Positions 1 to 64,000 of a stretch of 64,000 nucleotides of DNA are shown here, piece after piece. Numbering within the stretch: the first letter of the stretch is position 1; the number at the start of each line of letters is the position of its first letter. The DNA lies in contig JACQYS010000022.1 of assembly GCA_016208105.1 (NCBI GenBank), positions 62,001-126,000 on the forward strand. Reading direction: 5' to 3'. The notes under the pieces were generated by a model, which saw only the letters and a program-made list of their open reading frames with translations, searched no databases and was not told the DNA's origin. Source of the stretch: Desulfovibrio sp. Lineage in GTDB: Bacteria > Desulfobacterota > Desulfovibrionia > Desulfovibrionales > Desulfovibrionaceae. Made by a program: the position numbers and the translations under genes.

Positions 1-6
1 GTGCGC

Positions 7-34
7 GTGACAAACTGGCGTCATTCGTTATAGA
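7..34 (+). promoter_or_regulatory. Candidate sigma-70 promoter of the first chemotaxis gene
   Basis: GTGACA at 7-12 and TATAGA at 29-34 are separated by 16 bases and lie 44 bases before the start at 78. The GAGG ribosome binding site sits just before that ATG. It is a pattern match only. Confidence 0.4.
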
Positions 35-77
35 AAGATATTCTTTATCGGCCATACCTATAGGTTAGAGGTGTTCT

Positions 78-2495
78 ATGGGAATTCGGAAGAAGATGTT
101 TTTACCTTTCGTGGCTGCGATCATCGTACTGGGCGGTGTTTGCCTGTGGGTGCTGGACAGATCGCTCGATGACCTTGAGGAAAAGTTCGTCGGAAAGATC
201 ATGGCCGGCAAGGCGGGGGAAGTGGAGAGCGCAATTGAAAACGTCTCCAGGATGACCCTTGAGCAGGCGGTTCTGTTCTCTCAGGTTCCGGCCGTGGTCG
301 AGTCCTTTGAGGACGCGCTGTCCGGCAACATAAACGACGAGAATGATCCGGCGGCTCAACGGGCCAGGGAGCGCATCCGCAGGGAACTCGACGGGGCTCT
401 CAAGGGATTCTCCGACAATATGGGCGGGCGGAAATTCCAGCTTCACTACCATCTCCCCAGCATCCGGAGCCTGGTCCGTCTCTGGCGCGACAAGCAGGTC
501 ACCCGCAACGGACAGAAGATGGACATCTCAGACGATCTTTCCTCGTTTCGCCCAACGGTTATCGACGTAATCCGCACCGGCAAATCCATAATGGGCATTG
601 AACTGGGCGAAGGCGGTTTTGCCATCCGTGGCATCGCACCAGTGAAGAACTCGCAGGGGAAGCAGCTGGGCAGCGTGGAAGTGCTCTCGGACTTTGCGCC
701 TGTTCTTAAGGGCGCTTCCAACAGCGGGCAACAGCTCCTTCTCTATATGAACGCCGAGTTTCTCAATATAACCGCTGCGTTGAAGGATTCTTCGAAATTT
801 CCCCTGCTGGACGGAAAGTTCGTTCAGGTGACCGGCGCCAAGGACAAGAGTGTGGAAAAGCTGGTCACATCGCAGTTGCTCGCCAGCGGCCAGAAGAGTC
901 TGGTTATAGCCCGGCACGGCGACCTGGCTCTCGGGGCATTTCCCATCAAGGACTACAAGGGAACTCAGACCGGAGTCATGGTGGCGGTGATAGACACGTC
1001 CGCGGAAGGTGCGCTCATAGACACCGCCAAGTACATCCTGGCCGGCCTTTTGGCCATGCTGCTCGTGTTCCCGACCATTATCGCCAGTGTTGCCTTCGTC
1101 AGGTATGTGAGCAAGCCAGTGGACCTCATCATACAGAAGATCAAGGACATCACCGAGGACAAGGCGGACCTCACAGCCAAGCTTCCGGAAGATTCCCGGG
1201 ACGAGATGGCCAGCCTGGCCAAATGGTTCAACCAGCTCATGCTCAAGCTTTCCCGCCTGATCTCCTTGAACCGGGCCGTTCTGGATTCCGTTCCCGATCC
1301 GCTTTTCGTGGTTGGGGAAGACATGCGTCTGGTACTGGCCAACAAAGCCACCGCCGAGTATGCGGGAAAGCCTCAGAACCAGATACTTGGAATGCAGTGC
1401 GCCGACATTTTCCAGACCGGAGCGTGCTCCACCGGGCAGTGCCCCATCCAGTTGACCAAAACCGGGGGGATTGTTTCCGAGGACACCCGCATCCTGTGCC
1501 ACAAGGACGGGAAACGGCTGGTGATCAAGCCTTTCGTCAAGGCCATTACCGATTTGGAAGGCAATTCTCTGGGATATCTGGAACTCGCCCAGAACATCAC
1601 CGCCGTGGTCGACCGGGAGGACGCTCTCGAGCGGCACCTCGATCAGTTAAAGGACGTGAACGCCGAGATTTCCGCGGTGGCGGAAGAGATAACCGGTTCG
1701 TTGACCACCATCTCCTCCCAGGTGGAGGAGGTCGCTGACGGAGCGGGGCTCCAGCAGCGCAGGGTGGAGGAGACGATGGCCTCCATGAATCAGATGACGG
1801 CGGCTTCCCACGATGTGGCCAAGAGCGCCCAGGTGGCGTCCACTCAGGCCGAGGAAGCAAGGGCCACCGCCCAGGAAGGCGAGAGCGTGGTGCGCCAGGC
1901 CACAGAGGTCATAAACGCTGTAAGAACCCAGACGGATCTTCTCAAGGCGAACATGTCCAGCCTGGGGCAGCGCGCCCAGGACATCGGGCGGATTCTGACC
2001 GTGATCTCCGATATCGCCGACCAGACCAACCTCCTGGCCTTGAACGCGGCCATCGAGGCGGCCAGGGCCGGTGAAGCCGGGCGCGGGTTTGCCGTGGTGG
2101 CCGACGAGGTGCGAAAACTTGCGGAAAAGACCATGCAGGCCACGGGCGAGGTAACCCAGGTTATTTCAGCCATTCAGGAGGAGACGCAGAAGAACGTTGG
2201 CGTCACGGAGCAGGCCTCCAAGACCGTGGACGAGGCCACAAAGCTCTCGGGGCGTTCCGGCGAAACTCTGGACCGCATCGTGGAGCTTGTGAGCAACACG
2301 GCCGGCCAGGTACACGCCATCGCCACCGCGGCCGAGGAGCAGTCTTCCGTGAGCGAACACATCAGCAAGGCCCTGGACGACGTGAACGCGGTCTCGCGAA
2401 GCACGGCCAGGGGCATGGACGAGTCGGCCAGCTCCATCGCCGCGTTAAGCGGGCTGGCGGACAGGCTGAAGGCTGTGTCCAACAACGCCCAGTAA
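78..2495 (+). CDS. Methyl-accepting chemotaxis protein with a Cys-containing PAS domain
   Basis: An 805-residue membrane chemoreceptor that should relay a stimulus to CheA/CheW. A transmembrane segment lies near residues 7-27. A periplasmic sensor region follows, then a second membrane segment near 318-343, a HAMP linker to about 395, a PAS domain at about 398-515 and the long signalling coiled coil to the C-terminus. The highly conserved hairpin ([19 protein letters not shown]) begins near residue 648. The PAS domain carries three cysteines (C441, C450, C455) in a C-x8-C-x4-C spacing, which suggests a metal or redox cofactor, but the ligand is unknown. The start is supported by GAGG six bases upstream. 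The gene faces the next receptor across a shared terminator. Confidence 0.93.
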   Translation: MGIRKKMFLPFVAAIIVLGGVCLWVLDRSLDDLEEKFVGKIMAGKAGEVESAIENVSRMTLEQAVLFSQVPAVVESFEDALSGNINDENDPAAQRARERIRRELDGALKGFSDNMGGRKFQLHYHLPSIRSLVRLWRDKQVTRNGQKMDISDDLSSFRPTVIDVIRTGKSIMGIELGEGGFAIRGIAPVKNSQGKQLGSVEVLSDFAPVLKGASNSGQQLLLYMNAEFLNITAALKDSSKFPLLDGKFVQVTGAKDKSVEKLVTSQLLASGQKSLVIARHGDLALGAFPIKDYKGTQTGVMVAVIDTSAEGALIDTAKYILAGLLAMLLVFPTIIASVAFVRYVSKPVDLIIQKIKDITEDKADLTAKLPEDSRDEMASLAKWFNQLMLKLSRLISLNRAVLDSVPDPLFVVGEDMRLVLANKATAEYAGKPQNQILGMQCADIFQTGACSTGQCPIQLTKTGGIVSEDTRILCHKDGKRLVIKPFVKAITDLEGNSLGYLELAQNITAVVDREDALERHLDQLKDVNAEISAVAEEITGSLTTISSQVEEVADGAGLQQRRVEETMASMNQMTAASHDVAKSAQVASTQAEEARATAQEGESVVRQATEVINAVRTQTDLLKANMSSLGQRAQDIGRILTVISDIADQTNLLALNAAIEAARAGEAGRGFAVVADEVRKLAEKTMQATGEVTQVISAIQEETQKNVGVTEQASKTVDEATKLSGRSGETLDRIVELVSNTAGQVHAIATAAEEQSSVSEHISKALDDVNAVSRSTARGMDESASSIAALSGLADRLKAVSNNAQ

Positions 2496-2514
2496 CAGTC
2501 AGTAGGCAAACGCA

Positions 2515-2551
2515 AAGGCCCGCTGGAACCTGTTTGGTTCCGGCGGGCCTT
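2515..2551. terminator. Bidirectional hairpin between convergent receptor genes
   Basis: A 16-bp stem (AAGGCCCGCTGGAACC against its near-perfect complement, one T-G wobble) with a five-base loop separates the two convergent chemoreceptor genes. The T-runs on either side are short. Confidence 0.7.
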
Positions 2552-2575
2552 ATTGGTTCGGGTGATAGCGAACAG

Positions 2576-4648
2576 CTATTTGGGTAAGGCGGCTTGGTCG
2601 CAACCTCCCCCGCAGCCTTCGAATTTCAGTTCCTCGATCAGGCTGTTCAACACATGCGCCTGTTCGGCCAATTCGCCAACCGCCTGGGCGGACTGGCGCA
2701 TGGCGTCGGAAACATCCGAGGAGATGCGGTTGATGTCCTCGATGCTTTTGTTGATCTCCTCGCTGGCGGCGGACTGTTCCTCGGCGGCAGTGGCTATGGA
2801 GCGCACCTGGTCCGAGGCGAGTTCCACAAGCCCCACGATCTCCTTCAAGGCTTCTCCGGACATGTTGGCCAGGGATGTGGCTTCCTCGATCAGGCGGCCG
2901 GCGTTCTCCACGTTGCCAACATTTTTCTTGGTCCCTTGCTGGATGCCGGAAATGGCGTCTCCGACTTCCTTGGTGGCGGACATGGTCTTCTCCGCAAGTT
3001 TGCGCACCTCGTCGGCCACCACGGCGAACCCGCGCCCGGCTTCGCCTGCCCTGGCCGCCTCGATGGCCGCGTTCAGGGCCAGGAGGTTGGTCTGATCGGC
3101 AATATCGTTGATCACGGTCATGATCTGGCTGATTCCTTCGGCCTGCTTGCCCAGGATGTTCATATCGGTCTTTAGTTCCTGGGCCTGGGTCATCACGTTG
3201 CCGATTCCGGCCACCACCTTCCCGACCACTACTGCTCCGTCTTCGGCCTTGTGTTTGGCCTGCATGGTGGTTTCAGATGCCTGGCCGGCATTGCGCGCAA
3301 CCTCCAGGACCGTGGCGTTCATCTCCTCCATGGCTGTGGCAGTTTCGTCGGTTCGCCTGGCCTGTTCCTCCGAACCGCGGCTCGACTCTTCCACCTGGGC
3401 GGACAATTGCTCGGAGGCCGAAGAAACGATGGCCACAACCCCTTCCAGCTTGCCCGCAGCGGCCAGCATGCCCTCCTGCTTGGCCGTCTCCGCCATGGCC
3501 CTGGCTTCGTCCGCCTGAGCCATGGCCTGGCGGGCCAGTTCGGTCTGCTCCTCGGCTTCCTTGGTCTTGCGGTTGGAGGTTTCGATCATCTCCTTGAGTT
3601 TGCCCACCATGATCTTGAGCGAATTCGAGAGGTTGCCCAATTCGTCCTGGCGGGTGATCGCAAGTTCCCTGTTAAGATCTCCTTCGGCCACGGCTCCGGC
3701 GAAGTCGACGTTGGCAGCCAGGTCTTTGATCACCTGATGCAGAATCAAATAAATTATCAGGCTGATCAGGATTATTCCCGCACCACCGAAAATCAATGTG
3801 GTGTTGCGCACGGAAGCCGAGGCGTGGGCGATGTCCTCGCCGTTCACGGTAACGGCCACGGTCCAGCCGGTGGTCTTTTCCTTGGTGAAGATGGCAGTCT
3901 TCTGGATTCCCTGTGAGTCGTAGGTGATCACTCCCTTGCCCTGGGACAGCATCTTCTTGCCCCAGTCCTGCTCGGAGATGTTCTGCTTGAGGATACGCTC
4001 CTTGTCCGGGTGGCTGAAGATCAGGCCGGATTTGTCGACCATGTAGGCGTATCCGGTCTGCCCCACCTTGACCGGTGCGATCATGTCGTCCGTGAACCCG
4101 GCCAGATCCACCCTGGCGTAAAGAACGCCTACCACTTTATCTCCAGACTTGACCGGCGCGGCCACTATGAAGGCGGGCTTCCCGGTTACCCTGCTTAAAA
4201 GGGGCTCGGAGATGCTTTGCTCACCCTTCATGGCACGCTTGAAATACTCCCTGTCTGAGAAATTTCCGGAAGCCTGGGGATCGGTGCTGAGGATGGTGTC
4301 GCCCTTGGCATTCAGGATGTTGGCGGCCTGAATGGACGAGTCGAATCCCTTCAGCTCTCCAAGGGACTTGATTGCCGCCTGTTTGACCTCCTCCGAGGGA
4401 TCCGGAGAGGCGAACATGGCCCCGATCCGGACAGTCCGGCTCTGGATGAGCGTTATGGCCAGGAGGTCCTCAGCATATATGGACATCCCCTTGCTCACGG
4501 AGTTGACGATATTCTGCGAGGAGTTCACCAGCTCGTTCCAGATCTCTTCCGAGGCCTTGCGGTAGGAGAAATAGCTCGAAAGCCCCATGGTGAGGATGAC
4601 CGTAACCAGCGTTGGCACAAGGAGTTTGGTCTGTAAGCCCACTTTCAT
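2576..4648 (-). CDS. Methyl-accepting chemotaxis protein, paralogue A
   Basis: A 690-residue chemoreceptor. The N-terminal membrane segment lies at about 8-28, followed by a periplasmic Cache-like sensor region (about 35-280), a second membrane segment at about 283-305, HAMP, a Glu/Ala-rich coiled coil and the conserved signalling hairpin [19 protein letters not shown]. The start at 4648 is preferred over an in-frame ATG at 4663 because GGAGG lies eight bases before it and because it gives the same length as the neighbouring paralogue. The C-terminus ends in an unusual CGGGC cluster. The next gene leftwards on the same strand (5047-7119) is very similar over its whole length, so the pair arose by tandem duplication; the sensor regions have diverged most. 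Confidence 0.93.
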
Positions 4649-5046
4649 TTTTACGACCTCCAAAAGGTGTTGATCCTAGATGGTGGGGAGTGAGCACCCA
4701 CAAATACGATCATCTCGGGTTGGAACGTGCTGGTGAAATACTCAGGTTCCAAGGACGTCCATCATTCCTGTAAACTGCCAACGTACGGCGAGTGCGGATA
4801 CAGCGTGCACCATGGGGTTGGCGCCATCAGGAAGGCACTGAGCAAGATGCTTTCGTACCCATAATAAGTTGTTAACATATATTTATGAATGAAGGGAAGA
4901 GTCCGCAAGGAAGGGAAACAGGAAAAAGCTCGTGAAGAGGCTGCGGGAGGCTTTTGGTTTGTGGGAAAAGCGGAGGCGAAAGTGCTCCCCGCCGGTCCCG
5001 GCTTATTGAGTGCCGGCGGGGAGCTTGGCGGTTGTGTTTCTGAAAT
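4649..5046. other. Intergenic region with duplicated upstream block
   Basis: No gene is seen. The stretch at about 4866-4927 resembles 7326-7388, which lies upstream of the other paralogue: both share a TTAACATAT/TTAGCATAT core followed by an AGGGAAACA(G/A)GAAAA block. The duplication of the receptor genes therefore carried its upstream control region with it. On the minus strand TATGTT/TATGCT may serve as the -10 element. A terminator for the right-hand gene occupies 4984-5024. Confidence 0.6.
4984..5024 (-). terminator. Hairpin downstream of chemoreceptor paralogue B
   Basis: A perfect 12-bp GC-rich stem (GCTCCCCGCCGG at 4984-4995 with 5013-5024) lies 22 bases past the stop of the minus-strand receptor. 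The following T-run is weak (CACTTTC). Confidence 0.6.
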
Positions 5047-7119
5047 CTAGCCGGGGAGCGAGAGCTGTCTGCCTCCTCTGTCCTGCCCGTCGGATTTCAG
5101 CTCTTCGATAAGACTGTTCAGCACCTGGGCCTGTTCGGCCATTTCCCCAACCGCGTGGGCCGACTGGCGCATGGCTTCCGAGACTTCCGAGGATATGCGG
5201 TTGATGTCCTCGATACTTTTGTTGATCTCTTCGCTTGCGGCGGATTGCTCTTCGGCTGCCGTGGCGATGGAGCGCACCTGGTCCGAGGCCATGTCCACAA
5301 GGCCGACGATCTCCTTCAATGCCTCCCCGGATTTGTTGGCCAGGGAGGTCGCTTCCTCGATCAGCCGGCCGATGTTCTCCACGTTGCCAACGTTTTTCTT
5401 GGTCCCCTGCTGGATTCCGGAAATGGCGTCTCCGACTTCCCTGGTGGCGGACATGGTCTTTTCCGCGAGCTTTCGCACTTCGTCGGCCACCACAGCGAAC
5501 CCCCGTCCCGCTTCTCCGGCCCTGGCCGCCTCGATGGCCGCGTTCAGGGCCAGAAGGTTGGTCTGGTCGGCAATATCGTTGATCACGGTCATGATCTGGC
5601 TGATGCCTTCGGCCTGTTTGCCCAGGGTGTTCATATCCGTCTTTAATTCCTGGGCCTGGGTCATCACGTGGTCTATTCCTTCCACCACCTGCCCGACCAC
5701 GCTGGCTCCGCCCTCGGCCTTTTGCTTGGCCTGCATGGATGTTTCCGCGGCCTGACCCGCGTTTCGCGCCACCTCCAGGACAGTGGCGTTCATCTCCTCC
5801 ATGGCCGTGGCTGTTTCACCAGTCCGCTTGGCCTGCTCTTCGGCGCCACGGCTGGATTCATCCACCTGGGCGGCGAGTTCCTCGGAAGCAGTGGATACAA
5901 TGGCCACGACTCCTTCCAGCTTGTCCGCGGCGGCCAGCATGCCTTCCTGTTTGGCCGTCTCGGCCTTGGCCCTGGCCTCGTCCGCCTGAGCCATGGCCTG
6001 GCGGGCCAGCTCGGTCTGGTGTTCTGCTTCCTTGGTTTTGTGGTTGGAGGTCTCGATCATTTCCTTGAGCTTGCCAACCATGATCTTGAGCGAGTCCGAA
6101 AGCTTGCCCAGTTCGTCATGGCGGTCGACCGTGAGATTGCGGTCCAGGTCGCCTTCGGCCACGGCTCCCGCGAAAGCGACGTTGGCGGCCAGATCCTTGA
6201 TCACCTGGCGAACGATAAAGAGGATAATAAGGCTGACCAGAAGAATGCCCGCCCCACCGAAGATCAGGGTGGTGTTGCGTACGGAAGACGACGCCCGGGC
6301 GATGTCTTCGCTGTTCACGGTGACTGCGACAGTCCAACCCGTGGTCCTTTCCTTTGTGAATATTGCGGTTTTCAATACCCCTTGAGAATCGTAGGTGATT
6401 GCTCCCTTGTCCATGGAAAGCATCTTCTTGCCCCAGTCCTGCTCGGAGATATTCTGTTTGAGAATCCGTTCATTGTCCGGATGGCTGAAGATAATGCCCG
6501 CCTTGTTCACCATGTAGGCGTATCCGGTCTGGCCGACCCTGACCGGAAGGATCATGTCTTCCGTGAATTTAGCCAGGTCCACCCTGACATAGAGAACTCC
6601 AACTACTTTATCACCTGATTTCACCGGTGTGGCCACAATGAACACGGGCTTTCCGGTGGTCCGGCTCATGAGGGGTTCGGAGATGCTGGCTTCCCCGTTC
6701 ATGGCGCGTTTGAAATAGTCCCTGTCGCTAACGTTGCTGCCGAACTGGGTGTCGGTACTGAGGATCGTGTCTCCCTTGGAATTGAGCAAGACCGCACCGC
6801 CGACAGAAGAGTCAAATGCCTTTAATTCGGCGAGGGACTTGGAGGCTGCCTGCTTGACCTCTTCCGAAGGATCAGGGGTAGAATACATGGCCCCGACCCT
6901 GACGGTCCGGCTCTGGGTAAGGGTGATGGCTTTGATATCCTCGACATAGATGCTCATCCCCTTGCTCACGGAGTTGGCTATGTTCTGCGAGGAATTCACC
7001 AGCTCGTTCCAGATTTCCTCCGAGGCCTTGCGGTAGGAGAAGTAGCTTGAAAGCCCCATGCTGAGGATGACGGCGGCCAGGGTTGGCGCGAGGAGTTTGG
7101 ATTGCAAGCCCAGCTTCAT
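5047..7119 (-). CDS. Methyl-accepting chemotaxis protein, paralogue B
   Basis: A 690-residue chemoreceptor with the same layout and exactly the same length as paralogue A: membrane segment at about 6-26, periplasmic Cache-like domain, second membrane segment near 283-303, HAMP, coiled coil and the conserved signalling hairpin. GGAGG lies seven bases before the ATG. Sequence near the first membrane helix ([19 protein letters not shown]) is identical in both copies, while residues about 90-160 differ, as expected when ligand specificity diverges after duplication. The ligand cannot be told from sequence. Confidence 0.93.
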
Positions 7120-7627
7120 GTTACAGCCTCCAGAGGTTTAATTCATCCCGGCGGGGAGTGGACACCATTTTCGCGATCCTATCAGCGAAGGACTGAGCCA
7201 GTACGAACAACAAAATATGAATATTCATCCGTACGCGAAGGCCATCGTTTGGCTTGGCAGAGCATGAATCCGCCAAGTGGCCGGCATCATCCGGCAAGCA
7301 ATTAACAGCGCTATAAGTCTTTGAAGTAAGTCATTAGCATATTTCAAAGAGAAGAGGGAACCTTTTGTAAGGGAGGGAAACAAGAAAATATTCCTGCTTA
7401 AATACAGCTGATACGGGCGAATACATTGGACGATTCCCGATGTGCAGTGTCCGGAAGGTTGCAAGCGTGCAATGATTCCAACCAATCTTGTGAGCCACGA
7501 AAGGGAGTATTTAGTATGGATAATTGGTTGCAGATTCCGCATGGTGAATGCACCGATGCTTTCCTCTTGACCTGTGCGCCATTGCGGGGCACTCCCAGTG
7601 CGGAACGGATTGCCCAAGAGGAATTAC
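7120..7627. other. Intergenic region upstream of receptor B and the NlpC/P60 gene
   Basis: About 500 bases between divergent genes. It contains the second copy of the duplicated block (7326-7388). I see no convincing gene: the open frames here lack ribosome binding sites and overlap each other. Confidence 0.5.
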
Positions 7628-9067
7628 ATGCACGCACGCCTGACTACACTTTCCGCGAAGATTCTCCTGCTGGCCCTAGTTCTTTTTGCCGGGGCCTGCG
7701 CCAGACAGCCAGCAACGGAATTCGGCACCACTTTCGAGCCGAAGCCAAAGTGGTCCACCAAGAAGCCTCTGGACGATCTGCGTGAGCTTCCCCAGGACAC
7801 GATGGCCTACCTTGATAAGAGCAAGGCCGAAGTGCCCATGCTGACCCCGGAAGCGGCCAAGATGCGCTCGGAGATCTATATCGAGCGTCTCTTCGGGCCT
7901 TGGCGGGGCGGCAATCCCGCCTACGCGCGAAAGGTGGCCAGCAAAATGCTCGCCTCCTACACCAAAAAGCCCGGCTACGATGAAAACGGCATGGCCCATT
8001 TGCGGCCCTGGACCGACCGCATCAACTGGAATGCCAACATGCGCGGCTTCTCCTCGGCGCGCAGGCCGGCAATCGCCGTGAGCAACACCAACCTGCGGGC
8101 CATGCCCACCATGGACCCGCGTTATGGAACTCCGGGGCGTCCGGGACAGGGCTATCCCTTCGACATGCTCCAGATGTCCGCCCTGTGGGTGGGCACGCCC
8201 GTGCTCGTGGACCACATAAGCCGCGACGGGGCGTGGGCCCTGGTGGAAACGGCCATCGCCCCGGGCTGGGTCCGCACGGAAGATTTGGCCTACGTGGACG
8301 AGCCGTTCATGTCCCAGTACCTTTCCAAGGCCTTTGCCGGATTCATCGCCGAGGAAGTTCCTCTGCTGCCGGGAGTGCGCAAGGAGGTGCGGGCCGGAGT
8401 GGGCGCGGTGCTGCCGGTTGAGGATACAGATGGCGTGCGGCTTAGGGTATTGGTTCCCGCTCCCGGACCGGGAGGGCGCGCGGAAACCCGGCCGGTCTGG
8501 GTCACCCAGGGTCAGGCAGCTCTCATGCCCATGCCCGCCACCCCGGCCAACATCGCGCGGGCGGCCAACCAGATGATGGGCCAAGCGTATGGATGGGGCG
8601 GCCTCGACGGCAAGCGGGACTGCTCCGCGGCCACCAGGGACGTGCTGGCTCCTTTCGGCCTGTGGCTGCCGAGGAATTCCTCTTACCAGGCGAAGGCCGG
8701 TTCCTACATCTCTTTGGAGGGAATGTCCGGAGAGGACAAGGAACAGGCCATACTCAAATACGGTGTCCCGTACTCAACGCTTCTCTGGATGCCGGGGCAC
8801 ATCCTTTTGTATATCGGCCAGTACAAAGGGCACCCGGTGGCTTTCCACAACATGTGGGGCATGCGCACTCTGGAGCCGAACGGCACCGACGGCCGCAAGG
8901 TTGTCGGAAAGGCCGTGGTCACCACGCTCAGGCTGGGAGAGATCTACCCCGAAGTGGGTCCGGGGCGGATCATGCTCAACCGGATAAAGGGGCTGACCTT
9001 GGTCGCCCCGGCTGACGGCAAGGACATGCCGGAGCCGGAGGCCGAAGCGCCTGATGATTCCCAGTAG
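7628..9067 (+). CDS. SH3-domain NlpC/P60 family lipoprotein (peptidoglycan hydrolase)
   Basis: A 479-residue predicted lipoprotein. The start at 7628 is chosen because GAGG lies six bases before it and the frame then begins with a signal peptide ending in a lipobox (LFAGAC). Central regions look like the SH3b domains that precede the catalytic domain in this family. The C-terminal NlpC/P60 domain has the catalytic Cys332 in RDCSAATRD and a likely catalytic His391 in PGHILLYIG. Members cleave the D-Glu to diaminopimelate or related peptide bonds of cell-wall stem peptides in the periplasm. It has its own terminator and no operon partner. Confidence 0.88.
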   Translation: MHARLTTLSAKILLLALVLFAGACARQPATEFGTTFEPKPKWSTKKPLDDLRELPQDTMAYLDKSKAEVPMLTPEAAKMRSEIYIERLFGPWRGGNPAYARKVASKMLASYTKKPGYDENGMAHLRPWTDRINWNANMRGFSSARRPAIAVSNTNLRAMPTMDPRYGTPGRPGQGYPFDMLQMSALWVGTPVLVDHISRDGAWALVETAIAPGWVRTEDLAYVDEPFMSQYLSKAFAGFIAEEVPLLPGVRKEVRAGVGAVLPVEDTDGVRLRVLVPAPGPGGRAETRPVWVTQGQAALMPMPATPANIARAANQMMGQAYGWGGLDGKRDCSAATRDVLAPFGLWLPRNSSYQAKAGSYISLEGMSGEDKEQAILKYGVPYSTLLWMPGHILLYIGQYKGHPVAFHNMWGMRTLEPNGTDGRKVVGKAVVTTLRLGEIYPEVGPGRIMLNRIKGLTLVAPADGKDMPEPEAEAPDDSQ

Positions 9068-9088
9068 GCCAATACTGTAAATCCACAG

Positions 9089-9119
9089 GGCCGCGAACTA
9101 CAGTTCGCGGCCTTTTTTT
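9089..9119 (+). terminator. Rho-independent terminator
   Basis: An 11-bp perfect stem (GGCCGCGAACT with 9102-9112) is followed by seven T, directly after the NlpC/P60 gene. Confidence 0.9.
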
Positions 9120-9175
9120 GTGGCACTTGGGGAGAAAGGAGAACGCAACGGCTTAAAGAGGGCCGGACTTCGCTC

Positions 9176-10333
9176 TTAGATGAACCGTTCGAGTTCTAGC
9201 CCGTGCTCGCGGGGAGCCAGGTATGCTTCGATGTCCAGGCCGCCCTCGGAGGCCTTGGGAAGAGTGGCGAGATCCACAAAAACCGGGAGCTGCGGAACGA
9301 GCTTCTTGGTGAAGCAGACCTTCACCAAGGGCCTGGAAGGGCTCTGCGTGCGTGACTCCACCACCACGCCGCAGGTCTGGTCCGTCAGGCGAACAAGCGA
9401 GCCGGGAGGGTAGACCCCGAAGCATGTGACGAACTGTTCCAGAAGGCCGGGATGAAAGCTCTCGTTGCGCCAGGCGAACATGGCCTTGAGCGATTCATGG
9501 GGCGTGGAAGCCTTCTTGTAGGAGCGGTCGCTGGTGAGGGCGTCGAAGATGTCGACGATGGTCAGTATGCGGGAAAAGGGGTCTTTTTCATCGGCCTTGA
9601 GCTGTTTGGGGTAGCCTTTTCCGTCATATCGCTCGTGATGATGGAGAATCCCAAGGAGAATATCCTCCGTGACTCCTTCCTGGGCCTTCAAGAGTTCGTA
9701 TCCCAGCCTGCTGTGGTGTTTCATCACCTCGAACTCTCTTTCCGAGAGCCTGCCCGGCTTGTTGAGTATCTCCAGCGGGATCTTGAATTTGCCCACGTCG
9801 TGGTAGAGACCCGCAAAGGCCAGCCTGCGCTGTTCCTCGCGCTCAAGACCCAGGTGCCGGCCGAAAATGATGCTCAACAAGGAAACGTTCAGGCTGTGGC
9901 GCAGGGTATAGTCGTCGTAGCGGTGCAGCTTGGCCAAAAGCGTCATGTGGGCCGGGCTGTCGTCCACTCCTCCCATAATGGTGTCCACGGCCTCGTAGGA
10001 TTGCGCAAAATCCACGGTGAAGCCCTGGCGGACTTTTTCCATCACGTCCGTCACATGGCTCAAGCAATGGGCATAGAGCTTGCGGCTTGCATCGGGAACT
10101 TGGTGTGCGTGTTCCGGAGCCCCCCCGACAGTTTGGCTTTTGGCGGCTTTGGTTTTCGATTTGGCGAGATCGACGGTGACTTCCGCCACGCCCTGCTCGC
10201 GAAGCACATCAATCTGGGCCTGTGAATGAATGTAGTCCCGCAGGTTATGGAGCGGGTTTTGAAAAGATCCGTCGCCGTAGCGCTCCACGAACATGCCCAC
10301 GGCGAGCTGGCTGAGAGGGATTTCCTTGAGCAT
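9176..10333 (-). CDS. HD-GYP domain cyclic-di-GMP phosphodiesterase
   Basis: A 385-residue cytoplasmic protein. The N-terminal part (about 1-110) resembles the DUF3391 region that often precedes HD-GYP. The HD-GYP domain follows, with HDVGK near residue 176, HHHER near 228 and GKGYP near 235. Such enzymes hydrolyse c-di-GMP to pGpG/GMP. The start at 10333 is chosen over an upstream ATG at 10378 because AAGGA precedes it and the longer form begins with an unlikely Cys-rich stretch. No receiver domain is present, so the signal may arrive through the N-terminal domain. Confidence 0.88.
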   Translation of the reverse strand: MLKEIPLSQLAVGMFVERYGDGSFQNPLHNLRDYIHSQAQIDVLREQGVAEVTVDLAKSKTKAAKSQTVGGAPEHAHQVPDASRKLYAHCLSHVTDVMEKVRQGFTVDFAQSYEAVDTIMGGVDDSPAHMTLLAKLHRYDDYTLRHSLNVSLLSIIFGRHLGLEREEQRRLAFAGLYHDVGKFKIPLEILNKPGRLSEREFEVMKHHSRLGYELLKAQEGVTEDILLGILHHHERYDGKGYPKQLKADEKDPFSRILTIVDIFDALTSDRSYKKASTPHESLKAMFAWRNESFHPGLLEQFVTCFGVYPPGSLVRLTDQTCGVVVESRTQSPSRPLVKVCFTKKLVPQLPVFVDLATLPKASEGGLDIEAYLAPREHGLELERFI

Positions 10334-10570
10334 TTTGTACGTATCCTTATCCGGACACGTACAAAATCTACCATGCATTCCGTTTGCGGGTAAAGGGATT
10401 AGGCGGCACTGCGCTTGTTTGGGAAACTGATATGCGCGCCGGCAGGTTCCTGCCGGGGCGGCCGGCTGGCGGGTTGATCCCTGTATACCACAGCTCTCAG
10501 ACGCTCAGCTCGATCAGGGCGGAGACCATTGTGCGAGTTGTCTTGCCCTACGAAGCACGAATCGGACTCG

Positions 10571-12970
10571 TCAGCAGGCGCATTGATACAAATCCCAGGT
10601 TTTCATGAAGGCCAGATCGAATGAACGCTTTTCCATGGCAGCACGCGCGGCCCTGCTCATGCGCAGGCGCCGCGGTTCGTCACGCACCAGCTCTCCCATG
10701 GACTGGGCAAGGCTCTCCGGGCTTACGCTCTCCAACACCAGGCCGGTGTGGCCAGCTTCAATGTTCTCCCTGGGGCCGCCCTGGGCGGTGACGATAACGG
10801 GCAGCCCCGATGCCTGGGCCTCCAGCACGACGTTTCCGAAGGTGTCCGTTGTGCTGGGAAACACGAAGAGATCGCAGGAAGCGTAGAGGCTGGCCAGTTC
10901 CTCGCCCTGAATATAGCCGGTGAACACTGCCCCTCGCCCGGCAAGGGAACGTTTCATTTCCTTTGTGTAGGGCCCGTCTCCGGCAATGACCAAGTTCACG
11001 TTGGCATGTTGCTTACGCAACGAGAGATACGCGTCCGCAAGCAGGTGGAGGTTCTTCTCCCGGGAGATGCGGCCGACATAGAGCAGGGTTACGCCGGATT
11101 CCAAACCGTAGCGCTTGAGGGTTCCGTTTCTTTTGGCAGGCGTGAACCGCTCGATGTCCACGCCCCGGGTGAACAGGGTTATCTTCTCGGGCGCGATCCC
11201 CTTGGCGGCCAGTTCGTCGCCAGTGGCCTGGGAAGGCACGAACACCTTGTCCATCTGGTTGTAGTACCAGAGCATGTACTTCCACATCAGCTCTTCCATG
11301 GCGTCGTCGCCGGTGAGCACCTTGGCGTATTGCGGGAACGCGGTGTGGTAGGTTCCGTAGATGGGAAGCTTCAGAATGCGCGAGATGCCCAGGGCGGCAA
11401 GCCCTATGGGACCTGGGGTGGCGGAGTGCAGGTGCGTGAATCCCTGTTCGTACACGTACTCGAGCATTTCCAAAAAAGGCGGGTAGTGGAAGGTCTGGCC
11501 CGGGTATTCGGGCAGTTCACAGCTGCCTATGGGCGTGAAATGGCGCACACCGGGCATCTCTTCGCCGTTTGCGCAGGAACAGGTGACCACCTTGAGCTCC
11601 TTGCCGTGCTTGTGGGCCATGTTCACGTGCATTTTCAGAGTCAAGGCCACTCCGTTGACGTCGTGGAAAGTGTCGGTGAAGTGGCCCACCCTGATCTGGC
11701 TGTCTCCGCTTTCACCGCGCAGTTTGGAGCGGGTGTCACGGCAGAGTGCCCGGTCCTTGGTGAAGACGGTGTAGGCCACGAAGTAGGGGGCCAGGACGGT
11801 GTAGAGGGCGCCCGCCGCACCCAGTCCGTTGAAGATGTCGAACACGTTGGCGCCCGAGAGCTGGTTCATCAGCCTGTCTCCGAAACTGGCGAGGACCTTG
11901 TTGGATGCCCTGGTCACGAACCTGAACCAATCCTCCTCGAGCGGCTTGTTGGAAGACAAGCCGCTTTTGGCCAGGGAATAGAGCGCCTTGTCTTCATGGA
12001 TCAGGTTTTCCGCTTCGTGGCGCAACAGTTCCGGCAGGGAATCCGAGCCGGGCTTGCGCGTTTTGCGCTTCATCCCGGACCACAGGGATTGCAGGGCGAA
12101 GATCATGCCGGATTTGCGGTGGGGATCGCCTGAGAGGAAGCGGTCCATGAAGGTGAGGAACACGTCCTTGTCCACGTAACGGTCCAGGCCGAACTTGGAT
12201 TTATAGAACTGGTAGGCGATGGCGTAGAGGTTGTGGGCCATGGTTTTAGGTGATGCGGGGCGGCCGCAGGGCCTTGATGCACCGTGGTCGACACCGGCAA
12301 GGAAGTCCTTCAGGTCCGTTGCGCCGGGCACGTGGGTGTACATGCTGGCAATGTTGACGGAGCTGTGGTCGTCCGACCCCCCGGTGATGCTTTTTATCCA
12401 GGGAGTTTTCCCAAAGGGCTCGATGCCGTGGCGATCGGCCAGAGTTTCGATGACCTTGGGGGACAAGTGATCCAGGATGTCTTTGAGGATGTTGTTCTGG
12501 AAAGCGTCGCGTGTGCCGTTGAGCTCGAAATTCGAAAATAGAAGCAGCATTCTTTCGAAATGCCAGGGCGTGAGCTTGTCGTTCACCCCGAAAAGCGGAT
12601 GGGCCAGGACGTGGGTGATTTTTTGTTCCCGCAGGTAGGGGACCAGGTGGTAGATGTTTTCCCGTATTTTTTGGATGTCGGTGTGGTGTGCCTCCGTGAT
12701 GTTCAAGGCCAGCACGTGCGCTTTGCATCCGTCTTCCGGAAAATAGCTGGTGATCTCTTCGCTTACAAAAGCGCCCGGCAAATGGGCAATCTCAAGCGAG
12801 CCTGCGATGGTGTTGTGGTCCGTGATGGTGACCATGGACATGCCGCGCTGCTTGGCGATTTCGTAGAGGCGCTTGGGTTCGGTGAAGCTTTCCGGGCAGC
12901 CCAGCTTCTGGAGAAACCACTGGGAGGGCCGGGTGGAGTATTTTGAATGGACGTGAACGTCGATCTTCAT
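10571..12970 (-). CDS. PHP domain-glycosyltransferase (GT4) fusion
   Basis: A 799-residue protein joining two enzymes. Residues 1 to about 250 form a PHP metal-dependent phosphoesterase domain (DVHVHSKYS at the start, TDHNT near 50, and further His/Asp motifs). Residues from about 400 form a GT-B family 4 glycosyltransferase with GRISREKNL and the terminal E-x7-E type segment around FGNVVLEAQASGLPVIVTA. A stretch of about 150 residues between them is unassigned. Strong AGGAG lies seven bases before the start. It is a cytoplasmic enzyme, probably acting on a lipid or sugar-phosphate acceptor. The donor and acceptor are unknown. Confidence 0.85.
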   Translation of the reverse strand: MKIDVHVHSKYSTRPSQWFLQKLGCPESFTEPKRLYEIAKQRGMSMVTITDHNTIAGSLEIAHLPGAFVSEEITSYFPEDGCKAHVLALNITEAHHTDIQKIRENIYHLVPYLREQKITHVLAHPLFGVNDKLTPWHFERMLLLFSNFELNGTRDAFQNNILKDILDHLSPKVIETLADRHGIEPFGKTPWIKSITGGSDDHSSVNIASMYTHVPGATDLKDFLAGVDHGASRPCGRPASPKTMAHNLYAIAYQFYKSKFGLDRYVDKDVFLTFMDRFLSGDPHRKSGMIFALQSLWSGMKRKTRKPGSDSLPELLRHEAENLIHEDKALYSLAKSGLSSNKPLEEDWFRFVTRASNKVLASFGDRLMNQLSGANVFDIFNGLGAAGALYTVLAPYFVAYTVFTKDRALCRDTRSKLRGESGDSQIRVGHFTDTFHDVNGVALTLKMHVNMAHKHGKELKVVTCSCANGEEMPGVRHFTPIGSCELPEYPGQTFHYPPFLEMLEYVYEQGFTHLHSATPGPIGLAALGISRILKLPIYGTYHTAFPQYAKVLTGDDAMEELMWKYMLWYYNQMDKVFVPSQATGDELAAKGIAPEKITLFTRGVDIERFTPAKRNGTLKRYGLESGVTLLYVGRISREKNLHLLADAYLSLRKQHANVNLVIAGDGPYTKEMKRSLAGRGAVFTGYIQGEELASLYASCDLFVFPSTTDTFGNVVLEAQASGLPVIVTAQGGPRENIEAGHTGLVLESVSPESLAQSMGELVRDEPRRLRMSRAARAAMEKRSFDLAFMKTWDLYQCAC

Positions 12971-12989
12971 GACGCGTCTCCTGGCTTGT

Positions 12990-13025
12990 TTGGAAAAAGA
13001 AAAATCGGCCGGTGAAGGCCGATTT
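12990..13025 (-). terminator. Rho-independent terminator (minus strand)
   Basis: A perfect 9-bp stem (AAATCGGCC at 13002-13010 with 13017-13025) is followed on the minus strand by TTCTTTTTCC. It separates the lipoprotein gene from the PHP-glycosyltransferase gene downstream. Confidence 0.8.
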
Positions 13026-13238
13026 GCTGGCTGCGGTGTGGCACGCGGCCCGGCAGGGCAAAGGCAAGGGGGCAGAAGTTCTGCCTCATCCCAAATACCG
13101 CGCTTTTGTGTTTGATTCGTCCATTACGTGGCAACCCCCGTTGTTTCGAGGGAAATACCAGCTGGAGGCGCGGATGGTGTTACGGCACGCTACAAATTGC
13201 GTGACGCATGAAGGCGGGGTTGTGACGAAGCCGTGGCG

Positions 13239-13778
13239 TTACTTCTTGAGGGCGGCCTGTTCGTTGGCGAAGAACACGTAATTGTTGGCAATGGGCCCGC
13301 TGCCCTGGCCCCCAGCTGCCGGCGGCTTGGAGGCAGTGAACATGGCTCCATAGCCGAAGCTCACAAAAAAACCGCCGGAGGGGGGATTGCCGTGCTTCAG
13401 GGTGAAATCGAACGGAAAACCAGCGGATGTGATTTTTTGGGTGGGGTAGTTTTTGGAACTGGTGGCCAGCACGTTCCCGTGTTCGTCGCATAGGTAGACG
13501 GCCAGGGAAAGGTTGTCCACGGAGTCGGCCCAAACGGGTATGTTTTCTTTAATCGGCCAGGCCGAACCCTTTACCTGGAAGGCCCCATCGTGGGGAGCTG
13601 TCTGGAAGTCGAAGTGCATGAACTTCGCGTAGAGCTTTTGACTGCCGCCGTCCTGCCAGGGCTTGATCTGCAAATGGGAGGCGGAGAGCTTGGCGCACCC
13701 GGAGAGAGCGACGGCGAACAGTGCCAGCAGAAGGATGCTCCCTGACCGGCGTGTCTTACTCAGGCTTCTTGTGAACAT
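13239..13778 (-). CDS. Small lipoprotein of unknown function
   Basis: A 179-residue protein starting with a basic n-region and a lipobox (ALSGC), so probably anchored to a membrane from the periplasmic side. The mature part is soluble and beta-rich in appearance, with many aromatic residues and no motif that I recognise. The start at 13778 is chosen because it opens directly into the signal peptide and GGAG lies 12 bases upstream. It sits between the porins and the glycosyltransferase gene, on the same strand as both. Confidence 0.75.
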   Translation of the reverse strand: MFTRSLSKTRRSGSILLLALFAVALSGCAKLSASHLQIKPWQDGGSQKLYAKFMHFDFQTAPHDGAFQVKGSAWPIKENIPVWADSVDNLSLAVYLCDEHGNVLATSSKNYPTQKITSAGFPFDFTLKHGNPPSGGFFVSFGYGAMFTASKPPAAGGQGSGPIANNYVFFANEQAALKK

Positions 13779-13918
13779 GCGTGGCCGATACTCCGAAAGA
13801 CAGTGGAGTGGCAAGCCCGGCCAGGGATGGTTGTGGATGTGCAGCCCGGAGCTGAGGCCCATATCGCCGGTGCTGAATGAGCTGCACGCGGCGGATTGAT
13901 CAGCAGGTCGAATGAAAT

Positions 13919-13945
13919 GGCGGCCAGAGGCTTTCTCCAGCCGCC
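13919..13945 (-). terminator. Hairpin downstream of porin 1
   Basis: An 11-bp stem with two wobble pairs (13919-13929 with 13935-13945) is followed on the minus strand by ATTTCATT, 21 bases past the porin stop. Confidence 0.6.
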
Positions 13946-13966
13946 ACCTATGAATGAAAAGAGAGT

Positions 13967-15418
13967 CTAGAACTTGTACTGCAGGCCCAAAACGGCCAGG
14001 AAGGCGTCGCCGCTGTTGGCCTGGTTCACGAAACGGCGCCCCCATACAGAACGCTCGAATTCGCCGTGCGACCACCCGAAATTGGCCATGAGGGCCAGAT
14101 TGTCATAGATGGCGTAGGTGTTGTCCAGGTTCACGCCGATCACGTACTCGTTGACGGTCAGGTCGCGACCCATCTGGTAGAACCCGCCGACTCCCAGGAT
14201 TTCGTTGGCGGTGCGCAGCGCGCGGCTGGAGTTGGTTCCGTGTGCGTAGGCGGCGGTGAGGCGATGGGTCAGATCCTTCATGAAACTGACCTTGTTGAGC
14301 GAGGCGGAGAAGCCCCAACTGCCCACGGCGTTGACTCCCATGGAGTTGGAGACAAAAGCCTGGTCGGAGTCAAACAGCATGGAAGTGCTGGTTCCCCAGG
14401 CGGGCACGAGCTGCGGCAGACGCTCGGAACCGTTGCGCAGTGAATCGTCCTCACCGGTTGACCACCAGAAGGCCACTTGCGGGGTAAGGGCGTCGAAGCC
14501 GGTGTACTCGGCGGCCAGGTCCACGAAAAGGCCTTTGCGGCGATTCTTGGCGCGATCAGCACCGTTGCCTTCGCCGTAGATGACGTCGGCGAAGAACTTC
14601 AGCGGATCGAGAGCGGTCACTTCGAAAGCGCCGCCAGCCCACCAGAACACGTTCTGGCCGTTGCGGCTGCTGGCGGGATCGAGAGCGAACTGTCCGGCCG
14701 AAAAGAGGTTGGTGGCCAGCGTGCTGTTGTAGGAACCTGCTCCGCCCACCTCGGTGCCCGCATAGTCCGCGGCGCGTCCGGCCACGGCCAGCATGGCCCA
14801 GGGGGTTGCGCTGAAACCTTCCACGGTTATGGGCAGGCTCAGGTAGTAGGCGTCGAACTCGTCCGGAACCTGCTGGGTGGTCGTGTCGAAGTCCTTGTTG
14901 GAATCGAGCAGCCGCAAGAAGGCCCCCTGAATGGCGAAACCGTCCTTCACCACGGGAATGTTGACAACCGCCGCGGCAACTTCAGTGTCCAGGATGATGG
15001 AGCTGCCGGCGAAGAAGGAGCTGTGCGCTACGGTGAAGGGCTGCTTGCCTATGGTGAATTCGACGTCAGTGCCCGGCCATTTGAATTGAAGGAAGGCCTG
15101 ATAGACATCGATGGAAACGGCCGGGTTGTCCACGGTCATGGTGCCGTGGCCCCAGGCGGCGTCATTGACGCGGATGCCCAGGCGGAATTTGAGATCTTCA
15201 TTGGCCATGAAGTCGGTGCGGAGACGGAAACGCTCCCAGATGGTAAACGAATCGGCGGTCTGGGTGCCGTCGCCGGTCCAGCCGGTGTAGTTCTGCTTGG
15301 GAAACCAGTTTGCGTGGATGCGGACATCGCCGGTCATTTTCACCTCTGTGGCGGCGTACGCAAAAGCTGCCGTCGAGAGGACACTGACAAGCAATGCCAG
15401 AACCAGAAGACGTTTCAT
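13967..15418 (-). CDS. Outer-membrane porin 1 (OprD-like, Desulfovibrio type)
   Basis: A 483-residue protein with a Sec signal peptide (cleavage near AYAA/TEV). The mature chain is rich in alternating beta strands with Gly, Asn and aromatic residues and ends in Phe (LGLQYKF), the usual signature of an outer-membrane beta barrel. GGAGG precedes the ATG at 15418; a longer frame start at 15445 is rejected. It shares length and pattern with the next gene (15720-17171), for example IWERFRLRTDF and PAVSI-VYQA, so the two are tandem duplicates. A Fur-box-like 19-mer lies 66 bases upstream. It should allow passive uptake of small solutes; the substrate is unknown. Confidence 0.88.
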   Translation of the reverse strand: MKRLLVLALLVSVLSTAAFAYAATEVKMTGDVRIHANWFPKQNYTGWTGDGTQTADSFTIWERFRLRTDFMANEDLKFRLGIRVNDAAWGHGTMTVDNPAVSIDVYQAFLQFKWPGTDVEFTIGKQPFTVAHSSFFAGSSIILDTEVAAAVVNIPVVKDGFAIQGAFLRLLDSNKDFDTTTQQVPDEFDAYYLSLPITVEGFSATPWAMLAVAGRAADYAGTEVGGAGSYNSTLATNLFSAGQFALDPASSRNGQNVFWWAGGAFEVTALDPLKFFADVIYGEGNGADRAKNRRKGLFVDLAAEYTGFDALTPQVAFWWSTGEDDSLRNGSERLPQLVPAWGTSTSMLFDSDQAFVSNSMGVNAVGSWGFSASLNKVSFMKDLTHRLTAAYAHGTNSSRALRTANEILGVGGFYQMGRDLTVNEYVIGVNLDNTYAIYDNLALMANFGWSHGEFERSVWGRRFVNQANSGDAFLAVLGLQYKF

Positions 15419-15483
15419 ATCAATTCCTCCTTTATGTGAACACACGGGGCGCAGGTACTGCCACCCGGATCGGAGAACTAAAT

Positions 15484-15502
15484 GATATTGATTTTCAGTG
15501 TC
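15484..15502 (-). promoter_or_regulatory. Fur-box-like site upstream of porin 1
   Basis: GATATTGATTTTCAGTGTC matches 14 of 19 positions of the classical Fur consensus built from GATAAT hexamers, 66 bases upstream of the porin 1 start. Similarity by eye only; iron control is a guess. Confidence 0.3.
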
Positions 15503-15663
15503 AAACGAGGGCGAAGAAAAAAAGTACTGGATGAGAACACTATCGGTAACGCGAGGCCAACCTGATTGCTCTAGAATGAGGATGCTCAGCCAGAGACTTG
15601 CCTCAAGTGTCGGCTCGATGTTTCGAGAAAGGGAGTGCGTTTTCTTTCAGGACGGCTCGGCTT

Positions 15664-15696
15664 TGAAAAAAAACGGCCGGGGCGAACCCCGGCCGT
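15664..15696 (-). terminator. Rho-independent terminator of porin 2
   Basis: A perfect 10-bp stem (ACGGCCGGGG at 15673-15682 with 15687-15696) with a four-base loop is followed on the minus strand by eight T. Confidence 0.93.
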
Positions 15697-15719
15697 ATGC
15701 AATGCGGATGCTCGGACTA

Positions 15720-17171
15720 TTAGAAGCGGTACTTCAGGCCGAGAGCGAACTTCCAGGCGTCGCCGTTCTGGGAGGCGTTCACCATGCGGCGGCCCCAGAC
15801 GGACCTTTCGAAGTCACCGTGAGCCCAGCCGGTCTCGAGGATGAGGGCCAGGTTCTCGTAGATGTTGTACTGATGGTCAAAGTTGATGCCCATCGCGTAC
15901 TCGTTGGTGGTCAGGTCGCGGCCCATCATGACGTAGGTGCCAGTGCCGGTCAGCAGGTTGGCGGTACGCAGGGCACGGGGGGAGTTGGTGCCGCGGGCGT
16001 AGGTGAAGGTCAGACGATGGGACAGATCCTGGATGAAGCTGATCTTGTCCAGGGCGAACACGAAGCCCCAGCTGCCGATGGAGTTGGTCGGCATCTGGCC
16101 GAAGTTCAGCTCCTGGTTGGTGTTGAACAGGAAGGAGTTGGAGGGGCCCCAGTAGTTGACGACGCCGGGCAGGCGCTCGGAGCCGTTGCGGGTGGAGCTG
16201 TCTTCACCGGTGGAGTACCAGAAGGTCAGCTGCGGGGTCACCTTGTCGAAGCCGGTGTACTCGGCGGCCACGTCGAAGAACAGACCGGCGCGCTTGTTCT
16301 TGCCGCGGTCGGAGCCATTGCCCTCGCCGTACACGATGTCGGCGTAGAACTTGAAGGGATCAAGCGCGGTGACGGCAAAGGAGGAACCAACCCACCAGAA
16401 CACGTTCTGGCCGTTCTTGAAGCCGGTGGGAGCGGCGTAGGTGCCGGCGGAGAACAGGTTGGTGGCCAGGGTCTCGTTGGTGTTGGGGCCGCCGTTGCCG
16501 ACCCAGGTTCCACCGTAGTTGGCGTTGCGGCCAGCCACGGCGATCATGCCCCAGGGGGTGGCGCTGAAGCCGTCCAGGGTGATGGGCAGGGTAATGAAGT
16601 AGCCGTCGAACTCGTCGGGCACCTGGGTGGTGGTGGGGTCGAAGTCCTTGTTGCTATCCAGGAAGCGGGCGAAGCCGGCCACGATCTTCAGCTGTTCCAC
16701 CACGGGGATGGACACGATGGCCGCAGCGGCGCGGGTGCCGCCGAACACGGGGTTGGAGCCCAGCCACTCGGCGGAGAGGGGCAGGTCGAAGTTCTGAAGG
16801 CCAATGTGGAACTCAACCTGGGTGTTGGGCCACTTGAACTGCATGTAGGCCTGGTAGACCTGGATGGAGACGGCCGGGTTGTCAACGGTGAAGGTGCCGC
16901 CGCCCCAGGTGGTGTCGTTCACGCGGATGCCCAAACGGAACTTCAGGTTCTCGTTGGCGATGAAGTCGGTGCGCAGGCGGAAACGCTCCCAGATGGTAAG
17001 GGAGTCGTAGGTCTGGCTGCCGTTGTAGTTCCAGCCGGTGTAGTTGTACTTGGACCAGTAGTTCGCGTAGATGCGGGCGTCACCCGTCATCTTGATCTCG
17101 GTGGCTGCCGAAGCGGCAACCGCGCCGAAGGCCATGCTGACAAGCATGACCAATGCAAGAATGCGTTTCAT
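15720..17171 (-). CDS. Outer-membrane porin 2 (OprD-like, Desulfovibrio type)
   Basis: A 483-residue porin with a signal peptide (cleavage near AAASA/ATE) and a mature beta-barrel pattern ending in Phe (LGLKYRF). It has exactly the same length as porin 1 and aligns along the whole chain. AGGAGGAGG precedes the ATG. A long leader of up to about 190 bases lies between the likely promoter and the start. The strong ribosome binding site, strong terminator and strongly biased codon use suggest that this is the major, highly expressed porin of the pair. Confidence 0.9.
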   Translation of the reverse strand: MKRILALVMLVSMAFGAVAASAATEIKMTGDARIYANYWSKYNYTGWNYNGSQTYDSLTIWERFRLRTDFIANENLKFRLGIRVNDTTWGGGTFTVDNPAVSIQVYQAYMQFKWPNTQVEFHIGLQNFDLPLSAEWLGSNPVFGGTRAAAAIVSIPVVEQLKIVAGFARFLDSNKDFDPTTTQVPDEFDGYFITLPITLDGFSATPWGMIAVAGRNANYGGTWVGNGGPNTNETLATNLFSAGTYAAPTGFKNGQNVFWWVGSSFAVTALDPFKFYADIVYGEGNGSDRGKNKRAGLFFDVAAEYTGFDKVTPQLTFWYSTGEDSSTRNGSERLPGVVNYWGPSNSFLFNTNQELNFGQMPTNSIGSWGFVFALDKISFIQDLSHRLTFTYARGTNSPRALRTANLLTGTGTYVMMGRDLTTNEYAMGINFDHQYNIYENLALILETGWAHGDFERSVWGRRMVNASQNGDAWKFALGLKYRF

Positions 17172-17367
17172 GATGGGATTTCCTCCTCCTCAAGTTGTAT
17201 AAAAACCACCTTAGCCGGTAGGCATGGTACAGGAAGGGAAGCCGCCACCCGCGGAAATCCGGAACCGGAACCGAGGGGCCTCCCCCCATGCCCTGGCTGT
17301 GCCGGGATTGGAATCGACGCTTGGCGCAGCGCCGGGAGCCGAAGCCCCACCCCGACCGAAACTTATA

Positions 17368-17395
17368 ATCGTAACACAGCCAAAATGTGTGTAAA
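17368..17395 (-). promoter_or_regulatory. Candidate promoter of porin 2
   Basis: On the minus strand TTTACA (17390-17395) and TACGAT (17368-17373) are 16 bases apart. This implies a leader of about 190 bases. Other -10-like hexamers (TTATAA) overlap, so the exact element is uncertain. Confidence 0.3.
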
Positions 17396-17512
17396 GTGAA
17401 ACATTCTCCAAGGCAAGCCAAAATAAATTTACTTTTTTGTTATAAAGCGCGGGAAATGGAACGCAGAGTATTGTCTGAAAGTGTGTTATTGTAGCTGGAT
17501 ATCGACACGCAG

Positions 17513-17545
17513 TCTCTTTTTAAAAAAGAGTGGCGATTGGCTTGC
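17513..17545 (+). promoter_or_regulatory. Sigma-54-like promoter with an adjoining palindrome
   Basis: TGGCGATTGGCTTGC at 17531-17545 fits the sigma-54 pattern TGGC-N7-TTGC (the -24/-12 elements). A perfect palindrome, CTCTTTTT-A-AAAAAGAG (17513-17529), abuts it upstream. The element points towards the 45-codon ORF that starts 81 bases after the -12 box. It is a motif match and has not been tested. Confidence 0.5.
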
Positions 17546-17571
17546 CGCTTTTTCCAATCATTTCCACGCCA

Positions 17572-17601
17572 TGTCTAGACAATAATTATTAATCAATTAT
17601 T
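17572..17601 (+). promoter_or_regulatory. Two palindromes ahead of the 45-codon ORF
   Basis: TGTCTAGACA (17572-17581) is a perfect 10-base palindrome. It overlaps by one base an AT-rich inverted repeat, AATAATT (17581-17587) with AATTATT (17595-17601). Both lie in the presumed untranslated leader and could be operators or RNA structure. Confidence 0.35.
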
Positions 17602-17626
17602 ACAGAGTTTACTAAGGAGCTGCCGG

Positions 17627-17764
17627 ATGCACGTCTTCTCCGAAACCGTCTTCGCAACGGTTTCGCAGGAGTGGCACTCCACTTTGGATAAAAAAACTGG
17701 ATATAAAATTGAGGACAAAATCACTGCTGCTGAAACCGATAGTGGTCTACGGGTTCTTCACTGA
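17627..17764 (+). CDS. Candidate small protein, 45 residues
   Basis: An ATG with a good AAGGAG seven bases upstream opens a 45-codon frame that begins MHVFSETVFATVSQEW and ends with TGA at 17762. The product is hydrophilic with no membrane segment or known motif. Codons 6-13 overlap a hairpin (CGAAACCGT at 17641-17649 with 17657-17665). The sigma-54-like promoter upstream is the main reason to take it seriously. It may instead be the leader of a regulatory RNA. I do not recognise a family. Confidence 0.4.
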   Translation: MHVFSETVFATVSQEWHSTLDKKTGYKIEDKITAAETDSGLRVLH

Positions 17765-17900
17765 GGGTCAGGCGGTATTTTGAATCCTTCCTGACGCTCC
17801 AAGGCCGGATCAGAATATGTTGGAGGAGCAGGGAAACAATTAATAACCGCACTCAATGAACCGGCTGCGTTGTGCGGAAAACTGACGGCCCAGTGTCCCG

Positions 17901-18140
17901 CTAGTGCGCCCCGCGATGGAGATCCTTCCTGCCAAGGCGAATGAAGCGCGGCTCATAGACCTGTTTCCCCGGCGAACAGTTCGGACAGCACTCATAGAGG
18001 AGCAGGCAGTCGGCACCAAGGCTTTCGGGGGGGATGCCCATCCACAGCAAATCCTCCCTGGGGTCTGATGTCTTGAGTACGGGAGCTTTGCAGCAACGGC
18101 ATTCGGCATAGAGAAGCGATGGGTCGAATCGTCTGGTCAT
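17901..18140 (-). CDS. Small Cys-rich (possible zinc-ribbon) protein
   Basis: A 79-residue protein with two cysteine pairs, CRCC near residue 15 and CCPNC near residue 51, arranged like the knuckles of a zinc ribbon. There is no signal peptide or membrane segment. GGAGG lies six bases before the ATG at 18140, which makes translation likely. A shifted frame at 17840-18109 is a shadow. A CATGTT-G-AACATG palindrome lies about 60 bases upstream of the start. Function unknown; metal binding is an inference from the cysteines. Confidence 0.65.
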   Translation of the reverse strand: MTRRFDPSLLYAECRCCKAPVLKTSDPREDLLWMGIPPESLGADCLLLYECCPNCSPGKQVYEPRFIRLGRKDLHRGAH

Positions 18141-18200
18141 GGTCCACCTCCAGCTCCGGCGCGGGAGAACGACTTTTTCATCTCCTATTTTGTTTCACAG

Positions 18201-18213
18201 CATGTTGAACATG
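18201..18213. promoter_or_regulatory. Palindrome upstream of the Cys-rich gene
   Basis: CATGTT-G-AACATG is a perfect 6-1-6 dyad 61 bases upstream of the start at 18140. It could be an operator; no family can be named. Confidence 0.35.
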
Positions 18214-18260
18214 TAAAGAAGAAAGAATTGATTCCTGCAATCGCCCGGACTGGGGCGCAT

Positions 18261-18296
18261 AAAAGAAAAGCCCCGGACGGGAGATCCCGCCGGGGC
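18261..18296 (-). terminator. Rho-independent terminator of mucR
   Basis: On the minus strand a two-part GC stem (GCCCCGG with CCGGGGC, enclosing CGGGA with TCCCG) is followed by TTTTCTTTT. Confidence 0.88.
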
Positions 18297-18346
18297 GCAC
18301 GGCTGCGTCCGTTGTGCCAGGCTAGGCCGGGCAGACCAGCAAGTGT

Positions 18347-18751
18347 TTACGATGCCTTTTTCCTGCGCTCCCAGAGACGCATGTCCTGCATCTTGTTTCG
18401 GCGTGCCCGCTGCAATTCTTTGCATACCAGCGGGGTGTCCTTGGCGTAGCCCCATTTCGCGCGGTATTCGTCGGGGGTAAGGCCAAGCTTTGCCAGGTGG
18501 CGTTTGGTTATTACCTTCATGGACTTGCCGGTTTCCAGGCAAATGATGGTCTTCTCGCGGATGGCTTTCTTTGCGTCACCCGCCTTTGCGGCATTGCTTT
18601 CCGATGTTGGAGCCATGCTTGTTCCCTGCATGACGGCCTTGAGGCCCCGCACAAGGTTCTGAACCATGGTCACGATTTCAGGTGCAGTCATGACCCTTAC
18701 TTTGGCTTGCGCCCTGACAATCTCCAGGGCTTCCTTCAGATAGTCGTCCAT
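18347..18751 (-). CDS. MucR/Ros family transcriptional regulator lacking most zinc ligands
   Basis: A 134-residue DNA-binding regulator. The N-terminal part (about 1-45) is the helical oligomerisation region. The C-terminal part holds the Ros/MucR fold core, CLETGKSMKVITKRHLAK at 71-88, followed by LTPDEYRAKWG and DTPLV. In Ros the finger uses two Cys and two His; here C71 and H85 remain, the second Cys is T74 and the last His is gone. Family members without zinc that still fold and bind DNA are known. They usually bind AT-rich DNA as higher-order oligomers and act as broad repressors. A perfect inverted repeat lies about 90 bases upstream of the start. Confidence 0.88.
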   Translation of the reverse strand: MDDYLKEALEIVRAQAKVRVMTAPEIVTMVQNLVRGLKAVMQGTSMAPTSESNAAKAGDAKKAIREKTIICLETGKSMKVITKRHLAKLGLTPDEYRAKWGYAKDTPLVCKELQRARRNKMQDMRLWERRKKAS

Positions 18752-18841
18752 GCGCTCTCCTTAATTCCGGGTACTACATATCTGCCGAAGCAGGCGGAGG
18801 GGACAATAGCGAAATACTCTAATTTGTAAATTGTTTTGTTG

Positions 18842-18871
18842 AACCTAATGCAATCGATTCTGTATTAGGTT
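18842..18871. promoter_or_regulatory. Inverted repeat upstream of mucR
   Basis: AACCTAAT (18842-18849) and ATTAGGTT (18864-18871) are perfect 8-base arms 14 bases apart, about 90 bases upstream of the mucR start and downstream of the EAL gene. On the minus strand TTGCAT lies within it, 17 bases before TTTACA. An operator overlapping a promoter, possibly autoregulatory, is a reasonable reading. Confidence 0.4.
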
Positions 18872-18913
18872 TGGAGTCGGAGAAGAAGTGCAGCCATTCA
18901 GGAACGGCCGAAA

Positions 18914-19591
18914 CTATGATGGGGTGTGTGCGGTTTGACCGGAGAAAAGAGGGCCTTGCCCAATACGTATGCCCATGCTTTTGAGCTTGCTGAGCTGCAT
19001 ATGGCTGCTCACTCCGCGCGCGGCAGGAGTCATGAGAAGATTTGCTGCGAATGCAACGAAATCGAGGATGTCGCGCTGGGATTGCGGGTCTTCGTCCAGA
19101 GCTAAGGAGTCAAGGGGGTCAAGACGCAATACATCGGCAGGAAGCCGCTCGACGAACAGCGCAGGCAGGGATTCCAGGCTGACGATGTCGAGCCCGAGGC
19201 GAAAACCAAACCGCTTCAGGGTGAGAAACTGGTCCAAGGCTCGCAACCCGAGTTTCAGGCAGGAATCGTCCGGGAAAAAGAGACCCAGATTGGCTGGAGA
19301 AATTCCAATTTTATCACAAATTCCGGATATATCCGAAGGGAACTTGGGGTCGGCAAGTTCTTCTCCTCCTAAAGAAACACAAAGGAACGCTCCTGGGTGA
19401 AGAATGCCACGCCTGTTGTGAAGGACCTTTTTGATGGCCGCGAGCTTTTGCGTTTCGGATGAGAAGCTGTTCTCAAAAGCGAGTTCAACGGCCGCCAGGG
19501 TTCCGTTTTCAAGTTCGTAAAGAGGTCGCAACGGGAAGGTGCGGCCATCGTGCACGATATCTGTCGCCGGTGTATATTTGGTTAAGTCCAT
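18914..19591 (-). CDS. Degenerate EAL-domain protein
   Basis: A 225-residue protein with the fold signature of an EAL domain and very little else. The segment that should read EALLRW reads VELAFEN, the Mg-binding DDFG motif is replaced by LDIVS, and LKID becomes LRLD. The catalytic residues for c-di-GMP hydrolysis are therefore missing. It is more likely to bind c-di-GMP or a protein partner than to hydrolyse the nucleotide. It precedes mucR on the same strand with a gap of about 160 bases, so a link with MucR control is possible. Confidence 0.75.
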   Translation of the reverse strand: MDLTKYTPATDIVHDGRTFPLRPLYELENGTLAAVELAFENSFSSETQKLAAIKKVLHNRRGILHPGAFLCVSLGGEELADPKFPSDISGICDKIGISPANLGLFFPDDSCLKLGLRALDQFLTLKRFGFRLGLDIVSLESLPALFVERLPADVLRLDPLDSLALDEDPQSQRDILDFVAFAANLLMTPAARGVSSHMQLSKLKSMGIRIGQGPLFSGQTAHTPS

Positions 19592-19783
19592 ATCCAGTAT
19601 ATATCAATAAGCGTGCCCCCGGCTAAAAGTGTATTATGTCAGTGCGTTAGGTTTCGCATCCTCCATTTCTGTTCCTTGAAATCCTGTATATGGGGTCTAG
19701 GGGTCCTTCATGCGGGATTTAGTCCTGTATTCAGGACTGCTGCGGCGCTTCACCCCAAAGGACGAATACGCTAGGAAGAACGC

Positions 19784-21055
19784 ATGAGGTTTTTTATTCA
19801 AACCCTCGGATGTAAAATCAACCAATACGAATCCCAATCCATACGAGAGGCATGGCAAGCCAGAGGGTGGCGGGAAACGGCCAGGCAGGCGGAGGCGGAG
19901 GTTGTGCTTGTGCATACCTGCGCCGTGACCGCGGGAGCCGTGGCCGACAGCCGCGGGGCGGTGCGCAGGGCGGGTCGGGAGGCGTCCGGGGCACGCGTTC
20001 TTGTGGCCGGATGCGCTTCACAAATCGATGCTTCCGCGTTCGCGGATCTTCCCGGAGTGGAAGCCGTTATTCTCCAGCCGCGCAAATCGGACCTCCTGTG
20101 CTGGCCGAAGTCCCCTGAGGGGACGAATGCCCAGGGGTGGCCGGGATTTTCGATATCGCGATTCAACAGGGCGCGCCCGATACTGAAGATTCAAGACGGC
20201 TGCTCCCACTGCTGCACCTACTGCATCGTTCCCCGCGCCAGGGGGCCAGCCCGTTCAAGGCCATTCAGGGATATCGCGGAGGAAGCTTCCAGGCTGCTTG
20301 AGGCCGGGTATCGCGAGTTGATTCTCTCTGGCATCAATCTCGGCCAGTTCCGCAATGATGTCGGAGATTTCTGGGACATGCTCGTCCGGTTGGAATCCGC
20401 TCTGGCGCCGACGTGGGAAGGGAAAGCCAGGCTCCGGCTTTCTTCGCTGGACCCGGGCATGCTGGGCCCCAAAGCTCTCGACGTGCTTTCTTGTGCGAAA
20501 ATGGTTTGCCCGCATCTGCATCTTTCCATGCAGAGCGCGTCGCCGGAGGTGCTCGCGGCCATGGGGCGAAGCCATTACGATCCGGATGCGGTGCTGAAAT
20601 TTCTGGGTTCGCTCAGGAATTCATGGCCCATCTTCGCCTTAGGGGCAGACCTCTTGACCGGCTTTCCGGGGGAGTCCGCGGAAGCGTTCGAGGCCACCCT
20701 GGATTTCTGTGAAGAAGCCCGGTTGAGTTACGCCCATGTATTCCCCTTCTCCCGCCGCCCTGGCACGCCCGCAGCAAAATATGAGAATCAGCTCCCAAAA
20801 GAGTTGAAGAAGGAGAGGGCAGCCAGGTTGCGCGCGCGCACGGATGATCTGGAACGGAGATTTCTTGAGGAGTGCTCCCGCCTTCCCGGGCTGGTCATGG
20901 CCGTTGAGCGGGAACACCCGGGAACCGGGGTGAGCGAGTATTATGTCGAATGCAGATTGGAAGGCCCGTCTCCAGTGCGACCGGGAGGGCTCATGGCGGT
21001 GCGGCCTGTGAAAACGGACAGGGATTCTCTCGTGGTCGTGCCTTCCGGAATGTGA
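19784..21055 (+). CDS. mtaB: tRNA-t6A37 methylthiotransferase MtaB
   Basis: A 423-residue radical-SAM enzyme that converts t6A37 to ms2t6A37 in tRNAs reading ANN codons. The N-terminal UPF0004 domain supplies three cysteines of the auxiliary cluster (C10 in TLGCKIN, HTCAVT, AGCAS). The radical-SAM motif is CSHCCTYC in the C-x3-C-x2-C spacing, followed by IVPRARG. Length fits MtaB rather than MiaB. AGGAAG precedes the ATG. It is the first gene of a plus-strand run that continues to recJ. Confidence 0.92.
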   Translation: MRFFIQTLGCKINQYESQSIREAWQARGWRETARQAEAEVVLVHTCAVTAGAVADSRGAVRRAGREASGARVLVAGCASQIDASAFADLPGVEAVILQPRKSDLLCWPKSPEGTNAQGWPGFSISRFNRARPILKIQDGCSHCCTYCIVPRARGPARSRPFRDIAEEASRLLEAGYRELILSGINLGQFRNDVGDFWDMLVRLESALAPTWEGKARLRLSSLDPGMLGPKALDVLSCAKMVCPHLHLSMQSASPEVLAAMGRSHYDPDAVLKFLGSLRNSWPIFALGADLLTGFPGESAEAFEATLDFCEEARLSYAHVFPFSRRPGTPAAKYENQLPKELKKERAARLRARTDDLERRFLEECSRLPGLVMAVEREHPGTGVSEYYVECRLEGPSPVRPGGLMAVRPVKTDRDSLVVVPSGM

Positions 21056-21164
21056 ATCCCGGCCCCGAGCCCTTTACGAATGGTGTATGAGGGGCTATTT
21101 AAATATGTTTACGAAACATTGAACCGCCACACTCACTTAGGTGAGTGCGGATTGCGAGACACCA

Positions 21165-22046
21165 ATGCCCAAAAGCATGACCGGCTTCGGCCGTTCCATC
21201 ACGGAAAACCCGTACGCCAGCGTTGTCTGGGAGGCCCGTTCGGTAAACAGCCGCTATCTGGATCTCAAATGGCGTCTGCCCCTTTTTTTGCGGGCCAGCG
21301 AGTCCGATCTTGAAAAAGTGGTCCGCCGCTATGTGGAACGCGGCCGTCTGGAGGTTATCTGCAACTTCCAGCCCCATAAGGTGGAGGCCCTGGACGTCGC
21401 CCTGAACAAGCCCATGGCCATGGCCATGCTGCGTTCAGTATCGGATCTGGCGCAAGAGATGGGGCACTCATTCGTGCCGGACTACACCCGCCTGCTGACC
21501 ATCTCGCACCTGTGGCAGGAAGGAATGAAGGACGCTCCCGAAGAGTTGATGGAAGCGCTCACCTCTGGGCTGTCCCAGGCCCTTGAGGATTTGAGCGCTG
21601 CCAGATTGCGGGAAGGCGGCCTGCTGGCCGGGGATATACTGGGGCGGTTGACCAAACTCGTTGCCTGGCATGCGGACATAAAACTCCTGGCTCCCAAGGT
21701 GAAGGAAGAGAAATTCCAGTCGCTTAGGACCCGCCTGACGTCGGTTCTTGAAAAGCTCGGGGTAGACACCGCAGAGGACCGCATCCTCCAGGAAGTGGCG
21801 GTCATGAGCGACAAGCTCGACGTGACAGAAGAACTGACCCGGCTCGGCTGCCACTTGGACCAGATTCGCGAGCTTTTGGGGCAGGAAGGGGACGTGGGCA
21901 AGCGGCTCGATTTTCTACTTCAGGAAGCATTCAGGGAGATCAACACCTGCGGGAACAAGGCCCAGTCCATCGAGGTCAGCCGGATTGTGGTGGAGTTCAA
22001 GTCGGAATTGGAAAAATGCCGCGAACAGGTTCAGAACATCGAGTAG
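21165..22046 (+). CDS. yicC: YicC/YloC family endoribonuclease
   Basis: A 293-residue protein with the family's N-terminal KSMTGFGRS and the C-terminal DUF1732 segment (RLDFLLQEAFREINTCGNKAQS). YicC-type proteins are reported endoribonucleases and commonly precede remA-like and gmk genes, as here. The start at 21165 matches the family N-terminus better than the GTG at 21141. A CACTCAC/GTGAGTG hairpin at 21130-21147 overlaps the region just before the start. Confidence 0.9.
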   Translation: MPKSMTGFGRSITENPYASVVWEARSVNSRYLDLKWRLPLFLRASESDLEKVVRRYVERGRLEVICNFQPHKVEALDVALNKPMAMAMLRSVSDLAQEMGHSFVPDYTRLLTISHLWQEGMKDAPEELMEALTSGLSQALEDLSAARLREGGLLAGDILGRLTKLVAWHADIKLLAPKVKEEKFQSLRTRLTSVLEKLGVDTAEDRILQEVAVMSDKLDVTEELTRLGCHLDQIRELLGQEGDVGKRLDFLLQEAFREINTCGNKAQSIEVSRIVVEFKSELEKCREQVQNIE

Positions 22047-22055
22047 GGTGCTCCA

Positions 22056-22319
22056 GTGCAGAAAACAGGGCTTTTGAACATCGGTTTCGGCAACTATGTG
22101 ATCAATTCCCGGGTTGTGGCCATCCTCAATCCGTCCTCTTCACCCATGCGCCGTCTGCGCGAGGACGCCAAGGAGTCTCAGCGCCTGGTGGACGCCACCC
22201 AGGGACGAAAAACCCGTTCCATCATCATAACCGATTCGGGGCACGTCATCCTGTCCGCCATCCAGGCCGAAACCATCTCGCAACGCTTCAGCCAGGACGA
22301 GGACGATGAAGTCAAGTAA
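22056..22319 (+). CDS. remA: RemA family (DUF370) regulatory protein
   Basis: An 87-residue protein with the DUF370 core NIGFGNYV...RVVAIL and [19 protein letters not shown]. In Bacillus, RemA is a DNA-binding activator of biofilm genes; in deltaproteobacteria the gene is found next to gmk. The start is GTG at 22056. It overlaps gmk by 14 bases and follows yicC by nine, so the three are almost certainly cotranscribed. Confidence 0.88.
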
Positions 22320-22932
22320 CCGTCTTGGATTCGCGCTCATCATCACCGCGCCCTCGGGCACGGGAAAAAGCACGCTGATCAAACGGTTGCTTGCCGAGTT
22401 CCCACAGGCCGGATTCTCCATATCCTGCACGACGCGCTCTCCCCGCCCGGGAGAAATCGACGGCAAGGACTATCATTTCCTTACGGTGGAGCAGTTCAAG
22501 GAGCGAATCGAGGCGGACGCTTTTGCGGAATGGGCGCAGGTGCACGGCAATTACTACGGCACTCCCAAACAAGGGGTGCTGGACATGCTCGAAGCCGGCC
22601 GGGATGTTCTCTTCGACATCGACGTTCAGGGCGCTAGGGCCTTGCGGGGCAACCTGGACATGGGGAGAACGGTGTTCATACTGCCGCCATCCCGCCAGGA
22701 TTTGGAAAAGAGGTTGACTGGACGTGGTTCCGATTCACCTGAGACCATCGCCAAACGCATCGCCAATGCAAAAGCCGAGATCGAGCAAGCGGAATGGTTC
22801 GACCACATCATCGTCAACGACGTGTTGGAAAAGGCCTATGATGAGCTCCGGGCCGTGTATCTCGCCGAAAGAGCCAGGCCTGTTCTTCACCCGGGAGTGC
22901 TGAGGTCGATACTTGATTCGTGGGGGGCATAA
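22306..22932 (+). CDS. gmk: Guanylate kinase
   Basis: A 208-residue enzyme that phosphorylates GMP to GDP with ATP. The P-loop APSGTGKS lies at 15-22 and the GMP-binding segment [19 protein letters not shown] follows. Length is typical of bacterial Gmk. The ATG overlaps the end of the remA-like gene. Confidence 0.96.
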
Positions 22933-23032
22933 TGGAAGGTTCCTCCGCTCTTGCGCAATGTTGCGGTTCAGGCTATTTTAAATACACGCGTAGTGCATCT
23001 TGCGATTGCGGGTACTCCTTTGGAGCTCGGCC

Positions 23033-23902
23033 ATGAGCGAATTCGAGAACACTGAAGACACTTCCCAGGCCCCGAAACCTCCTCTTCGTCCCAGGGAGAA
23101 AATCAAGGGTATCTTTTCCACACAATCCATTCAAAAGGTGGGGACAGGAACCACCACGCGCAAAACCATCCAGAAAACCTATTGGTTCGCGGACGAAATC
23201 GAAGAGAATCTGCTGGAGATCCAGCCGCTCAACAAGAATTACATCCCGTCCGGACCCAAACGAAAGATCACCATAGAAGATCTTCTTGCCAAGTTCGCTC
23301 CGGAACCTGAGTTTTACGTCTCAACAGTCTACCCCAAACTTCAGGAGCTTTCGCGCACCATACAGAAGGGAGAGCGCCACCGCGAGAAAGGCGAAATCTT
23401 CAGTGCGGAACTTGAGTTCAACGAAGCCCTCAAAGTGGACGAAGAAAACGTGAAGGCCAACTTCGGCCTGGGGCTCACCTATCTGGACCGGGGAGAGGCC
23501 CACAAGGCCAACGACATTTTCGAGCGGCTGGTCCGCCTGGACGCCGCGTTCGAATCCGAGCACAAGCACCTGTTCAACGATTTTGGAATCAGCCTGCGTA
23601 AAAACAAGATGCTCGACCAGGCCCTCGACTATTACCGCAAGGCCGAAAGCCTCACCGATTCGGACGAAAACCTCTACTACAACATGGCCAGGGTCTTTTT
23701 TGACCAGGAAAGCTCCATGGATTGCCTGGAGTATTTGAAAAAGGCGCTCCAGCTCAATCCCGAACTGACCGAGGCCAAACGCTTCATCAAGTATCTGGTG
23801 GATCAGAACAAGATCTCAGCCGACCTCCCGGGCGTCAGGGAACTTCTGCCCGGAGAATCTCCTTCGTCCGGCGCCTCTTCCACGGTCTCCTTCGACGTCT
23901 GA
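23033..23902 (+). CDS. TPR-repeat protein
   Basis: A 289-residue cytoplasmic protein. The first 110 residues are polar and charged; from about 115 there are three to four tetratricopeptide repeats (for example AELEFNEALKVDEENVKANFGLGLTY, which is split here by position only: repeat starts near 123, 157, 195 and 230). GGAG lies seven bases before the ATG at 23033, which is preferred over an upstream in-frame start. It is followed after eight bases by the HDOD gene. Likely a scaffold for protein partners; the partners are unknown. Confidence 0.8.
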   Translation: MSEFENTEDTSQAPKPPLRPREKIKGIFSTQSIQKVGTGTTTRKTIQKTYWFADEIEENLLEIQPLNKNYIPSGPKRKITIEDLLAKFAPEPEFYVSTVYPKLQELSRTIQKGERHREKGEIFSAELEFNEALKVDEENVKANFGLGLTYLDRGEAHKANDIFERLVRLDAAFESEHKHLFNDFGISLRKNKMLDQALDYYRKAESLTDSDENLYYNMARVFFDQESSMDCLEYLKKALQLNPELTEAKRFIKYLVDQNKISADLPGVRELLPGESPSSGASSTVSFDV

Positions 23903-23910
23903 GCCGATCC

Positions 23911-24774
23911 ATGAGTGATGAGCGCGGCCAGCAATTCCTGCTCGACCTGCCGGGGTTCAGGCATGAGTTGCCCTATTCGCCCGCGCTTCTCACCACGCTC
24001 TACAGCCAGACCGGGCAAAACTCCTCGACACCGCTGGACGAAATAGCCGAGACCTTAAGCCGTGACCAGGGCCTCACTGCCAAGATACTGACCATGGCCA
24101 ACTCGGCCTTCTACGGGCTGCAACAGGAAGTGACCACAGTGTCCAGGGCCATTGCCGTTCTGGGACTCAACGAAGTGCGCGCCCTGGTGCTTGCCGTGGG
24201 AGTGAAGGCTCTCACCAAGAGCAAGCACTTCCCCCAGGAATTCAAAGTGGACGAGTATTGGGAGCACCAGCTTTCCGTGGCTCTCATCGCCCGGCATCTC
24301 GCCCCGCTCATGGGGGGCCTCGACGGGGACAACCTGTTCACCGCGGGCATTCTGCACGATCTGGGCAAGCTCCTCACCGCTCTGCACTCAGCCGAGGATT
24401 GGCGGGCCATCCAGGCCCTCACCCTGGCCAAGCACATCCCATATTCCGAGGCAGAGGAAGAACACTGGGGCATTGAGCATGGAATGATCGGCTCCATGGT
24501 CATGGGAACCTGGAACCTCCCGGGCGATCTCATCGAACCGGTCAACTGGCATCACGCCCCCATGCACTCACCTGGCCACCGCCGCCAGGCTTTGGTCCTG
24601 TGCGTGGCGGACGCCATGGCGCATGTGGTCAACGATCCGAAAGGCTACGTCGGCTGCCCGTGGCAGGAAGTGCTTGCAAAATTTCATTTAAGCGATTCTG
24701 ATATCCTCCAACAGGTCAAGGATTTGCTCCAACAGTTCGATCCCGGCATCTTCGCTTCCGGCCTGGCCGCCTGA
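23911..24774 (+). CDS. HDOD domain protein
   Basis: A 287-residue protein made almost entirely of one HDOD domain, a non-catalytic relative of HD phosphohydrolases used in signalling. Motifs include LTAKILTMANSAFYG near 48-62, the repeated AIAVLGLNEVRALVL, and HDLGKL near 150. The start at 23911 lies eight bases after the TPR stop and has only a weak GAG. Such proteins often act in chemotaxis, type IV pilus or c-di-GMP circuits. Confidence 0.85.
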   Translation: MSDERGQQFLLDLPGFRHELPYSPALLTTLYSQTGQNSSTPLDEIAETLSRDQGLTAKILTMANSAFYGLQQEVTTVSRAIAVLGLNEVRALVLAVGVKALTKSKHFPQEFKVDEYWEHQLSVALIARHLAPLMGGLDGDNLFTAGILHDLGKLLTALHSAEDWRAIQALTLAKHIPYSEAEEEHWGIEHGMIGSMVMGTWNLPGDLIEPVNWHHAPMHSPGHRRQALVLCVADAMAHVVNDPKGYVGCPWQEVLAKFHLSDSDILQQVKDLLQQFDPGIFASGLAA

Positions 24775-24824
24775 TCGCCCGGAGGACCAAGTCCCTCCAA
24801 CATCCCTCTGCCAAGGAGTCATTC

Positions 24825-26519
24825 GTGCGTAAAACGTGGCGTCCCCGCGCTAGTTCCCCTCCCCCGGAATGTCTGCGGGACTGGGCGGTGTCGCTGTGCG
24901 TCTCTCCCCGTCTGGCAGGACTACTCTGGGACAGGGGGCTTACTTCCGTCGAGGACATGGACATGTTTCTCAGTCCGGGGCTTCGCCACCTCATGCCTCC
25001 GGAGGCGATACCCGGACTGGCTGACGCTGCCCGGGCTCTGGCCCAGGCTCTCGAGGCAGGGATGAAACTCACGATATGGGGCGACTACGATGTGGACGGA
25101 GTCACGGCCACGGCCCTTCTGGTTGATTTTCTCAGGCGCAGAGGCTTCCCGGCCGGGCATTACATCCCGGCCCGGCTTGAGGATGGCTATGGACTGAGCA
25201 TCAGGGGGTTGGAGAAGCTTTCTTCATCGGGCACCGAGGTCGTGCTCACCGTGGATTGCGGCATCAGCGCCGTGGAGGAAGCTGAACGGGCCCGCGAGCT
25301 CGGGCTTACACTTGTCATCACGGACCACCACTTGCCCGGACCTCAGTTGCCCAATGCCGCGGCAGTGGCCAACCCAAAGCTGTCCGACGGTCCCGGGCGG
25401 GACCTGGCCGGGGTCGGCGTGGCCTTTTTCCTGGCAGCGGCCCTCAACAAGATGTTGCCGGGCGATCCTGTGGACATCCGCCAATTCCTCGACCTGGCGG
25501 CCATGGGAACCCTGGCCGACGTGGTGAGCCTTACCGGGCAGAACAGGATACTGGTGAAAAACGGTCTTCTGCTTTTGTCCGAGGCCAGCCGCCCGGGCGT
25601 GTTCGCACTCAAGGAGGCCTCCGGCTACTACCCCAGGGCGCCGCTCGAGGCCAGCCAGGTCACTTTTGGAATGGCTCCGCGCATTAATGCGGCAGGGCGG
25701 CTCGGCCACGCTGGCGAGGCTCTGGCCCTTCTGCTGGCGCCTGATCTCGAGACGGCCCGCCCGCTGGCCAAGACCCTGGACGAATTCAATGCCAAGCGCC
25801 GCCAGGAGGAAGACGCCATTTCCTCCGAGGCCATGGAACAGGCCAATGCCCAGTCCGGCCAGCCCGCCATGGTTCTGCATGCCCCGCACTGGCATCAGGG
25901 CGTCATCGGGATAGTGGCGTCGCGAGTGGTGGACGCCCATTACAGGCCGACGCTTATAATCACCGCCGACAACGGCAAGCTCAAGGGGTCCGGCCGGTCC
26001 ATCCCGGAGGTGGACCTGCACGCCGCGCTGGTCTCCTGCCAGGATCTCCTGCTGGCCTACGGCGGCCACCATCAGGCCGCTGGTTTGAGCCTGGCGCCGG
26101 AGAACCTCGACTGCCTGCGGGAGGTTTTCCGCCAGGCGGTGCAGGTCCAGTTGGGGCAGGCCAATCCAACCCCGACGCTTCGCCTGGACGGAGAACTCTC
26201 CTTCAAGGAGATCCATCAGGAGCTCTTGAAGGAACTCGATCTGCTCGGTCCCTTTGGTTGCGGCAACCCGGAGCCTGTGTTCAGCTCGGCGTCATTAAAC
26301 GTCAAAGCCAGGCGGGTTTTCGGAGCCAACCATGTGCTGCTGGACGTCCGGGACGAGGATGCGGAAGTCACGTTGCGCGCCAAGGCCTGGCGCATGGCGG
26401 GAGAAATCGGCCCAGAAATGCAGGGAAAGAAGGTGCGGCTGGCCTTCACTCCGCGTCTGGACACCTACAACGGTCTAGCCAGCGTGGAACTCAGGGTGAA
26501 AGACTGGGCGAACGGCTAG
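24825..26519 (+). CDS. recJ: Single-stranded-DNA-specific 5'-3' exonuclease RecJ
   Basis: A 564-residue DHH-family nuclease for recombination and repair. The metal-binding motifs DYDVDGVTATALL (87-99) and DHH (167-169) are present, the DHHA1 domain contains GGHHQAAG, and a C-terminal OB-like domain follows. The start is GTG with AAGGAG six bases upstream. Its stop codon shares the palindrome CTAG with the stop of the convergent solute-binding gene. Confidence 0.95.
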   Translation: MRKTWRPRASSPPPECLRDWAVSLCVSPRLAGLLWDRGLTSVEDMDMFLSPGLRHLMPPEAIPGLADAARALAQALEAGMKLTIWGDYDVDGVTATALLVDFLRRRGFPAGHYIPARLEDGYGLSIRGLEKLSSSGTEVVLTVDCGISAVEEAERARELGLTLVITDHHLPGPQLPNAAAVANPKLSDGPGRDLAGVGVAFFLAAALNKMLPGDPVDIRQFLDLAAMGTLADVVSLTGQNRILVKNGLLLLSEASRPGVFALKEASGYYPRAPLEASQVTFGMAPRINAAGRLGHAGEALALLLAPDLETARPLAKTLDEFNAKRRQEEDAISSEAMEQANAQSGQPAMVLHAPHWHQGVIGIVASRVVDAHYRPTLIITADNGKLKGSGRSIPEVDLHAALVSCQDLLLAYGGHHQAAGLSLAPENLDCLREVFRQAVQVQLGQANPTPTLRLDGELSFKEIHQELLKELDLLGPFGCGNPEPVFSSASLNVKARRVFGANHVLLDVRDEDAEVTLRAKAWRMAGEIGPEMQGKKVRLAFTPRLDTYNGLASVELRVKDWANG

Positions 26520-27319
26520 TTCGCCTGCTGTTTCTCTCCGGTATTCTTTTGAACCGGAGGTTTTCCGGCGGGCGCCATAACGCCGTACCCACCAATTACA
26601 TCGAGTCGACCGGATTGTTTGAGCAGGGCAAGCCCCCGGTTGAGGACTTCCAGGAATTCCACCCCATCCGGGTGTGTTTTCGAAACCATGACGTGAAGCG
26701 GTCTCACGAAAAGAGGGGTCTTGGCCACAGCGATCTGGTCGAGCAGTTCCAGATGGTTCTTTTCAAGAACAGCCCATCCCACTATTTCGTTCTCAACAAC
26801 AAGGTCCACCCGGTCCGTGAAGAGCTTGACGAACGATTTCTCCACGTCCTGTGCGTAATCCGCCTGGATACCGGCCGCTTCGAAAATCTCCACGTACGCG
26901 TAGCCCCTTGATCCTCCGATGCGGTGTTTCTTCAGTTCCTCCAGAGTTGTGAAATTCCATCCGGGCAGTTTTTTCTCGAGATAGAAGAAAGCCATCTGGT
27001 GGTTGCCGAGTGGGGTGGATGCGTAACAGTTCTTTTCGAACGCGCTGGTTCTCGACCAGGGAAATGTCGCGAGAGCCGCTCCGCTCAGCACCTCAAGCTC
27101 GTTTCGCCGCCAGGGGACGAATTCCAGTAGTACCGTATGGCCGGACACTGCAACGGCCTCTTTGACAACGCACGCCATTGGGCCCCCGCACTCCAGACTC
27201 TCGGAGGTGTAGGGGAGCCATTCACCGGTGAGAACAGTGAAGGTCTTCGCCTCAGCCGTGGCCCAGAACAAGGCGGTGAGGATGAAGATCGAGGTCACCA
27301 CTCGTGTTGGACGTGCCAT
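26516..27319 (-). CDS. Periplasmic solute-binding protein (SBP family 3)
   Basis: A 267-residue secreted protein: a signal peptide (MARPTRVVTSIFILTALF, cleavage near AEA) and a family 3 binding domain (WLPYTSESLECGGPMACVV, YAYVEIFEAAGI, VDLVVENEIVGWAVL). There are no permease or ATPase genes beside it, so it may be an orphan receptor or sensor partner rather than part of a transporter. The start at 27319 is chosen because GAGG lies six bases upstream and the signal peptide begins there. The C-terminus is a Lys/Gln/Pro tail. Confidence 0.8.
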   Translation of the reverse strand: MARPTRVVTSIFILTALFWATAEAKTFTVLTGEWLPYTSESLECGGPMACVVKEAVAVSGHTVLLEFVPWRRNELEVLSGAALATFPWSRTSAFEKNCYASTPLGNHQMAFFYLEKKLPGWNFTTLEELKKHRIGGSRGYAYVEIFEAAGIQADYAQDVEKSFVKLFTDRVDLVVENEIVGWAVLEKNHLELLDQIAVAKTPLFVRPLHVMVSKTHPDGVEFLEVLNRGLALLKQSGRLDVIGGYGVMAPAGKPPVQKNTGEKQQAN

Positions 27320-27485
27320 GACCCACCTCGTGGAATCGATACAGGGCGCGGCGAACCGGATGCCGCGTACAGCTTTCATCAGTCATTAAGCGACTAGTGC
27401 AAGCTAATACGTCCGAGCGGGGTTGCCCGCAATCTCTTTTCAGCGGATGAGGGGACACGATGGGCGAGTATTCGTGAGGAGGAGA

Positions 27486-27518
27486 AGCCGGACCGGCACT
27501 GTTCACGCACCGGCCCGG
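27486..27518 (-). terminator. Hairpin downstream of purE
   Basis: A 13-bp stem with wobble pairs (27486-27498 with 27506-27518) is followed by CTTCTCCTCC on the minus strand, eight bases past the purE stop. Confidence 0.65.
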
Positions 27519-27525
27519 CGAATAG

Positions 27526-28017
27526 CTATTTGCCTTCCAGTTCCCTGGCGGCTTTTTCCACACCGGCAACGAATCCTTCCCTGGCCTTTCGGATCTTGCC
27601 TTCAAGCTCCTTGTCGCCAAGGGCCAGGATCTGGGCGGCCATCCAGGCGGCATTTCGAGCCCCCGCCTTGTCCAGGGCCAGAGTGCCCACAGGAAAGCCC
27701 GGCGGCATCTGAACCGTTGCAAGCAGGGCGTCCATTCCGCCCAGGGCCGAAGCGGTAACGGGAACACCCAGTACGGGCTTCACGGTGCGGGCGGCCACGG
27801 CTCCGGCCAGGTGGGCCGCCATGCCGGCCGCGCAGATGAATACCTGGCAACCCTGGGCTTCCAGCTCGCGGATGAGCTTCTCGGTGCGGTCCGGGGTGCG
27901 GTGGGCGCTGGTTACCGTGTAGAGATGAGCGATGCCGAGCTCGGTGAGAACGTCGGAGCAGGGCTGCATGACGTCCTTGTCCGATATGGAACCGATGAAG
28001 ATGGCTACTTTGTTCAT
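27526..28017 (-). CDS. purE: N5-carboxyaminoimidazole ribonucleotide mutase PurE
   Basis: A 163-residue enzyme of purine synthesis. GSISDKD at the N-terminus, SAHRTPDR and the AAHLAG segment identify class I PurE. The ATG at 28017 overlaps the purD stop in ATGA, so the pair is translationally coupled. A much longer open frame to 28572 only reflects antisense-free but out-of-frame reading through purD. No purK is seen here. Confidence 0.94.
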   Translation of the reverse strand: MNKVAIFIGSISDKDVMQPCSDVLTELGIAHLYTVTSAHRTPDRTEKLIRELEAQGCQVFICAAGMAAHLAGAVAARTVKPVLGVPVTASALGGMDALLATVQMPPGFPVGTLALDKAGARNAAWMAAQILALGDKELEGKIRKAREGFVAGVEKAARELEGK

Positions 28018-29294
28018 TGTTGCGACCTCTTGATGCCTTTCGCGCCTATGTCGCGCCTGATGTAGGCGTTTTCGAAAAAGACCTTGTCCACCGCCGCGTA
28101 GGCGTTGGCCTGGGCCTGGGCCAGGGAGTCTCCCAAGGCCGTGACTCCGAGCACGCGCCCGCCAGAGGTTTTCAGAACCCCGTTGTCCAAAGAGGCTCCG
28201 GCCACGAACACCTTGACCCCTTCGGTCTCTTCCGCTTTGTCCAATCCCTGTATGACCATGCCTTTGGGGTAGGTGCCGGGATATCCCTTGGCGGCAACCA
28301 CCACACACAGCGCGGTCCGCTGGCTCCAGGAGACCATGGACGGCTTGAGTTCTCCCTTGGCGCAGGCGAGCATGACCTGGGCGATGTCCGAGTCCAGGCG
28401 CATGAGCAGGGGCTGGCATTCGGGGTCGCCGAAGCGGACGTTGTATTCCAGAACACTCGGGCCGTCTTTGGTCATCATGAGCCCGGCGTAGAGGATGCCT
28501 TTGAACGGGTGACCCTTTTCGGCCAGAGTCCGCACGATGGGGGTGATGGTGAGTGCGGCCATGCGCTCCCATTCGGTGTCGGGCAGGACAGGGGCCGGGC
28601 AGTAGGCGCCCATTCCCCCGGTGTTGGGCCCGGTGTCGCCTTCGCCAACGGCTTTATGGTCCTGGCAGGAGGGCATGGGCACTACGGTCTCACCGTCGCA
28701 AAACGCCAGGAAGGAGGCCTCCTCACCCACAACGCAGTCCTCCACCACCACCTTGTCACCGGCCGGGCCGAACACGCGTCTAACCATCATGTCGTCCAGG
28801 GCTTCGAGCGCCTCTTCCCGCGTTTTGGCAACCACCACGCCCTTGCCGGCGGCAAGGCCGTCGGCCTTGACCACCATGGGCACGGGTCTCGCTAGGATAT
28901 GTTCCCTGGCGGCCTGGTGCTCCGTGAACACCTGATAGTCCGCGGTGGGAACGCCTGAAAGGCGCATGATGTCCTTGGCGAACGCCTTGGAGCCCTCCAG
29001 CTGGGCCGAATACGCATCAGGGCCGAAGCAGTGGATGCCCGCTTCCGTCAGGGCGTCGGTCAGGCCAGCCACCAGAGGGGCCTCAGGTCCGGCGACCACC
29101 AGGCCGATGGAATTGGCCTTGGCAAAGGCTACCAGCCCGGGGACGTCGGTGTCGGCAAGGGGAACGTTCTCGCAAACGAGGGCGGTGCCACCATTGCCGG
29201 GAGCCGTATAGAGTTTCGTTACGAGGGGGCTTTGGGAGAGTTTCCAGGCAAGGGCGTGCTCACGGCCGCCAGAGCCAACCAGCAGGACATTCAT
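28014..29294 (-). CDS. purD: Phosphoribosylamine-glycine ligase PurD
   Basis: A 426-residue ATP-grasp enzyme joining phosphoribosylamine and glycine. The N-terminus reads LLVGSGGREHALAWKL, the ATP-grasp segment contains VVKADGLAAGKGVVVA, and NVRFGDPECQPLL is the conserved metal-binding region. It uses glycine, which ties it to the glyA/gcv genes elsewhere in the window. The start has GGAG six bases upstream. Confidence 0.96.
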   Translation of the reverse strand: MNVLLVGSGGREHALAWKLSQSPLVTKLYTAPGNGGTALVCENVPLADTDVPGLVAFAKANSIGLVVAGPEAPLVAGLTDALTEAGIHCFGPDAYSAQLEGSKAFAKDIMRLSGVPTADYQVFTEHQAAREHILARPVPMVVKADGLAAGKGVVVAKTREEALEALDDMMVRRVFGPAGDKVVVEDCVVGEEASFLAFCDGETVVPMPSCQDHKAVGEGDTGPNTGGMGAYCPAPVLPDTEWERMAALTITPIVRTLAEKGHPFKGILYAGLMMTKDGPSVLEYNVRFGDPECQPLLMRLDSDIAQVMLACAKGELKPSMVSWSQRTALCVVVAAKGYPGTYPKGMVIQGLDKAEETEGVKVFVAGASLDNGVLKTSGGRVLGVTALGDSLAQAQANAYAAVDKVFFENAYIRRDIGAKGIKRSQQ

Positions 29295-29402
29295 GTGCGC
29301 TCCTTGGTTTGGTCAGGCGTGGGGTAGCGCAAGTGGAGCCTGAAATCAAACCTTCGGCCTTTTCAGGGTAGCTTATTTAATGCGTCTCATTACGATTTAC
29401 CC

Positions 29403-29430
29403 TTGACTTAGACAACAAGTGAGCTATCTG
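29403..29430 (+). promoter_or_regulatory. Promoter of perR
   Basis: TTGACT (29403-29408) and TATCTG (29425-29430) are 16 bases apart, 31 bases before the perR start. Confidence 0.5.
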
Positions 29431-29460
29431 AAAAACATCCGTTCCAGAACGAGGTTTTGC

Positions 29461-29931
29461 ATGTTGCAGACTCAAGCCATGGTTATGGACTTTGATTCCG
29501 CGCTGGACAAGTTCAAGACCATTTCCCAAGACAAGGGGCTGCGCCTCACGCATCAGCGGCTCGAAATCCTGAGGGAACTTGTCGGTGCGAAGGACCACCC
29601 CAGCGCCGAGACGGTGTTCGGGCGTGTTCGCCGCAGGTTGCCGACCATTTCTCTGGATACGGTGTACCGCACGCTCTCCACCTTCGACGAACTGGGGCTC
29701 ATCATGCGGGTGCCGGTTACAGGTGACCAGGGGCGCTTCGATGCCGATACCAGCCCGCACCATCATTTCGTTTGTTCCCGGTGCCGGTCCATCTACGATT
29801 TTCTCTGGGATGAATTCGACCAGCTCGTGCTTCCGGACGATTCCGAGTCCTTGGGGCACGTGGCGGACAGGCGCGTAGTGGTGCGGGGTGTTTGCCACGT
29901 CTGCTTGAACGACAGCAGACAGATCTCCTGA
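29461..29931 (+). CDS. perR: Fur-family peroxide regulator PerR
   Basis: A 156-residue metalloregulator. The winged helix spans about 15-90 (RLTHQRLEILREL, TISLDTVYRTL). HHHF and the two CxxC pairs (CSRC, CHVC) form the regulatory and structural metal sites. In PerR, iron-catalysed His oxidation by peroxide releases DNA. The ATG at 29461 has GAGG six bases upstream. The downstream rubrerythrin gene carries a PerR-like box, supporting PerR rather than Fur. Confidence 0.88.
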   Translation: MLQTQAMVMDFDSALDKFKTISQDKGLRLTHQRLEILRELVGAKDHPSAETVFGRVRRRLPTISLDTVYRTLSTFDELGLIMRVPVTGDQGRFDADTSPHHHFVCSRCRSIYDFLWDEFDQLVLPDDSESLGHVADRRVVVRGVCHVCLNDSRQIS

Positions 29932-29943
29932 TTTTTATGAGCC

Positions 29944-29994
29944 TTGACCACAACTGTTGTTTTGGTTTACACTTATATTCAGAATAATTCTTAA
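29944..29994 (+). promoter_or_regulatory. Promoter and PerR-like box of rubrerythrin
   Basis: TTGACC (29944-29949) and TACACT (29968-29973) form a promoter with an 18-base spacer. Immediately downstream, TTCAGAATAATTCTTAA (29978-29994) contains the perfect dyad AGAAT-A-ATTCT and closely resembles published PerR boxes. Binding there would cover the transcription start. Confidence 0.65.
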
Positions 29995-30023
29995 ATCATT
30001 TTTAATCCTGATACGGAGGCATC

Positions 30024-30518
30024 ATGTCGAAATCTAAAGAGAACCTGCAAGAAGCTTTTGCCGGGGAGTCCCAGGCCAACCGCAAATATCTGGCATTCGC
30101 CAAGCAGGCCGACAAGGAAGGCTTGAAGCAGGTGGCCAAGCTTTTCAGAGCCACAGCCGAGGCCGAGACTGTTCATGCGCATACCCACCTGCATGTGCTG
30201 AAAGGCGTGGGCAGCACGGTGGACAACTTGAAGGCCGCCATCGAGGGTGAAACCCACGAATTCAAGAACATGTATCCCAAGATGATCGAAGAGGCCCAGG
30301 CCGAAGGCGACAAGCAGGCCGAACGGTCCTTCCGCTTTGCCAACGAAGTGGAAAAAATCCACGCGGCCCTGTACGAGAAAGCCCTGGCGGATCCCGCCGG
30401 ACTCAAGTCGACCGAATACTACATCTGCTCGGTGTGCGGCTATACCTGTGAGGATCACGCCCCGGACAAGTGCCCGGTGTGCCAGGCGGCGGCAAAAGCC
30501 TTTTATAGTGTAGGCTAG
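30024..30518 (+). CDS. rbr: Rubrerythrin
   Basis: A 164-residue peroxide-scavenging protein. The four-helix di-iron domain carries [17 protein letters not shown], the ETVHAH helix and EVEKIHA. The C-terminal rubredoxin-like Fe site uses CSVCGY and CPVC. It reduces hydrogen peroxide with electrons from rubredoxin-type donors. GGAGG lies four bases before the ATG. It precedes the rubredoxin-like gene by eight bases. Confidence 0.95.
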
Positions 30519-30526
30519 GAGATATC

Positions 30527-30688
30527 ATGGACAAATGGGAATGCCCTTGCGGCTACGTGTACGATCCGGCGGAGGGAGACGTTGAGCACGGCGTCAATCC
30601 CGGCACGCCCTGGGAAGCGGTGCCTGACGACTGGCTCTGCCCCAAGTGCGCCGCTGAAAAGGAATACTTCGAAAAGGTTGGGGAGTAA
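30527..30688 (+). CDS. rdl: Rubredoxin-like protein with a C-x-C first motif
   Basis: A 53-residue protein with the rubredoxin core: aromatic residues Y10, Y12, W36 and F48, and the second pair CPKC at 38-41. The first pair is CPC at 6-8, one residue shorter than the normal C-x2-C. The start has GGAGATATC directly upstream. The order perR-rbr-rdl matches the operon described in Desulfovibrio vulgaris, so it is probably the electron donor partner of rubrerythrin. Confidence 0.9.
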
Positions 30689-30710
30689 CGTTACTCGTCG
30701 GCCCTGATAC

Positions 30711-30744
30711 AAAAAAGCCCCAGGCGAGAGCCTGGGGCTTTTTT
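30711..30744. terminator. Bidirectional rho-independent terminator
   Basis: AAAAAAGCCCCAGGC (30711-30725) pairs perfectly with 30730-30744 around a GAGA loop; each strand ends in six T. It separates rdl from the convergent HD-GYP gene. Confidence 0.95.
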
Positions 30745-30757
30745 CATTGTATGTGTA

Positions 30758-32218
30758 TCAAAGCGGGCCGTGATTCTCCACCAAGGTGAGCCACGTGCCC
30801 ACGATGTCCGGGTCCCACTGGGTGCCTGCACCGTTGGCCAGAATGCCTGAGGCCGTGCCAATGGTTTTCGCCTTGTGGTAGGCGCGGTCCGAGGTCATGG
30901 CTTCGAATCCGTCCACCACACTCACCAGCCTGGCCAGAAACGGTATCCTGTCGCCTGCCAGCCTGTCCGGGTAGCCGGAACCGTCGAAGCGCTCATGATG
31001 GTGGTACACGATTGGGAGGGCGTCCGTTAAGCTTTCCACCTTGCCGAGAATCGTTCGCGCTATAGCGGGATGCTGGCGCATGAGGGGTTGCTCAGTGGGG
31101 CTTAGTGTGCCGGGCTTGTTGAGGATGCTGTCTGGAACGCCGATCTTGCCGATATCGTGAAGCACGGCCGCGGTACGCACGAGGTCGATCTCTTTCTGGC
31201 TGAGCCCAAGCGCCTTGGCGAGCTTGGCAGCGAATCGGCTCACCCGTTCGGAATGGCCGCGGGTGTACGTGTCCTTTGCCTCCACTGCGTGCACCAGCGA
31301 GAAGACGATCTCGTCGTTGACTGATTTTAAGCGGGCGCAGGCCCGGTGGCTTTCAAAGCAGAGGGAGGCGTGGGCGGAAAAAAGTGTGAGCAGGTTGAGT
31401 TCGCTCAAGGTGTAGGGCTGGCTGCCGATGGCCCGCAAAGCCACCACAGCCCCGCGGGTTCCTTCCGGACCGTTCATGGGCACGCCGATGGCGGAAGAGG
31501 GGGTGTGCCCGCCATTGCCGTTCTTCCCGAACGCCTCGCGCAGGAGGTGTTCCTCCAAGAGCATGGGCCGGCCTTTCTCAGCCAGGGACGCCGCCAGGGA
31601 TTCAAACCATGTCCTGACGCCGGGGTTTTCGCGAAAGTAAGGGCCGATGAGAGCCTGGGAGCCTGCGCCGAAATCTTTCGGCCCATTGAAGAAGAAGGCT
31701 ATGCCGTCCGGTGAGAAGGCTGCCTTCACCTGGGTCAAGAATTCCTTGATAAGAGCCCGGGCGTCCTGCTGCGAAGTCATGGCGTTATTTAAGGCCAGCA
31801 TCCTGGTGAGCCCGAAAGCTGTGCTCTGATGCTGGCGCATGGCCCGTTCCTCGATGGCCTTGGTCACCGCGGACCGAAGATCCTCCACCCTGAAGGGCTT
31901 GAGCAGATAGTTCACGGCCCCGAGCTTTACGCACTCCACCGCGCTGTCGATGGTGCCGTAACCGGTGAGGACGATGACGTCCGTGCCGGGAGCGATAGTG
32001 GACATGGCCTTGAGCAAATCCATGCCTCCGGCGCCGGGCATGCGCAGGTCGCTTACAACCAGGTCGAATGAGGATTTTTCAAGCAGGGAGATGGCTTCCA
32101 GCCCGTTGCGCGCCACGGCGATGGAGGAGGCAAGGTCGGCCAGGGCTTCGGAACAGACGTCGAGGAGGTCAGGTTCATCGTCAACCAGCATGATGCGAGG
32201 TCTAACCTGATCCGTCAT
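30758..32218 (-). CDS. Response regulator REC-GAF-HD-GYP
   Basis: A 486-residue protein. The receiver domain (about 9-125) has the acidic pair in VDDEPD and the phospho-acceptor in VVSDLRMPG. A GAF-like region spans about 140-300. The HD-GYP domain carries LHDIGK near 353, HHHER near 403 and GSGYP near 409, so c-di-GMP phosphodiesterase activity under phosphorylation control is expected. The start at 32218 has AGGGA seven bases upstream. The divergent neighbour is a hybrid HDOD-kinase, a possible partner. Confidence 0.9.
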   Translation of the reverse strand: MTDQVRPRIMLVDDEPDLLDVCSEALADLASSIAVARNGLEAISLLEKSSFDLVVSDLRMPGAGGMDLLKAMSTIAPGTDVIVLTGYGTIDSAVECVKLGAVNYLLKPFRVEDLRSAVTKAIEERAMRQHQSTAFGLTRMLALNNAMTSQQDARALIKEFLTQVKAAFSPDGIAFFFNGPKDFGAGSQALIGPYFRENPGVRTWFESLAASLAEKGRPMLLEEHLLREAFGKNGNGGHTPSSAIGVPMNGPEGTRGAVVALRAIGSQPYTLSELNLLTLFSAHASLCFESHRACARLKSVNDEIVFSLVHAVEAKDTYTRGHSERVSRFAAKLAKALGLSQKEIDLVRTAAVLHDIGKIGVPDSILNKPGTLSPTEQPLMRQHPAIARTILGKVESLTDALPIVYHHHERFDGSGYPDRLAGDRIPFLARLVSVVDGFEAMTSDRAYHKAKTIGTASGILANGAGTQWDPDIVGTWLTLVENHGPL

Positions 32219-32419
32219 GTATGCGTCCCTGCTAAAGAATGTAACCAATCCTTGCGCACATGACGTAATACGTTCCGACCATATCTGTCCAGTTTGTCAA
32301 TGGAGAGTGGGTGATAGGTGTACTTCCCTGTCGGGGTTGGTTTGCTTTTGCCCTCGGATGATGTAGTGACCGGCCAACAGGATGTTCTTCCAATAACCGC
32401 TTACGTAAGCCGGCTGACC

Positions 32420-35077
32420 ATGCGCCAGGGCCTTCCACACAAAACCGCGGACAGGATGCGCAAGCTCGTTGAAGGCATCGAGCATCTGCCTTCGGCTCCC
32501 GCGTCAGCCTCACGCATCCTGGCGCTTTCCACCAAAGACTCACCCGACCTGCACGAACTCATAGAGTGCGTCGAATCCGACCCGGCCGTCGCCCTGCGGG
32601 TGCTTCGCCAGGCGAACACCGCCAGTTTCAACCGTTCCGAAAAGGTGGACGACATCCACCAGGCGACCATGCTTTTAGGCACCGAAACCGTCTGTACGTT
32701 GGCCTTGTGCGTGAGCGTCCGCGAGGGGCTTTTCAAGACATTCGACAACGGCGACCCGGTGGTGCGTGAATTCTGGCGGCACAGCCTGGCCTGCGCCTGC
32801 GCGGCCAAATTACTGGCCGAGCGATCCAGGCCGAAACTCGCCGGGGCGGCTTTCACGGCAGGCTTGATTCATGATTGCGGCAAGCTGGCCTTGCTCGCGG
32901 CTGAGGGCGAGGCCTACGCCAAGCTCCTATCTGATGAATTCCTCGTGGGTCCGCGGCTCATCAAGGCTGAACAGGAGGCCCTGGGGGCTGACCACTGCCT
33001 GGCCGGGAAATGGCTTCTTGAACGCTGGAAGCTGCCCGAATCCCTGGTCGACGCCGCCTGGATGCATCATCAACACGCCAGCGCCCTGCTCGGAGCGGGC
33101 GAACCGGCCATGGTGAGCCTCCTCGTTTACCTGGCCGACCGGTTGTCCCACGAAGCCATGGGCACCTTGCCCGGCATGTCTCAGGATACCGATTGTCTTG
33201 GCGCAGCGGCCAGCCTTGGCTTTGACAGTCCGGCCGCCCTGGGGGAAGTGCGTGCCGGCATCGGCGCTATGTTTGCCGAGCGCGCCGGTCTGTTTGATTT
33301 GCACGAAGACTCGGGAACGTTTTATTTCAACGGGTTAAGCCGGGCGAACATGCGTCTTGGCGCCGCTAACGTGGGGTTAGCCGGGAAAAGCGCGGTTCTT
33401 GAGCGCGATGCCGAGTTCCTGCGCAGCGTCGCCCTGGCCGGTGTGGAGATTACCAAGGCGGATACCGTGCAGGGAATACTGTTTGCCCTGGCCGGTTGTC
33501 TCAAGGACCGGTTCGCCTCCCCCGGAGGCGCCGCTCTGCTCATGGACCCGGAGCATCTGAACGGGGAAGGATTTCTCTGGGGCTTTGGAGAGGGCCTGCG
33601 GCCCGTTTCTCTCCTGCTGGACGAGAGCCTGGCCCCGGCCAAGGAGTTCATTCAGGTATTGCCACGAGAGATAGCCGCACACCTGAGCGGCTGCCGCACA
33701 CGCGCTTCGGCGCTGGCAGGGCCGGAAGGACCTCCCGTTCATTTCCAGCACGGCTTGGCCATGGTGAGTGTTACCGAAGGCGCCGCATCCTTTGGCGAGC
33801 TCTTTTACCTTCCGGCCGACCGGACGGTCGCACCGGAGGAACGCTCGGCCGTGAGCCTGCTCGCCCATTTGGCGGTGCAGGCCTTCCGCCGTTTGGAGCT
33901 GGTCGCGCGCTGTGAGCTGCGCTCGGAGCGCCTGGCCCAGGTGATGCGCTCCATGCAGGAGATGAACGACAAGCTCTTGAAAACCCAGCGTCTCGCTGCG
34001 GTCGGGCAGCTGGCAGCCGGAGCGGCGCACGAGATCAACAATCCTCTGGCCATCATCTCCGCACGCGCCCAGCTTCTGGAAATGCGCGAGACGGACGAAT
34101 CCAAGAAAAAGGGCTTGCGCCAGATGGTCGAGCAGATAGAGCGCATCAGCGCCATCCTGGGCAGTCTCATGGATTTCGCCAGGCCAGCCGCTCCGCGTAT
34201 GGAGCCCATGAACCCCAAGGACATTGCGGACAGGGTGCTTGGGCTCATGGAAGGCAGTCTCGGCAACCAGGGGGTTGCGGTCGCTCGCCACTACGACCCA
34301 TCCGTCCCGGATATCAGGGCGGATTGCCGGCAAGTGGAGCAGGTCCTTCTGAACCTTGTGCTCAACGCCCAGCACGCCATGGAAGGCAGGCCGGGAACCC
34401 TGACCGTGGGGCTCGCCTACAAGCCTGAAATCGACTGCGTGGTGTACACGTGCGCTGATACCGGCCAGGGTATTCCAGAAGAGAATCTGGAGAAAATATT
34501 CGATCCCTTCTTCACCACCAAGGGGGAGGGAAAAGGCACCGGGCTTGGGCTTTCCACTGCCTACGGCATCGTGCAGGCCCATAAGGGCCGCATCAGTGTT
34601 GAAAGCACTCCAGGAGAAGGCACGGTGTTCACCGTTGTTCTCCCGAGAGATCTGTCCGGGCCAGCTCCGACTGCTGCGCCAGTGGAAGGCCGGCGGGTCG
34701 AGCGCAGGGCCGTGCTCGTGGTGGACGACGAACGCCATATCCGGGATATCCTGCATGAATCGCTCGAATCCCAGGGATACAGCGTGGAGATGGCGGAGGA
34801 TGGCGAGAAGGCCTTGGGCCTTTTACGCAAGAACCGCTACCAGCTCATGATTTTGGACATCCGCATGCCCAGCCGGGATGGGCTGGCCCTGCTGCGCGAG
34901 GCCGGCAGTTTCGTGGAACCGGCCACCCCGGTGATCGTGCTCACCGGTTTGGCCAGCGAGCAGGAAATAGAGCAGGCAAAGGCTCTGGGCGCTGCCGCCT
35001 GCCTGCGAAAGCCCTTCCAGGTGGAGACGCTGCTGGCCGAGGCGGCCAGACTCCTGGTCACGGAGCCAACGGCATGA
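32420..35077 (+). CDS. HDOD-histidine kinase-receiver hybrid protein
   Basis: About 885 residues (from 32420). The order is an HDOD domain (about 15-210, with [13 protein letters not shown] and HDCGKLAL), a GAF-like region to about 490, HisKA with the phospho-acceptor H537 in [12 protein letters not shown], an HATPase domain ([25 protein letters not shown]) and a receiver with D813 in LDIRMP. No membrane segment is seen. The start is uncertain: the ATG at 32420 has no clear ribosome binding site, 32318 and 32456 are alternatives. It overlaps the next gene in ATGA. Confidence 0.85.
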
Positions 35078-36411
35078 GCCGTATTTTGTCGGTAGCCAGC
35101 GGCAAGGGCGGGACCGGCAAGACAAGCGTGTCCGTGAACCTTTCCCTGGCCCTGGGGCGCATGGGGCGCAAGGTCTGCCTGCTGGACGCGGACCTGGGGC
35201 TGTCCAACGTGGATGTTCTTTTGGGGATATCGCCGCAGCTCACCCTCGAGCATGTGCTGTTCGAGGGCGTGCCCATGGAAAAGGCCATCTTTCCTGTGGC
35301 CCCGGGCCTGGACGTGGTGCCAGGAGGCTCCGGCGTGGCCAAGCTCGCGGATCTCTCCAGAGACGCCCGCATGACCTTGGCCGGGGAATTCGCAAAACTT
35401 TCCGGCTACGACTTCCTGGTTGTGGACGGTTCCCCCGGCATATCGAGCCAGGTGATATCCCTGTGCCTGGCCTGTCCCGAGCTTCTTGTTGTGGTGAACC
35501 CCGATCCGGCCTCCATCACCGACGCCTACGCCCTGCTCAAGGTACTTTCTGAAAATGGCCTGCGGCGCAGCCCCTATCTGGTGGTCAACCGGGTCAAGTC
35601 GGCGGAAGCCGCTGGTGAGATATTCTCCAGATTGCGCGGTGCCATGGCCAAATACCTGAAAATGGACGCAAGATATCTGGGGCATATTCCCCAGGACGCA
35701 CACATGTCGGCCGCGGCAGCCAGGCAGCGTCCTCTGGTTGATCTTTATCCCGCATCCGCTGCCGGGCGCGCGCTCCTTACGCTGGCCAAGAATCTTAACG
35801 AGGCCAAGCTGCCCCACGGGACGGGTCAGGCCGATCCCGCGTCATTCATGGCGGGTGCCGTCATCCGGATGCGCGAATCTTCTCCGCTTGGCAGGCGTAA
35901 GGAACCACCGGCGCGAGCCCTGCAATCCCTCGACGCCGCGATCAAGCTGGCGGGTTTCCTGGACAGGGCCAGCGGGGCCGACCATGCGCAGGCGGTGGCA
36001 AAGCTCAAATCTCTCCTGCTCAAGGTCAGGAGCTGCATGGAGACGGGTGGTTCTTCCGTCCGGAGCGCCGTCAGTCAGCCACCCCCCGTTCAGGTGGCGG
36101 TCATAAGCTCCGACAACTCCATTGGCGAGATATTGTCCGAGAGCCTCGGTTCCTCGGGCCTGGCGGTGAATCCCCGGGGAGACGGCCGGGCTGACGCGGC
36201 GGTGGTCTACTGGCGGGGGGACCAGGCGGGGTTAAGCCACAGGTTGGCGGAATTGGGCGACGTTGGCTACGTGTACGTGCGCAGCGTCGCATCCAAGGAC
36301 GTGCCCACATTCAGCATTGCCCCTACGGAAATCATGGACATGCCTTTCAAGCTGGAGGATCTGGCCGTGGCCGTCAGGAGATGCGCCGGAAAATCGGGCG
36401 GGTCCCGCTGA
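35074..36411 (+). CDS. MinD/FlhG-like ATPase with a C-terminal extension
   Basis: A 445-residue P-loop ATPase. The deviant Walker A motif ASGKGGTGKTS is near residues 8-18, DADLGLSN is switch-like and VVDGSPGIS is the Walker B region. Residues 1-255 match MinD/FleN-type ATPases that position flagella or other polar machines. The additional 190 residues include a segment from about 335 that resembles an eroded receiver domain. Overlap with the HDOD-kinase gene implies a shared pathway, possibly polar localisation of the kinase output. Confidence 0.82.
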   Translation: MSRILSVASGKGGTGKTSVSVNLSLALGRMGRKVCLLDADLGLSNVDVLLGISPQLTLEHVLFEGVPMEKAIFPVAPGLDVVPGGSGVAKLADLSRDARMTLAGEFAKLSGYDFLVVDGSPGISSQVISLCLACPELLVVVNPDPASITDAYALLKVLSENGLRRSPYLVVNRVKSAEAAGEIFSRLRGAMAKYLKMDARYLGHIPQDAHMSAAAARQRPLVDLYPASAAGRALLTLAKNLNEAKLPHGTGQADPASFMAGAVIRMRESSPLGRRKEPPARALQSLDAAIKLAGFLDRASGADHAQAVAKLKSLLLKVRSCMETGGSSVRSAVSQPPPVQVAVISSDNSIGEILSESLGSSGLAVNPRGDGRADAAVVYWRGDQAGLSHRLAELGDVGYVYVRSVASKDVPTFSIAPTEIMDMPFKLEDLAVAVRRCAGKSGGSR

Positions 36412-36490
36412 TTTTTCGGATGCGGCCTCGACGAAAAGCCTTTGATGTATTATGGTCTTACTCCATCCCGTGAAGGGAGAGGAGGCCCCC

Positions 36491-36808
36491 ATGATGAAGA
36501 AAGTCTCGATTTTCGACGAGGCCAAATTTACCGACCTCACGTTTCACAGTTTCCTTGTCCATGACTCGGAACATTTCAAGGCCATCAACTTCAACTTCAA
36601 GGCCGGGCAGAGCATGCCCATCCATTCCCATGAGATCGAAGGCCAGCTTTCCATTGTGGTTCTTTCGGGCGAGGGGGAGTTCCTCTCCGAAGACGACGAG
36701 ATACCGGCCAAGACCGGGGATGTGCTCATCTCCGACATCTCCGAGCCCCACGGGATTCGCGCCATTACGGACATGCGGGTGCTGGTCACCATTGCGCCTC
36801 CGATTTGA
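36491..36808 (+). CDS. Cupin domain protein
   Basis: A 105-residue single-domain cupin. The first metal motif reads MPIHSHEIEGQLSIVVLSGEG and the second ends with SEPHGIRAI. GGAGG five to six bases before 36491 fixes the start. Function is unknown: such proteins bind metal and small molecules. Confidence 0.82.
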   Translation: MMKKVSIFDEAKFTDLTFHSFLVHDSEHFKAINFNFKAGQSMPIHSHEIEGQLSIVVLSGEGEFLSEDDEIPAKTGDVLISDISEPHGIRAITDMRVLVTIAPPI

Positions 36809-36837
36809 ACAAACCATGGCTTAAGTCCAGCCTGGAA

Positions 36838-36875
36838 AAAACGAAGCCCCCGCGTGTCACGGGGGCTTTTTGTTT
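36838..36875. terminator. Rho-independent terminator, bidirectional
   Basis: AGCCCCCG (36845-36852) pairs with CGGGGGCT (36860-36867). It is followed by TTTTTGTTTT on plus and TTTTTT on minus. It ends both the cupin gene and the convergent GGDEF-EAL gene. Confidence 0.92.
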
Positions 36876-36891
36876 TCCAGGCGGGCGGCGG

Positions 36892-39816
36892 TTAGTGAAT
36901 GGGACCAGGAGGGGGGACTGTCAGGCCGTTTACGCCCTCCAGATCGTTTTTGTCGAAATCACGCGCGAGGCGTCGGATGAAGGCGGCGAATTCCCCGGCG
37001 GGAAGAGCAGGGCTGCACAGATATCCCTGGTAGTAGTCGCAGCCATAGGAGCGCAGAAAATCAAGCTGCGCGGATGTCTCCACGCCTTCGGCGATCACCG
37101 AGATGCCCAGGCTCTTGGCCATGGCCAACGTCGCCTTCACGATCTCGCGTGATTTGACGGTGTCGATGTCTTTTATGAACTGCCGGTCGATTTTGAGAGA
37201 GGTGAGAGGAAACTGCTGGAGGTAGCGCAAGGAGGAATACCCCGTGCCGAAATCGTCGATGGAGACTCTATGCCCCGCATCGCGAATGGACTTAAGAACC
37301 TCCGCTGCCGAACTGGGATTGCGCATGATGGCGGTTTCGGTGATCTCAAGGCCCACTCTGGCGCTTTCCAGTCCGCGTGAGGCAATGGCTTCGGAAAGAC
37401 GGAGCGGGAAACCCGGTTCGGACAGATTGATCGCGGAAACATTTATGCTGACCCAGGTATGTACGCCCTGAGTATCCCATTGGGCGATGTCCTCCAGAAC
37501 TTTTTCCAAGACCATGCCGGTTATCTCGGGCATGAGGTTGAACTCTTCGCAAAGGGGGATGAACATCGCCGGGGACACAGGTTCTCCATCCCTGTTCCAG
37601 CGGAGCAGAGCTTCAGCTCCGGCTATCTCTGGAGCGTTCACCCGCACGATGGGTTGGTAGTGCACCTCGAAGCGACGCTCCGCCACCGCGTCGCGGAGGT
37701 CCTTCTCCATGGCTATCCGGGTTCTGATGCGCGAGTCCAGTTCTTCGGTGTAGACGTCCACCTTGCCTTTGCCGAGGTCTTTGGCCCTGTGCAGGGCCAT
37801 GTCCGCGTTGCGAAGCAAGGTGTCCGGGTCGGAACCGTCTCTCGGGAAAAGCGTCAGGCCCAGGCTGGCGCTGGCTTTGTAGGTTCCACCGGAAACATCG
37901 AATGGTTCCTGAAAACAGTCCAACACCCTTTTTGCGAGGGCGGAGGCTTGGCCTTCGGTAGTGATTTCCGTGGCAACCACCGCGAATTCGTCCCCGCCAA
38001 GACGCGCCACAAGGTCTCCCGCGCGCACCTGGGCCATGATCCTCTGCCCCACCATCCGCAGCAGGGCGTCACCCTCGGGATGCCCGGAGCAGTCGTTTAG
38101 GTTCCTGAAATTGTCCAGGTCCAGAAGGAACACTGCCAGCATGTGCCCATCGTGCCTGGCTTGGTCGAGACGCTTTGCAAGCTCGGAGAGCATCATGGAC
38201 CGGTTGGGCAACCCGGTGAGCTGGTCCTGCGAGGCCTGGATCTGTAGTTGTTCCTCGGCCTGGCGTTGCCCGGCCATGCTCCTCAAAATGCCGATATAGT
38301 GGGTGTTCTGGGAAGCGTCGTCGCTTAAGCGGGTGAAAATCATCTGCAGGGGGATGGTGCGGCCGTCGAGGGTCAGGATGTCGATTTCACCGTCGAACCG
38401 GCCACTCCTTTCGATGTCCTTGTGCAAGCGGGTTCTGAAAGACTCGGCCACGCTCTGGCTGCAGAAAGAGTCCGGGGTCAGCCCAAGTATGCTGGCTGGA
38501 GTGTATCCGGTAAGGCGGGACATGGCAGGGTTTGCGTCCAGGATACGCAGGGACTCGTCGCAGATCACGAAACCTTCCAGGGAATGGCTGAAGACCGACT
38601 CCTTGAGCCGCAAGCTTTCCAGCGCTTCGCTTAAGGCGTTGGTGCGTTCCCTAACGCGTTGGTCTAGGAGCTCATGGGAGCTGCGCAGTTCCTCCATGGC
38701 CTTGGCGGAAACGGCCTGTTCCTCCTGAAGACGCCGGGCCATGGTGTTGAACGCGGTGGCCAGCTCGCCAAAGTGATCCATGGGGCCAACCGGGAGGCGG
38801 TGGTCCAACTGACCGTTCGAAACCAGCTCCGTCCCGTTTTTGAGATTCTTCATCCGGGTAACGAGCAGCTTGCGGATCATCAGCATGCCCAGAACCGTAA
38901 AAGCAAGACACCCCATGGTGACGGCCAAAAACATTCTGTCATACTCGGCCAAAGTGTCACGTATGCCGGTGCTGTCTTCGATGAGATCGTTCTCCTCAAT
39001 GGTCTTTAGAACCTGCAGGTATATCTCCACATCGTCCCAATGGCGGTTGATCTCCTGGAGCTCAGCCCTGTTGGTGTTCAGGGCGAAGTTGGGGTCGGTG
39101 AGGAGACTTCTGCGAATGCGCGGTACGTTGGTCTTTAAAACCAGGATGTGTTTCTCAAGCTCCCGCAGGTTTTCGATGTCGCCATCGTAGTGTTCAAGCG
39201 TATGGAATGCCGCGATATTCTTCAGGGTTCTTTCGAGCAGCCCGGTGAGGACTGGAAGCTGATCGGGTTTGGCCTGAAGATAGCGTGTGACTGTCCGGTT
39301 CAGCGCTTCCAGGGAGTTGTTGAGAAAAAATACGGCGTCTCCCGAGCGGCTGGGGGCAAAGGCCAACTGCTCGGCGCTGGCCTGGGCAGCGGTCAGATAG
39401 TTCTCCACCGCCGTACGGGCCTTGGACATGGAATCGGAGTAGTCCCCGCGCGAGCGCATTTCGTCTATCTGGAGAAGACCCGAGCGTATGCGGGCCAAGT
39501 CCAAGGCTATGCCGCTTACAAGCTCCTGGGAAACGCCCGGGTCCATCTTCAATCTGCTGGAGATGGTGTCCACCAGGGATACGCAGTCATTGACCGAGCC
39601 GGAACGGTCGGCAAGGAGGTTTTCATAGACCCTTCTGGCTTGAATGAGTGAATTGTCGATATCGTGCAGTAACCCACCCGCCTGGATGTGGCGGGAGACG
39701 AAGTGGTCGAGAAGAACACCGGACTGGCGGGAGTTCTGAACGCTAAGCCAGGCCATGCACGCAAAAAAACAGAAGACCAGAATAAGAGTCAGGCGCTGGA
39801 GAGTGGAAAAGGACAT
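36892..39816 (-). CDS. Membrane PAS-GGDEF-EAL c-di-GMP protein
   Basis: A 974-residue protein. A first membrane segment lies at about 7-27, a helical periplasmic sensor region to about 295, a second membrane segment at about 298-318, then HAMP, coiled coil, PAS (about 410-525), GGDEF (motif near 606) and EAL (motif near 734). GGDEF is intact, with an RxxD inhibition site (RAGD) five residues before it. EAL and DDFGTGYSSL are also intact, so both cyclase and phosphodiesterase activity are possible. The upstream gene ends three bases before the start. Confidence 0.93.
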   Translation of the reverse strand: MSFSTLQRLTLILVFCFFACMAWLSVQNSRQSGVLLDHFVSRHIQAGGLLHDIDNSLIQARRVYENLLADRSGSVNDCVSLVDTISSRLKMDPGVSQELVSGIALDLARIRSGLLQIDEMRSRGDYSDSMSKARTAVENYLTAAQASAEQLAFAPSRSGDAVFFLNNSLEALNRTVTRYLQAKPDQLPVLTGLLERTLKNIAAFHTLEHYDGDIENLRELEKHILVLKTNVPRIRRSLLTDPNFALNTNRAELQEINRHWDDVEIYLQVLKTIEENDLIEDSTGIRDTLAEYDRMFLAVTMGCLAFTVLGMLMIRKLLVTRMKNLKNGTELVSNGQLDHRLPVGPMDHFGELATAFNTMARRLQEEQAVSAKAMEELRSSHELLDQRVRERTNALSEALESLRLKESVFSHSLEGFVICDESLRILDANPAMSRLTGYTPASILGLTPDSFCSQSVAESFRTRLHKDIERSGRFDGEIDILTLDGRTIPLQMIFTRLSDDASQNTHYIGILRSMAGQRQAEEQLQIQASQDQLTGLPNRSMMLSELAKRLDQARHDGHMLAVFLLDLDNFRNLNDCSGHPEGDALLRMVGQRIMAQVRAGDLVARLGGDEFAVVATEITTEGQASALAKRVLDCFQEPFDVSGGTYKASASLGLTLFPRDGSDPDTLLRNADMALHRAKDLGKGKVDVYTEELDSRIRTRIAMEKDLRDAVAERRFEVHYQPIVRVNAPEIAGAEALLRWNRDGEPVSPAMFIPLCEEFNLMPEITGMVLEKVLEDIAQWDTQGVHTWVSINVSAINLSEPGFPLRLSEAIASRGLESARVGLEITETAIMRNPSSAAEVLKSIRDAGHRVSIDDFGTGYSSLRYLQQFPLTSLKIDRQFIKDIDTVKSREIVKATLAMAKSLGISVIAEGVETSAQLDFLRSYGCDYYQGYLCSPALPAGEFAAFIRRLARDFDKNDLEGVNGLTVPPPGPIH

Positions 39817-39819
39817 GGA

Positions 39820-40716
39820 TTACTTCGCGAATCGCAATTCCAGAATTTCTCCGACGTCGCCGCAGCCGTAGAGAGGTTCCTCTGTTCCGGGTTCCGGGGC
39901 CCTCCCGGCGATTTCGAATCTGGAAATGCCGAACGGGTATGCTTTATCAAGGGAGAAGGCCACATCGTCGGCATGTCCCGTGACGAGCTTGCGCGCGAAA
40001 GTCACCGTCCATTTGCCGTTTTGCCAATGGCCCTTGGCCCTGATATCGGCTCGGGAGCCGCTCGGCTGGACCAGCTTGAACTTGGGTACGCGGTCCCCGG
40101 CGTAGTCAGGATACAAGATTGTGTCCGCGGCCTCTTGGCCCTCGTCTCCCTTGCGGGTCAGGTAGAATACCTTTCCGTTCTTTGAGAGCATGGGCTTAGC
40201 TTCGGGGCTCGGATTGGTAGAATAGATCTGGATTTTGTCGTCGGCATATCCAGCGTGATCGGAACGGTAGGCCTTCCAGAACCATTCGTCCGCAACGTAA
40301 GGGGAGTCCTCGTGGAGAGTGAGCCCTGTTTCGTGGGATACCATGCTCCATTTCAAAATGATGACGTCTTCTCGTTCGGGGCCGTCCACATAGCTCTTGC
40401 TGGCCGGGTCCCAACGAAGCATGCGGTGCATTCTGTTTTCTGTCGGATCCGGGAAGGACGCCTGGATGAAGACATGGTCCCCAGTGTGGAGCGCCTTGAA
40501 CTCGACCGTGGTGTTGGCAACCACATCCAGGACGGCAACCGGCCGGATGGGGTTCCAGGCCGGATCGGACGGATTGTGTACGTCTGGTGGGGATGCTGCC
40601 CTGGATGCGAGGAGTTCCCTGTGTTTGGGGACTGCTGGTGAAAGTGGAGAAACCACCCCCAGAAAGAGTACGAAAACGGCCGCGCCGCACAAGGAACGAA
40701 CAAAAAAAGTGCTCAT
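39820..40716 (-). CDS. Periplasmic ethylbenzene-dehydrogenase-type heme-binding domain protein
   Basis: A 298-residue secreted protein with a signal peptide (start at 40716, GAGG four bases upstream). The mature part resembles the ethylbenzene dehydrogenase gamma-subunit (DOMON-like) heme-b domain, with a typical DEWFWKAYRSD segment and beta-rich flanks (HVFIQASFPDPTEN). No CxxCH motif occurs, so any heme would be non-covalent. It ends three bases before the GGDEF-EAL gene; the pair probably forms an operon in which this could be a redox or gas-sensing partner. That role is an inference. Confidence 0.75.
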   Translation of the reverse strand: MSTFFVRSLCGAAVFVLFLGVVSPLSPAVPKHRELLASRAASPPDVHNPSDPAWNPIRPVAVLDVVANTTVEFKALHTGDHVFIQASFPDPTENRMHRMLRWDPASKSYVDGPEREDVIILKWSMVSHETGLTLHEDSPYVADEWFWKAYRSDHAGYADDKIQIYSTNPSPEAKPMLSKNGKVFYLTRKGDEGQEAADTILYPDYAGDRVPKFKLVQPSGSRADIRAKGHWQNGKWTVTFARKLVTGHADDVAFSLDKAYPFGISRFEIAGRAPEPGTEEPLYGCGDVGEILELRFAK

Positions 40717-41198
40717 GGCGCCTCTGGTTGGGGCAATAAGTATAACATTGTGGTTGCGGCCATACGGAACCGCCGAAAAACTTCGTGTTCCACTCATTAT
40801 AAATAGGGCATTCTTTCAGGGGATACCCTACTTTTTTAGTCCCCGGTGTTTTCTGCCCGCACGCTACATTCTGAAATAACAGGGAAAATGAAGAAGCTCT
40901 TGCCGCGTAAGCCACATGGCCGAAAGTACTCAGAGGCAAAGCCCCCCCTCTTGTCCTGAGCCAATGCCTGAAGCGGAGAATGCGCGCACATGTTAATATC
41001 GAAGAAGTCGTAAGCATATGATCCTCTCACGGACGGCGACGATACGATTGTTTTGAATATTGTAGAGGAAAATCCAATTACCCCGGTCAGATGGGAAAAA
41101 GGACTTGAAAGGCTTGATTTTCTTCATCAGGGGAATTAGAAAAACCTTCTTTTTATGCTAGACTGAGGCATCCCCGCCCGTCACCAAGGAGCCCGTAC
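40717..41198. other. Intergenic region between divergent genes
   Basis: About 480 bases. Apart from the promoter at 41136-41164 I see no gene or strong hairpin. AT-rich tracts lie near 41040-41160. The short frames here have no ribosome binding site. Confidence 0.5.
41136..41164 (+). promoter_or_regulatory. Candidate promoter of the ligase-ChaN-mutM operon
   Basis: TTAGAA (41136-41141) and TAGACT (41159-41164) are 17 bases apart, 34 bases before the ATG at 41199. Pattern match only. Confidence 0.35.
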
Positions 41199-42464
41199 AT
41201 GACCCGCAAGGACCGCACCGAAGGCATTTATTCCCGCCGTGAGGTGCTCGATGAATCCGAACGCCGCCAGTATTATCAGATTCAGTTGAAGGACCTGCTC
41301 ACCTACGCCTACCGCTACTCCGAGGACGTGAAAAAGCGCTTCGACCGTGCCCAATTCCAGGTTGGCAAGTTCAAGCAGCTCTCCGATCTTAAGCATATTC
41401 CCATACTGAAAAAGAAAGAGCTCATCTTCCTGCAGTCCATGGGGCCGCGGCTGGGAGGGCTTCTTACCAAGGATCTTGGCGATCTGCGCCGCGTATTCCT
41501 TTCACCCGGTCCGATTTTCGATCCCGAGGACCGCGAGGACGACTACTGGGGATGGACCGAGGGCTTCTACGCCACGGGTTTCCGTTCCGGGGACGTGGTG
41601 CAGAACACCTTCAACTACCACCTCTCTCCCACGGGCCTCATGTTCGAGGAACCCCTGCGCAACCTGGGCTGCGCCGTCATGCCTTCCGGTCCCGGCAACA
41701 CGGGCACCCAACTGGAAGTGATGCAGAAGCTCAGGGTCACCGGATTCGTGGGGACGCCGAGCTACCTGATGCACCTGTCCCAGAAGGGAGAGGAGGCCGG
41801 GCTCAACCTGCGCAAGGACCTGTTTCTTGAGGTCGCCTTCGTCACCGGCGAGAAGTTCTCCGAGAAGATGCGCTCGAACCTGGAGAAGAAATTCGACCTC
41901 ATCATGCGCCAGGGCTACGGCACGGCCGATGTTGGGTGCATCGGTTACGAGTGCTTCCAGAAGAACGGTCTGCACATAGCCAACCGCGCGTTTGTGGAAA
42001 TTTGCCATCCCGACACCGGCATCCCCTTGAAGGATGGCGAGGTCGGCGAGATCGTGGTGACGGCCTTCAACAAAACCTATCCCCTGATCCGACTGGCCAC
42101 CGGCGATCTCTCCTACATCGACCGCGCCCCGTGTTCCTGCGGGCGCACCTCGCCGCGCCTGGGTAACATAGTGGGACGCGTGGACACCACCGCCCGCATC
42201 AAGGGCATGTTCGTCTACCCCCATCAGGTGGAACAGGTCATCTCGCGTTTCGAAGAGATCAAGCGCTGGCAGATCGAAGTCACCAACCCGGGCGGAATCG
42301 ACGAGATGACGCTTCTGATCGAAGCCAGCAACTTCAAGCGCGACGACGAACTGCTGCATCTGTTCCGCGAGAAGATCAAACTGCGTCCTGAACTCAAGGT
42401 CCTGGCCCCGGGCACTCTGCCTGCCCAGATCAGACCCATCGAGGACAAGCGCAAGTGGGATTAG
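41199..42464 (+). CDS. Phenylacetate-CoA ligase family (AMP-binding) protein
   Basis: A 421-residue adenylate-forming enzyme related to PaaK, which activates carboxylates as CoA thioesters through AMP. Visible motifs are YGTADVG (adenine-binding region), PLIRLATGDLS and the C-terminal GRVDTTARIKGMFVYPHQV. The N-terminus is shorter than usual and the Ser/Thr-Gly-rich loop of the family is not obvious in residues 90-110. Desulfovibrio carries several such paralogues of unknown substrate. AAGGAG lies seven bases before the ATG. It overlaps the ChaN-like gene by ten bases. Confidence 0.85.
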   Translation: MTRKDRTEGIYSRREVLDESERRQYYQIQLKDLLTYAYRYSEDVKKRFDRAQFQVGKFKQLSDLKHIPILKKKELIFLQSMGPRLGGLLTKDLGDLRRVFLSPGPIFDPEDREDDYWGWTEGFYATGFRSGDVVQNTFNYHLSPTGLMFEEPLRNLGCAVMPSGPGNTGTQLEVMQKLRVTGFVGTPSYLMHLSQKGEEAGLNLRKDLFLEVAFVTGEKFSEKMRSNLEKKFDLIMRQGYGTADVGCIGYECFQKNGLHIANRAFVEICHPDTGIPLKDGEVGEIVVTAFNKTYPLIRLATGDLSYIDRAPCSCGRTSPRLGNIVGRVDTTARIKGMFVYPHQVEQVISRFEEIKRWQIEVTNPGGIDEMTLLIEASNFKRDDELLHLFREKIKLRPELKVLAPGTLPAQIRPIEDKRKWD

Positions 42465-43639
42465 GAAGAAACATCGTGCTGGCCGCCCTCTGGGCGGCCT
42501 TGCTCATCACGGTGCAGGGCTGCAAGCGTTATAGCGACATCTCGGGAGAAGCAGCTGCGCGAGCGCCTGCTTCCCCCCTCGCTCCCGGCCAATTCCTCGA
42601 CGGAGAGGGAATGGCCGTGGACGGCCTCTGGGTGGGCGCCATGGCCTCTCAGGCCGCGTACGTTCTCGTTGGCGAAGGGCACCCCATAGCCTGCGACCAT
42701 CTGGCCCAGGCCCGCGTCATCGAGCTGATGGTCAACGCGGGTTCTCCTCCGGTTGTCGGCCTTGAGATGGTCAGCCTGGACATGCAGCCGGTGCTGGACA
42801 TGTTCAACAACGACATCATCGGAATTGACGAGCTGGAGTCCTCCTTGAAATGGAGCCAGACGTGGGGCTACCCGTTCGCCATTTACCGGCCCATCTTTGA
42901 AACCGCCAAGAAGCACAATCTTCCGCTTTTCGCTCTCAACGCCCCCCGGGATGTGGCCAAGAAGGTCGGCAAATCCGGGCTTAAGAGCCTAGCGGTGGAA
43001 GACAGGCTTGAACTCCCGGCGAAGATCATTCCGGTGCCCCCTGAGCAGGAAGAATATCTCCGCCAGGTGTTCGACGCCCATCCCTTTGGCAAGCCCAAGG
43101 ACGCCAAGGCCGCATGGAAGAGCTTCGTTACCGTACAGGCTCTGTGGGACACCACCATGGCCCGCCGGGCAGTTGAGGCGCGGGTGGCCATGCGCCGCCC
43201 GGTGGTTATCGTCGCCGGGGGAGGACACGTGGAGCACGGCTGGGGCATCGCCTCGCGCCTGGCCACGTTCGACCCGCAGGGGCAGCGCCTGCTCATCATG
43301 CCGTGGCGCGGCGGCGAACTCCCGGACAAGTCCGAGGCGGACCTCTTCTTCTACTGTCCGGAAACCAAGCGCCCAAGGCTTGGCATCGCCCTCGAGGTCA
43401 AGGACGCAACCATTACGGTGGTGGGGATAGAACCGGGGTCCAAGGCCGAGGCCGCCGGGATCAAGGTAGGCGACCTGCTTGCAAAGGCCCAGGGCATAGA
43501 GCTGCACAAGTTATCGGACCTGCACGACGCGACCATGCGCGCTTTTGAGGAAGAAGGGACCCTGCGACTGGAGATTATACGCCAGGGCCGCAGCGAGGAA
43601 CTCTTCATCACTCTGCCGTCTCCCAAATCCGGCTCCTGA
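42455..43639 (+). CDS. ChaN-like lipoprotein with a C-terminal PDZ domain
   Basis: A 394-residue protein with a lipobox (VQGC). The central domain is of the ChaN (Tiki/heme-uptake) type, with LVGEGHPIACDHLAQ, VVGLEMVSLDMQP and AGGGHVEHGWGI. ChaN of Campylobacter binds heme. The C-terminal 85 residues form a PDZ domain (LGIALEVKD, VVGIEPGSKAEAAGIKVGD). The start is GTG at 42455. The stop overlaps the mutM start in TGATG. Together this suggests a membrane-anchored peptidase-like or heme-handling protein; activity is unproven. Confidence 0.82.
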   Translation: MGLGRNIVLAALWAALLITVQGCKRYSDISGEAAARAPASPLAPGQFLDGEGMAVDGLWVGAMASQAAYVLVGEGHPIACDHLAQARVIELMVNAGSPPVVGLEMVSLDMQPVLDMFNNDIIGIDELESSLKWSQTWGYPFAIYRPIFETAKKHNLPLFALNAPRDVAKKVGKSGLKSLAVEDRLELPAKIIPVPPEQEEYLRQVFDAHPFGKPKDAKAAWKSFVTVQALWDTTMARRAVEARVAMRRPVVIVAGGGHVEHGWGIASRLATFDPQGQRLLIMPWRGGELPDKSEADLFFYCPETKRPRLGIALEVKDATITVVGIEPGSKAEAAGIKVGDLLAKAQGIELHKLSDLHDATMRAFEEEGTLRLEIIRQGRSEELFITLPSPKSGS

Positions 43640-44454
43640 TGCCCGAGCTGCCAGAAGTCGAAACCATAGCCCGGGGGCTTGCTCCGATTCTGACGGGCAG
43701 GCGGATAACCGGGCTTACGGTTCTGGACCGGCGCGTCTTTCCGGGGGATGTCAAAGCCTTCCAAGGTGTTTTCGAGGGCCGGATCATCACCGGGGTTCAC
43801 CGCAGGGCCAAGCTCTGTCTGGTGGAGGTCGAAGGCGGGGGCCTTATCGCCTTTCATCTCAAGATGACCGGGCGGCTCTTCGTCACCAGGCCGGGCGAGC
43901 GGCCCGAACCGCATCTTCGCGTGCTTGTCGGTCTGGACGACGGCCGTGCCCTGCATTTCACCGACATGCGCCGGTTCGGTTCCTGCCGGGGATTCGCTCC
44001 CGGCGAGATACATACCTGGGATTTCTACCGCCGCCTCGGCCCGGAACCCCTGTGCATCGATGCGCCGGCCTTCCGCCAGGCCCTGTCCGGGAGAAGCGGG
44101 CGGATAAAGGCTTTGCTTCTGAACCAGGAAGTCATCGCCGGAATAGGCAACATCTACGCCGACGAAGCCCTGTTCCTGGCCCGCATCCGCCCGGACACCC
44201 GAGCAAGCCTGGTTCCTCCCGAGAAGCTGGACGCCCTGTTCGCCGCGCTTAAGGATGTTCTCTGCCGGGCCATCGAATCCGGGGGAAGCACCATCCGTGA
44301 CTACCGAACCGCCGAAGGCGTGGAAGGTTCCTTCCAATGGACCTTCAATGTCTATGGCCGGGCCGGGCAACCCTGCCCGGCATGCGGCAGGAAACTTTCA
44401 TCGGAAAAAGTGGCCGGCAGGACCTCCACCTTCTGCGTGCGTTGCCAGTCCTAA
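43639..44454 (+). CDS. mutM: Formamidopyrimidine-DNA glycosylase MutM (Fpg)
   Basis: A 271-residue base-excision repair enzyme that removes 8-oxoguanine and formamidopyrimidines. The N-terminus PELPEVET supplies the catalytic Pro2 and Glu3. The helix-two-turn-helix contains NQEVIAGIGNIYADEALF and the C-terminal zinc finger uses CPACG and CVRC. It is coupled to the ChaN-like gene by a one-base stop/start overlap. Confidence 0.96.
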   Translation: MPELPEVETIARGLAPILTGRRITGLTVLDRRVFPGDVKAFQGVFEGRIITGVHRRAKLCLVEVEGGGLIAFHLKMTGRLFVTRPGERPEPHLRVLVGLDDGRALHFTDMRRFGSCRGFAPGEIHTWDFYRRLGPEPLCIDAPAFRQALSGRSGRIKALLLNQEVIAGIGNIYADEALFLARIRPDTRASLVPPEKLDALFAALKDVLCRAIESGGSTIRDYRTAEGVEGSFQWTFNVYGRAGQPCPACGRKLSSEKVAGRTSTFCVRCQS

Positions 44455-44486
44455 ATCCGGGCAACATGAACTTTTCTTCATGATAT

Positions 44487-44524
44487 GGGGCGGCTGCGCC
44501 CCTTGCTCCACCCCTTTGAAGGGG
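44487..44524. repeat. Extragenic palindrome, copy A
   Basis: Two hairpins, GGGGCG-gctg-CGCCCC (44487-44502) and CCCCTT-TG-AAGGGG (44511-44524), lie between mutM and the TPR gene. They resemble the hairpins of copies B to D. Confidence 0.5.
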
Positions 44525-44584
44525 CTACTGTCCCCCTCGCGGTCAAACGACCAACTGCCTGTAAACCCACAGCGGATTTTTATC

Positions 44585-45535
44585 ATGCGCCGAATATGCT
44601 TACTTCTTTTCGCCGCCGTTACGGCCCTGCCGCTATGCCTCGGCTCCACTGCCTCCTTGGCGGAACCCGCCAAGAAAGAACAGCAGTCCGCCAAGCCGGC
44701 TGAGAAACCTGGAACCAAGTCCACCAAGCCCGACGCCAAATCCTCGAAACAAGATACCACTCAGAAATCAAAGGACGCCAAGCCCGCCAAGGACACCTCT
44801 TCCAAGGGGGCCGCGAAACCGGGGACGTCCAAGGATGCCCCCAAAGCTTCCGGGAGCAAGGACGCCCCAAAGGCTTCGGCCAAGGCGGCCGACACGGGCA
44901 AGTCCGGCAAGTCCGGCAAGTCCAAGAAGGAATCCAAGAAGCGCACGAAGCATCCGGCCGTGGTGCAGTCCAATGCCGAGGCCGAGCGCAAGGCGGACGA
45001 AGCCCTGCGAAAGACGGAAGCTCCCAAGCCGCCCCAAACCGGCAGCGGTTCTGCTTCTGCCCCGGTGCGCGAGCAGTCTGGCGGACTAGCCCAGGACCTT
45101 TTCGATAAAGGCATGGACCTGGGGCGCCAGAACAATTACGCCCAGGCCCTGGACCTGTTCAACCAGGCCATAAAGCTCGACTCCAAGAACGCGGGCTATT
45201 TCGCCGGGCGCGGGCACGCCAACTTCATGCTCAACCAGCTCGACAAGGCACTGGACGACTACAACAAGTCCATCAATCTCAATACGCAGGATTCCCTTGC
45301 CGTGGTGATGCGCGGGCACACCTATTACAAGCTCGGCAGCTACACCAAGGCCATCCAGGACTACGACAAGGCCATTCAGATGGGCTACGCCGATGCCGAG
45401 GTCTTCAAGGGGCGCGGGTCGGCGTATTTGAAGATCAATCAGCCGCAGAAGATGTGCGCGGATTTCAAGACGGCATGCGAAAAGGGCGATTGCGAGATGT
45501 CTGAAAACGCCCGCAAGAGCGGTATATGCGAATAG
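44585..45535 (+). CDS. Secreted TPR protein with a Lys/Ala/Ser-rich linker
   Basis: A 316-residue protein. A signal peptide (MRRICLLLFAAVTALPLCLG, cleavage near SLA/EP) leads to a low-complexity Lys/Ser/Ala/Pro linker of about 130 residues, which contains a short GKS repeat. From about 165 there are TPR repeats (QALDLFNQAIKLDSKNAGYF, KALDDYNKSINLNTQDSL, KAIQDYDKAIQMGYADAE). The C-terminus has several cysteines (MCADFKTACEKGDCEM) of the Sel1-like TPR type. It is probably a periplasmic scaffold; the linker resembles cell-wall-spanning segments. The ribosome binding site is weak. Confidence 0.8.
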   Translation: MRRICLLLFAAVTALPLCLGSTASLAEPAKKEQQSAKPAEKPGTKSTKPDAKSSKQDTTQKSKDAKPAKDTSSKGAAKPGTSKDAPKASGSKDAPKASAKAADTGKSGKSGKSKKESKKRTKHPAVVQSNAEAERKADEALRKTEAPKPPQTGSGSASAPVREQSGGLAQDLFDKGMDLGRQNNYAQALDLFNQAIKLDSKNAGYFAGRGHANFMLNQLDKALDDYNKSINLNTQDSLAVVMRGHTYYKLGSYTKAIQDYDKAIQMGYADAEVFKGRGSAYLKINQPQKMCADFKTACEKGDCEMSENARKSGICE

Positions 45536-45563
45536 CCTTGCTGGCTGCGAGCAATATGAAGCG

Positions 45564-45597
45564 GGCGCGGGCACTCCACCGCGCCTTTTTCTTTTTT
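45564..45597 (+). terminator. Rho-independent terminator
   Basis: A 7-bp stem (GGCGCGG with CCGCGCC) is followed by TTTTTCTTTTTT. It terminates the TPR gene. Confidence 0.85.
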
Positions 45598-45679
45598 GGC
45601 TCTTAAGCCCGCTTGACCGGGCTTGGCGAAAGGAACATACAGCCGGTGCCGGGCTAAACCGGTTATGGAGTGACAATCA

Positions 45680-45829
45680 GTGGATGTGTACATCATCTGG
45701 GGGGGCATCATCCTGGCGTGTTTTTACCTTGGGGCCAGGATGACGTTCCAGATCCGGGAAAAAAAGAAGAACATGCTGCGCCTGAACTTCGAGGACGCCA
45801 AGAACCAAGAGAAGAAGCGCAGAGGGTGA
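45680..45829 (+). CDS. Small membrane protein, 49 residues
   Basis: A GTG-start frame with GGAG nine bases upstream encodes VDVYIIWGGIILACFYLG followed by a basic tail (REKKKNM, EKKRRG). It is a single transmembrane helix with a cytoplasmic positively charged tail. It lies between a terminator and the repeat cluster, so it is probably monocistronic. Function unknown. Confidence 0.6.
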   Translation: MDVYIIWGGIILACFYLGARMTFQIREKKKNMLRLNFEDAKNQEKKRRG

Positions 45830-45842
45830 CGATTTTGGGCGA

Positions 45843-45940
45843 CCAGGCCAGGGCTCTGCCCTGGACCCGCCGGGGGAAATGATTTCCCCCGGACCCCCTC
45901 GATATTCGCGGATTTCACCGGATGACCGGTGAAATCCGCG
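45843..45940. repeat. Extragenic multi-hairpin repeat, copy B
   Basis: Three successive hairpins: CCAGGGC-tct-GCCCTGG (45848-45864), GGGGGAAA-tga-TTTCCCCC (45872-45890) and a perfect 15-bp stem with an ATGA loop (45907-45940). Linkers read ACCCGCC and GGACCCCCTC. The same order of motifs is seen at 53638-53784. The last hairpin could end the convergent pgpA transcript eight bases from its stop. Confidence 0.75.
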
Positions 45941-45947
45941 AAGTTGT

Positions 45948-46412
45948 TTACAGCCCAAGAGCCATCAGCAGGCCAAGAGCCATGGCCGAATAGAGCCCGG
46001 CCAGGGCGTCGTCGAGCATCACGCCGAAACCGCCCGGCATCCAGTTCTCGGAGGCCCGCACCGGCGGGGGCTTTAAGATGTCGAACACCCGAAACAGCAC
46101 GAAGCCCCAGAAAAGCTGCCAGGGCGTGAGGGTGCCAAAGAACATGTAGGTGATCCACTGCCCCAGAACCTCGTCGATGACGCACAGGCCCGGGTCCTTG
46201 CGGCAGAGGTTCTTTTCCACGATGTCGCAGGCCAGGCCGCCCCCGATGAACACCAGGGCGATAATGAGCACGCGCACGGGCATGGGGGCGGGCATGAACA
46301 CGAAGGGCGCGGCCACGGCGGCCACGGCCGAGCCCCAGGTGCCGGATATCGGGAGCTTGCCGAAGGGGCCTATGGAAGCGAAGTTGGTGGCGATGCGGTC
46401 GATAAAGGTCAT
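45948..46412 (-). CDS. pgpA: Phosphatidylglycerophosphatase A
   Basis: A 154-residue inner-membrane enzyme that dephosphorylates phosphatidylglycerophosphate. All family motifs are visible: PISGTWGSA near 21-29, DPGLCVIDEVLGQWI, FRVFDILKPPP and GGFGVMLDD. Several membrane helices are evident. AGGAG precedes the ATG. Confidence 0.93.
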   Translation of the reverse strand: MTFIDRIATNFASIGPFGKLPISGTWGSAVAAVAAPFVFMPAPMPVRVLIIALVFIGGGLACDIVEKNLCRKDPGLCVIDEVLGQWITYMFFGTLTPWQLFWGFVLFRVFDILKPPPVRASENWMPGGFGVMLDDALAGLYSAMALGLLMALGL

Positions 46413-46421
46413 CCGATTCTC

Positions 46422-47630
46422 CTATCCTAGTTTATCTATATCTTGAGAGAGAACGTTTTCCAGATTCTTGTCCTCAATTCCATGGTGGCGGATGAGAAAC
46501 TGCGTAAACGGAAGCATCATCTTCGCCTCGGCGTTCTTGCCCATCTGTTTCAACACGTGGTGCATCTCATGGTAGGCCTGTGGCGCGGCCACCTCGACCA
46601 GCGAGTGCCGAAGATACGTAAGAGCCAGTTCCAGCTTTCCGCCAAGGCGCGCCACCATGGCCCGCAGAATCAAGTATTGCGGGTTGGAGCCGTGATCTAG
46701 CCCTGCCTGGCAGAGCGCCACTTCGGCTTCCTCATGCTCGCCCTTGCCGACGAGGCGTACGATGATGTCCGCGAACTCCTGCAGGGACATTCCGGCCGGG
46801 TATCTGTTGGAGACCTCGTGGAACCGGCCTGGCGCGTGGCTTTGGCGCAGGGTGCGAAGCCTGTCGGCAAGGCGCAGGATGCTACGCTCCGGGCGCGTCG
46901 GCTCCTTCAGGTGGGCATAGAAGGCGTCGGGGGCGTAGCCGTACTCTTTTACGTCCGTGTCGGCCCGGCCTCTGGCGAGCTTCTCCTCGAAGTCCTGCTG
47001 GGAACGGATGGGATAGTGGTTCACCTGAAGTCGCTTCCTGGTGTTGTAGCTAAACGACAGCGGAACCGGGGTGAACTCCTCGTTCACGCAATGATAGGGC
47101 TCCACGTACTTGAACTTGTGGGGATTGACCGCTTCGAGCGTCCGGGCGGGCTGGACGAAGGATTTGACGTGGGTGTTGACGTCCGCGAAATCTTCAAATG
47201 CCTGGGTGTAGTTTTCGATCTGGAGCCCGGAGGGCCTGCCGATGTGGCCTGATGATCCGAAGGTGACCCAGCTGGCCGCGAGGCCCCCGAACTCCTCGTA
47301 CTCGGCGAGAAGGGCGCGGATGTCGCTCGCGTCGTTTAGGCAGATGAATTCATCGAGGTCTATGAATCCCATCCATCTGGAGACGTCCCTGAACTCTTGG
47401 AGGCAATGGTTGTATGCCGGTTTTTGCGCCGCTTTCCCCTGCACGGGGATGATGGTGATGAAGCTTTCCAGGTCGTAGTCTTTCAAGGTTTCGGCGATGG
47501 GGATCCTACTTTCGTTGTCGAAGAGTATGAAGCGTTCCACCCCTATCATGGTGTGGTAGTCGATCCATTCGCGAAGGTACCTGTCTTCGTCTTTCGCAAT
47601 GGCGCAGAGGGCAAAGTAGTGTTGTGGCAT
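46422..47630 (-). CDS. Glycosyltransferase (family 2-like, Glyco_tranf_2_4) with a C-terminal helical repeat region
   Basis: A 402-residue protein. The N-terminal domain begins with ALCAIAKDEDRYLREWIDYH and has a likely sugar-nucleotide-binding motif FIDLDEFI near residue 95. The region from about 290 is helical with TPR-like character. No membrane segment is seen. It starts eight bases after maf and ends nine bases before pgpA, so the three form an operon. The transferred sugar is unknown. Confidence 0.8.
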   Translation of the reverse strand: MPQHYFALCAIAKDEDRYLREWIDYHTMIGVERFILFDNESRIPIAETLKDYDLESFITIIPVQGKAAQKPAYNHCLQEFRDVSRWMGFIDLDEFICLNDASDIRALLAEYEEFGGLAASWVTFGSSGHIGRPSGLQIENYTQAFEDFADVNTHVKSFVQPARTLEAVNPHKFKYVEPYHCVNEEFTPVPLSFSYNTRKRLQVNHYPIRSQQDFEEKLARGRADTDVKEYGYAPDAFYAHLKEPTRPERSILRLADRLRTLRQSHAPGRFHEVSNRYPAGMSLQEFADIIVRLVGKGEHEEAEVALCQAGLDHGSNPQYLILRAMVARLGGKLELALTYLRHSLVEVAAPQAYHEMHHVLKQMGKNAEAKMMLPFTQFLIRHHGIEDKNLENVLSQDIDKLG

Positions 47631-47637
47631 GGCGGCT

Positions 47638-48264
47638 TCAGGCTGGAGGGGCGTCCACGTCCCGGTGTCTGATCATGGCTCTGGTTTGGAAGGTGCGAAC
47701 CGTCTCCGCCAGTGGCAGCCCAACCACATTCGTGTATGACCCATCAACCCTGGCGATCATGAAGGCTCCCAGCCCCTGGATGGCGTAGCCGCCAGCCTTG
47801 TCCATGGGTTCGCCGGTGGCCACGTAGGCGGCGATGGCTTCTTCCGAAAGCCTCGCGAAGCTTACCTTGGAGGCCACGGCCTCTTCCCAGATCGTCTGCC
47901 CGTCCGGCCCGATGAGCACGCAGCCCGTGACCACCGTGTGCTCGCGCCCGGAGAGCATGGCCAGCATGCGTTTGGCGTCTTCCACATCCGTGGGTTTGCC
48001 CAGGATGAATTCGCCAACAGCCACTACGGTATCAGCTCCCAGGACGAACGATCCCGGGTGTCCCCAGGCCACGTCCCTGGCCTTCAGCCGGGCCATGCGC
48101 AGGGCGTAGCCGCCCGGGGTTTCGCCCGAGTCGGCCGGGGGTTCGTCCACTGTGGAGGGGATGATGCGAAACGATATGCCGGTGGAGCCAAGCAGTTCGC
48201 TGCGCCTGGGCGAAGCCGAGGCCAGGATGATGTCCGCTGATTCCTTGAATGCTCCAATGCCCAC
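47638..48264 (-). CDS. maf: Maf-family nucleoside triphosphate pyrophosphatase
   Basis: A 208-residue house-cleaning nucleotide hydrolase. ILASASPRRSELL at the N-terminus, VLGADTVV and GKPTDVEDAKRML are the family motifs, with KAGGYAIQG in the C-terminal half. Members hydrolyse modified or canonical NTPs. The start is GTG at 48264 with GAGGAG five bases upstream. Confidence 0.92.
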   Translation of the reverse strand: MGIGAFKESADIILASASPRRSELLGSTGISFRIIPSTVDEPPADSGETPGGYALRMARLKARDVAWGHPGSFVLGADTVVAVGEFILGKPTDVEDAKRMLAMLSGREHTVVTGCVLIGPDGQTIWEEAVASKVSFARLSEEAIAAYVATGEPMDKAGGYAIQGLGAFMIARVDGSYTNVVGLPLAETVRTFQTRAMIRHRDVDAPPA

Positions 48265-48350
48265 GAATGCTCCTCGGATCTCTATTCTTATGCGCGCTCA
48301 TTTCCCCGGATGGCACATCCAGGATCATTAAGCCCGTAATATATGGGATT

Positions 48351-48385
48351 CCAAAGGGACTTCGTCCCTTTGGCCGCCGGAGGCC
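48351..48385. repeat. Extragenic palindrome, copy C
   Basis: A perfect 9-bp stem (CCAAAGGGA at 48351-48359 with 48365-48373) is followed by GGCCGCCGGAGGC, the same tail as copy D at 53784-53795. Confidence 0.7.
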
Positions 48386-48463
48386 TTCCCTTTCCACCCC
48401 GGCACCGCCGTCTGGCGCGTCCACTCAAAAAGCTAGCCCGGCCCCGCCCCGGGGTCAACTTCC

Positions 48464-48693
48464 TAGCAGCCTGCCCAAAAACTCCCGCTGGCGGCGTTGC
48501 CGCTCAAAAGTCAAACCTTCGCGTATGTCAAATACGCTTGATCAGCCCCCGTCCTGGGGGCTGCCCCTACGGGTAACGCCTGGGCGTTGCCTCAAAACGC
48601 TGTCCTGCGTTTTGGTCAGCCTTGACTTTCTCCCGCGCCTTGCCAGCTGGTCTTTGGAACAGGCTGCGATGATTGACTCTTACAACAGGCTGC
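48464..48693. repeat. Multi-branched palindromic element upstream of glyA
   Basis: Nested inverted repeats enclose four hairpins. Outer arms: GCAGCCTG (48466-48473) with CAGGCTGC (48660-48667, repeated at 48686-48693); CTGGC (48488) with GCCAG (48642); AAAGTCAA (48507-48514) with TTGACTTT (48622-48629). Inner hairpins lie at 48521-48537, 48543-48563, 48572-48591 and 48593-48614. No open frame with a ribosome binding site is present. It looks like a dispersed intergenic repeat or a structured RNA rather than a gene. Confidence 0.65.
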
Positions 48694-48751
48694 AAGCTTC
48701 CATCTTGACGCCTCCCCAGAGGCGGGCTATCTCCCAAACGCCTTACCACAT

Positions 48752-48832
48752 CCGTTTCGCGTGACTGGCGAGAAACGTGGGCAACCACGGGGGAGCGCGA
48801 AACCAAGCTTTAGCCGCTCGCCTGGGCTGCAT
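48752..48832 (+). promoter_or_regulatory. ZTP (pfl-motif) riboswitch upstream of glyA
   Basis: The stretch carries the conserved pfl features: CGTGACTGGCG at 48761-48771, a P1 stem GTTTCGCG (48755-48762) with CGCGAAAC (48797-48804), a GTGG-GCAA-CCAC hairpin (48778-48789), GGGGGAGCG, and the 3' conserved CCGCTCGCCTGGGC (48815-48828). pfl RNAs bind ZTP/ZMP, signals of 10-formyl-THF shortage, and typically control glyA, folD or purine genes. The 3' domain ends about 40 bases before the ATG with AAGGAGG in between, so translational or transcriptional control of glyA is expected. Confidence 0.9.
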
Positions 48833-48870
48833 CGTGCGCGATGCCAACCTTCCTACCTAAGGAGGAGCCC

Positions 48871-50133
<1,263 letters not shown>

Positions 50134-50171
50134 GGGAATACAGGCTCCGCAGGCATCGCGCCTGAGCGTGC

Positions 50172-50186
50172 GGGACATGTTGTCCC
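50172..50186. promoter_or_regulatory. Palindrome after glyA
   Basis: GGGACA-TGT-TGTCCC is a perfect 6-3-6 dyad 38 bases past the glyA stop. Role unknown. Confidence 0.3.
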
Positions 50187-50200
50187 CACTCTGTTGAGCT

Positions 50201-50241
50201 AAGAAATAAAGAAGGGCGGGGTCCAGCCGGACCTCGCCCTT
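50201..50241 (-). terminator. Rho-independent terminator of lpd
   Basis: A 13-bp stem with one wobble (50212-50224 with 50229-50241) is followed on the minus strand by CTTTATTTCTT. Confidence 0.85.
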
Positions 50242-50250
50242 GATGTTTGG

Positions 50251-51606
50251 CTACTGCGCCGGGGCCAGAAGGGCGGAACGCAAGGCCTCGTCCAGGGTCG
50301 GGTGCGGGAAGATAAGCTCCGCGCACTGTTTTCTGGTCCAACCCTGGCCCACCATCACCGTGGACAGCGTGGCCAGGCTGGAAACGCCGTGCCCCACAGC
50401 GGTTACGCCGATAAGCTTTCCTTCGCTCCACACGCACTTCACCAGTCCGCCGGTGGCACCGTGCGCCTGGGCAATGGGGTTGGCCACCAACTGGGCCCGG
50501 CTCACGGTTATTTCCATGCCTCTTTTTCTGGCCTCGGCTTCCATGATGCCCACCCGCATGGTTTCCGGCGCGCCGTACATGCAGCCGGGAATCGGGCCCG
50601 GATCGTACCCCTTGGTAGTTTCCCCAGCGAAATGACTGACCACCCATTCGCCCTGGCTCGCGGCGGCGTGTGCCAAAAGCGTTCTGCCGTTCACGTCGCC
50701 CACCGCGTAGATGGTGGGGGTGGCCATGAGGTTTTCGTCAGTATGGATCCAGCCCGCGCCCTTGATCTCGGCCCCGAGCATCTCGAGCATGAGGTTGCGG
50801 GAGTTGGGGAGCCTGCCAACAGCCAGCAGGCACTTGTCCGCTGTGAACTCGCGGCCATCGCCCAGGACAAGCTTGGCCATGCCGTCCACGGTTTCCAGCC
50901 CGGAAATGGCCACCCCGGTGTGGATGTCCCACCCCATGCGCTTGAAGCTCTGGGCCAGGGTCTTGCTGACCTCCTCGTCCTCGGAGGGGGCGATACGCGG
51001 GGCTACCTCCACAAGGGTGATCTTGGAACCTGCCCGTGAAAAGAACTGGGCCAGCTCCAGGCCTATGAAACCCGCGCCCACCACCAGCAGGTGTTTGGGG
51101 ATTTCCCGCAGGCCGAGCATGTCGCCGGAGTTCAGTATTGCATCATGGTCGGCCTTGAGCCCCGGATGAAACGCCGGGCGGCTTCCCGTGGCCAGGATGC
51201 ACTTCTTGTATTGCACGGTCTGGGGTTCGCCATCCACCTCGATGACGGATTTCACTGCCCCGACCATCTTGAGTTCGCCGTGTATGAATGTGACGCTCGC
51301 CTTCTGAAGCTCGGCGGCCATGGCCTTGCGCGTGGCTTCCAGGTGGCGCTTCTTGCGGTCCACCAGGGCAGGCATATCAACGAAGATCTGGCCCGAGCCG
51401 GTCTTCATCTTTTCCTGGCCTTCCAGCTCCGCTTTGGAGGCAACGGCAGCCAGCAAAAACTTGGTGGGGATGCAGCCCCAGTTCAGGCAGGAGCCGCCCA
51501 GGTGCTCCTTTTCGATGAGGGTCGTCTGGATGCCGCGCTTGGCTGCTGCCATGGCCGCGTCGTAGCCGGCCGGGCCGCCGCCGATGATGAGAAGGTCAGA
51601 TGCCAT
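50251..51606 (-). CDS. lpd: Dihydrolipoyl dehydrogenase
   Basis: A 451-residue FAD enzyme that reoxidises dihydrolipoyl protein with NAD. The FAD-binding IIGGGPAGYDAA is at the N-terminus, the redox pair is GGSCLNWGCIPTK, the NAD-binding segment is VVGAGFIGLELAQFF, and the C-terminal active-site HPTLDEAL is present. In this window it is the likely L-protein of the gcv genes. The ATG has no obvious ribosome binding site. Confidence 0.92.
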   Translation of the reverse strand: MASDLLIIGGGPAGYDAAMAAAKRGIQTTLIEKEHLGGSCLNWGCIPTKFLLAAVASKAELEGQEKMKTGSGQIFVDMPALVDRKKRHLEATRKAMAAELQKASVTFIHGELKMVGAVKSVIEVDGEPQTVQYKKCILATGSRPAFHPGLKADHDAILNSGDMLGLREIPKHLLVVGAGFIGLELAQFFSRAGSKITLVEVAPRIAPSEDEEVSKTLAQSFKRMGWDIHTGVAISGLETVDGMAKLVLGDGREFTADKCLLAVGRLPNSRNLMLEMLGAEIKGAGWIHTDENLMATPTIYAVGDVNGRTLLAHAAASQGEWVVSHFAGETTKGYDPGPIPGCMYGAPETMRVGIMEAEARKRGMEITVSRAQLVANPIAQAHGATGGLVKCVWSEGKLIGVTAVGHGVSSLATLSTVMVGQGWTRKQCAELIFPHPTLDEALRSALLAPAQ

Positions 51607-52001
51607 GATGTTCGCTTGGTGGATGTTGGAGGGAGTGTACGCAGACTGCCAAGATCAAATTAATAAATTGGAGCCGGGTACGATGGCAAGAGAAAATCAT
51701 GGGAAAGAGGTTTGGGGCTTCGCCCTCCAAAGCTTTTGAAATGGCTGGAGGTGGCCATGGGTGCACTCACACTCTCCAATGTCGTAATGCTGTCGAGTTC
51801 GCATCGCCTTGGCGTGTGAAAAGCAATCTTTTCTTGCGACGAAGCCTCAGCAGGGGTAATTCAATAATCTAATTCCCCTTGCCCGTGCCGTCCGCCGCGT
51901 GGATTCGCGCTTCTCACCTGAAGTTGGTCTTTAGAGGGTTCATCCGGCCTGGGCGTCTTTAAAACGGCTGAAGGAAAACGCTGTAAGATGGGAGGCGGTA
52001 C
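51607..52001. other. Intergenic region between lpd and malic enzyme
   Basis: About 395 bases between divergent genes. A small hairpin GGGC-ttc-GCCC with TTTGG/CCAAA flanks (51711-51731) resembles the extragenic palindromes. GGGGTAATT (51855-51863) with AATTCCCC forms a second imperfect hairpin. No gene is seen. Confidence 0.5.
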
Positions 52002-53630
52002 ATGTCGGACACAACAAAGCGCGGAAGGGACATTTTTTACGATCCCGCAGTGAACAAAGCCACTGCATTCACCGAAGAGGAAAAAGAGTCGCTCGGACTC
52101 GTCGGCCTAGTGCCAGATGTGGTCGAAACCATCGACGGCCAGCTCACCCGGGTGCTCATGCAGCTCGGGCACAAGGCCACCGACCTGGACAGATACATCT
52201 ATCTGGTCAATCTCCTCGATCACAACGAGACGCTTTTCTACAAGACGATCATGTCCGATCCGGCCCGCTTTCTGCCAATCGTGTACGACCCCACCATCGG
52301 CGAGGCCTGTTTGAAGTTCGGCCATATATATCGCCAACCGCGCGGCCTTTACCTGTCCATCGACCGCAGGGGCAAGGTCAGGGAGGTACTCAAAAACTGG
52401 CCGGTCAAGGATGTGCGGGTCATCTGCGTGACCGACGGCGGGCGGATTTTGGGCCTGGGCGACTTGGGCGCCAACGGAATGGGTATTCCCATCGGCAAGC
52501 TGCAGCTCTACACCGCTGCCGCCGGGGTGCCGCCCCAGGGGCTCCTGCCCATGTGCCTGGACGCCGGGACCAACAACCAGTCCCTGCTGAACGATCCCCT
52601 CTACTTGGGCTTGCGCAGGCCTCGCCCCAAGACCGATGATCTCTACTCTTTCGTGGACGAGTTCGTGGCCGCGGTGCAGGAGGTGTTCCCGGACTGCTGC
52701 ATCCACTTCGAGGACTGGACCGGTGTGGACGCGGTTCGCCTTTTGGAGCGCTACCGCAACACATGCTGCTGCTACAACGACGACGTCCAGGGCACGGCGG
52801 GCATCACCCTGACGGGCATGATCAACGCCTGCAAGGTCAAGGGAACAAATCTGAAGGATGAGTCCTATCTGTTTCTGGGAGCTGGTTCGGCGGGCATCGG
52901 CTTGAGCAATCTCCTGTGCTCGGCTCTGGTAGAGGAGGGGCTTACCCTTGAAGAGGCCAGGTCGCGCGTGCATATGTTCGACGTGAACGGTCTGCTCGAG
53001 TCCTCCCGTACGGACCTGGAAGATTTCCAACGCCCCTACGCCCACCCGCATGCTCCCATGAAGCCGGGCGAATTCGCCAAGGCGGTGGAGGAATTCAAAC
53101 CCACCACCATCATCGGCGTAAGCACCATGGGTGGAGCCTTCAACAGGAGCGTGGTGGAAGCCATGTGCCGGGTCAACGAGCGGCCCGTTATCCTGGCCCT
53201 GTCCAACCCCACGGAAAAGGCGGAATGCAGCGCCGAGCAGGCTTATGTCTGGAGCGGAGGCAAGGCCCTGTACGCCGCGGGCGTGCCGTTCGCGCCAGTG
53301 TCCGTTGGAGGCAAGACCTTCCTGCCAGGCCAGGCCAATAACTTCTACATCTTCCCGGCCGTGGGCATGGCCATATACGCCACACGGGCCAAGCGGGTAA
53401 CAGACCAGATGTTCATAGAGGCGGCGCGCGGCGTGGCCGACCAGGTATCGGCCGAGCAGCTGGCCCAGGGGCTTCTCTACCCCTTGCAATCGAACATTCT
53501 GGAAACGGAGATCAAGACGGCGGTGCGGGTGGCGGCATTGGTGTTCGATTCGGGGCTGGCTGGCGTGGAGCGCCCCAAGGATATGGAGGCGTTTATCCGT
53601 TCGTACGTCTACAAGCCTGAGTACAAGTAA
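52002..53630 (+). CDS. maeA: NAD-dependent malic enzyme
   Basis: A 542-residue enzyme that oxidatively decarboxylates malate to pyruvate. PIVYDPTIGEACLKFG, VVTDGGRILGLGDLG-like VTDGGRILGLGDLGANGMG, the metal-binding EDW and NDDVQGTAG, and the NAD-binding LGAGSAGIG are all present. Length is of the large (about 540-residue) type. GGGAGG precedes the ATG. It is probably monocistronic and ends in the multi-hairpin repeat region. Confidence 0.95.
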   Translation: MSDTTKRGRDIFYDPAVNKATAFTEEEKESLGLVGLVPDVVETIDGQLTRVLMQLGHKATDLDRYIYLVNLLDHNETLFYKTIMSDPARFLPIVYDPTIGEACLKFGHIYRQPRGLYLSIDRRGKVREVLKNWPVKDVRVICVTDGGRILGLGDLGANGMGIPIGKLQLYTAAAGVPPQGLLPMCLDAGTNNQSLLNDPLYLGLRRPRPKTDDLYSFVDEFVAAVQEVFPDCCIHFEDWTGVDAVRLLERYRNTCCCYNDDVQGTAGITLTGMINACKVKGTNLKDESYLFLGAGSAGIGLSNLLCSALVEEGLTLEEARSRVHMFDVNGLLESSRTDLEDFQRPYAHPHAPMKPGEFAKAVEEFKPTTIIGVSTMGGAFNRSVVEAMCRVNERPVILALSNPTEKAECSAEQAYVWSGGKALYAAGVPFAPVSVGGKTFLPGQANNFYIFPAVGMAIYATRAKRVTDQMFIEAARGVADQVSAEQLAQGLLYPLQSNILETEIKTAVRVAALVFDSGLAGVERPKDMEAFIRSYVYKPEYK

Positions 53631-53637
53631 GAGAAGC

Positions 53638-53795
53638 CGGGCTCTGCCCGTACCCGGCAGGGCGCTGCCCTGCACCCGCCAAAGGGTCAGTGTCCCTTTG
53701 GAATCCCCTATCGCTTGGCGGTTTTCACCGGCTGCCGGTGAAAACCGCCAAGCAGCTGAGGGTCCAGGGGGATCATCCCCCTGGCCGCCGGAGGC
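53638..53795. repeat. Extragenic multi-hairpin repeat, copy D
   Basis: Five successive hairpins: CGGGC-tct-GCCCG (53638-53650), GCAGGGC-gct-GCCCTGC (53657-53673), CCAAAGGG/CCCTTTGG (53679-53701), a perfect 19-bp stem with a three-base loop (53713-53753) and CCAGGGGGAT-c-ATCCCCCTGG (53764-53784). The element ends with CCGCCGGAGG. Motifs and linkers are shared with copies B and C. Confidence 0.8.
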
Positions 53796-53809
53796 ATCTT
53801 TCTTCTTTC

Positions 53810-53852
53810 TAACAAAAAAGCCGCCGCCCGTGCATCTGCCCGGGCGGCGGCT
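53810..53852 (-). terminator. Rho-independent terminator of the gcv operon
   Basis: On the minus strand a 12- to 13-bp GC stem (AGCCGCCGCCCG with CGGGCGGCGGCT) is followed by TTTTTTGTT. Confidence 0.92.
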
Positions 53853-53873
53853 TCACGAGGGGCTGGCAGTCCC

Positions 53874-55319
53874 TTACATGTCGTCTGTGATGTGCATGTT
53901 GCGCGCGGCGGCGGTTTCGTCAAGCCTGGTCACGGGCAGGGTGACCGGAGCGGCCTGCAACGCGGCCGGATCAGTCTCGGCCTGGGCCAGGATGTCGCGC
54001 AGGTCGGCCACGAACTGGTCCAGGGTGTCCTTGGACTCGGTTTCCGTGGGCTCGAACATCAGGCATTCCTTGACGATGAGCGGGAAGTAGATGGTGGGCG
54101 CATGGTAGCCCTTGTCCAGAAGCGCCTTGGCGATGTCCAGGGCGCGCACGCCTTTTTCGGACTGCTTCTCGGCCGAGGCCACGAATTCGTGCATGCAGAT
54201 GCGGTCGAAGGGCACCTCCAGCACGTCGTCGAGCTTCTTGCGCAGGTAGTTGGCGGCCAGCACGGCGTTCTCGCTCACCCGGATAAGGCCCTCGCGGCCC
54301 AGGCGCAGCATGTAGGCGTAGGCTTTGAGCACTACGCCGAAGTTGCCGTAGAAGGGGGCCACGTAGCCGATGGATTTCGGGTAGTCGTAGCGCAGGTGGA
54401 AGCGCCCGGAGGGGTCCTTCACCACGCGCGATATGGGCAGGTAGGGCACGAGCTTCTCGCACACGCCCACCGGGCCGGAGCCCGGGCCGCCGCCCCCGTG
54501 CGGGGTGGCGAAGGTCTTGTGCAGGTTTACGTGCACCACGTCGAACCCGGCGTCGCCCACGCGCATCTTGCCCATGACGGCATTTAAGTTCGCGCCGTCG
54601 TAGTAGAGCAGGGCGTCCACGCCCCGAAGCATCTCCACGATCTTGGGCAGGTTCTTCTCGAACAGGCCAAGGGTGTTGGGGCAGGTCATCATCATGCCCG
54701 CCACTTCGTCGTCGAGCACCTCGGCCAGGGCGGCCGGGTCCACGATGCCGTCCTTGGAGGCAATGGAGACCACCTCGTACCCGGCGATGGCCGCCGAGGC
54801 CGGGTTGGTGCCGTGGGCCGAGTCCGGGCAGATGATCTTGGTCTTCTTGTTGCCCTTGTCCGCGTGGTAGGCGGCCATGGTGAGCACGCCCGTGAGCTCG
54901 CCGTGCGCCCCGGCCATGGGGTGCAGGGTGTACTCGGCCATGCCGGTTATCTCGCACAGCCAGCGCTCGGTCTCGTACATCACCTCAAGCGCGCCCTGGG
55001 TCAGCTCGTCGCCGCGCGGCAGCTGGGGAAGCAGGGGGTGCAGGCGGGAAAACCCGGGCAGTCCGGCGATGTCCTCGCAGAACTTGGGGTTGTACTTCAT
55101 GGTGCAGGAGCCAAGCGGGTAGAAGTTGGAATCCACCCCGAAGTTCTTGCGCGAGAGCAGGCTGAAGTGGCGCACCACGTCCAGTTCGGACAGCGAAGGC
55201 AGCGATGCCGGGGTCTCGCGGGTGAGATTGGCGGGAAGAATCTCGCCAAGCTCGTGCTCGGGCAAGCGGGGCCAGACCCCTTCGCGACCCTGGGTCGATT
55301 TCTTGAACACGGTGCTCAT
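53874..55319 (-). CDS. gcvPB: Glycine dehydrogenase (decarboxylating) subunit 2
   Basis: A 481-residue PLP subunit of the P-protein. The PLP-binding lysine is K268 in VNLHKTFATPHGGGGPG. GSCTMKYNPK near residue 72 and PHGGGGPGSGPVG are characteristic. It works with subunit 1 to decarboxylate glycine and pass the aminomethyl group to GcvH. The ATG overlaps the stop of gcvPA in ATGA. Confidence 0.96.
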   Translation of the reverse strand: MSTVFKKSTQGREGVWPRLPEHELGEILPANLTRETPASLPSLSELDVVRHFSLLSRKNFGVDSNFYPLGSCTMKYNPKFCEDIAGLPGFSRLHPLLPQLPRGDELTQGALEVMYETERWLCEITGMAEYTLHPMAGAHGELTGVLTMAAYHADKGNKKTKIICPDSAHGTNPASAAIAGYEVVSIASKDGIVDPAALAEVLDDEVAGMMMTCPNTLGLFEKNLPKIVEMLRGVDALLYYDGANLNAVMGKMRVGDAGFDVVHVNLHKTFATPHGGGGPGSGPVGVCEKLVPYLPISRVVKDPSGRFHLRYDYPKSIGYVAPFYGNFGVVLKAYAYMLRLGREGLIRVSENAVLAANYLRKKLDDVLEVPFDRICMHEFVASAEKQSEKGVRALDIAKALLDKGYHAPTIYFPLIVKECLMFEPTETESKDTLDQFVADLRDILAQAETDPAALQAAPVTLPVTRLDETAAARNMHITDDM

Positions 55320-56647
55320 ATTTCATCCTCCAGCCAGGCGGCCAGGATGTCGATGTCGCGGCGGGAATGCTTTTCGGTGCAGCAGACCAGAAGGGCGTTG
55401 TCCAGGCCCTTATAGTAGCGCCCCAGCGGGAAGCCGGGCACGTAGCCCCGGCCGATCATGGCCAGGCAAACGTCTTGGGCGGGCCTGGGCAGGGTGATGG
55501 CGAACTCGTTGCCGGCGGGGCCGTTGTTTAGAAGCGAGACCCCTTTGATCTGGGAGAGCTTGCCCGCGGCGTAGCGGGCGTTCTCCATGGAAATCCGGGC
55601 GGTGCGCTTGAGCCCCTCCTCGCCCAGGAGGCAGAGGTGGATGAGGCAGCGCAGGGCGCACAGGGCCTGGTTGGAGCAGATGTTGGAGGTGGCCTTCTGG
55701 CGCCTGATGTGCTGCTCGCGGGCCTGGAGGGTCAAGACGTAGCCGGTGCGCCCCTCGCTGTCCGTGGTGCGGCCCACGATGCGGCCGGGCATCTGGCGGA
55801 CGAGCGCCTTGGTGCAGGTCATGATGCCAAGATACGGCCCGCCGAAGGAAAGCGGCAGGCCCAGGCTCTGGCCCTCGGCCACGGCGATGTCCGCGCCCAT
55901 CTGGCCGGGAGTCTTCAGCACGCTGGCCAGCACCGGGTAGGCGCTGACGATGGCCAGCGCGCCCTTGGCCTTGGCCGAAGCGAACAGGGCGGAGAAATCC
56001 TCCACGCACCCGAAGAAGTTGGGGCTTTGCACCACCACGCAGGCGGTGGAAGCGTCCACGGCCTTTTCCATGGCCGCGAAGTCCGTCCCGCCGTCCTTGT
56101 GGGGCACGGTGACCAGATCGAGCTTCAGGTTCCTGGTGTAGGTGCCCAGCAGGATGCGGTAGATGGGGCTGACCGTCTCGGAGATGACCACACGCACGCG
56201 CTTGGTCTGGCGCACGGCCATCATCATGGCCTCGTACAGGGCTGTTCCGCCGTCGTAGACCGATGCGTTGGAGCAGTCCATGTCCAGGAGGCGGGTCACG
56301 GCTGTCTGATATTCGAAGATGGCCTGGAGCGTCCCCTGGCTGGCTTCGGGCTGGTAGGGCGTGTAGGCCGTGTAGAACTCGCCGCGGCTAATGAGCGCAT
56401 CCACGGCCGAGGGCACGTAGTGGTCGTAGAAGCCGGCGCCGAGGAAGCTCACTAGGTTGGTGTTATTGCGCGAGGAGAGATCCTCGATTTTGGCGCGGGT
56501 GGCCATCTCGGACATGCCGGGCGGCAGGTCGAAGCTTTTCGGACGCAAAGACAGTGGGATTTCGGCGAAAAGCTCTTCCATGGAAGAAACGCCAACGGCC
56601 GTGAGCATCTCCCGCGTGTCCGCCGTGGTGTGGGGAACGTAGGGCAT
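55316..56647 (-). CDS. gcvPA: Glycine dehydrogenase (decarboxylating) subunit 1
   Basis: A 443-residue subunit 1 of the split P-protein, with YVPHT at the N-terminus, FLGAGFYDHYVPSAVD near 68 and SNICSNQALCALR in the C-terminal third. It lies 13 bases after gcvH and overlaps gcvPB by four bases. The two-subunit form is usual in clostridia and many deltaproteobacteria, in contrast to the single-chain P-protein. Confidence 0.96.
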   Translation of the reverse strand: MPYVPHTTADTREMLTAVGVSSMEELFAEIPLSLRPKSFDLPPGMSEMATRAKIEDLSSRNNTNLVSFLGAGFYDHYVPSAVDALISRGEFYTAYTPYQPEASQGTLQAIFEYQTAVTRLLDMDCSNASVYDGGTALYEAMMMAVRQTKRVRVVISETVSPIYRILLGTYTRNLKLDLVTVPHKDGGTDFAAMEKAVDASTACVVVQSPNFFGCVEDFSALFASAKAKGALAIVSAYPVLASVLKTPGQMGADIAVAEGQSLGLPLSFGGPYLGIMTCTKALVRQMPGRIVGRTTDSEGRTGYVLTLQAREQHIRRQKATSNICSNQALCALRCLIHLCLLGEEGLKRTARISMENARYAAGKLSQIKGVSLLNNGPAGNEFAITLPRPAQDVCLAMIGRGYVPGFPLGRYYKGLDNALLVCCTEKHSRRDIDILAAWLEDEI

Positions 56648-56660
56648 TCGTATACCTCGC

Positions 56661-57038
56661 CTAGTGGCAGGAAACGGCGGTTTGTTCGTAGGCGGAAGCG
56701 TCCAGCAGCCCCTTGGGGTCGGCGGAGAGCTTCACCTTGATCATCCAGCCGCCCTCGAAGGGCTCCTGGTTCACAAGTTCGGGGCTTGCTTCCAGGGCGG
56801 AGTTGACCTCGATAACCTCTCCGGTGACCGGGGAATACAGCTCGCTGGCAGCTTTAACGGATTCTATGGAGCCGAATTCGCTGCCCTGGGTCACCTGGGC
56901 TCCCACGGCGGGGAGGTCCACGAAGGTGATGTCGCCCAGCTGCTCCTGGGCGAAACTGGTGATGCCCACGGTGGCGGTGTCGCCTTCGATCTTGGCCCAT
57001 TCATGGGATGGCGTGTACTTGAGCTCGGTCGGGAACAT
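56661..57038 (-). CDS. gcvH: Glycine cleavage system H protein
   Basis: A 125-residue lipoyl carrier. The lipoylated lysine is K62 in [18 protein letters not shown], and [16 protein letters not shown] is conserved at the N-terminus. GGAG lies six bases before the ATG at 57038. It is the first gene of the gcvH-gcvPA-gcvPB operon. No gcvT is seen in the window, so the aminomethyltransferase must be elsewhere. Confidence 0.96.
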
Positions 57039-57187
57039 GCATGTCTCCTTGGCTTGAGCGGGAATGTCTCGCGAAACGGGCGGACTTTACCCTCAGGGGC
57101 ACTGCGGGGCAAGGCTTTCCTTGCCTTGCGGCTCTTGCGCGCGGTCCGGCTTGCGGGTATCAGGTTCGCCTTCGGAGGAAACGATTG

Positions 57188-57895
57188 ATGCCCATTCAGG
57201 CGGCCGCCAAGGCTTTAGAGAAAACCCCGCTCCCGGACTATACCCAGGGTCCCCGCCAGCAGCTTGCCGTTAAAGAGAACGGACGCACCTGGCTCCTTAA
57301 CCGGACCGAGGACCTGGAGACCATCTGGGAGAACATGAGCCGCGAGGAACTGGGCGAGGACGAGCGCATGCCCTACTGGGCGGAACTGTGGCCCGCCAGC
57401 CTCCTGTTGTGCCGCTGGCTGGAGCGCAACCGGGAAACCGTGGCAGGGCGGTACTGCCTGGACGTGGGCTGCGGGCTCGGGCTCACTGGCATCGTGGGCA
57501 GCTGGCTCGGGGCCAAGGTGGTGGGCATGGATCATCAGTGGCCCGCCGTGTTTTTTTCCCGCGAAAACGCGGGGCTTAACCGGGTGGACCAGCCCCTGTG
57601 GACCCAGATGGATTGGTGCGCTCCGGCTTTCAAGCCTCGCTGTTTCGATTTCATGTGGGGCGGGGACATCGTGTACGAAACCCGCTTCTATCATCCGCTC
57701 ACGAAATTGTTTAAGAAGCATCTGGCCCCGGGTGGCAGGATCTGGCTGGCCGAACCCAAGCGCAGCGTGTCGCGGCCGGTATGGGAACGCCTTGCCGGGG
57801 ATGGTTTCTCGGTGCGAAAGCTCTTCACCGAGCCCGTGCCCGTGGAAGGGTACCACGTTACGGTCAACCTGTGGGAAATGACGCTTCCGGACTGA
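57188..57895 (+). CDS. Class I SAM-dependent methyltransferase
   Basis: A 235-residue protein. The SAM-binding motif is CLDVGCGLGLTGIVGSWLGA (near 92-111), followed by VVGMDHQWPAV and a family-16-like segment MPYWAELWPASLLL. This resembles protein-lysine or small-molecule N-methyltransferases; the substrate is not clear. GGAGG lies nine bases before the ATG at 57188. The gene is divergent from the gcv operon. Confidence 0.82.
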   Translation: MPIQAAAKALEKTPLPDYTQGPRQQLAVKENGRTWLLNRTEDLETIWENMSREELGEDERMPYWAELWPASLLLCRWLERNRETVAGRYCLDVGCGLGLTGIVGSWLGAKVVGMDHQWPAVFFSRENAGLNRVDQPLWTQMDWCAPAFKPRCFDFMWGGDIVYETRFYHPLTKLFKKHLAPGGRIWLAEPKRSVSRPVWERLAGDGFSVRKLFTEPVPVEGYHVTVNLWEMTLPD

Positions 57896-57987
57896 TCTTC
57901 AAGGCGGCGTCACGGATTCGCACCTTTCGTAGTGGATAAACGGGACGCCAACGCGCAGGTCCCAGCATCAAGGCAAGGGGAAGCTCC

Positions 57988-58407
57988 ATGGGAAAGACCA
58001 TCCGTTTCGGCGTGTCGCTCAATTCCGATCTGCTCGACAAGTTCGACGACCTCTGCGAGGAAAAAAGCTACCCCAACCGCTCCGAGGCCATCCGCGACCT
58101 CATCCGGGGCGTGCTGGTGGAGCGCCAGCAGCAGCTTGGGGACTCCGAGATCGCGGCGGTGCTCACCCTGGTCTACGACCATCACGTTTCCGACCTGTCC
58201 CAGCGCCTGGTGGAAATCCAGCACGACGAGCATGATGTGATTCTGACCAGCGTGCACGTGCACCTGGACCATCACAACTGCCTGGAAGTGCTCATCTTGA
58301 AGGGCGCCGGCGATGCCATCAAACGTTTGTCGGACAAGCTGGTGGCCACCAAGGGAGTGAAGCACGGCAAGCTGACCCTTACCACCACCGGGCAGGGGCT
58401 GGTCTGA
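57988..58407 (+). CDS. nikR: Nickel-responsive regulator NikR
   Basis: A 139-residue ribbon-helix-helix repressor. The DNA-binding arm is [17 protein letters not shown]. The nickel ligands line up with those of E. coli NikR: H79, H90, H92 and C98 with the same spacings. AGGGG lies seven bases before the ATG. It is followed after four bases by a membrane Fe-S gene. I do not see a clear NikR operator between 57896 and 57987. Confidence 0.93.
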
Positions 58408-58411
58408 GCTC

Positions 58412-59188
58412 ATGAAACCCTTGCGCCTGGGCCTGGCCCCTCGTCAGCGCTGGCGCAGGGCGATCATCTTCACGTCGTTTCTTCTCTTTCCCATCACTCT
58501 CAACTATTTCTCCCCAGTGCTCATCCTTCAGGGCGCAATAAAGGGTGTGGTCACGGCCAGCGCCGTGGTTTTCGGCCTGCTCTTTCTCTCCGGCCTTTTT
58601 TTCGGGCGCGGCTTCTGCGCCTGGGTCTGCCCCGGGGCGGGGCTTCAGGAACCGCTCATGGCTGTTAACCCCAAGAAAATAGCCAGTCCCACGGCGGGCA
58701 AGTTCAAATGGATTCTCTGGGTCCCCTGGATGACCGCCATCCTGACCTGCTACGCCCTGGCCGCTATAACAGGCCCGCATGGCCTGCGCTTCCAGCCGCT
58801 CTACATGATGCCTTCCGGCATCTCCGTGGCCCAGCCCATGATGTACTTTCCGTACTTCACGGTGCTGGCCCTCATCGTCTGGCTGGCCCTGGCCGTGGGC
58901 AGGCGCGGCTTCTGCCACGCGGCCTGCTGGATGGCCCCGTTTCTCATCCTGGGCACGCGCACCGGGGACGCCCTCGGCCTGCCCAGGCTTCGCCTTGATA
59001 GCCGGGCCGAAGAGTGCGACCGTTGCGGCACTTGTGGCAAACACTGCTTGATGAGCCTGCCGGTTCCGGATATGGCCGCGTCCGGCGACACGCGCCACCC
59101 CGAATGCGTCCTGTGCGGCGAATGCGCCGACGTGTGCCCCAAAGGCGTTCTTCAATTGGGTTTCGCCAGGGCCGGGAAAAAGATATAG
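58412..59188 (+). CDS. NapH-like membrane ferredoxin-type protein
   Basis: A 258-residue integral membrane protein with about four to five helices, a Cys motif (GRGFCAWVCPGAG) between the early helices, a matching GRRGFCHAACWM, and two C-terminal 4Fe-4S sites: CDRCGTCGKHC and CVLCGECADVCP. It belongs to the NapH/YccM/RdxB-like group of membrane electron-transfer proteins. Its partner is unknown. Coupling to nikR (four bases) may suggest a nickel-dependent process such as hydrogenase supply, which is an inference. Confidence 0.85.
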   Translation: MKPLRLGLAPRQRWRRAIIFTSFLLFPITLNYFSPVLILQGAIKGVVTASAVVFGLLFLSGLFFGRGFCAWVCPGAGLQEPLMAVNPKKIASPTAGKFKWILWVPWMTAILTCYALAAITGPHGLRFQPLYMMPSGISVAQPMMYFPYFTVLALIVWLALAVGRRGFCHAACWMAPFLILGTRTGDALGLPRLRLDSRAEECDRCGTCGKHCLMSLPVPDMAASGDTRHPECVLCGECADVCPKGVLQLGFARAGKKI

Positions 59189-59274
59189 AGATCGGGGAAC
59201 GTCCCGCTGAAAAGTATTCCAAGGCCAATGGGTATTGCGCCCAGGGGCTTGCCTTTTCATTTTGATCACGCGCT

Positions 59275-60066
59275 ATGAGTAAAAAGAAAAACATGAAAGA
59301 CGTCCAATCCTCCCCGGCCGAGGTGTCCATCGCCATAGACCGCGTGGGCATCAAGTCCCTTAGGCTGCCGCTCACCGTGCGCGACCGCGCCAACGAGAAA
59401 CAGCATACCGTGGCCGAGGTGGACCTGGCTGTGGATCTGCCGGCCAAGTTCAAGGGCACCCACATGTCGCGCTTCGTGGAGGCCCTGGAGAGCTGGAACG
59501 GCGAATTGGACTATCACGGCTTTCGCGAGCTGGTGGTTGGAGTCCGCGACCGCCTGGAGGCCCAGAACGCCCACGTCACGGTGCGGTTTCCCTATTTCAT
59601 CCGCCAGCGCTCCCCGGCCAGCCAGGCCCTGTCCAACATGGACTATGCCTGCACGGTCCAGGGCGATCTCTCCAGCGACCGGTTCCGCATGACCCTGGGT
59701 GTCGAGGTGCCGGTGATGACCGTGTGCCCGTGTTCGTTGGCCATCAGCGACCAGGGGGCGCACAGCCAGCGCACCGTCATCCGTGTCCGGTGCCGGTTCA
59801 AGGGCTTCGTGTGGCTGGAGGAGCTTATCAGTATGGCCGAGTCGGCCGGGTCGTCGCCCGTGTACGCGCTCTTGAAGCGTGAGGACGAGAAACACGTCAC
59901 CGAGGCCGCCTTCGCCAACCCCTGCTTCGTGGAGGACGTGGTGCGGGGCATGGCCCAGGCCCTGGACGATCACCCGCGCATCACCTGGTACGCGGTGGAG
60001 GCCGAGAGCTTCGAATCCATCCACAACCACTGCGCCTTTGCCGGCACCGAGCGGGACAAGTCCTAG
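59275..60066 (+). CDS. folE2: GTP cyclohydrolase FolE2 (type IB)
   Basis: A 263-residue enzyme producing dihydroneopterin triphosphate, the first step of folate synthesis, with a broad metal requirement. The signature [17 protein letters not shown] carries the metal-binding Cys. VEALESWN and [13 protein letters not shown] are typical. The ATG lacks a good ribosome binding site. Its stop codon shares CTAG with the convergent lipoprotein gene. Confidence 0.93.
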
Positions 60067-60617
60067 CGCAACCGCACGCTCCCCATCATCGCGAAAAAGG
60101 CTGAGCGGTTCTCGTCGAAGAGCGCCTGGGCGGCCTTGTCGTCGTCGCCTATGGAATAGGCCATCACCTGCACCAGCCTGCCCTGGACGGGCATGAAGAG
60201 ATGATTGACGAACTGCACCCGGACCTTGCCCCCTGACTGGAGCAGCCTGGCGTAGAGGGTGTCGTAGCCGAACACCTGCCCGGCGCCGCCCCTGCGGCAG
60301 ATGGGCTGGACGCCTTTCAAGGATTGCTCGATGTATTGCTTGATGTTTTCGCAGGACACGAAGGTGTTCTGGGTAAGCAGGATGTCCTGGCGGGGGGGGC
60401 TCACGCTTATCAGGAAGCGCAGGTTCGGTCCCTTGGTGGCCTCCACCGAGAAGAGGGAGCCGTCCTCAGTTACCTCGGACACCGTCCAGCCGGACGAGGG
60501 GAAAAAGCGGACCCCTGCCTTGGGGTTCTCGTACATTCTGGATTTGGGCGGCTCCTGCGAACAGCCAATGAGGAGGCACGCCGCAAAGCCCAGGAAAAGG
60601 GCTCTTAAGAGCGGCAT
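60063..60617 (-). CDS. Small lipoprotein of unknown function
   Basis: A 184-residue protein with a signal peptide and a lipobox (LLIGC). The rest is mixed alpha/beta with no recognised motif. The start at 60617 gives a normal signal peptide but no strong ribosome binding site; a TTG at 60656 is an alternative. It is convergent with folE2. Confidence 0.7.
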
Positions 60618-60789
60618 TTTTTGTATGTAGCCCGAAATCCAGGGTCCAAGCAACAACAGGGAACGTTCTGGGAGGTTGGCGCCATGTGGATACGAACGGA
60701 TCGGCGAATCAGCCGCCTGGAGCTTAAGCAGGACGCCTGGTTGACAGGTTAAAGGAAAATGCTCACTGTTTCATAAGGAAACAGAAACC

Positions 60790-61182
60790 ATGACCGACCG
60801 CGTCGACGTAAACCTCCAGGCCCTTGGGGCCTACGCCCAGGCCCTGAACAACACGGCGGCCAACATAGCCAACGTGTCCACGGACGGGTATGACTCGGTG
60901 CGGACAGTCTTCGACTCCGGCCCGTCCTACGTCTCCCATATCCAGGCCGTCACGGAGCACACCTACACGTACGGCCAGAACATGGCCCCCATACCCCCCG
61001 AGATCGCCAACGACGACAGGGTGACCGAGCGGGCCTGGAATTACCAGAACACCGGGGGGCAGGTGGACATAGCCCGGGAGATGGTGAACCTCATTTCCTA
61101 CGAACACGGGTATCAGGCCAATCTGCAGCCGATCCGCACCATCGAGCAGAACACAGGGACGCTTCTGAGCCTCATCGCCTAA
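60790..61182 (+). CDS. Solitary flagellar basal-body rod-like protein
   Basis: A 130-residue protein with the flagellar rod N-terminal motif (QALNNTAANIANVSTDGYDS) and the matching C-terminal motif (VDIAREMVNLISYEHGYQANLQPIRT). It is closest in length and pattern to FlgC, but the sequence between is shortened. No other flagellar gene is nearby. AAGGA precedes the ATG. A rod or hook-associated role is probable, but the exact family member is not certain. Confidence 0.75.
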   Translation: MTDRVDVNLQALGAYAQALNNTAANIANVSTDGYDSVRTVFDSGPSYVSHIQAVTEHTYTYGQNMAPIPPEIANDDRVTERAWNYQNTGGQVDIAREMVNLISYEHGYQANLQPIRTIEQNTGTLLSLIA

Positions 61183-61277
61183 CACCCCGGCACGCTTTCT
61201 TTTTACGCGCTACCCCTTGACTTCGTGTCATTTCATTGACAGCTTCCTCAAATGCAGATGCATCAAGCGGAGGCCGA

Positions 61278-62294
61278 ATGAGTTTGGATACCTCGGGCAT
61301 CATCGGTAAAAGCCCGGCCCTCACCAGCGTTTTCTCCGTGCTCTCCAAGGTGGCTCCCACCGACTCCACTGTTCTGGTCACCGGCGAGTCCGGCACGGGC
61401 AAGGAGCTACTCGTCAGGGCCTTGCACGCCAACAGCCGCCGCCATTCCAAGCCGTTCGTTCCGGTGAACTGCGGGGCCATCCCCAGGGAGCTTCTGGAAT
61501 CCGAACTGTTCGGGCACGAGAAGGGCGCCTTCACCCATGCCATCCGGAACCGCGCCGGACGCTTCGAACTGGCCGACGGTGGCACCATCTTCCTGGACGA
61601 AATCGGGGATATGGACCTGTCGCTTCAGGTGAAGATACTACGGGTGCTCCAGGAAAAGGAGTTCGAACGCGTCGGCGGTTCGCGAACCATCAAGACCGAC
61701 GTGCGCGTGGTGGCAGCCACCAACCGCGATCTGGAGGCCGAGGTGGCTGCAGGGCGCTTCCGGGAAGACCTTTTCTACCGTTTGAACGTCATCCCCCTGC
61801 ACCTGCCCCCGCTTCGGGAACGCGGGGAAGACATCCTGCTCCTGGCGGACGCCTTCATGCAGCGCTTCTGCGCCTTGAAAGGGCGCAAGGTGCTCGGCAT
61901 GCGCCAGGAAACGAAGGATCTTTTCCTGCGCTATTGCTGGCCCGGCAACGTGCGCGAGCTGGAAAACTTCATGGAGCGGCTCTCCATCCTGTGCGATTCG
62001 GACGTGATACAGCCTGAGGACCTGCCCAAGAAGATCTGGGAGGGAGCCGGGCAGACATGCCCTCAGCCGGAGGTTCAGTACACCAGACCTCCTGGCTTTG
62101 TGTGGCCCGCAGTGTCCGATCTGAAAGACCGCGGGATAGGGCTCAAGGAATTTTTGGACGAGATCGAGGAGCGCTTGCTCACGGAGGCCCTGGGCATGGC
62201 CGACGGCGTGAAGAATCAGGCCGCCGAGATACTGGGAATCAAGCGCACGACGCTTATCGAAAAGCTCAAAAAGAAGAACATGCTTGGAGCGTAA
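61278..62294 (+). CDS. Sigma-54-dependent transcriptional activator with a GAFTHA loop
   Basis: A 338-residue AAA+ activator without an N-terminal receiver or other sensory domain. Walker A is GESGTGKE near 35-42, and DEIGDMDLSLQVKILRVLQ is Walker B plus sensor region. The C-terminal Fis-type helix-turn-helix covers EALGMADGVKNQAAEILGIKR, described here as near 300-330. The sigma-54-contacting loop GAFTGA reads GAFTHA (83-88). GGAGG four bases before the ATG sets the start. Its target promoters are not known from sequence. Confidence 0.9.
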   Translation: MSLDTSGIIGKSPALTSVFSVLSKVAPTDSTVLVTGESGTGKELLVRALHANSRRHSKPFVPVNCGAIPRELLESELFGHEKGAFTHAIRNRAGRFELADGGTIFLDEIGDMDLSLQVKILRVLQEKEFERVGGSRTIKTDVRVVAATNRDLEAEVAAGRFREDLFYRLNVIPLHLPPLRERGEDILLLADAFMQRFCALKGRKVLGMRQETKDLFLRYCWPGNVRELENFMERLSILCDSDVIQPEDLPKKIWEGAGQTCPQPEVQYTRPPGFVWPAVSDLKDRGIGLKEFLDEIEERLLTEALGMADGVKNQAAEILGIKRTTLIEKLKKKNMLGA

Positions 62295-62340
62295 GGCCAG
62301 CGCAGTGTGGCCTAGCACGTTTCTTGCTTCACATGGCGCC

Positions 62341-64000
62341 GTGAAGGTGCGCCCACCCGCCAAGACAGCTTGGCTCCTCTGCCTGTGCATTCTGCTCGCT
62401 TCCCTGACCGAGGTCAGGGCCCAGAGCTATTCCCTCAGTACGGATTCCTCAGCCGACCTTTTGACCATCACTTTCCCCAAGAACGCTCCCGCTCCCGTGG
62501 TTCTGCGCACCGGGGCCAAGCGAGTGGAAGTGCTGTTCCCTGCGGGCACCAAGCTCAAAGGGGTTTCCGGCGGAAGCGTAAAGGGGCGCCACGTCTCCAA
62601 CCTGAGCGTTGCCGACAACGTGCTGGTGGTGGAAACAGAGGGCGACACCTTCGGCTTTGTCGCCTCGCCGAAAGGAGATAAATCTTACCAGCTCCAGCTT
62701 TTCTACGATCCTGCCGGTTCGCGCTGGAAACCGCAGACCCCGGACGATGCGAAGGCGCCTGAGCAGCCGCAGCCGGACAGCGCCAAGCAGGCCGCACAAC
62801 CGCCTACGGCTCCATCCGGCGACGCGGGCCAGGCGAAACCTGATCAGACGGCCCGGCCTGGCGGCGGCGTGGTCGGCAAAATCGATTTTCCCGGCTCCCA
62901 GCCCGCTCCGTCGGTGTCCCCGCAGCCCGCCAGCACCGGCCCCGCCGCGCAGGGGAGCCAGCCTGCCGCTCCGGCGGGCGCTCAGACTTCCACGCAAGTG
63001 CCTCAAGCTCAACCCGGACAGACGGCTCCGGCGGATAAACCGGCCCCGCAGACGAAACCGCAATCATCCGGACAGGGGGTAAGCGGAACCATAGCGCGGC
63101 CAGGGCCACAGGCCCAGCCGGGTCAACCCGCGGCACAATCCGCCCCTGTTGCGCAACCTGGCCAAAGTCCTGCGCCTAAGACAGATGCTCAGCCCCAAGC
63201 GGTTGCGGTGCAACAGCCGTCCGCTCCTGCCGCTCAGTCCCCTCCGGTCACGGCTGAACCGCCGCAGACCGGGCAGCCTCCGCGCGGTGAGGTTCGCGGC
63301 GCGATCTCCATGCAGCAGGCCCTTCAGGAAAGCCCCAACGTTCCGCCGCAACCTGGCGCTGCCAAGCCGCCCGCCGGCGCCGTTTCCGGCCAGATTGCTC
63401 AGCCCGCGCCACAGCCTGAGAAAACCTCTCCGCCTCCGGTCGCGCAGGAACAGGCGGCACAAACGCCAGCGCCAGGGCCCCAAGCTCCTCCCCAGGCCGA
63501 GCAGCCGGAACCCTTCCCTCCTGTGGAAGAGGCGAAGCAGCCCGAAAAAACGCAGGGAGACACGCTGGAGGATAAAACCTACATCGTCTCCGGCCAGCAA
63601 TCCCTTGCCCATGGCGACTACGACAAGGCCCTTATCGTGGCCAAGACGCTTCTGGCCAAGCCCGAGCTGAGCAAGGATCTGCGTGAAGAGGCTTTGTACC
63701 TCCAGGCGGAGGCTGTGTTTCATTTAAACAAGGACAAAATGCCCGAGTTGTTTTTGGAGACGAGCGACATTCTCCAGCAGGCGCTCAATTTCAACACCTC
63801 GTCCATGAAGCTTCCCAGGGCGCTCATCAAGCTCGGTTACATCAATCTGCGCCAGGGCAATCTTCCCGAAGCCAGGGCGTACTTCAACCTGATGCGCACC
63901 AAATACCCCATGGACGAGGAAATACCGCTCATCGACGTGTATTGGGGCGAGTATTATCTCGATCTGGCCAAGCAGGGCGACCCCAAGGGCAACTATGAGC
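62341..64000 (+). CDS. Secreted Pro/Gln/Ala-rich protein with a C-terminal repeat domain (3' end outside window)
   Basis: The frame is open from a GTG at 62341 (or 62305, with AAGG nine bases upstream) to the end of the window, at least 553 residues. A signal peptide (AWLLCLCILLASLTEVRA) is followed by a short beta-type domain to about residue 135. A Pro/Gln/Ala-rich linker of about 270 residues follows, with internal repeats such as GGGVVGKIDFPG, VSGTIARPG and VRGAISM. From about 413 a TPR-like helical region begins (DTLEDKTYIVSGQQSLAHGD). It is probably a periplasm-spanning scaffold. It follows the sigma-54 activator closely and may be its partner. Confidence 0.75.
   Translation, partial: MKVRPPAKTAWLLCLCILLASLTEVRAQSYSLSTDSSADLLTITFPKNAPAPVVLRTGAKRVEVLFPAGTKLKGVSGGSVKGRHVSNLSVADNVLVVETEGDTFGFVASPKGDKSYQLQLFYDPAGSRWKPQTPDDAKAPEQPQPDSAKQAAQPPTAPSGDAGQAKPDQTARPGGGVVGKIDFPGSQPAPSVSPQPASTGPAAQGSQPAAPAGAQTSTQVPQAQPGQTAPADKPAPQTKPQSSGQGVSGTIARPGPQAQPGQPAAQSAPVAQPGQSPAPKTDAQPQAVAVQQPSAPAAQSPPVTAEPPQTGQPPRGEVRGAISMQQALQESPNVPPQPGAAKPPAGAVSGQIAQPAPQPEKTSPPPVAQEQAAQTPAPGPQAPPQAEQPEPFPPVEEAKQPEKTQGDTLEDKTYIVSGQQSLAHGDYDKALIVAKTLLAKPELSKDLREEALYLQAEAVFHLNKDKMPELFLETSDILQQALNFNTSSMKLPRALIKLGYINLRQGNLPEARAYFNLMRTKYPMDEEIPLIDVYWGEYYLDLAKQGDPKGNYE

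Follow-up and report, generated by a model that had tools for sequence, protein, structure and literature searches.

A folded region between maf and a riboswitch upstream of glyA consists of nested inverted repeats that enclose several hairpins. It lies in the window analysed here, a stretch of 64,000 nucleotides from Desulfovibrio sp. (assembly GCA_016208105.1, contig JACQYS010000022.1, positions 62,001 to 126,000 of the forward strand). A preliminary description, made from the sequence, offered three readings: a non-autonomous mobile element, a structured RNA or a part of the glyA leader.

Structure of the Element and Its Locus

Since maf is encoded on the minus strand and glyA on the plus strand, the element occupies a divergent intergenic region. 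The nested inverted repeats, the four hairpins that they enclose and the two right-end copies of CAGGCTGC, 26 bases apart from start to start, were all found where the preliminary description had placed them (Table 1). Besides the outer repeats, of which the left arm is of the CAGCCTG type, and the inner pair AAAGTCAA and TTGACTTT, CTGGC/GCCAG forms a further inverted repeat pair, and the enclosed hairpins are GCGTAT..ATACGC, CAGCCCCC..GGGGGCTG, GGTAACGCC..GGCGTTGCC and CAAAACGC..GCGTTTTG. The claim that this structure goes beyond chance is borne out by folding: for a 281-nt segment the DNA folding energy is -64.7 kcal/mol, while dinucleotide shuffles give -42.2 ± 3.6 kcal/mol (z = -6.3), and none of 200 shuffles folded as well. 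The reading frames that cross the element are mechanical only.

The layout of the family consists of a 4-bp target duplication, the left inverted end CAGCCTG, a folded body, the right inverted end CAACAGGCTG and the second copy of the target duplication, with terminal inverted repeats (CAGCCTG... and ...CAGGCTG) present at both ends. The body folds as a near-palindrome of 128 nt, its left end being paired with a second, internal copy of the right end. Of the two CAGGCTG copies, the inner is an arm of this hairpin and the outer serves as right terminal repeat, located 24-26 nt past the end of the core in copies with a recognisable right end.

Table 1. Coordinates of the element and of neighbouring features in the window.
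Feature	Position	Strand	Basis or remark
maf	47638-48264	-	
Inferred -35 box TTGACC of the divergent maf promoter	48453-48458	-	GGTCAAC kept in three relatives
Element, refined bounds	48467-48692		226 bases, flanked by CTAG and CAAG
Left target-site duplication CTAG	48463-48466	+	Aligned with copies whose two flanking 4-mers are identical
Match to covariance model R1 (128-nt core, split by the 77-nt cassette)	48463-48667	+	92.5 bits, E = 1.8e-23
Left arm GCAGCCTG	48466-48473		Pairs with CAGGCTGC at 48660-48667, repeated at 48686-48693
Left terminal inverted repeat CAGCCTGCCCAAAAACTCC	48467-48485	+	Family consensus CAGCCTGTTGAAAAACTCC; insertion sequence of G138 CAGCGTGTTGAAAAACTCC
Inverted repeat AAAGTCAA	48507-48514		Inverted partner TTGACTTT at 48622-48629
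Long-form hairpin cassette, two hairpins with GTCCT loops, absent from short copies	48540-48616	+	Common to the three long copies of this genome
GTCCT cassettes in long copies of two families	48540-48616 (window); L251, L253, L282		Stems unrelated
Inner CAGGCTGC, the 3' arm that pairs with the left end to close the main hairpin	48660-48667	+	Covariation with the left end, seen in different lineages
Right terminal inverted repeat CAACAGGCTG	48683-48692	+	Followed by the duplicated 4-mer; spacing from core end
Right target-site duplication CAAG (from CTAG, one base changed)	48693-48696	+	Placed by the right repeat
Inferred glyA promoter TTGACG-17 nt-TATCTC	48705-48733	+	Aligned with TTGAC(G/C)-17-TACAT(C/G) in relatives L171-L173
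ZMP/ZTP riboswitch aptamer, outside the element	48751-48834	+	RF01750, 68.9 bits; also in four empty-site relatives
glyA	from about 48841 or 48871	+	

Distribution of the Family

The preliminary description had made its reading depend on further copies and on covariation in homologous regions, and both have been found, the copies in the genome itself as well as in its relatives. This Fundidesulfovibrio genome contains about 13 near-complete cores in addition to fragments; three copies are long (the window copy, L002 and L003) and about ten are short, with query positions 10-85 joined directly to 162-241 and the internal module absent. From 24 aligned cores a covariance model of 128 positions (R1) was built, which detected the core in 24 of 39 relatives. 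Of 297 genomes of the class 118 had a match, and in a sample of 297 genomes from the whole phylum the number was 44. Congeners and other Desulfovibrionales carry tens of copies per genome, the true number being about half the count of R1 matches because the palindromic core also matches its reverse strand.

Two particular arrangements have been observed: five core copies stand in tandem in one genome (L225 of G027, 1501-2231; spacing about 151 nt), and in G031, which belongs to another family of the same order, runs of N inside two element copies (L250, L254), either assembly gaps or withheld stretches, mimic the long form. No match to the element was present in the plasmid collection, the core pattern was not found in viral contigs, and neither the element nor the diverse copies tested reached an Rfam gathering score; a weak match to RsmY (10 bits, cut-off 57) was taken as chance. 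Among the open-access papers searched, those on bacterial miniature inverted-repeat transposable elements (MITEs) and terminator-like repeats do not describe this family, for which an ISfinder entry may exist.

Target Duplications and Empty Sites

The flank comparison proposed in the preliminary description revealed matched 4-bp duplications of the type NTAN throughout the family. They are clearest in G031, where many copies are near-identical and the identical flank pairs include TTAG, ATAA, CTAT, TTAT, ATAT, TTAC and CTAG: when the right end was located blind, from its repeat alone, the left and right 4-mers were identical in 19 of 28 copies (shuffled mean 1.9, maximum 7). The corresponding test in Fundidesulfovibrio, with identical 4-mers in 13 of 40 copies (6.3 on average after shuffling, at most 13), is weaker, because CTAG targets dominate and many right ends are decayed. 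The other two long copies of this genome are flanked by CTAA/CTAA and GTAA/GTAA, and the CTAG/CAAG pair of the window copy is identical at three of four bases, one base having changed.

The same locus, with maf, ZTP riboswitch and glyA, is devoid of the element in four congeners (L171-L174, from G005, G006, G003 and G002, respectively). In G005 the distance from GGTCAAC to TTGACG is 15 nt, and taking 48467-48692 plus one 4-mer out of the window sequence leaves 15 nt there as well; this equality indicates that the element entered between two back-to-back -35-like boxes. A consensus promoter scan detected neither the maf nor the glyA promoter, and both have been inferred from conservation.

The position of the inferred glyA promoter, which starts 8 nt to the right of the duplication and adjoins the riboswitch, bears on the proposal that the element belongs to the glyA leader or to the expression platform of the ZTP riboswitch, the only Rfam match in the window. 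Such a role would suit an element located just upstream of the ZTP aptamer. However, four relatives possess the same aptamer and gene order without the element, element and aptamer are separated by a conserved promoter-like TTGAC-17-TACAT/TATC, and the element is also found at many unrelated loci. With the window copy upstream of the inferred promoter, the leader reading of the preliminary description is not supported, and it is regarded as extremely improbable.

A second dispersed repeat is located at 48344-48384 of the window, where a hairpin (CCAAAGGGAC..GTCCCTTTGG) is followed by CCGCCGGAGGC; it is also present at the orthologous site in L171-L173. With at most one mismatch allowed, there are 75 occurrences of CCTTTGGCCGCCGGAGGC in this genome, 48-156 in each of six congeners and 40 in G138; in the other genomes tried it is rare.

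A Probable Mobiliser

The starting points in the search for a mobiliser were contig ends of G002 that finish with TTTTTCAACACGCTG followed by TTAA, and a broken relic detected in G006. When the class was searched at the protein level, a transposase gene was identified in 14 copies in the relative G138, of which 13 have an open frame of 469 amino acids. These 13 full-length copies start with CAGCGTGTTGAAAAACTCCGCC and end with CAGCTTTTTGCAACGGCCTG, nearly all having matched 4-bp flanks, and the left-end consensus of the family is identical to the G138 insertion sequence at 18 of 19 bases. The transposase contains the domains DUF772 and DDE_Tnp_1; its best NCBIfam model is that of IS1182 (NF033551), with 161.9 bits below a cut-off of 270, so the protein is named IS1182-like only. 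Relics with similar ends have been found in the congeners G001 and G002.

A full-length search found the IS1182-like transposase neither in the element's own genome nor in G031, where the youngest copies are found, so that the link to the mobiliser is drawn only from the shared ends and the duplication in relatives. Mobilisation in trans by an IS1182-like insertion sequence is likely on these grounds: its DDE transposase would have recognised the same ends, made the same duplication and moved the element, and we infer that the mobiliser has since been lost from this genome. Right-end matches not belonging to the listed copies led to eight sites of G031 that were fetched, and at none of them was an autonomous element found; several of these sites are additional or truncated copies, two of which have runs of N that imitate a long form. 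The DUF772 transposases of G003 and G006 were rejected as mobilisers, as they are unrelated insertions whose ends are different.

Short imperfect palindromes, many intergenic copies and a tandem array in one genome are also what would be seen in a REP/REPIN-type element moved by a RAYT (REP-associated tyrosine transposase). Tyrosine HUH transposition, however, is not known to produce a target duplication, and the matched 4-bp duplications, together with inverted ends held in common with a DDE insertion sequence, make an origin of this kind very improbable. The mobile-element reading of the preliminary description is well supported: copies are dispersed, their ends are inverted, the duplications match, orthologous sites stand empty in relatives and an insertion sequence ends in the same way. 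The window element is very probably a long-form copy of a MITE, inserted at CTAG and, as seems likely, mobilised in trans by an IS1182-like insertion sequence; it entered the gap of about 15 bp between the inferred back-to-back promoters of maf and of the ZTP riboswitch and glyA. The part of this explanation that concerns termination, discussed below, is less certain.

Conservation of the Core Fold

Covariation was assessed in 21 copies chosen across lineages and aligned without structure, against a hand-specified fold of 43 pairs. Double changes are present at 30 of the 43 pairs, with 105 double-change cells against 32 ± 4 in shuffled data, and the signal collapses when the fold is slid by one column. 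Left end and inner right arm change together, as CAGCC/GGCTG, CAGGC/GCCTG or CAGTC/GACTG. The most conserved part of the core, namely GCGTTGC and GCGCCTTGC, is largely unpaired in the hand-specified fold, while RNAalifold pairs part of these stretches. Kinship among the sequences can inflate shuffle tests and template-switch correction could add compensatory changes; the covariation is therefore strong evidence of a maintained fold and does not on its own establish a host function. Moreover, in five orthologous pairs from G001 and G004 the core, by inspection, is not obviously slower-evolving than its surroundings, which counts against a strong present-day constraint per site.

Bacterial quasi-palindromes undergo correction by template switching, and the covariation might be a by-product of this process, or of conversion between copies, rather than the outcome of selection on the fold. 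The likeness of copies within a genome and the lack of obvious extra constraint in the orthologous pairs would agree with such an origin. Correction would nevertheless erase asymmetric internal loops, yet these loops are the most conserved part in the 21 divergent copies, and for this reason a purely mutational source is considered unlikely.

Association With Stop Codons and Resemblance to Terminators

Genomic contexts were counted in a non-random set of up to about 20 best-scoring copies per genome, with a gene caller trained on the known genes of the window. In this set 52 of 70 Fundidesulfovibrio copies start no more than 6 nt from the stop codon of an upstream gene in the same direction; a convergent gene ends at the right boundary in 14 of the 70, and only two, the window copy included, lie between divergent genes. 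The boundary stops are TAG in 39 cases, TAA in 8 and TGA in 4, as expected if the NTAN target sets the insertion site. Between tandem genes the sense orientation prevails over the antisense (30 versus 6, p = 7e-5; 26 versus 5 without recognised orthologues). In G031 the stop contacts are 5 on the left and 3 on the right for copies with intact ends, and 7 and 0 for decayed copies, counts that, small as they are, suggest a bias growing with age. In two insertions between convergent genes (L060, L105), the two copies of the 4-bp target provide the stop codons of both flanking genes.

A fold-and-T-run terminator at or below -8 kcal/mol is predicted for 55 of 66 short Fundidesulfovibrio copies in the sense orientation and for 47 in the antisense; at the same threshold it is predicted for 3 of 66 control segments and for 4 of 38 copies of G031. 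Most short copies resemble intrinsic terminators, and their conserved hairpin may end transcription, the core of A-tract, hairpin and T-tract being one that could act as a terminator. Beside stop codons, the hairpin may have been tolerated or kept, with less certainty than the insertion itself, since TAA and TAG fit NTAN, the duplication regenerates the stop and the core could terminate transcription. In the window copy the same scan gives no hairpin followed by a T run, and this copy is probably an ordinary passenger which has lost its T-tract in a divergent-promoter context.

These data could also be read the other way round, with the family as primarily a functional structured RNA or terminator kept at gene ends, whose mobility is incidental or long past. 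The phylum-wide fold with its compensatory changes, the conserved and largely unpaired GCGTTGC and GCGCCTTGC, the frequent start at stop codons, the sense bias between tandem genes and the excess of hairpins with T runs over controls all fit this possibility. It is nonetheless doubtful, given that matched duplications, near-identical young copies and empty sites indicate recent mobility, that the young copies of G031 are without clear sense bias, that the window copy sits between promoters without a T run, and that NTAN targeting alone puts insertions at TAG and TAA stops. The structured RNA envisaged in the preliminary description may still apply to the family, on account of the strong core covariation and the many copies just after stops, and is set aside for the window copy, which sits between two divergent promoters.

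A Hairpin Cassette in the Long Form

In the window copy, which is a rare long form, the cassette of 77 nt contains two GTCCT-loop hairpins with a third between them, and a CCC..GGG segment can form a fourth. At least three copies of G031 carry a cassette in which the same GTCCT loops stand at the same spacing (51-53 nt) and the middle hairpin is CCCT..GGG; compared with the window cassette, stems and insertion point differ and the orientation is opposite. A two-hairpin filter applied to about 0.9 Mb of fetched loci was passed by these long copies only (control motifs, 0 of 8), and about 0.8 Mb more of both genomes contained no GTCCT-hairpin double outside the element. Read on the opposite strand, the loops are AGGAC and recall the GGA loops of CsrA type, an analogy to be taken as a lead only. 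An origin of short from long copies by simple slippage was rejected, the direct repeats being 74 nt apart against a length difference of 77 nt.

A more ambitious proposal, put forward tentatively, is that these are phylum-wide, structurally constrained mobile gene-end elements that, by targeting NTAN, would insert at TAA or TAG stops and rebuild them, and whose fold would be selected for serving the host as a transcript 3' end. The cassette present in some lineages, with its two GTCCT-loop hairpins about 52 nt apart and stems free to vary, would then have a separate function, possibly the binding of a protein.

Comparison With Known Systems

The family is more interesting than the window copy, because its fold extends across the phylum, its copies tend to lie at stop codons and some of them contain a nested cassette. 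A dense intergenic repeat of sulfate reducers is hereby explained and tied to a probable mobiliser, and a testable route from transposon to gene-end signal is outlined, through stop-codon target choice, regeneration of the stop by duplication and biased retention. Furthermore, MITE hairpins can show RNA-like covariation, a warning that is relevant when functional RNAs are called by covariation.

Like other bacterial MITEs (Correia elements, RUP, Nezha, MITEAba12), the element is short and gene-free, with inverted ends that match those of an insertion sequence, a target duplication and a high folding potential; it differs from them in a core fold and internal loop kept phylum-wide with compensatory changes, in its NTAN target and in the strong association with stop codons in Fundidesulfovibrio. 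The SPRITEs of S. pneumoniae look like Rho-independent terminators, are overrepresented close to the 3' ends of genes and have been proposed as co-opted terminators, and BOX elements of the same species often provide stop codons (PMC3049150); the likeness to both is drawn without a claim of sequence relation, and in the present family the target duplication regenerates the stop and the distribution is phylum-wide. QMITE2 of Coxiella burnetii shares a stable stem structure and, in places, a position at a gene end; its host is a different one, and the description consulted mentions neither an NTAN duplication nor an IS1182-like partner (PMC5896051). Finally, ISPse1 of the IS1182 family measures 1653 bp, with a 4-bp duplication and 16-bp ends (PMC3281130); the probable mobiliser agrees with IS1182 insertion sequences in its DUF772 and DDE transposase and its 4-bp duplication, whereas the MITE has the ends alone in common with them, its body not being a deletion product of the insertion sequence.
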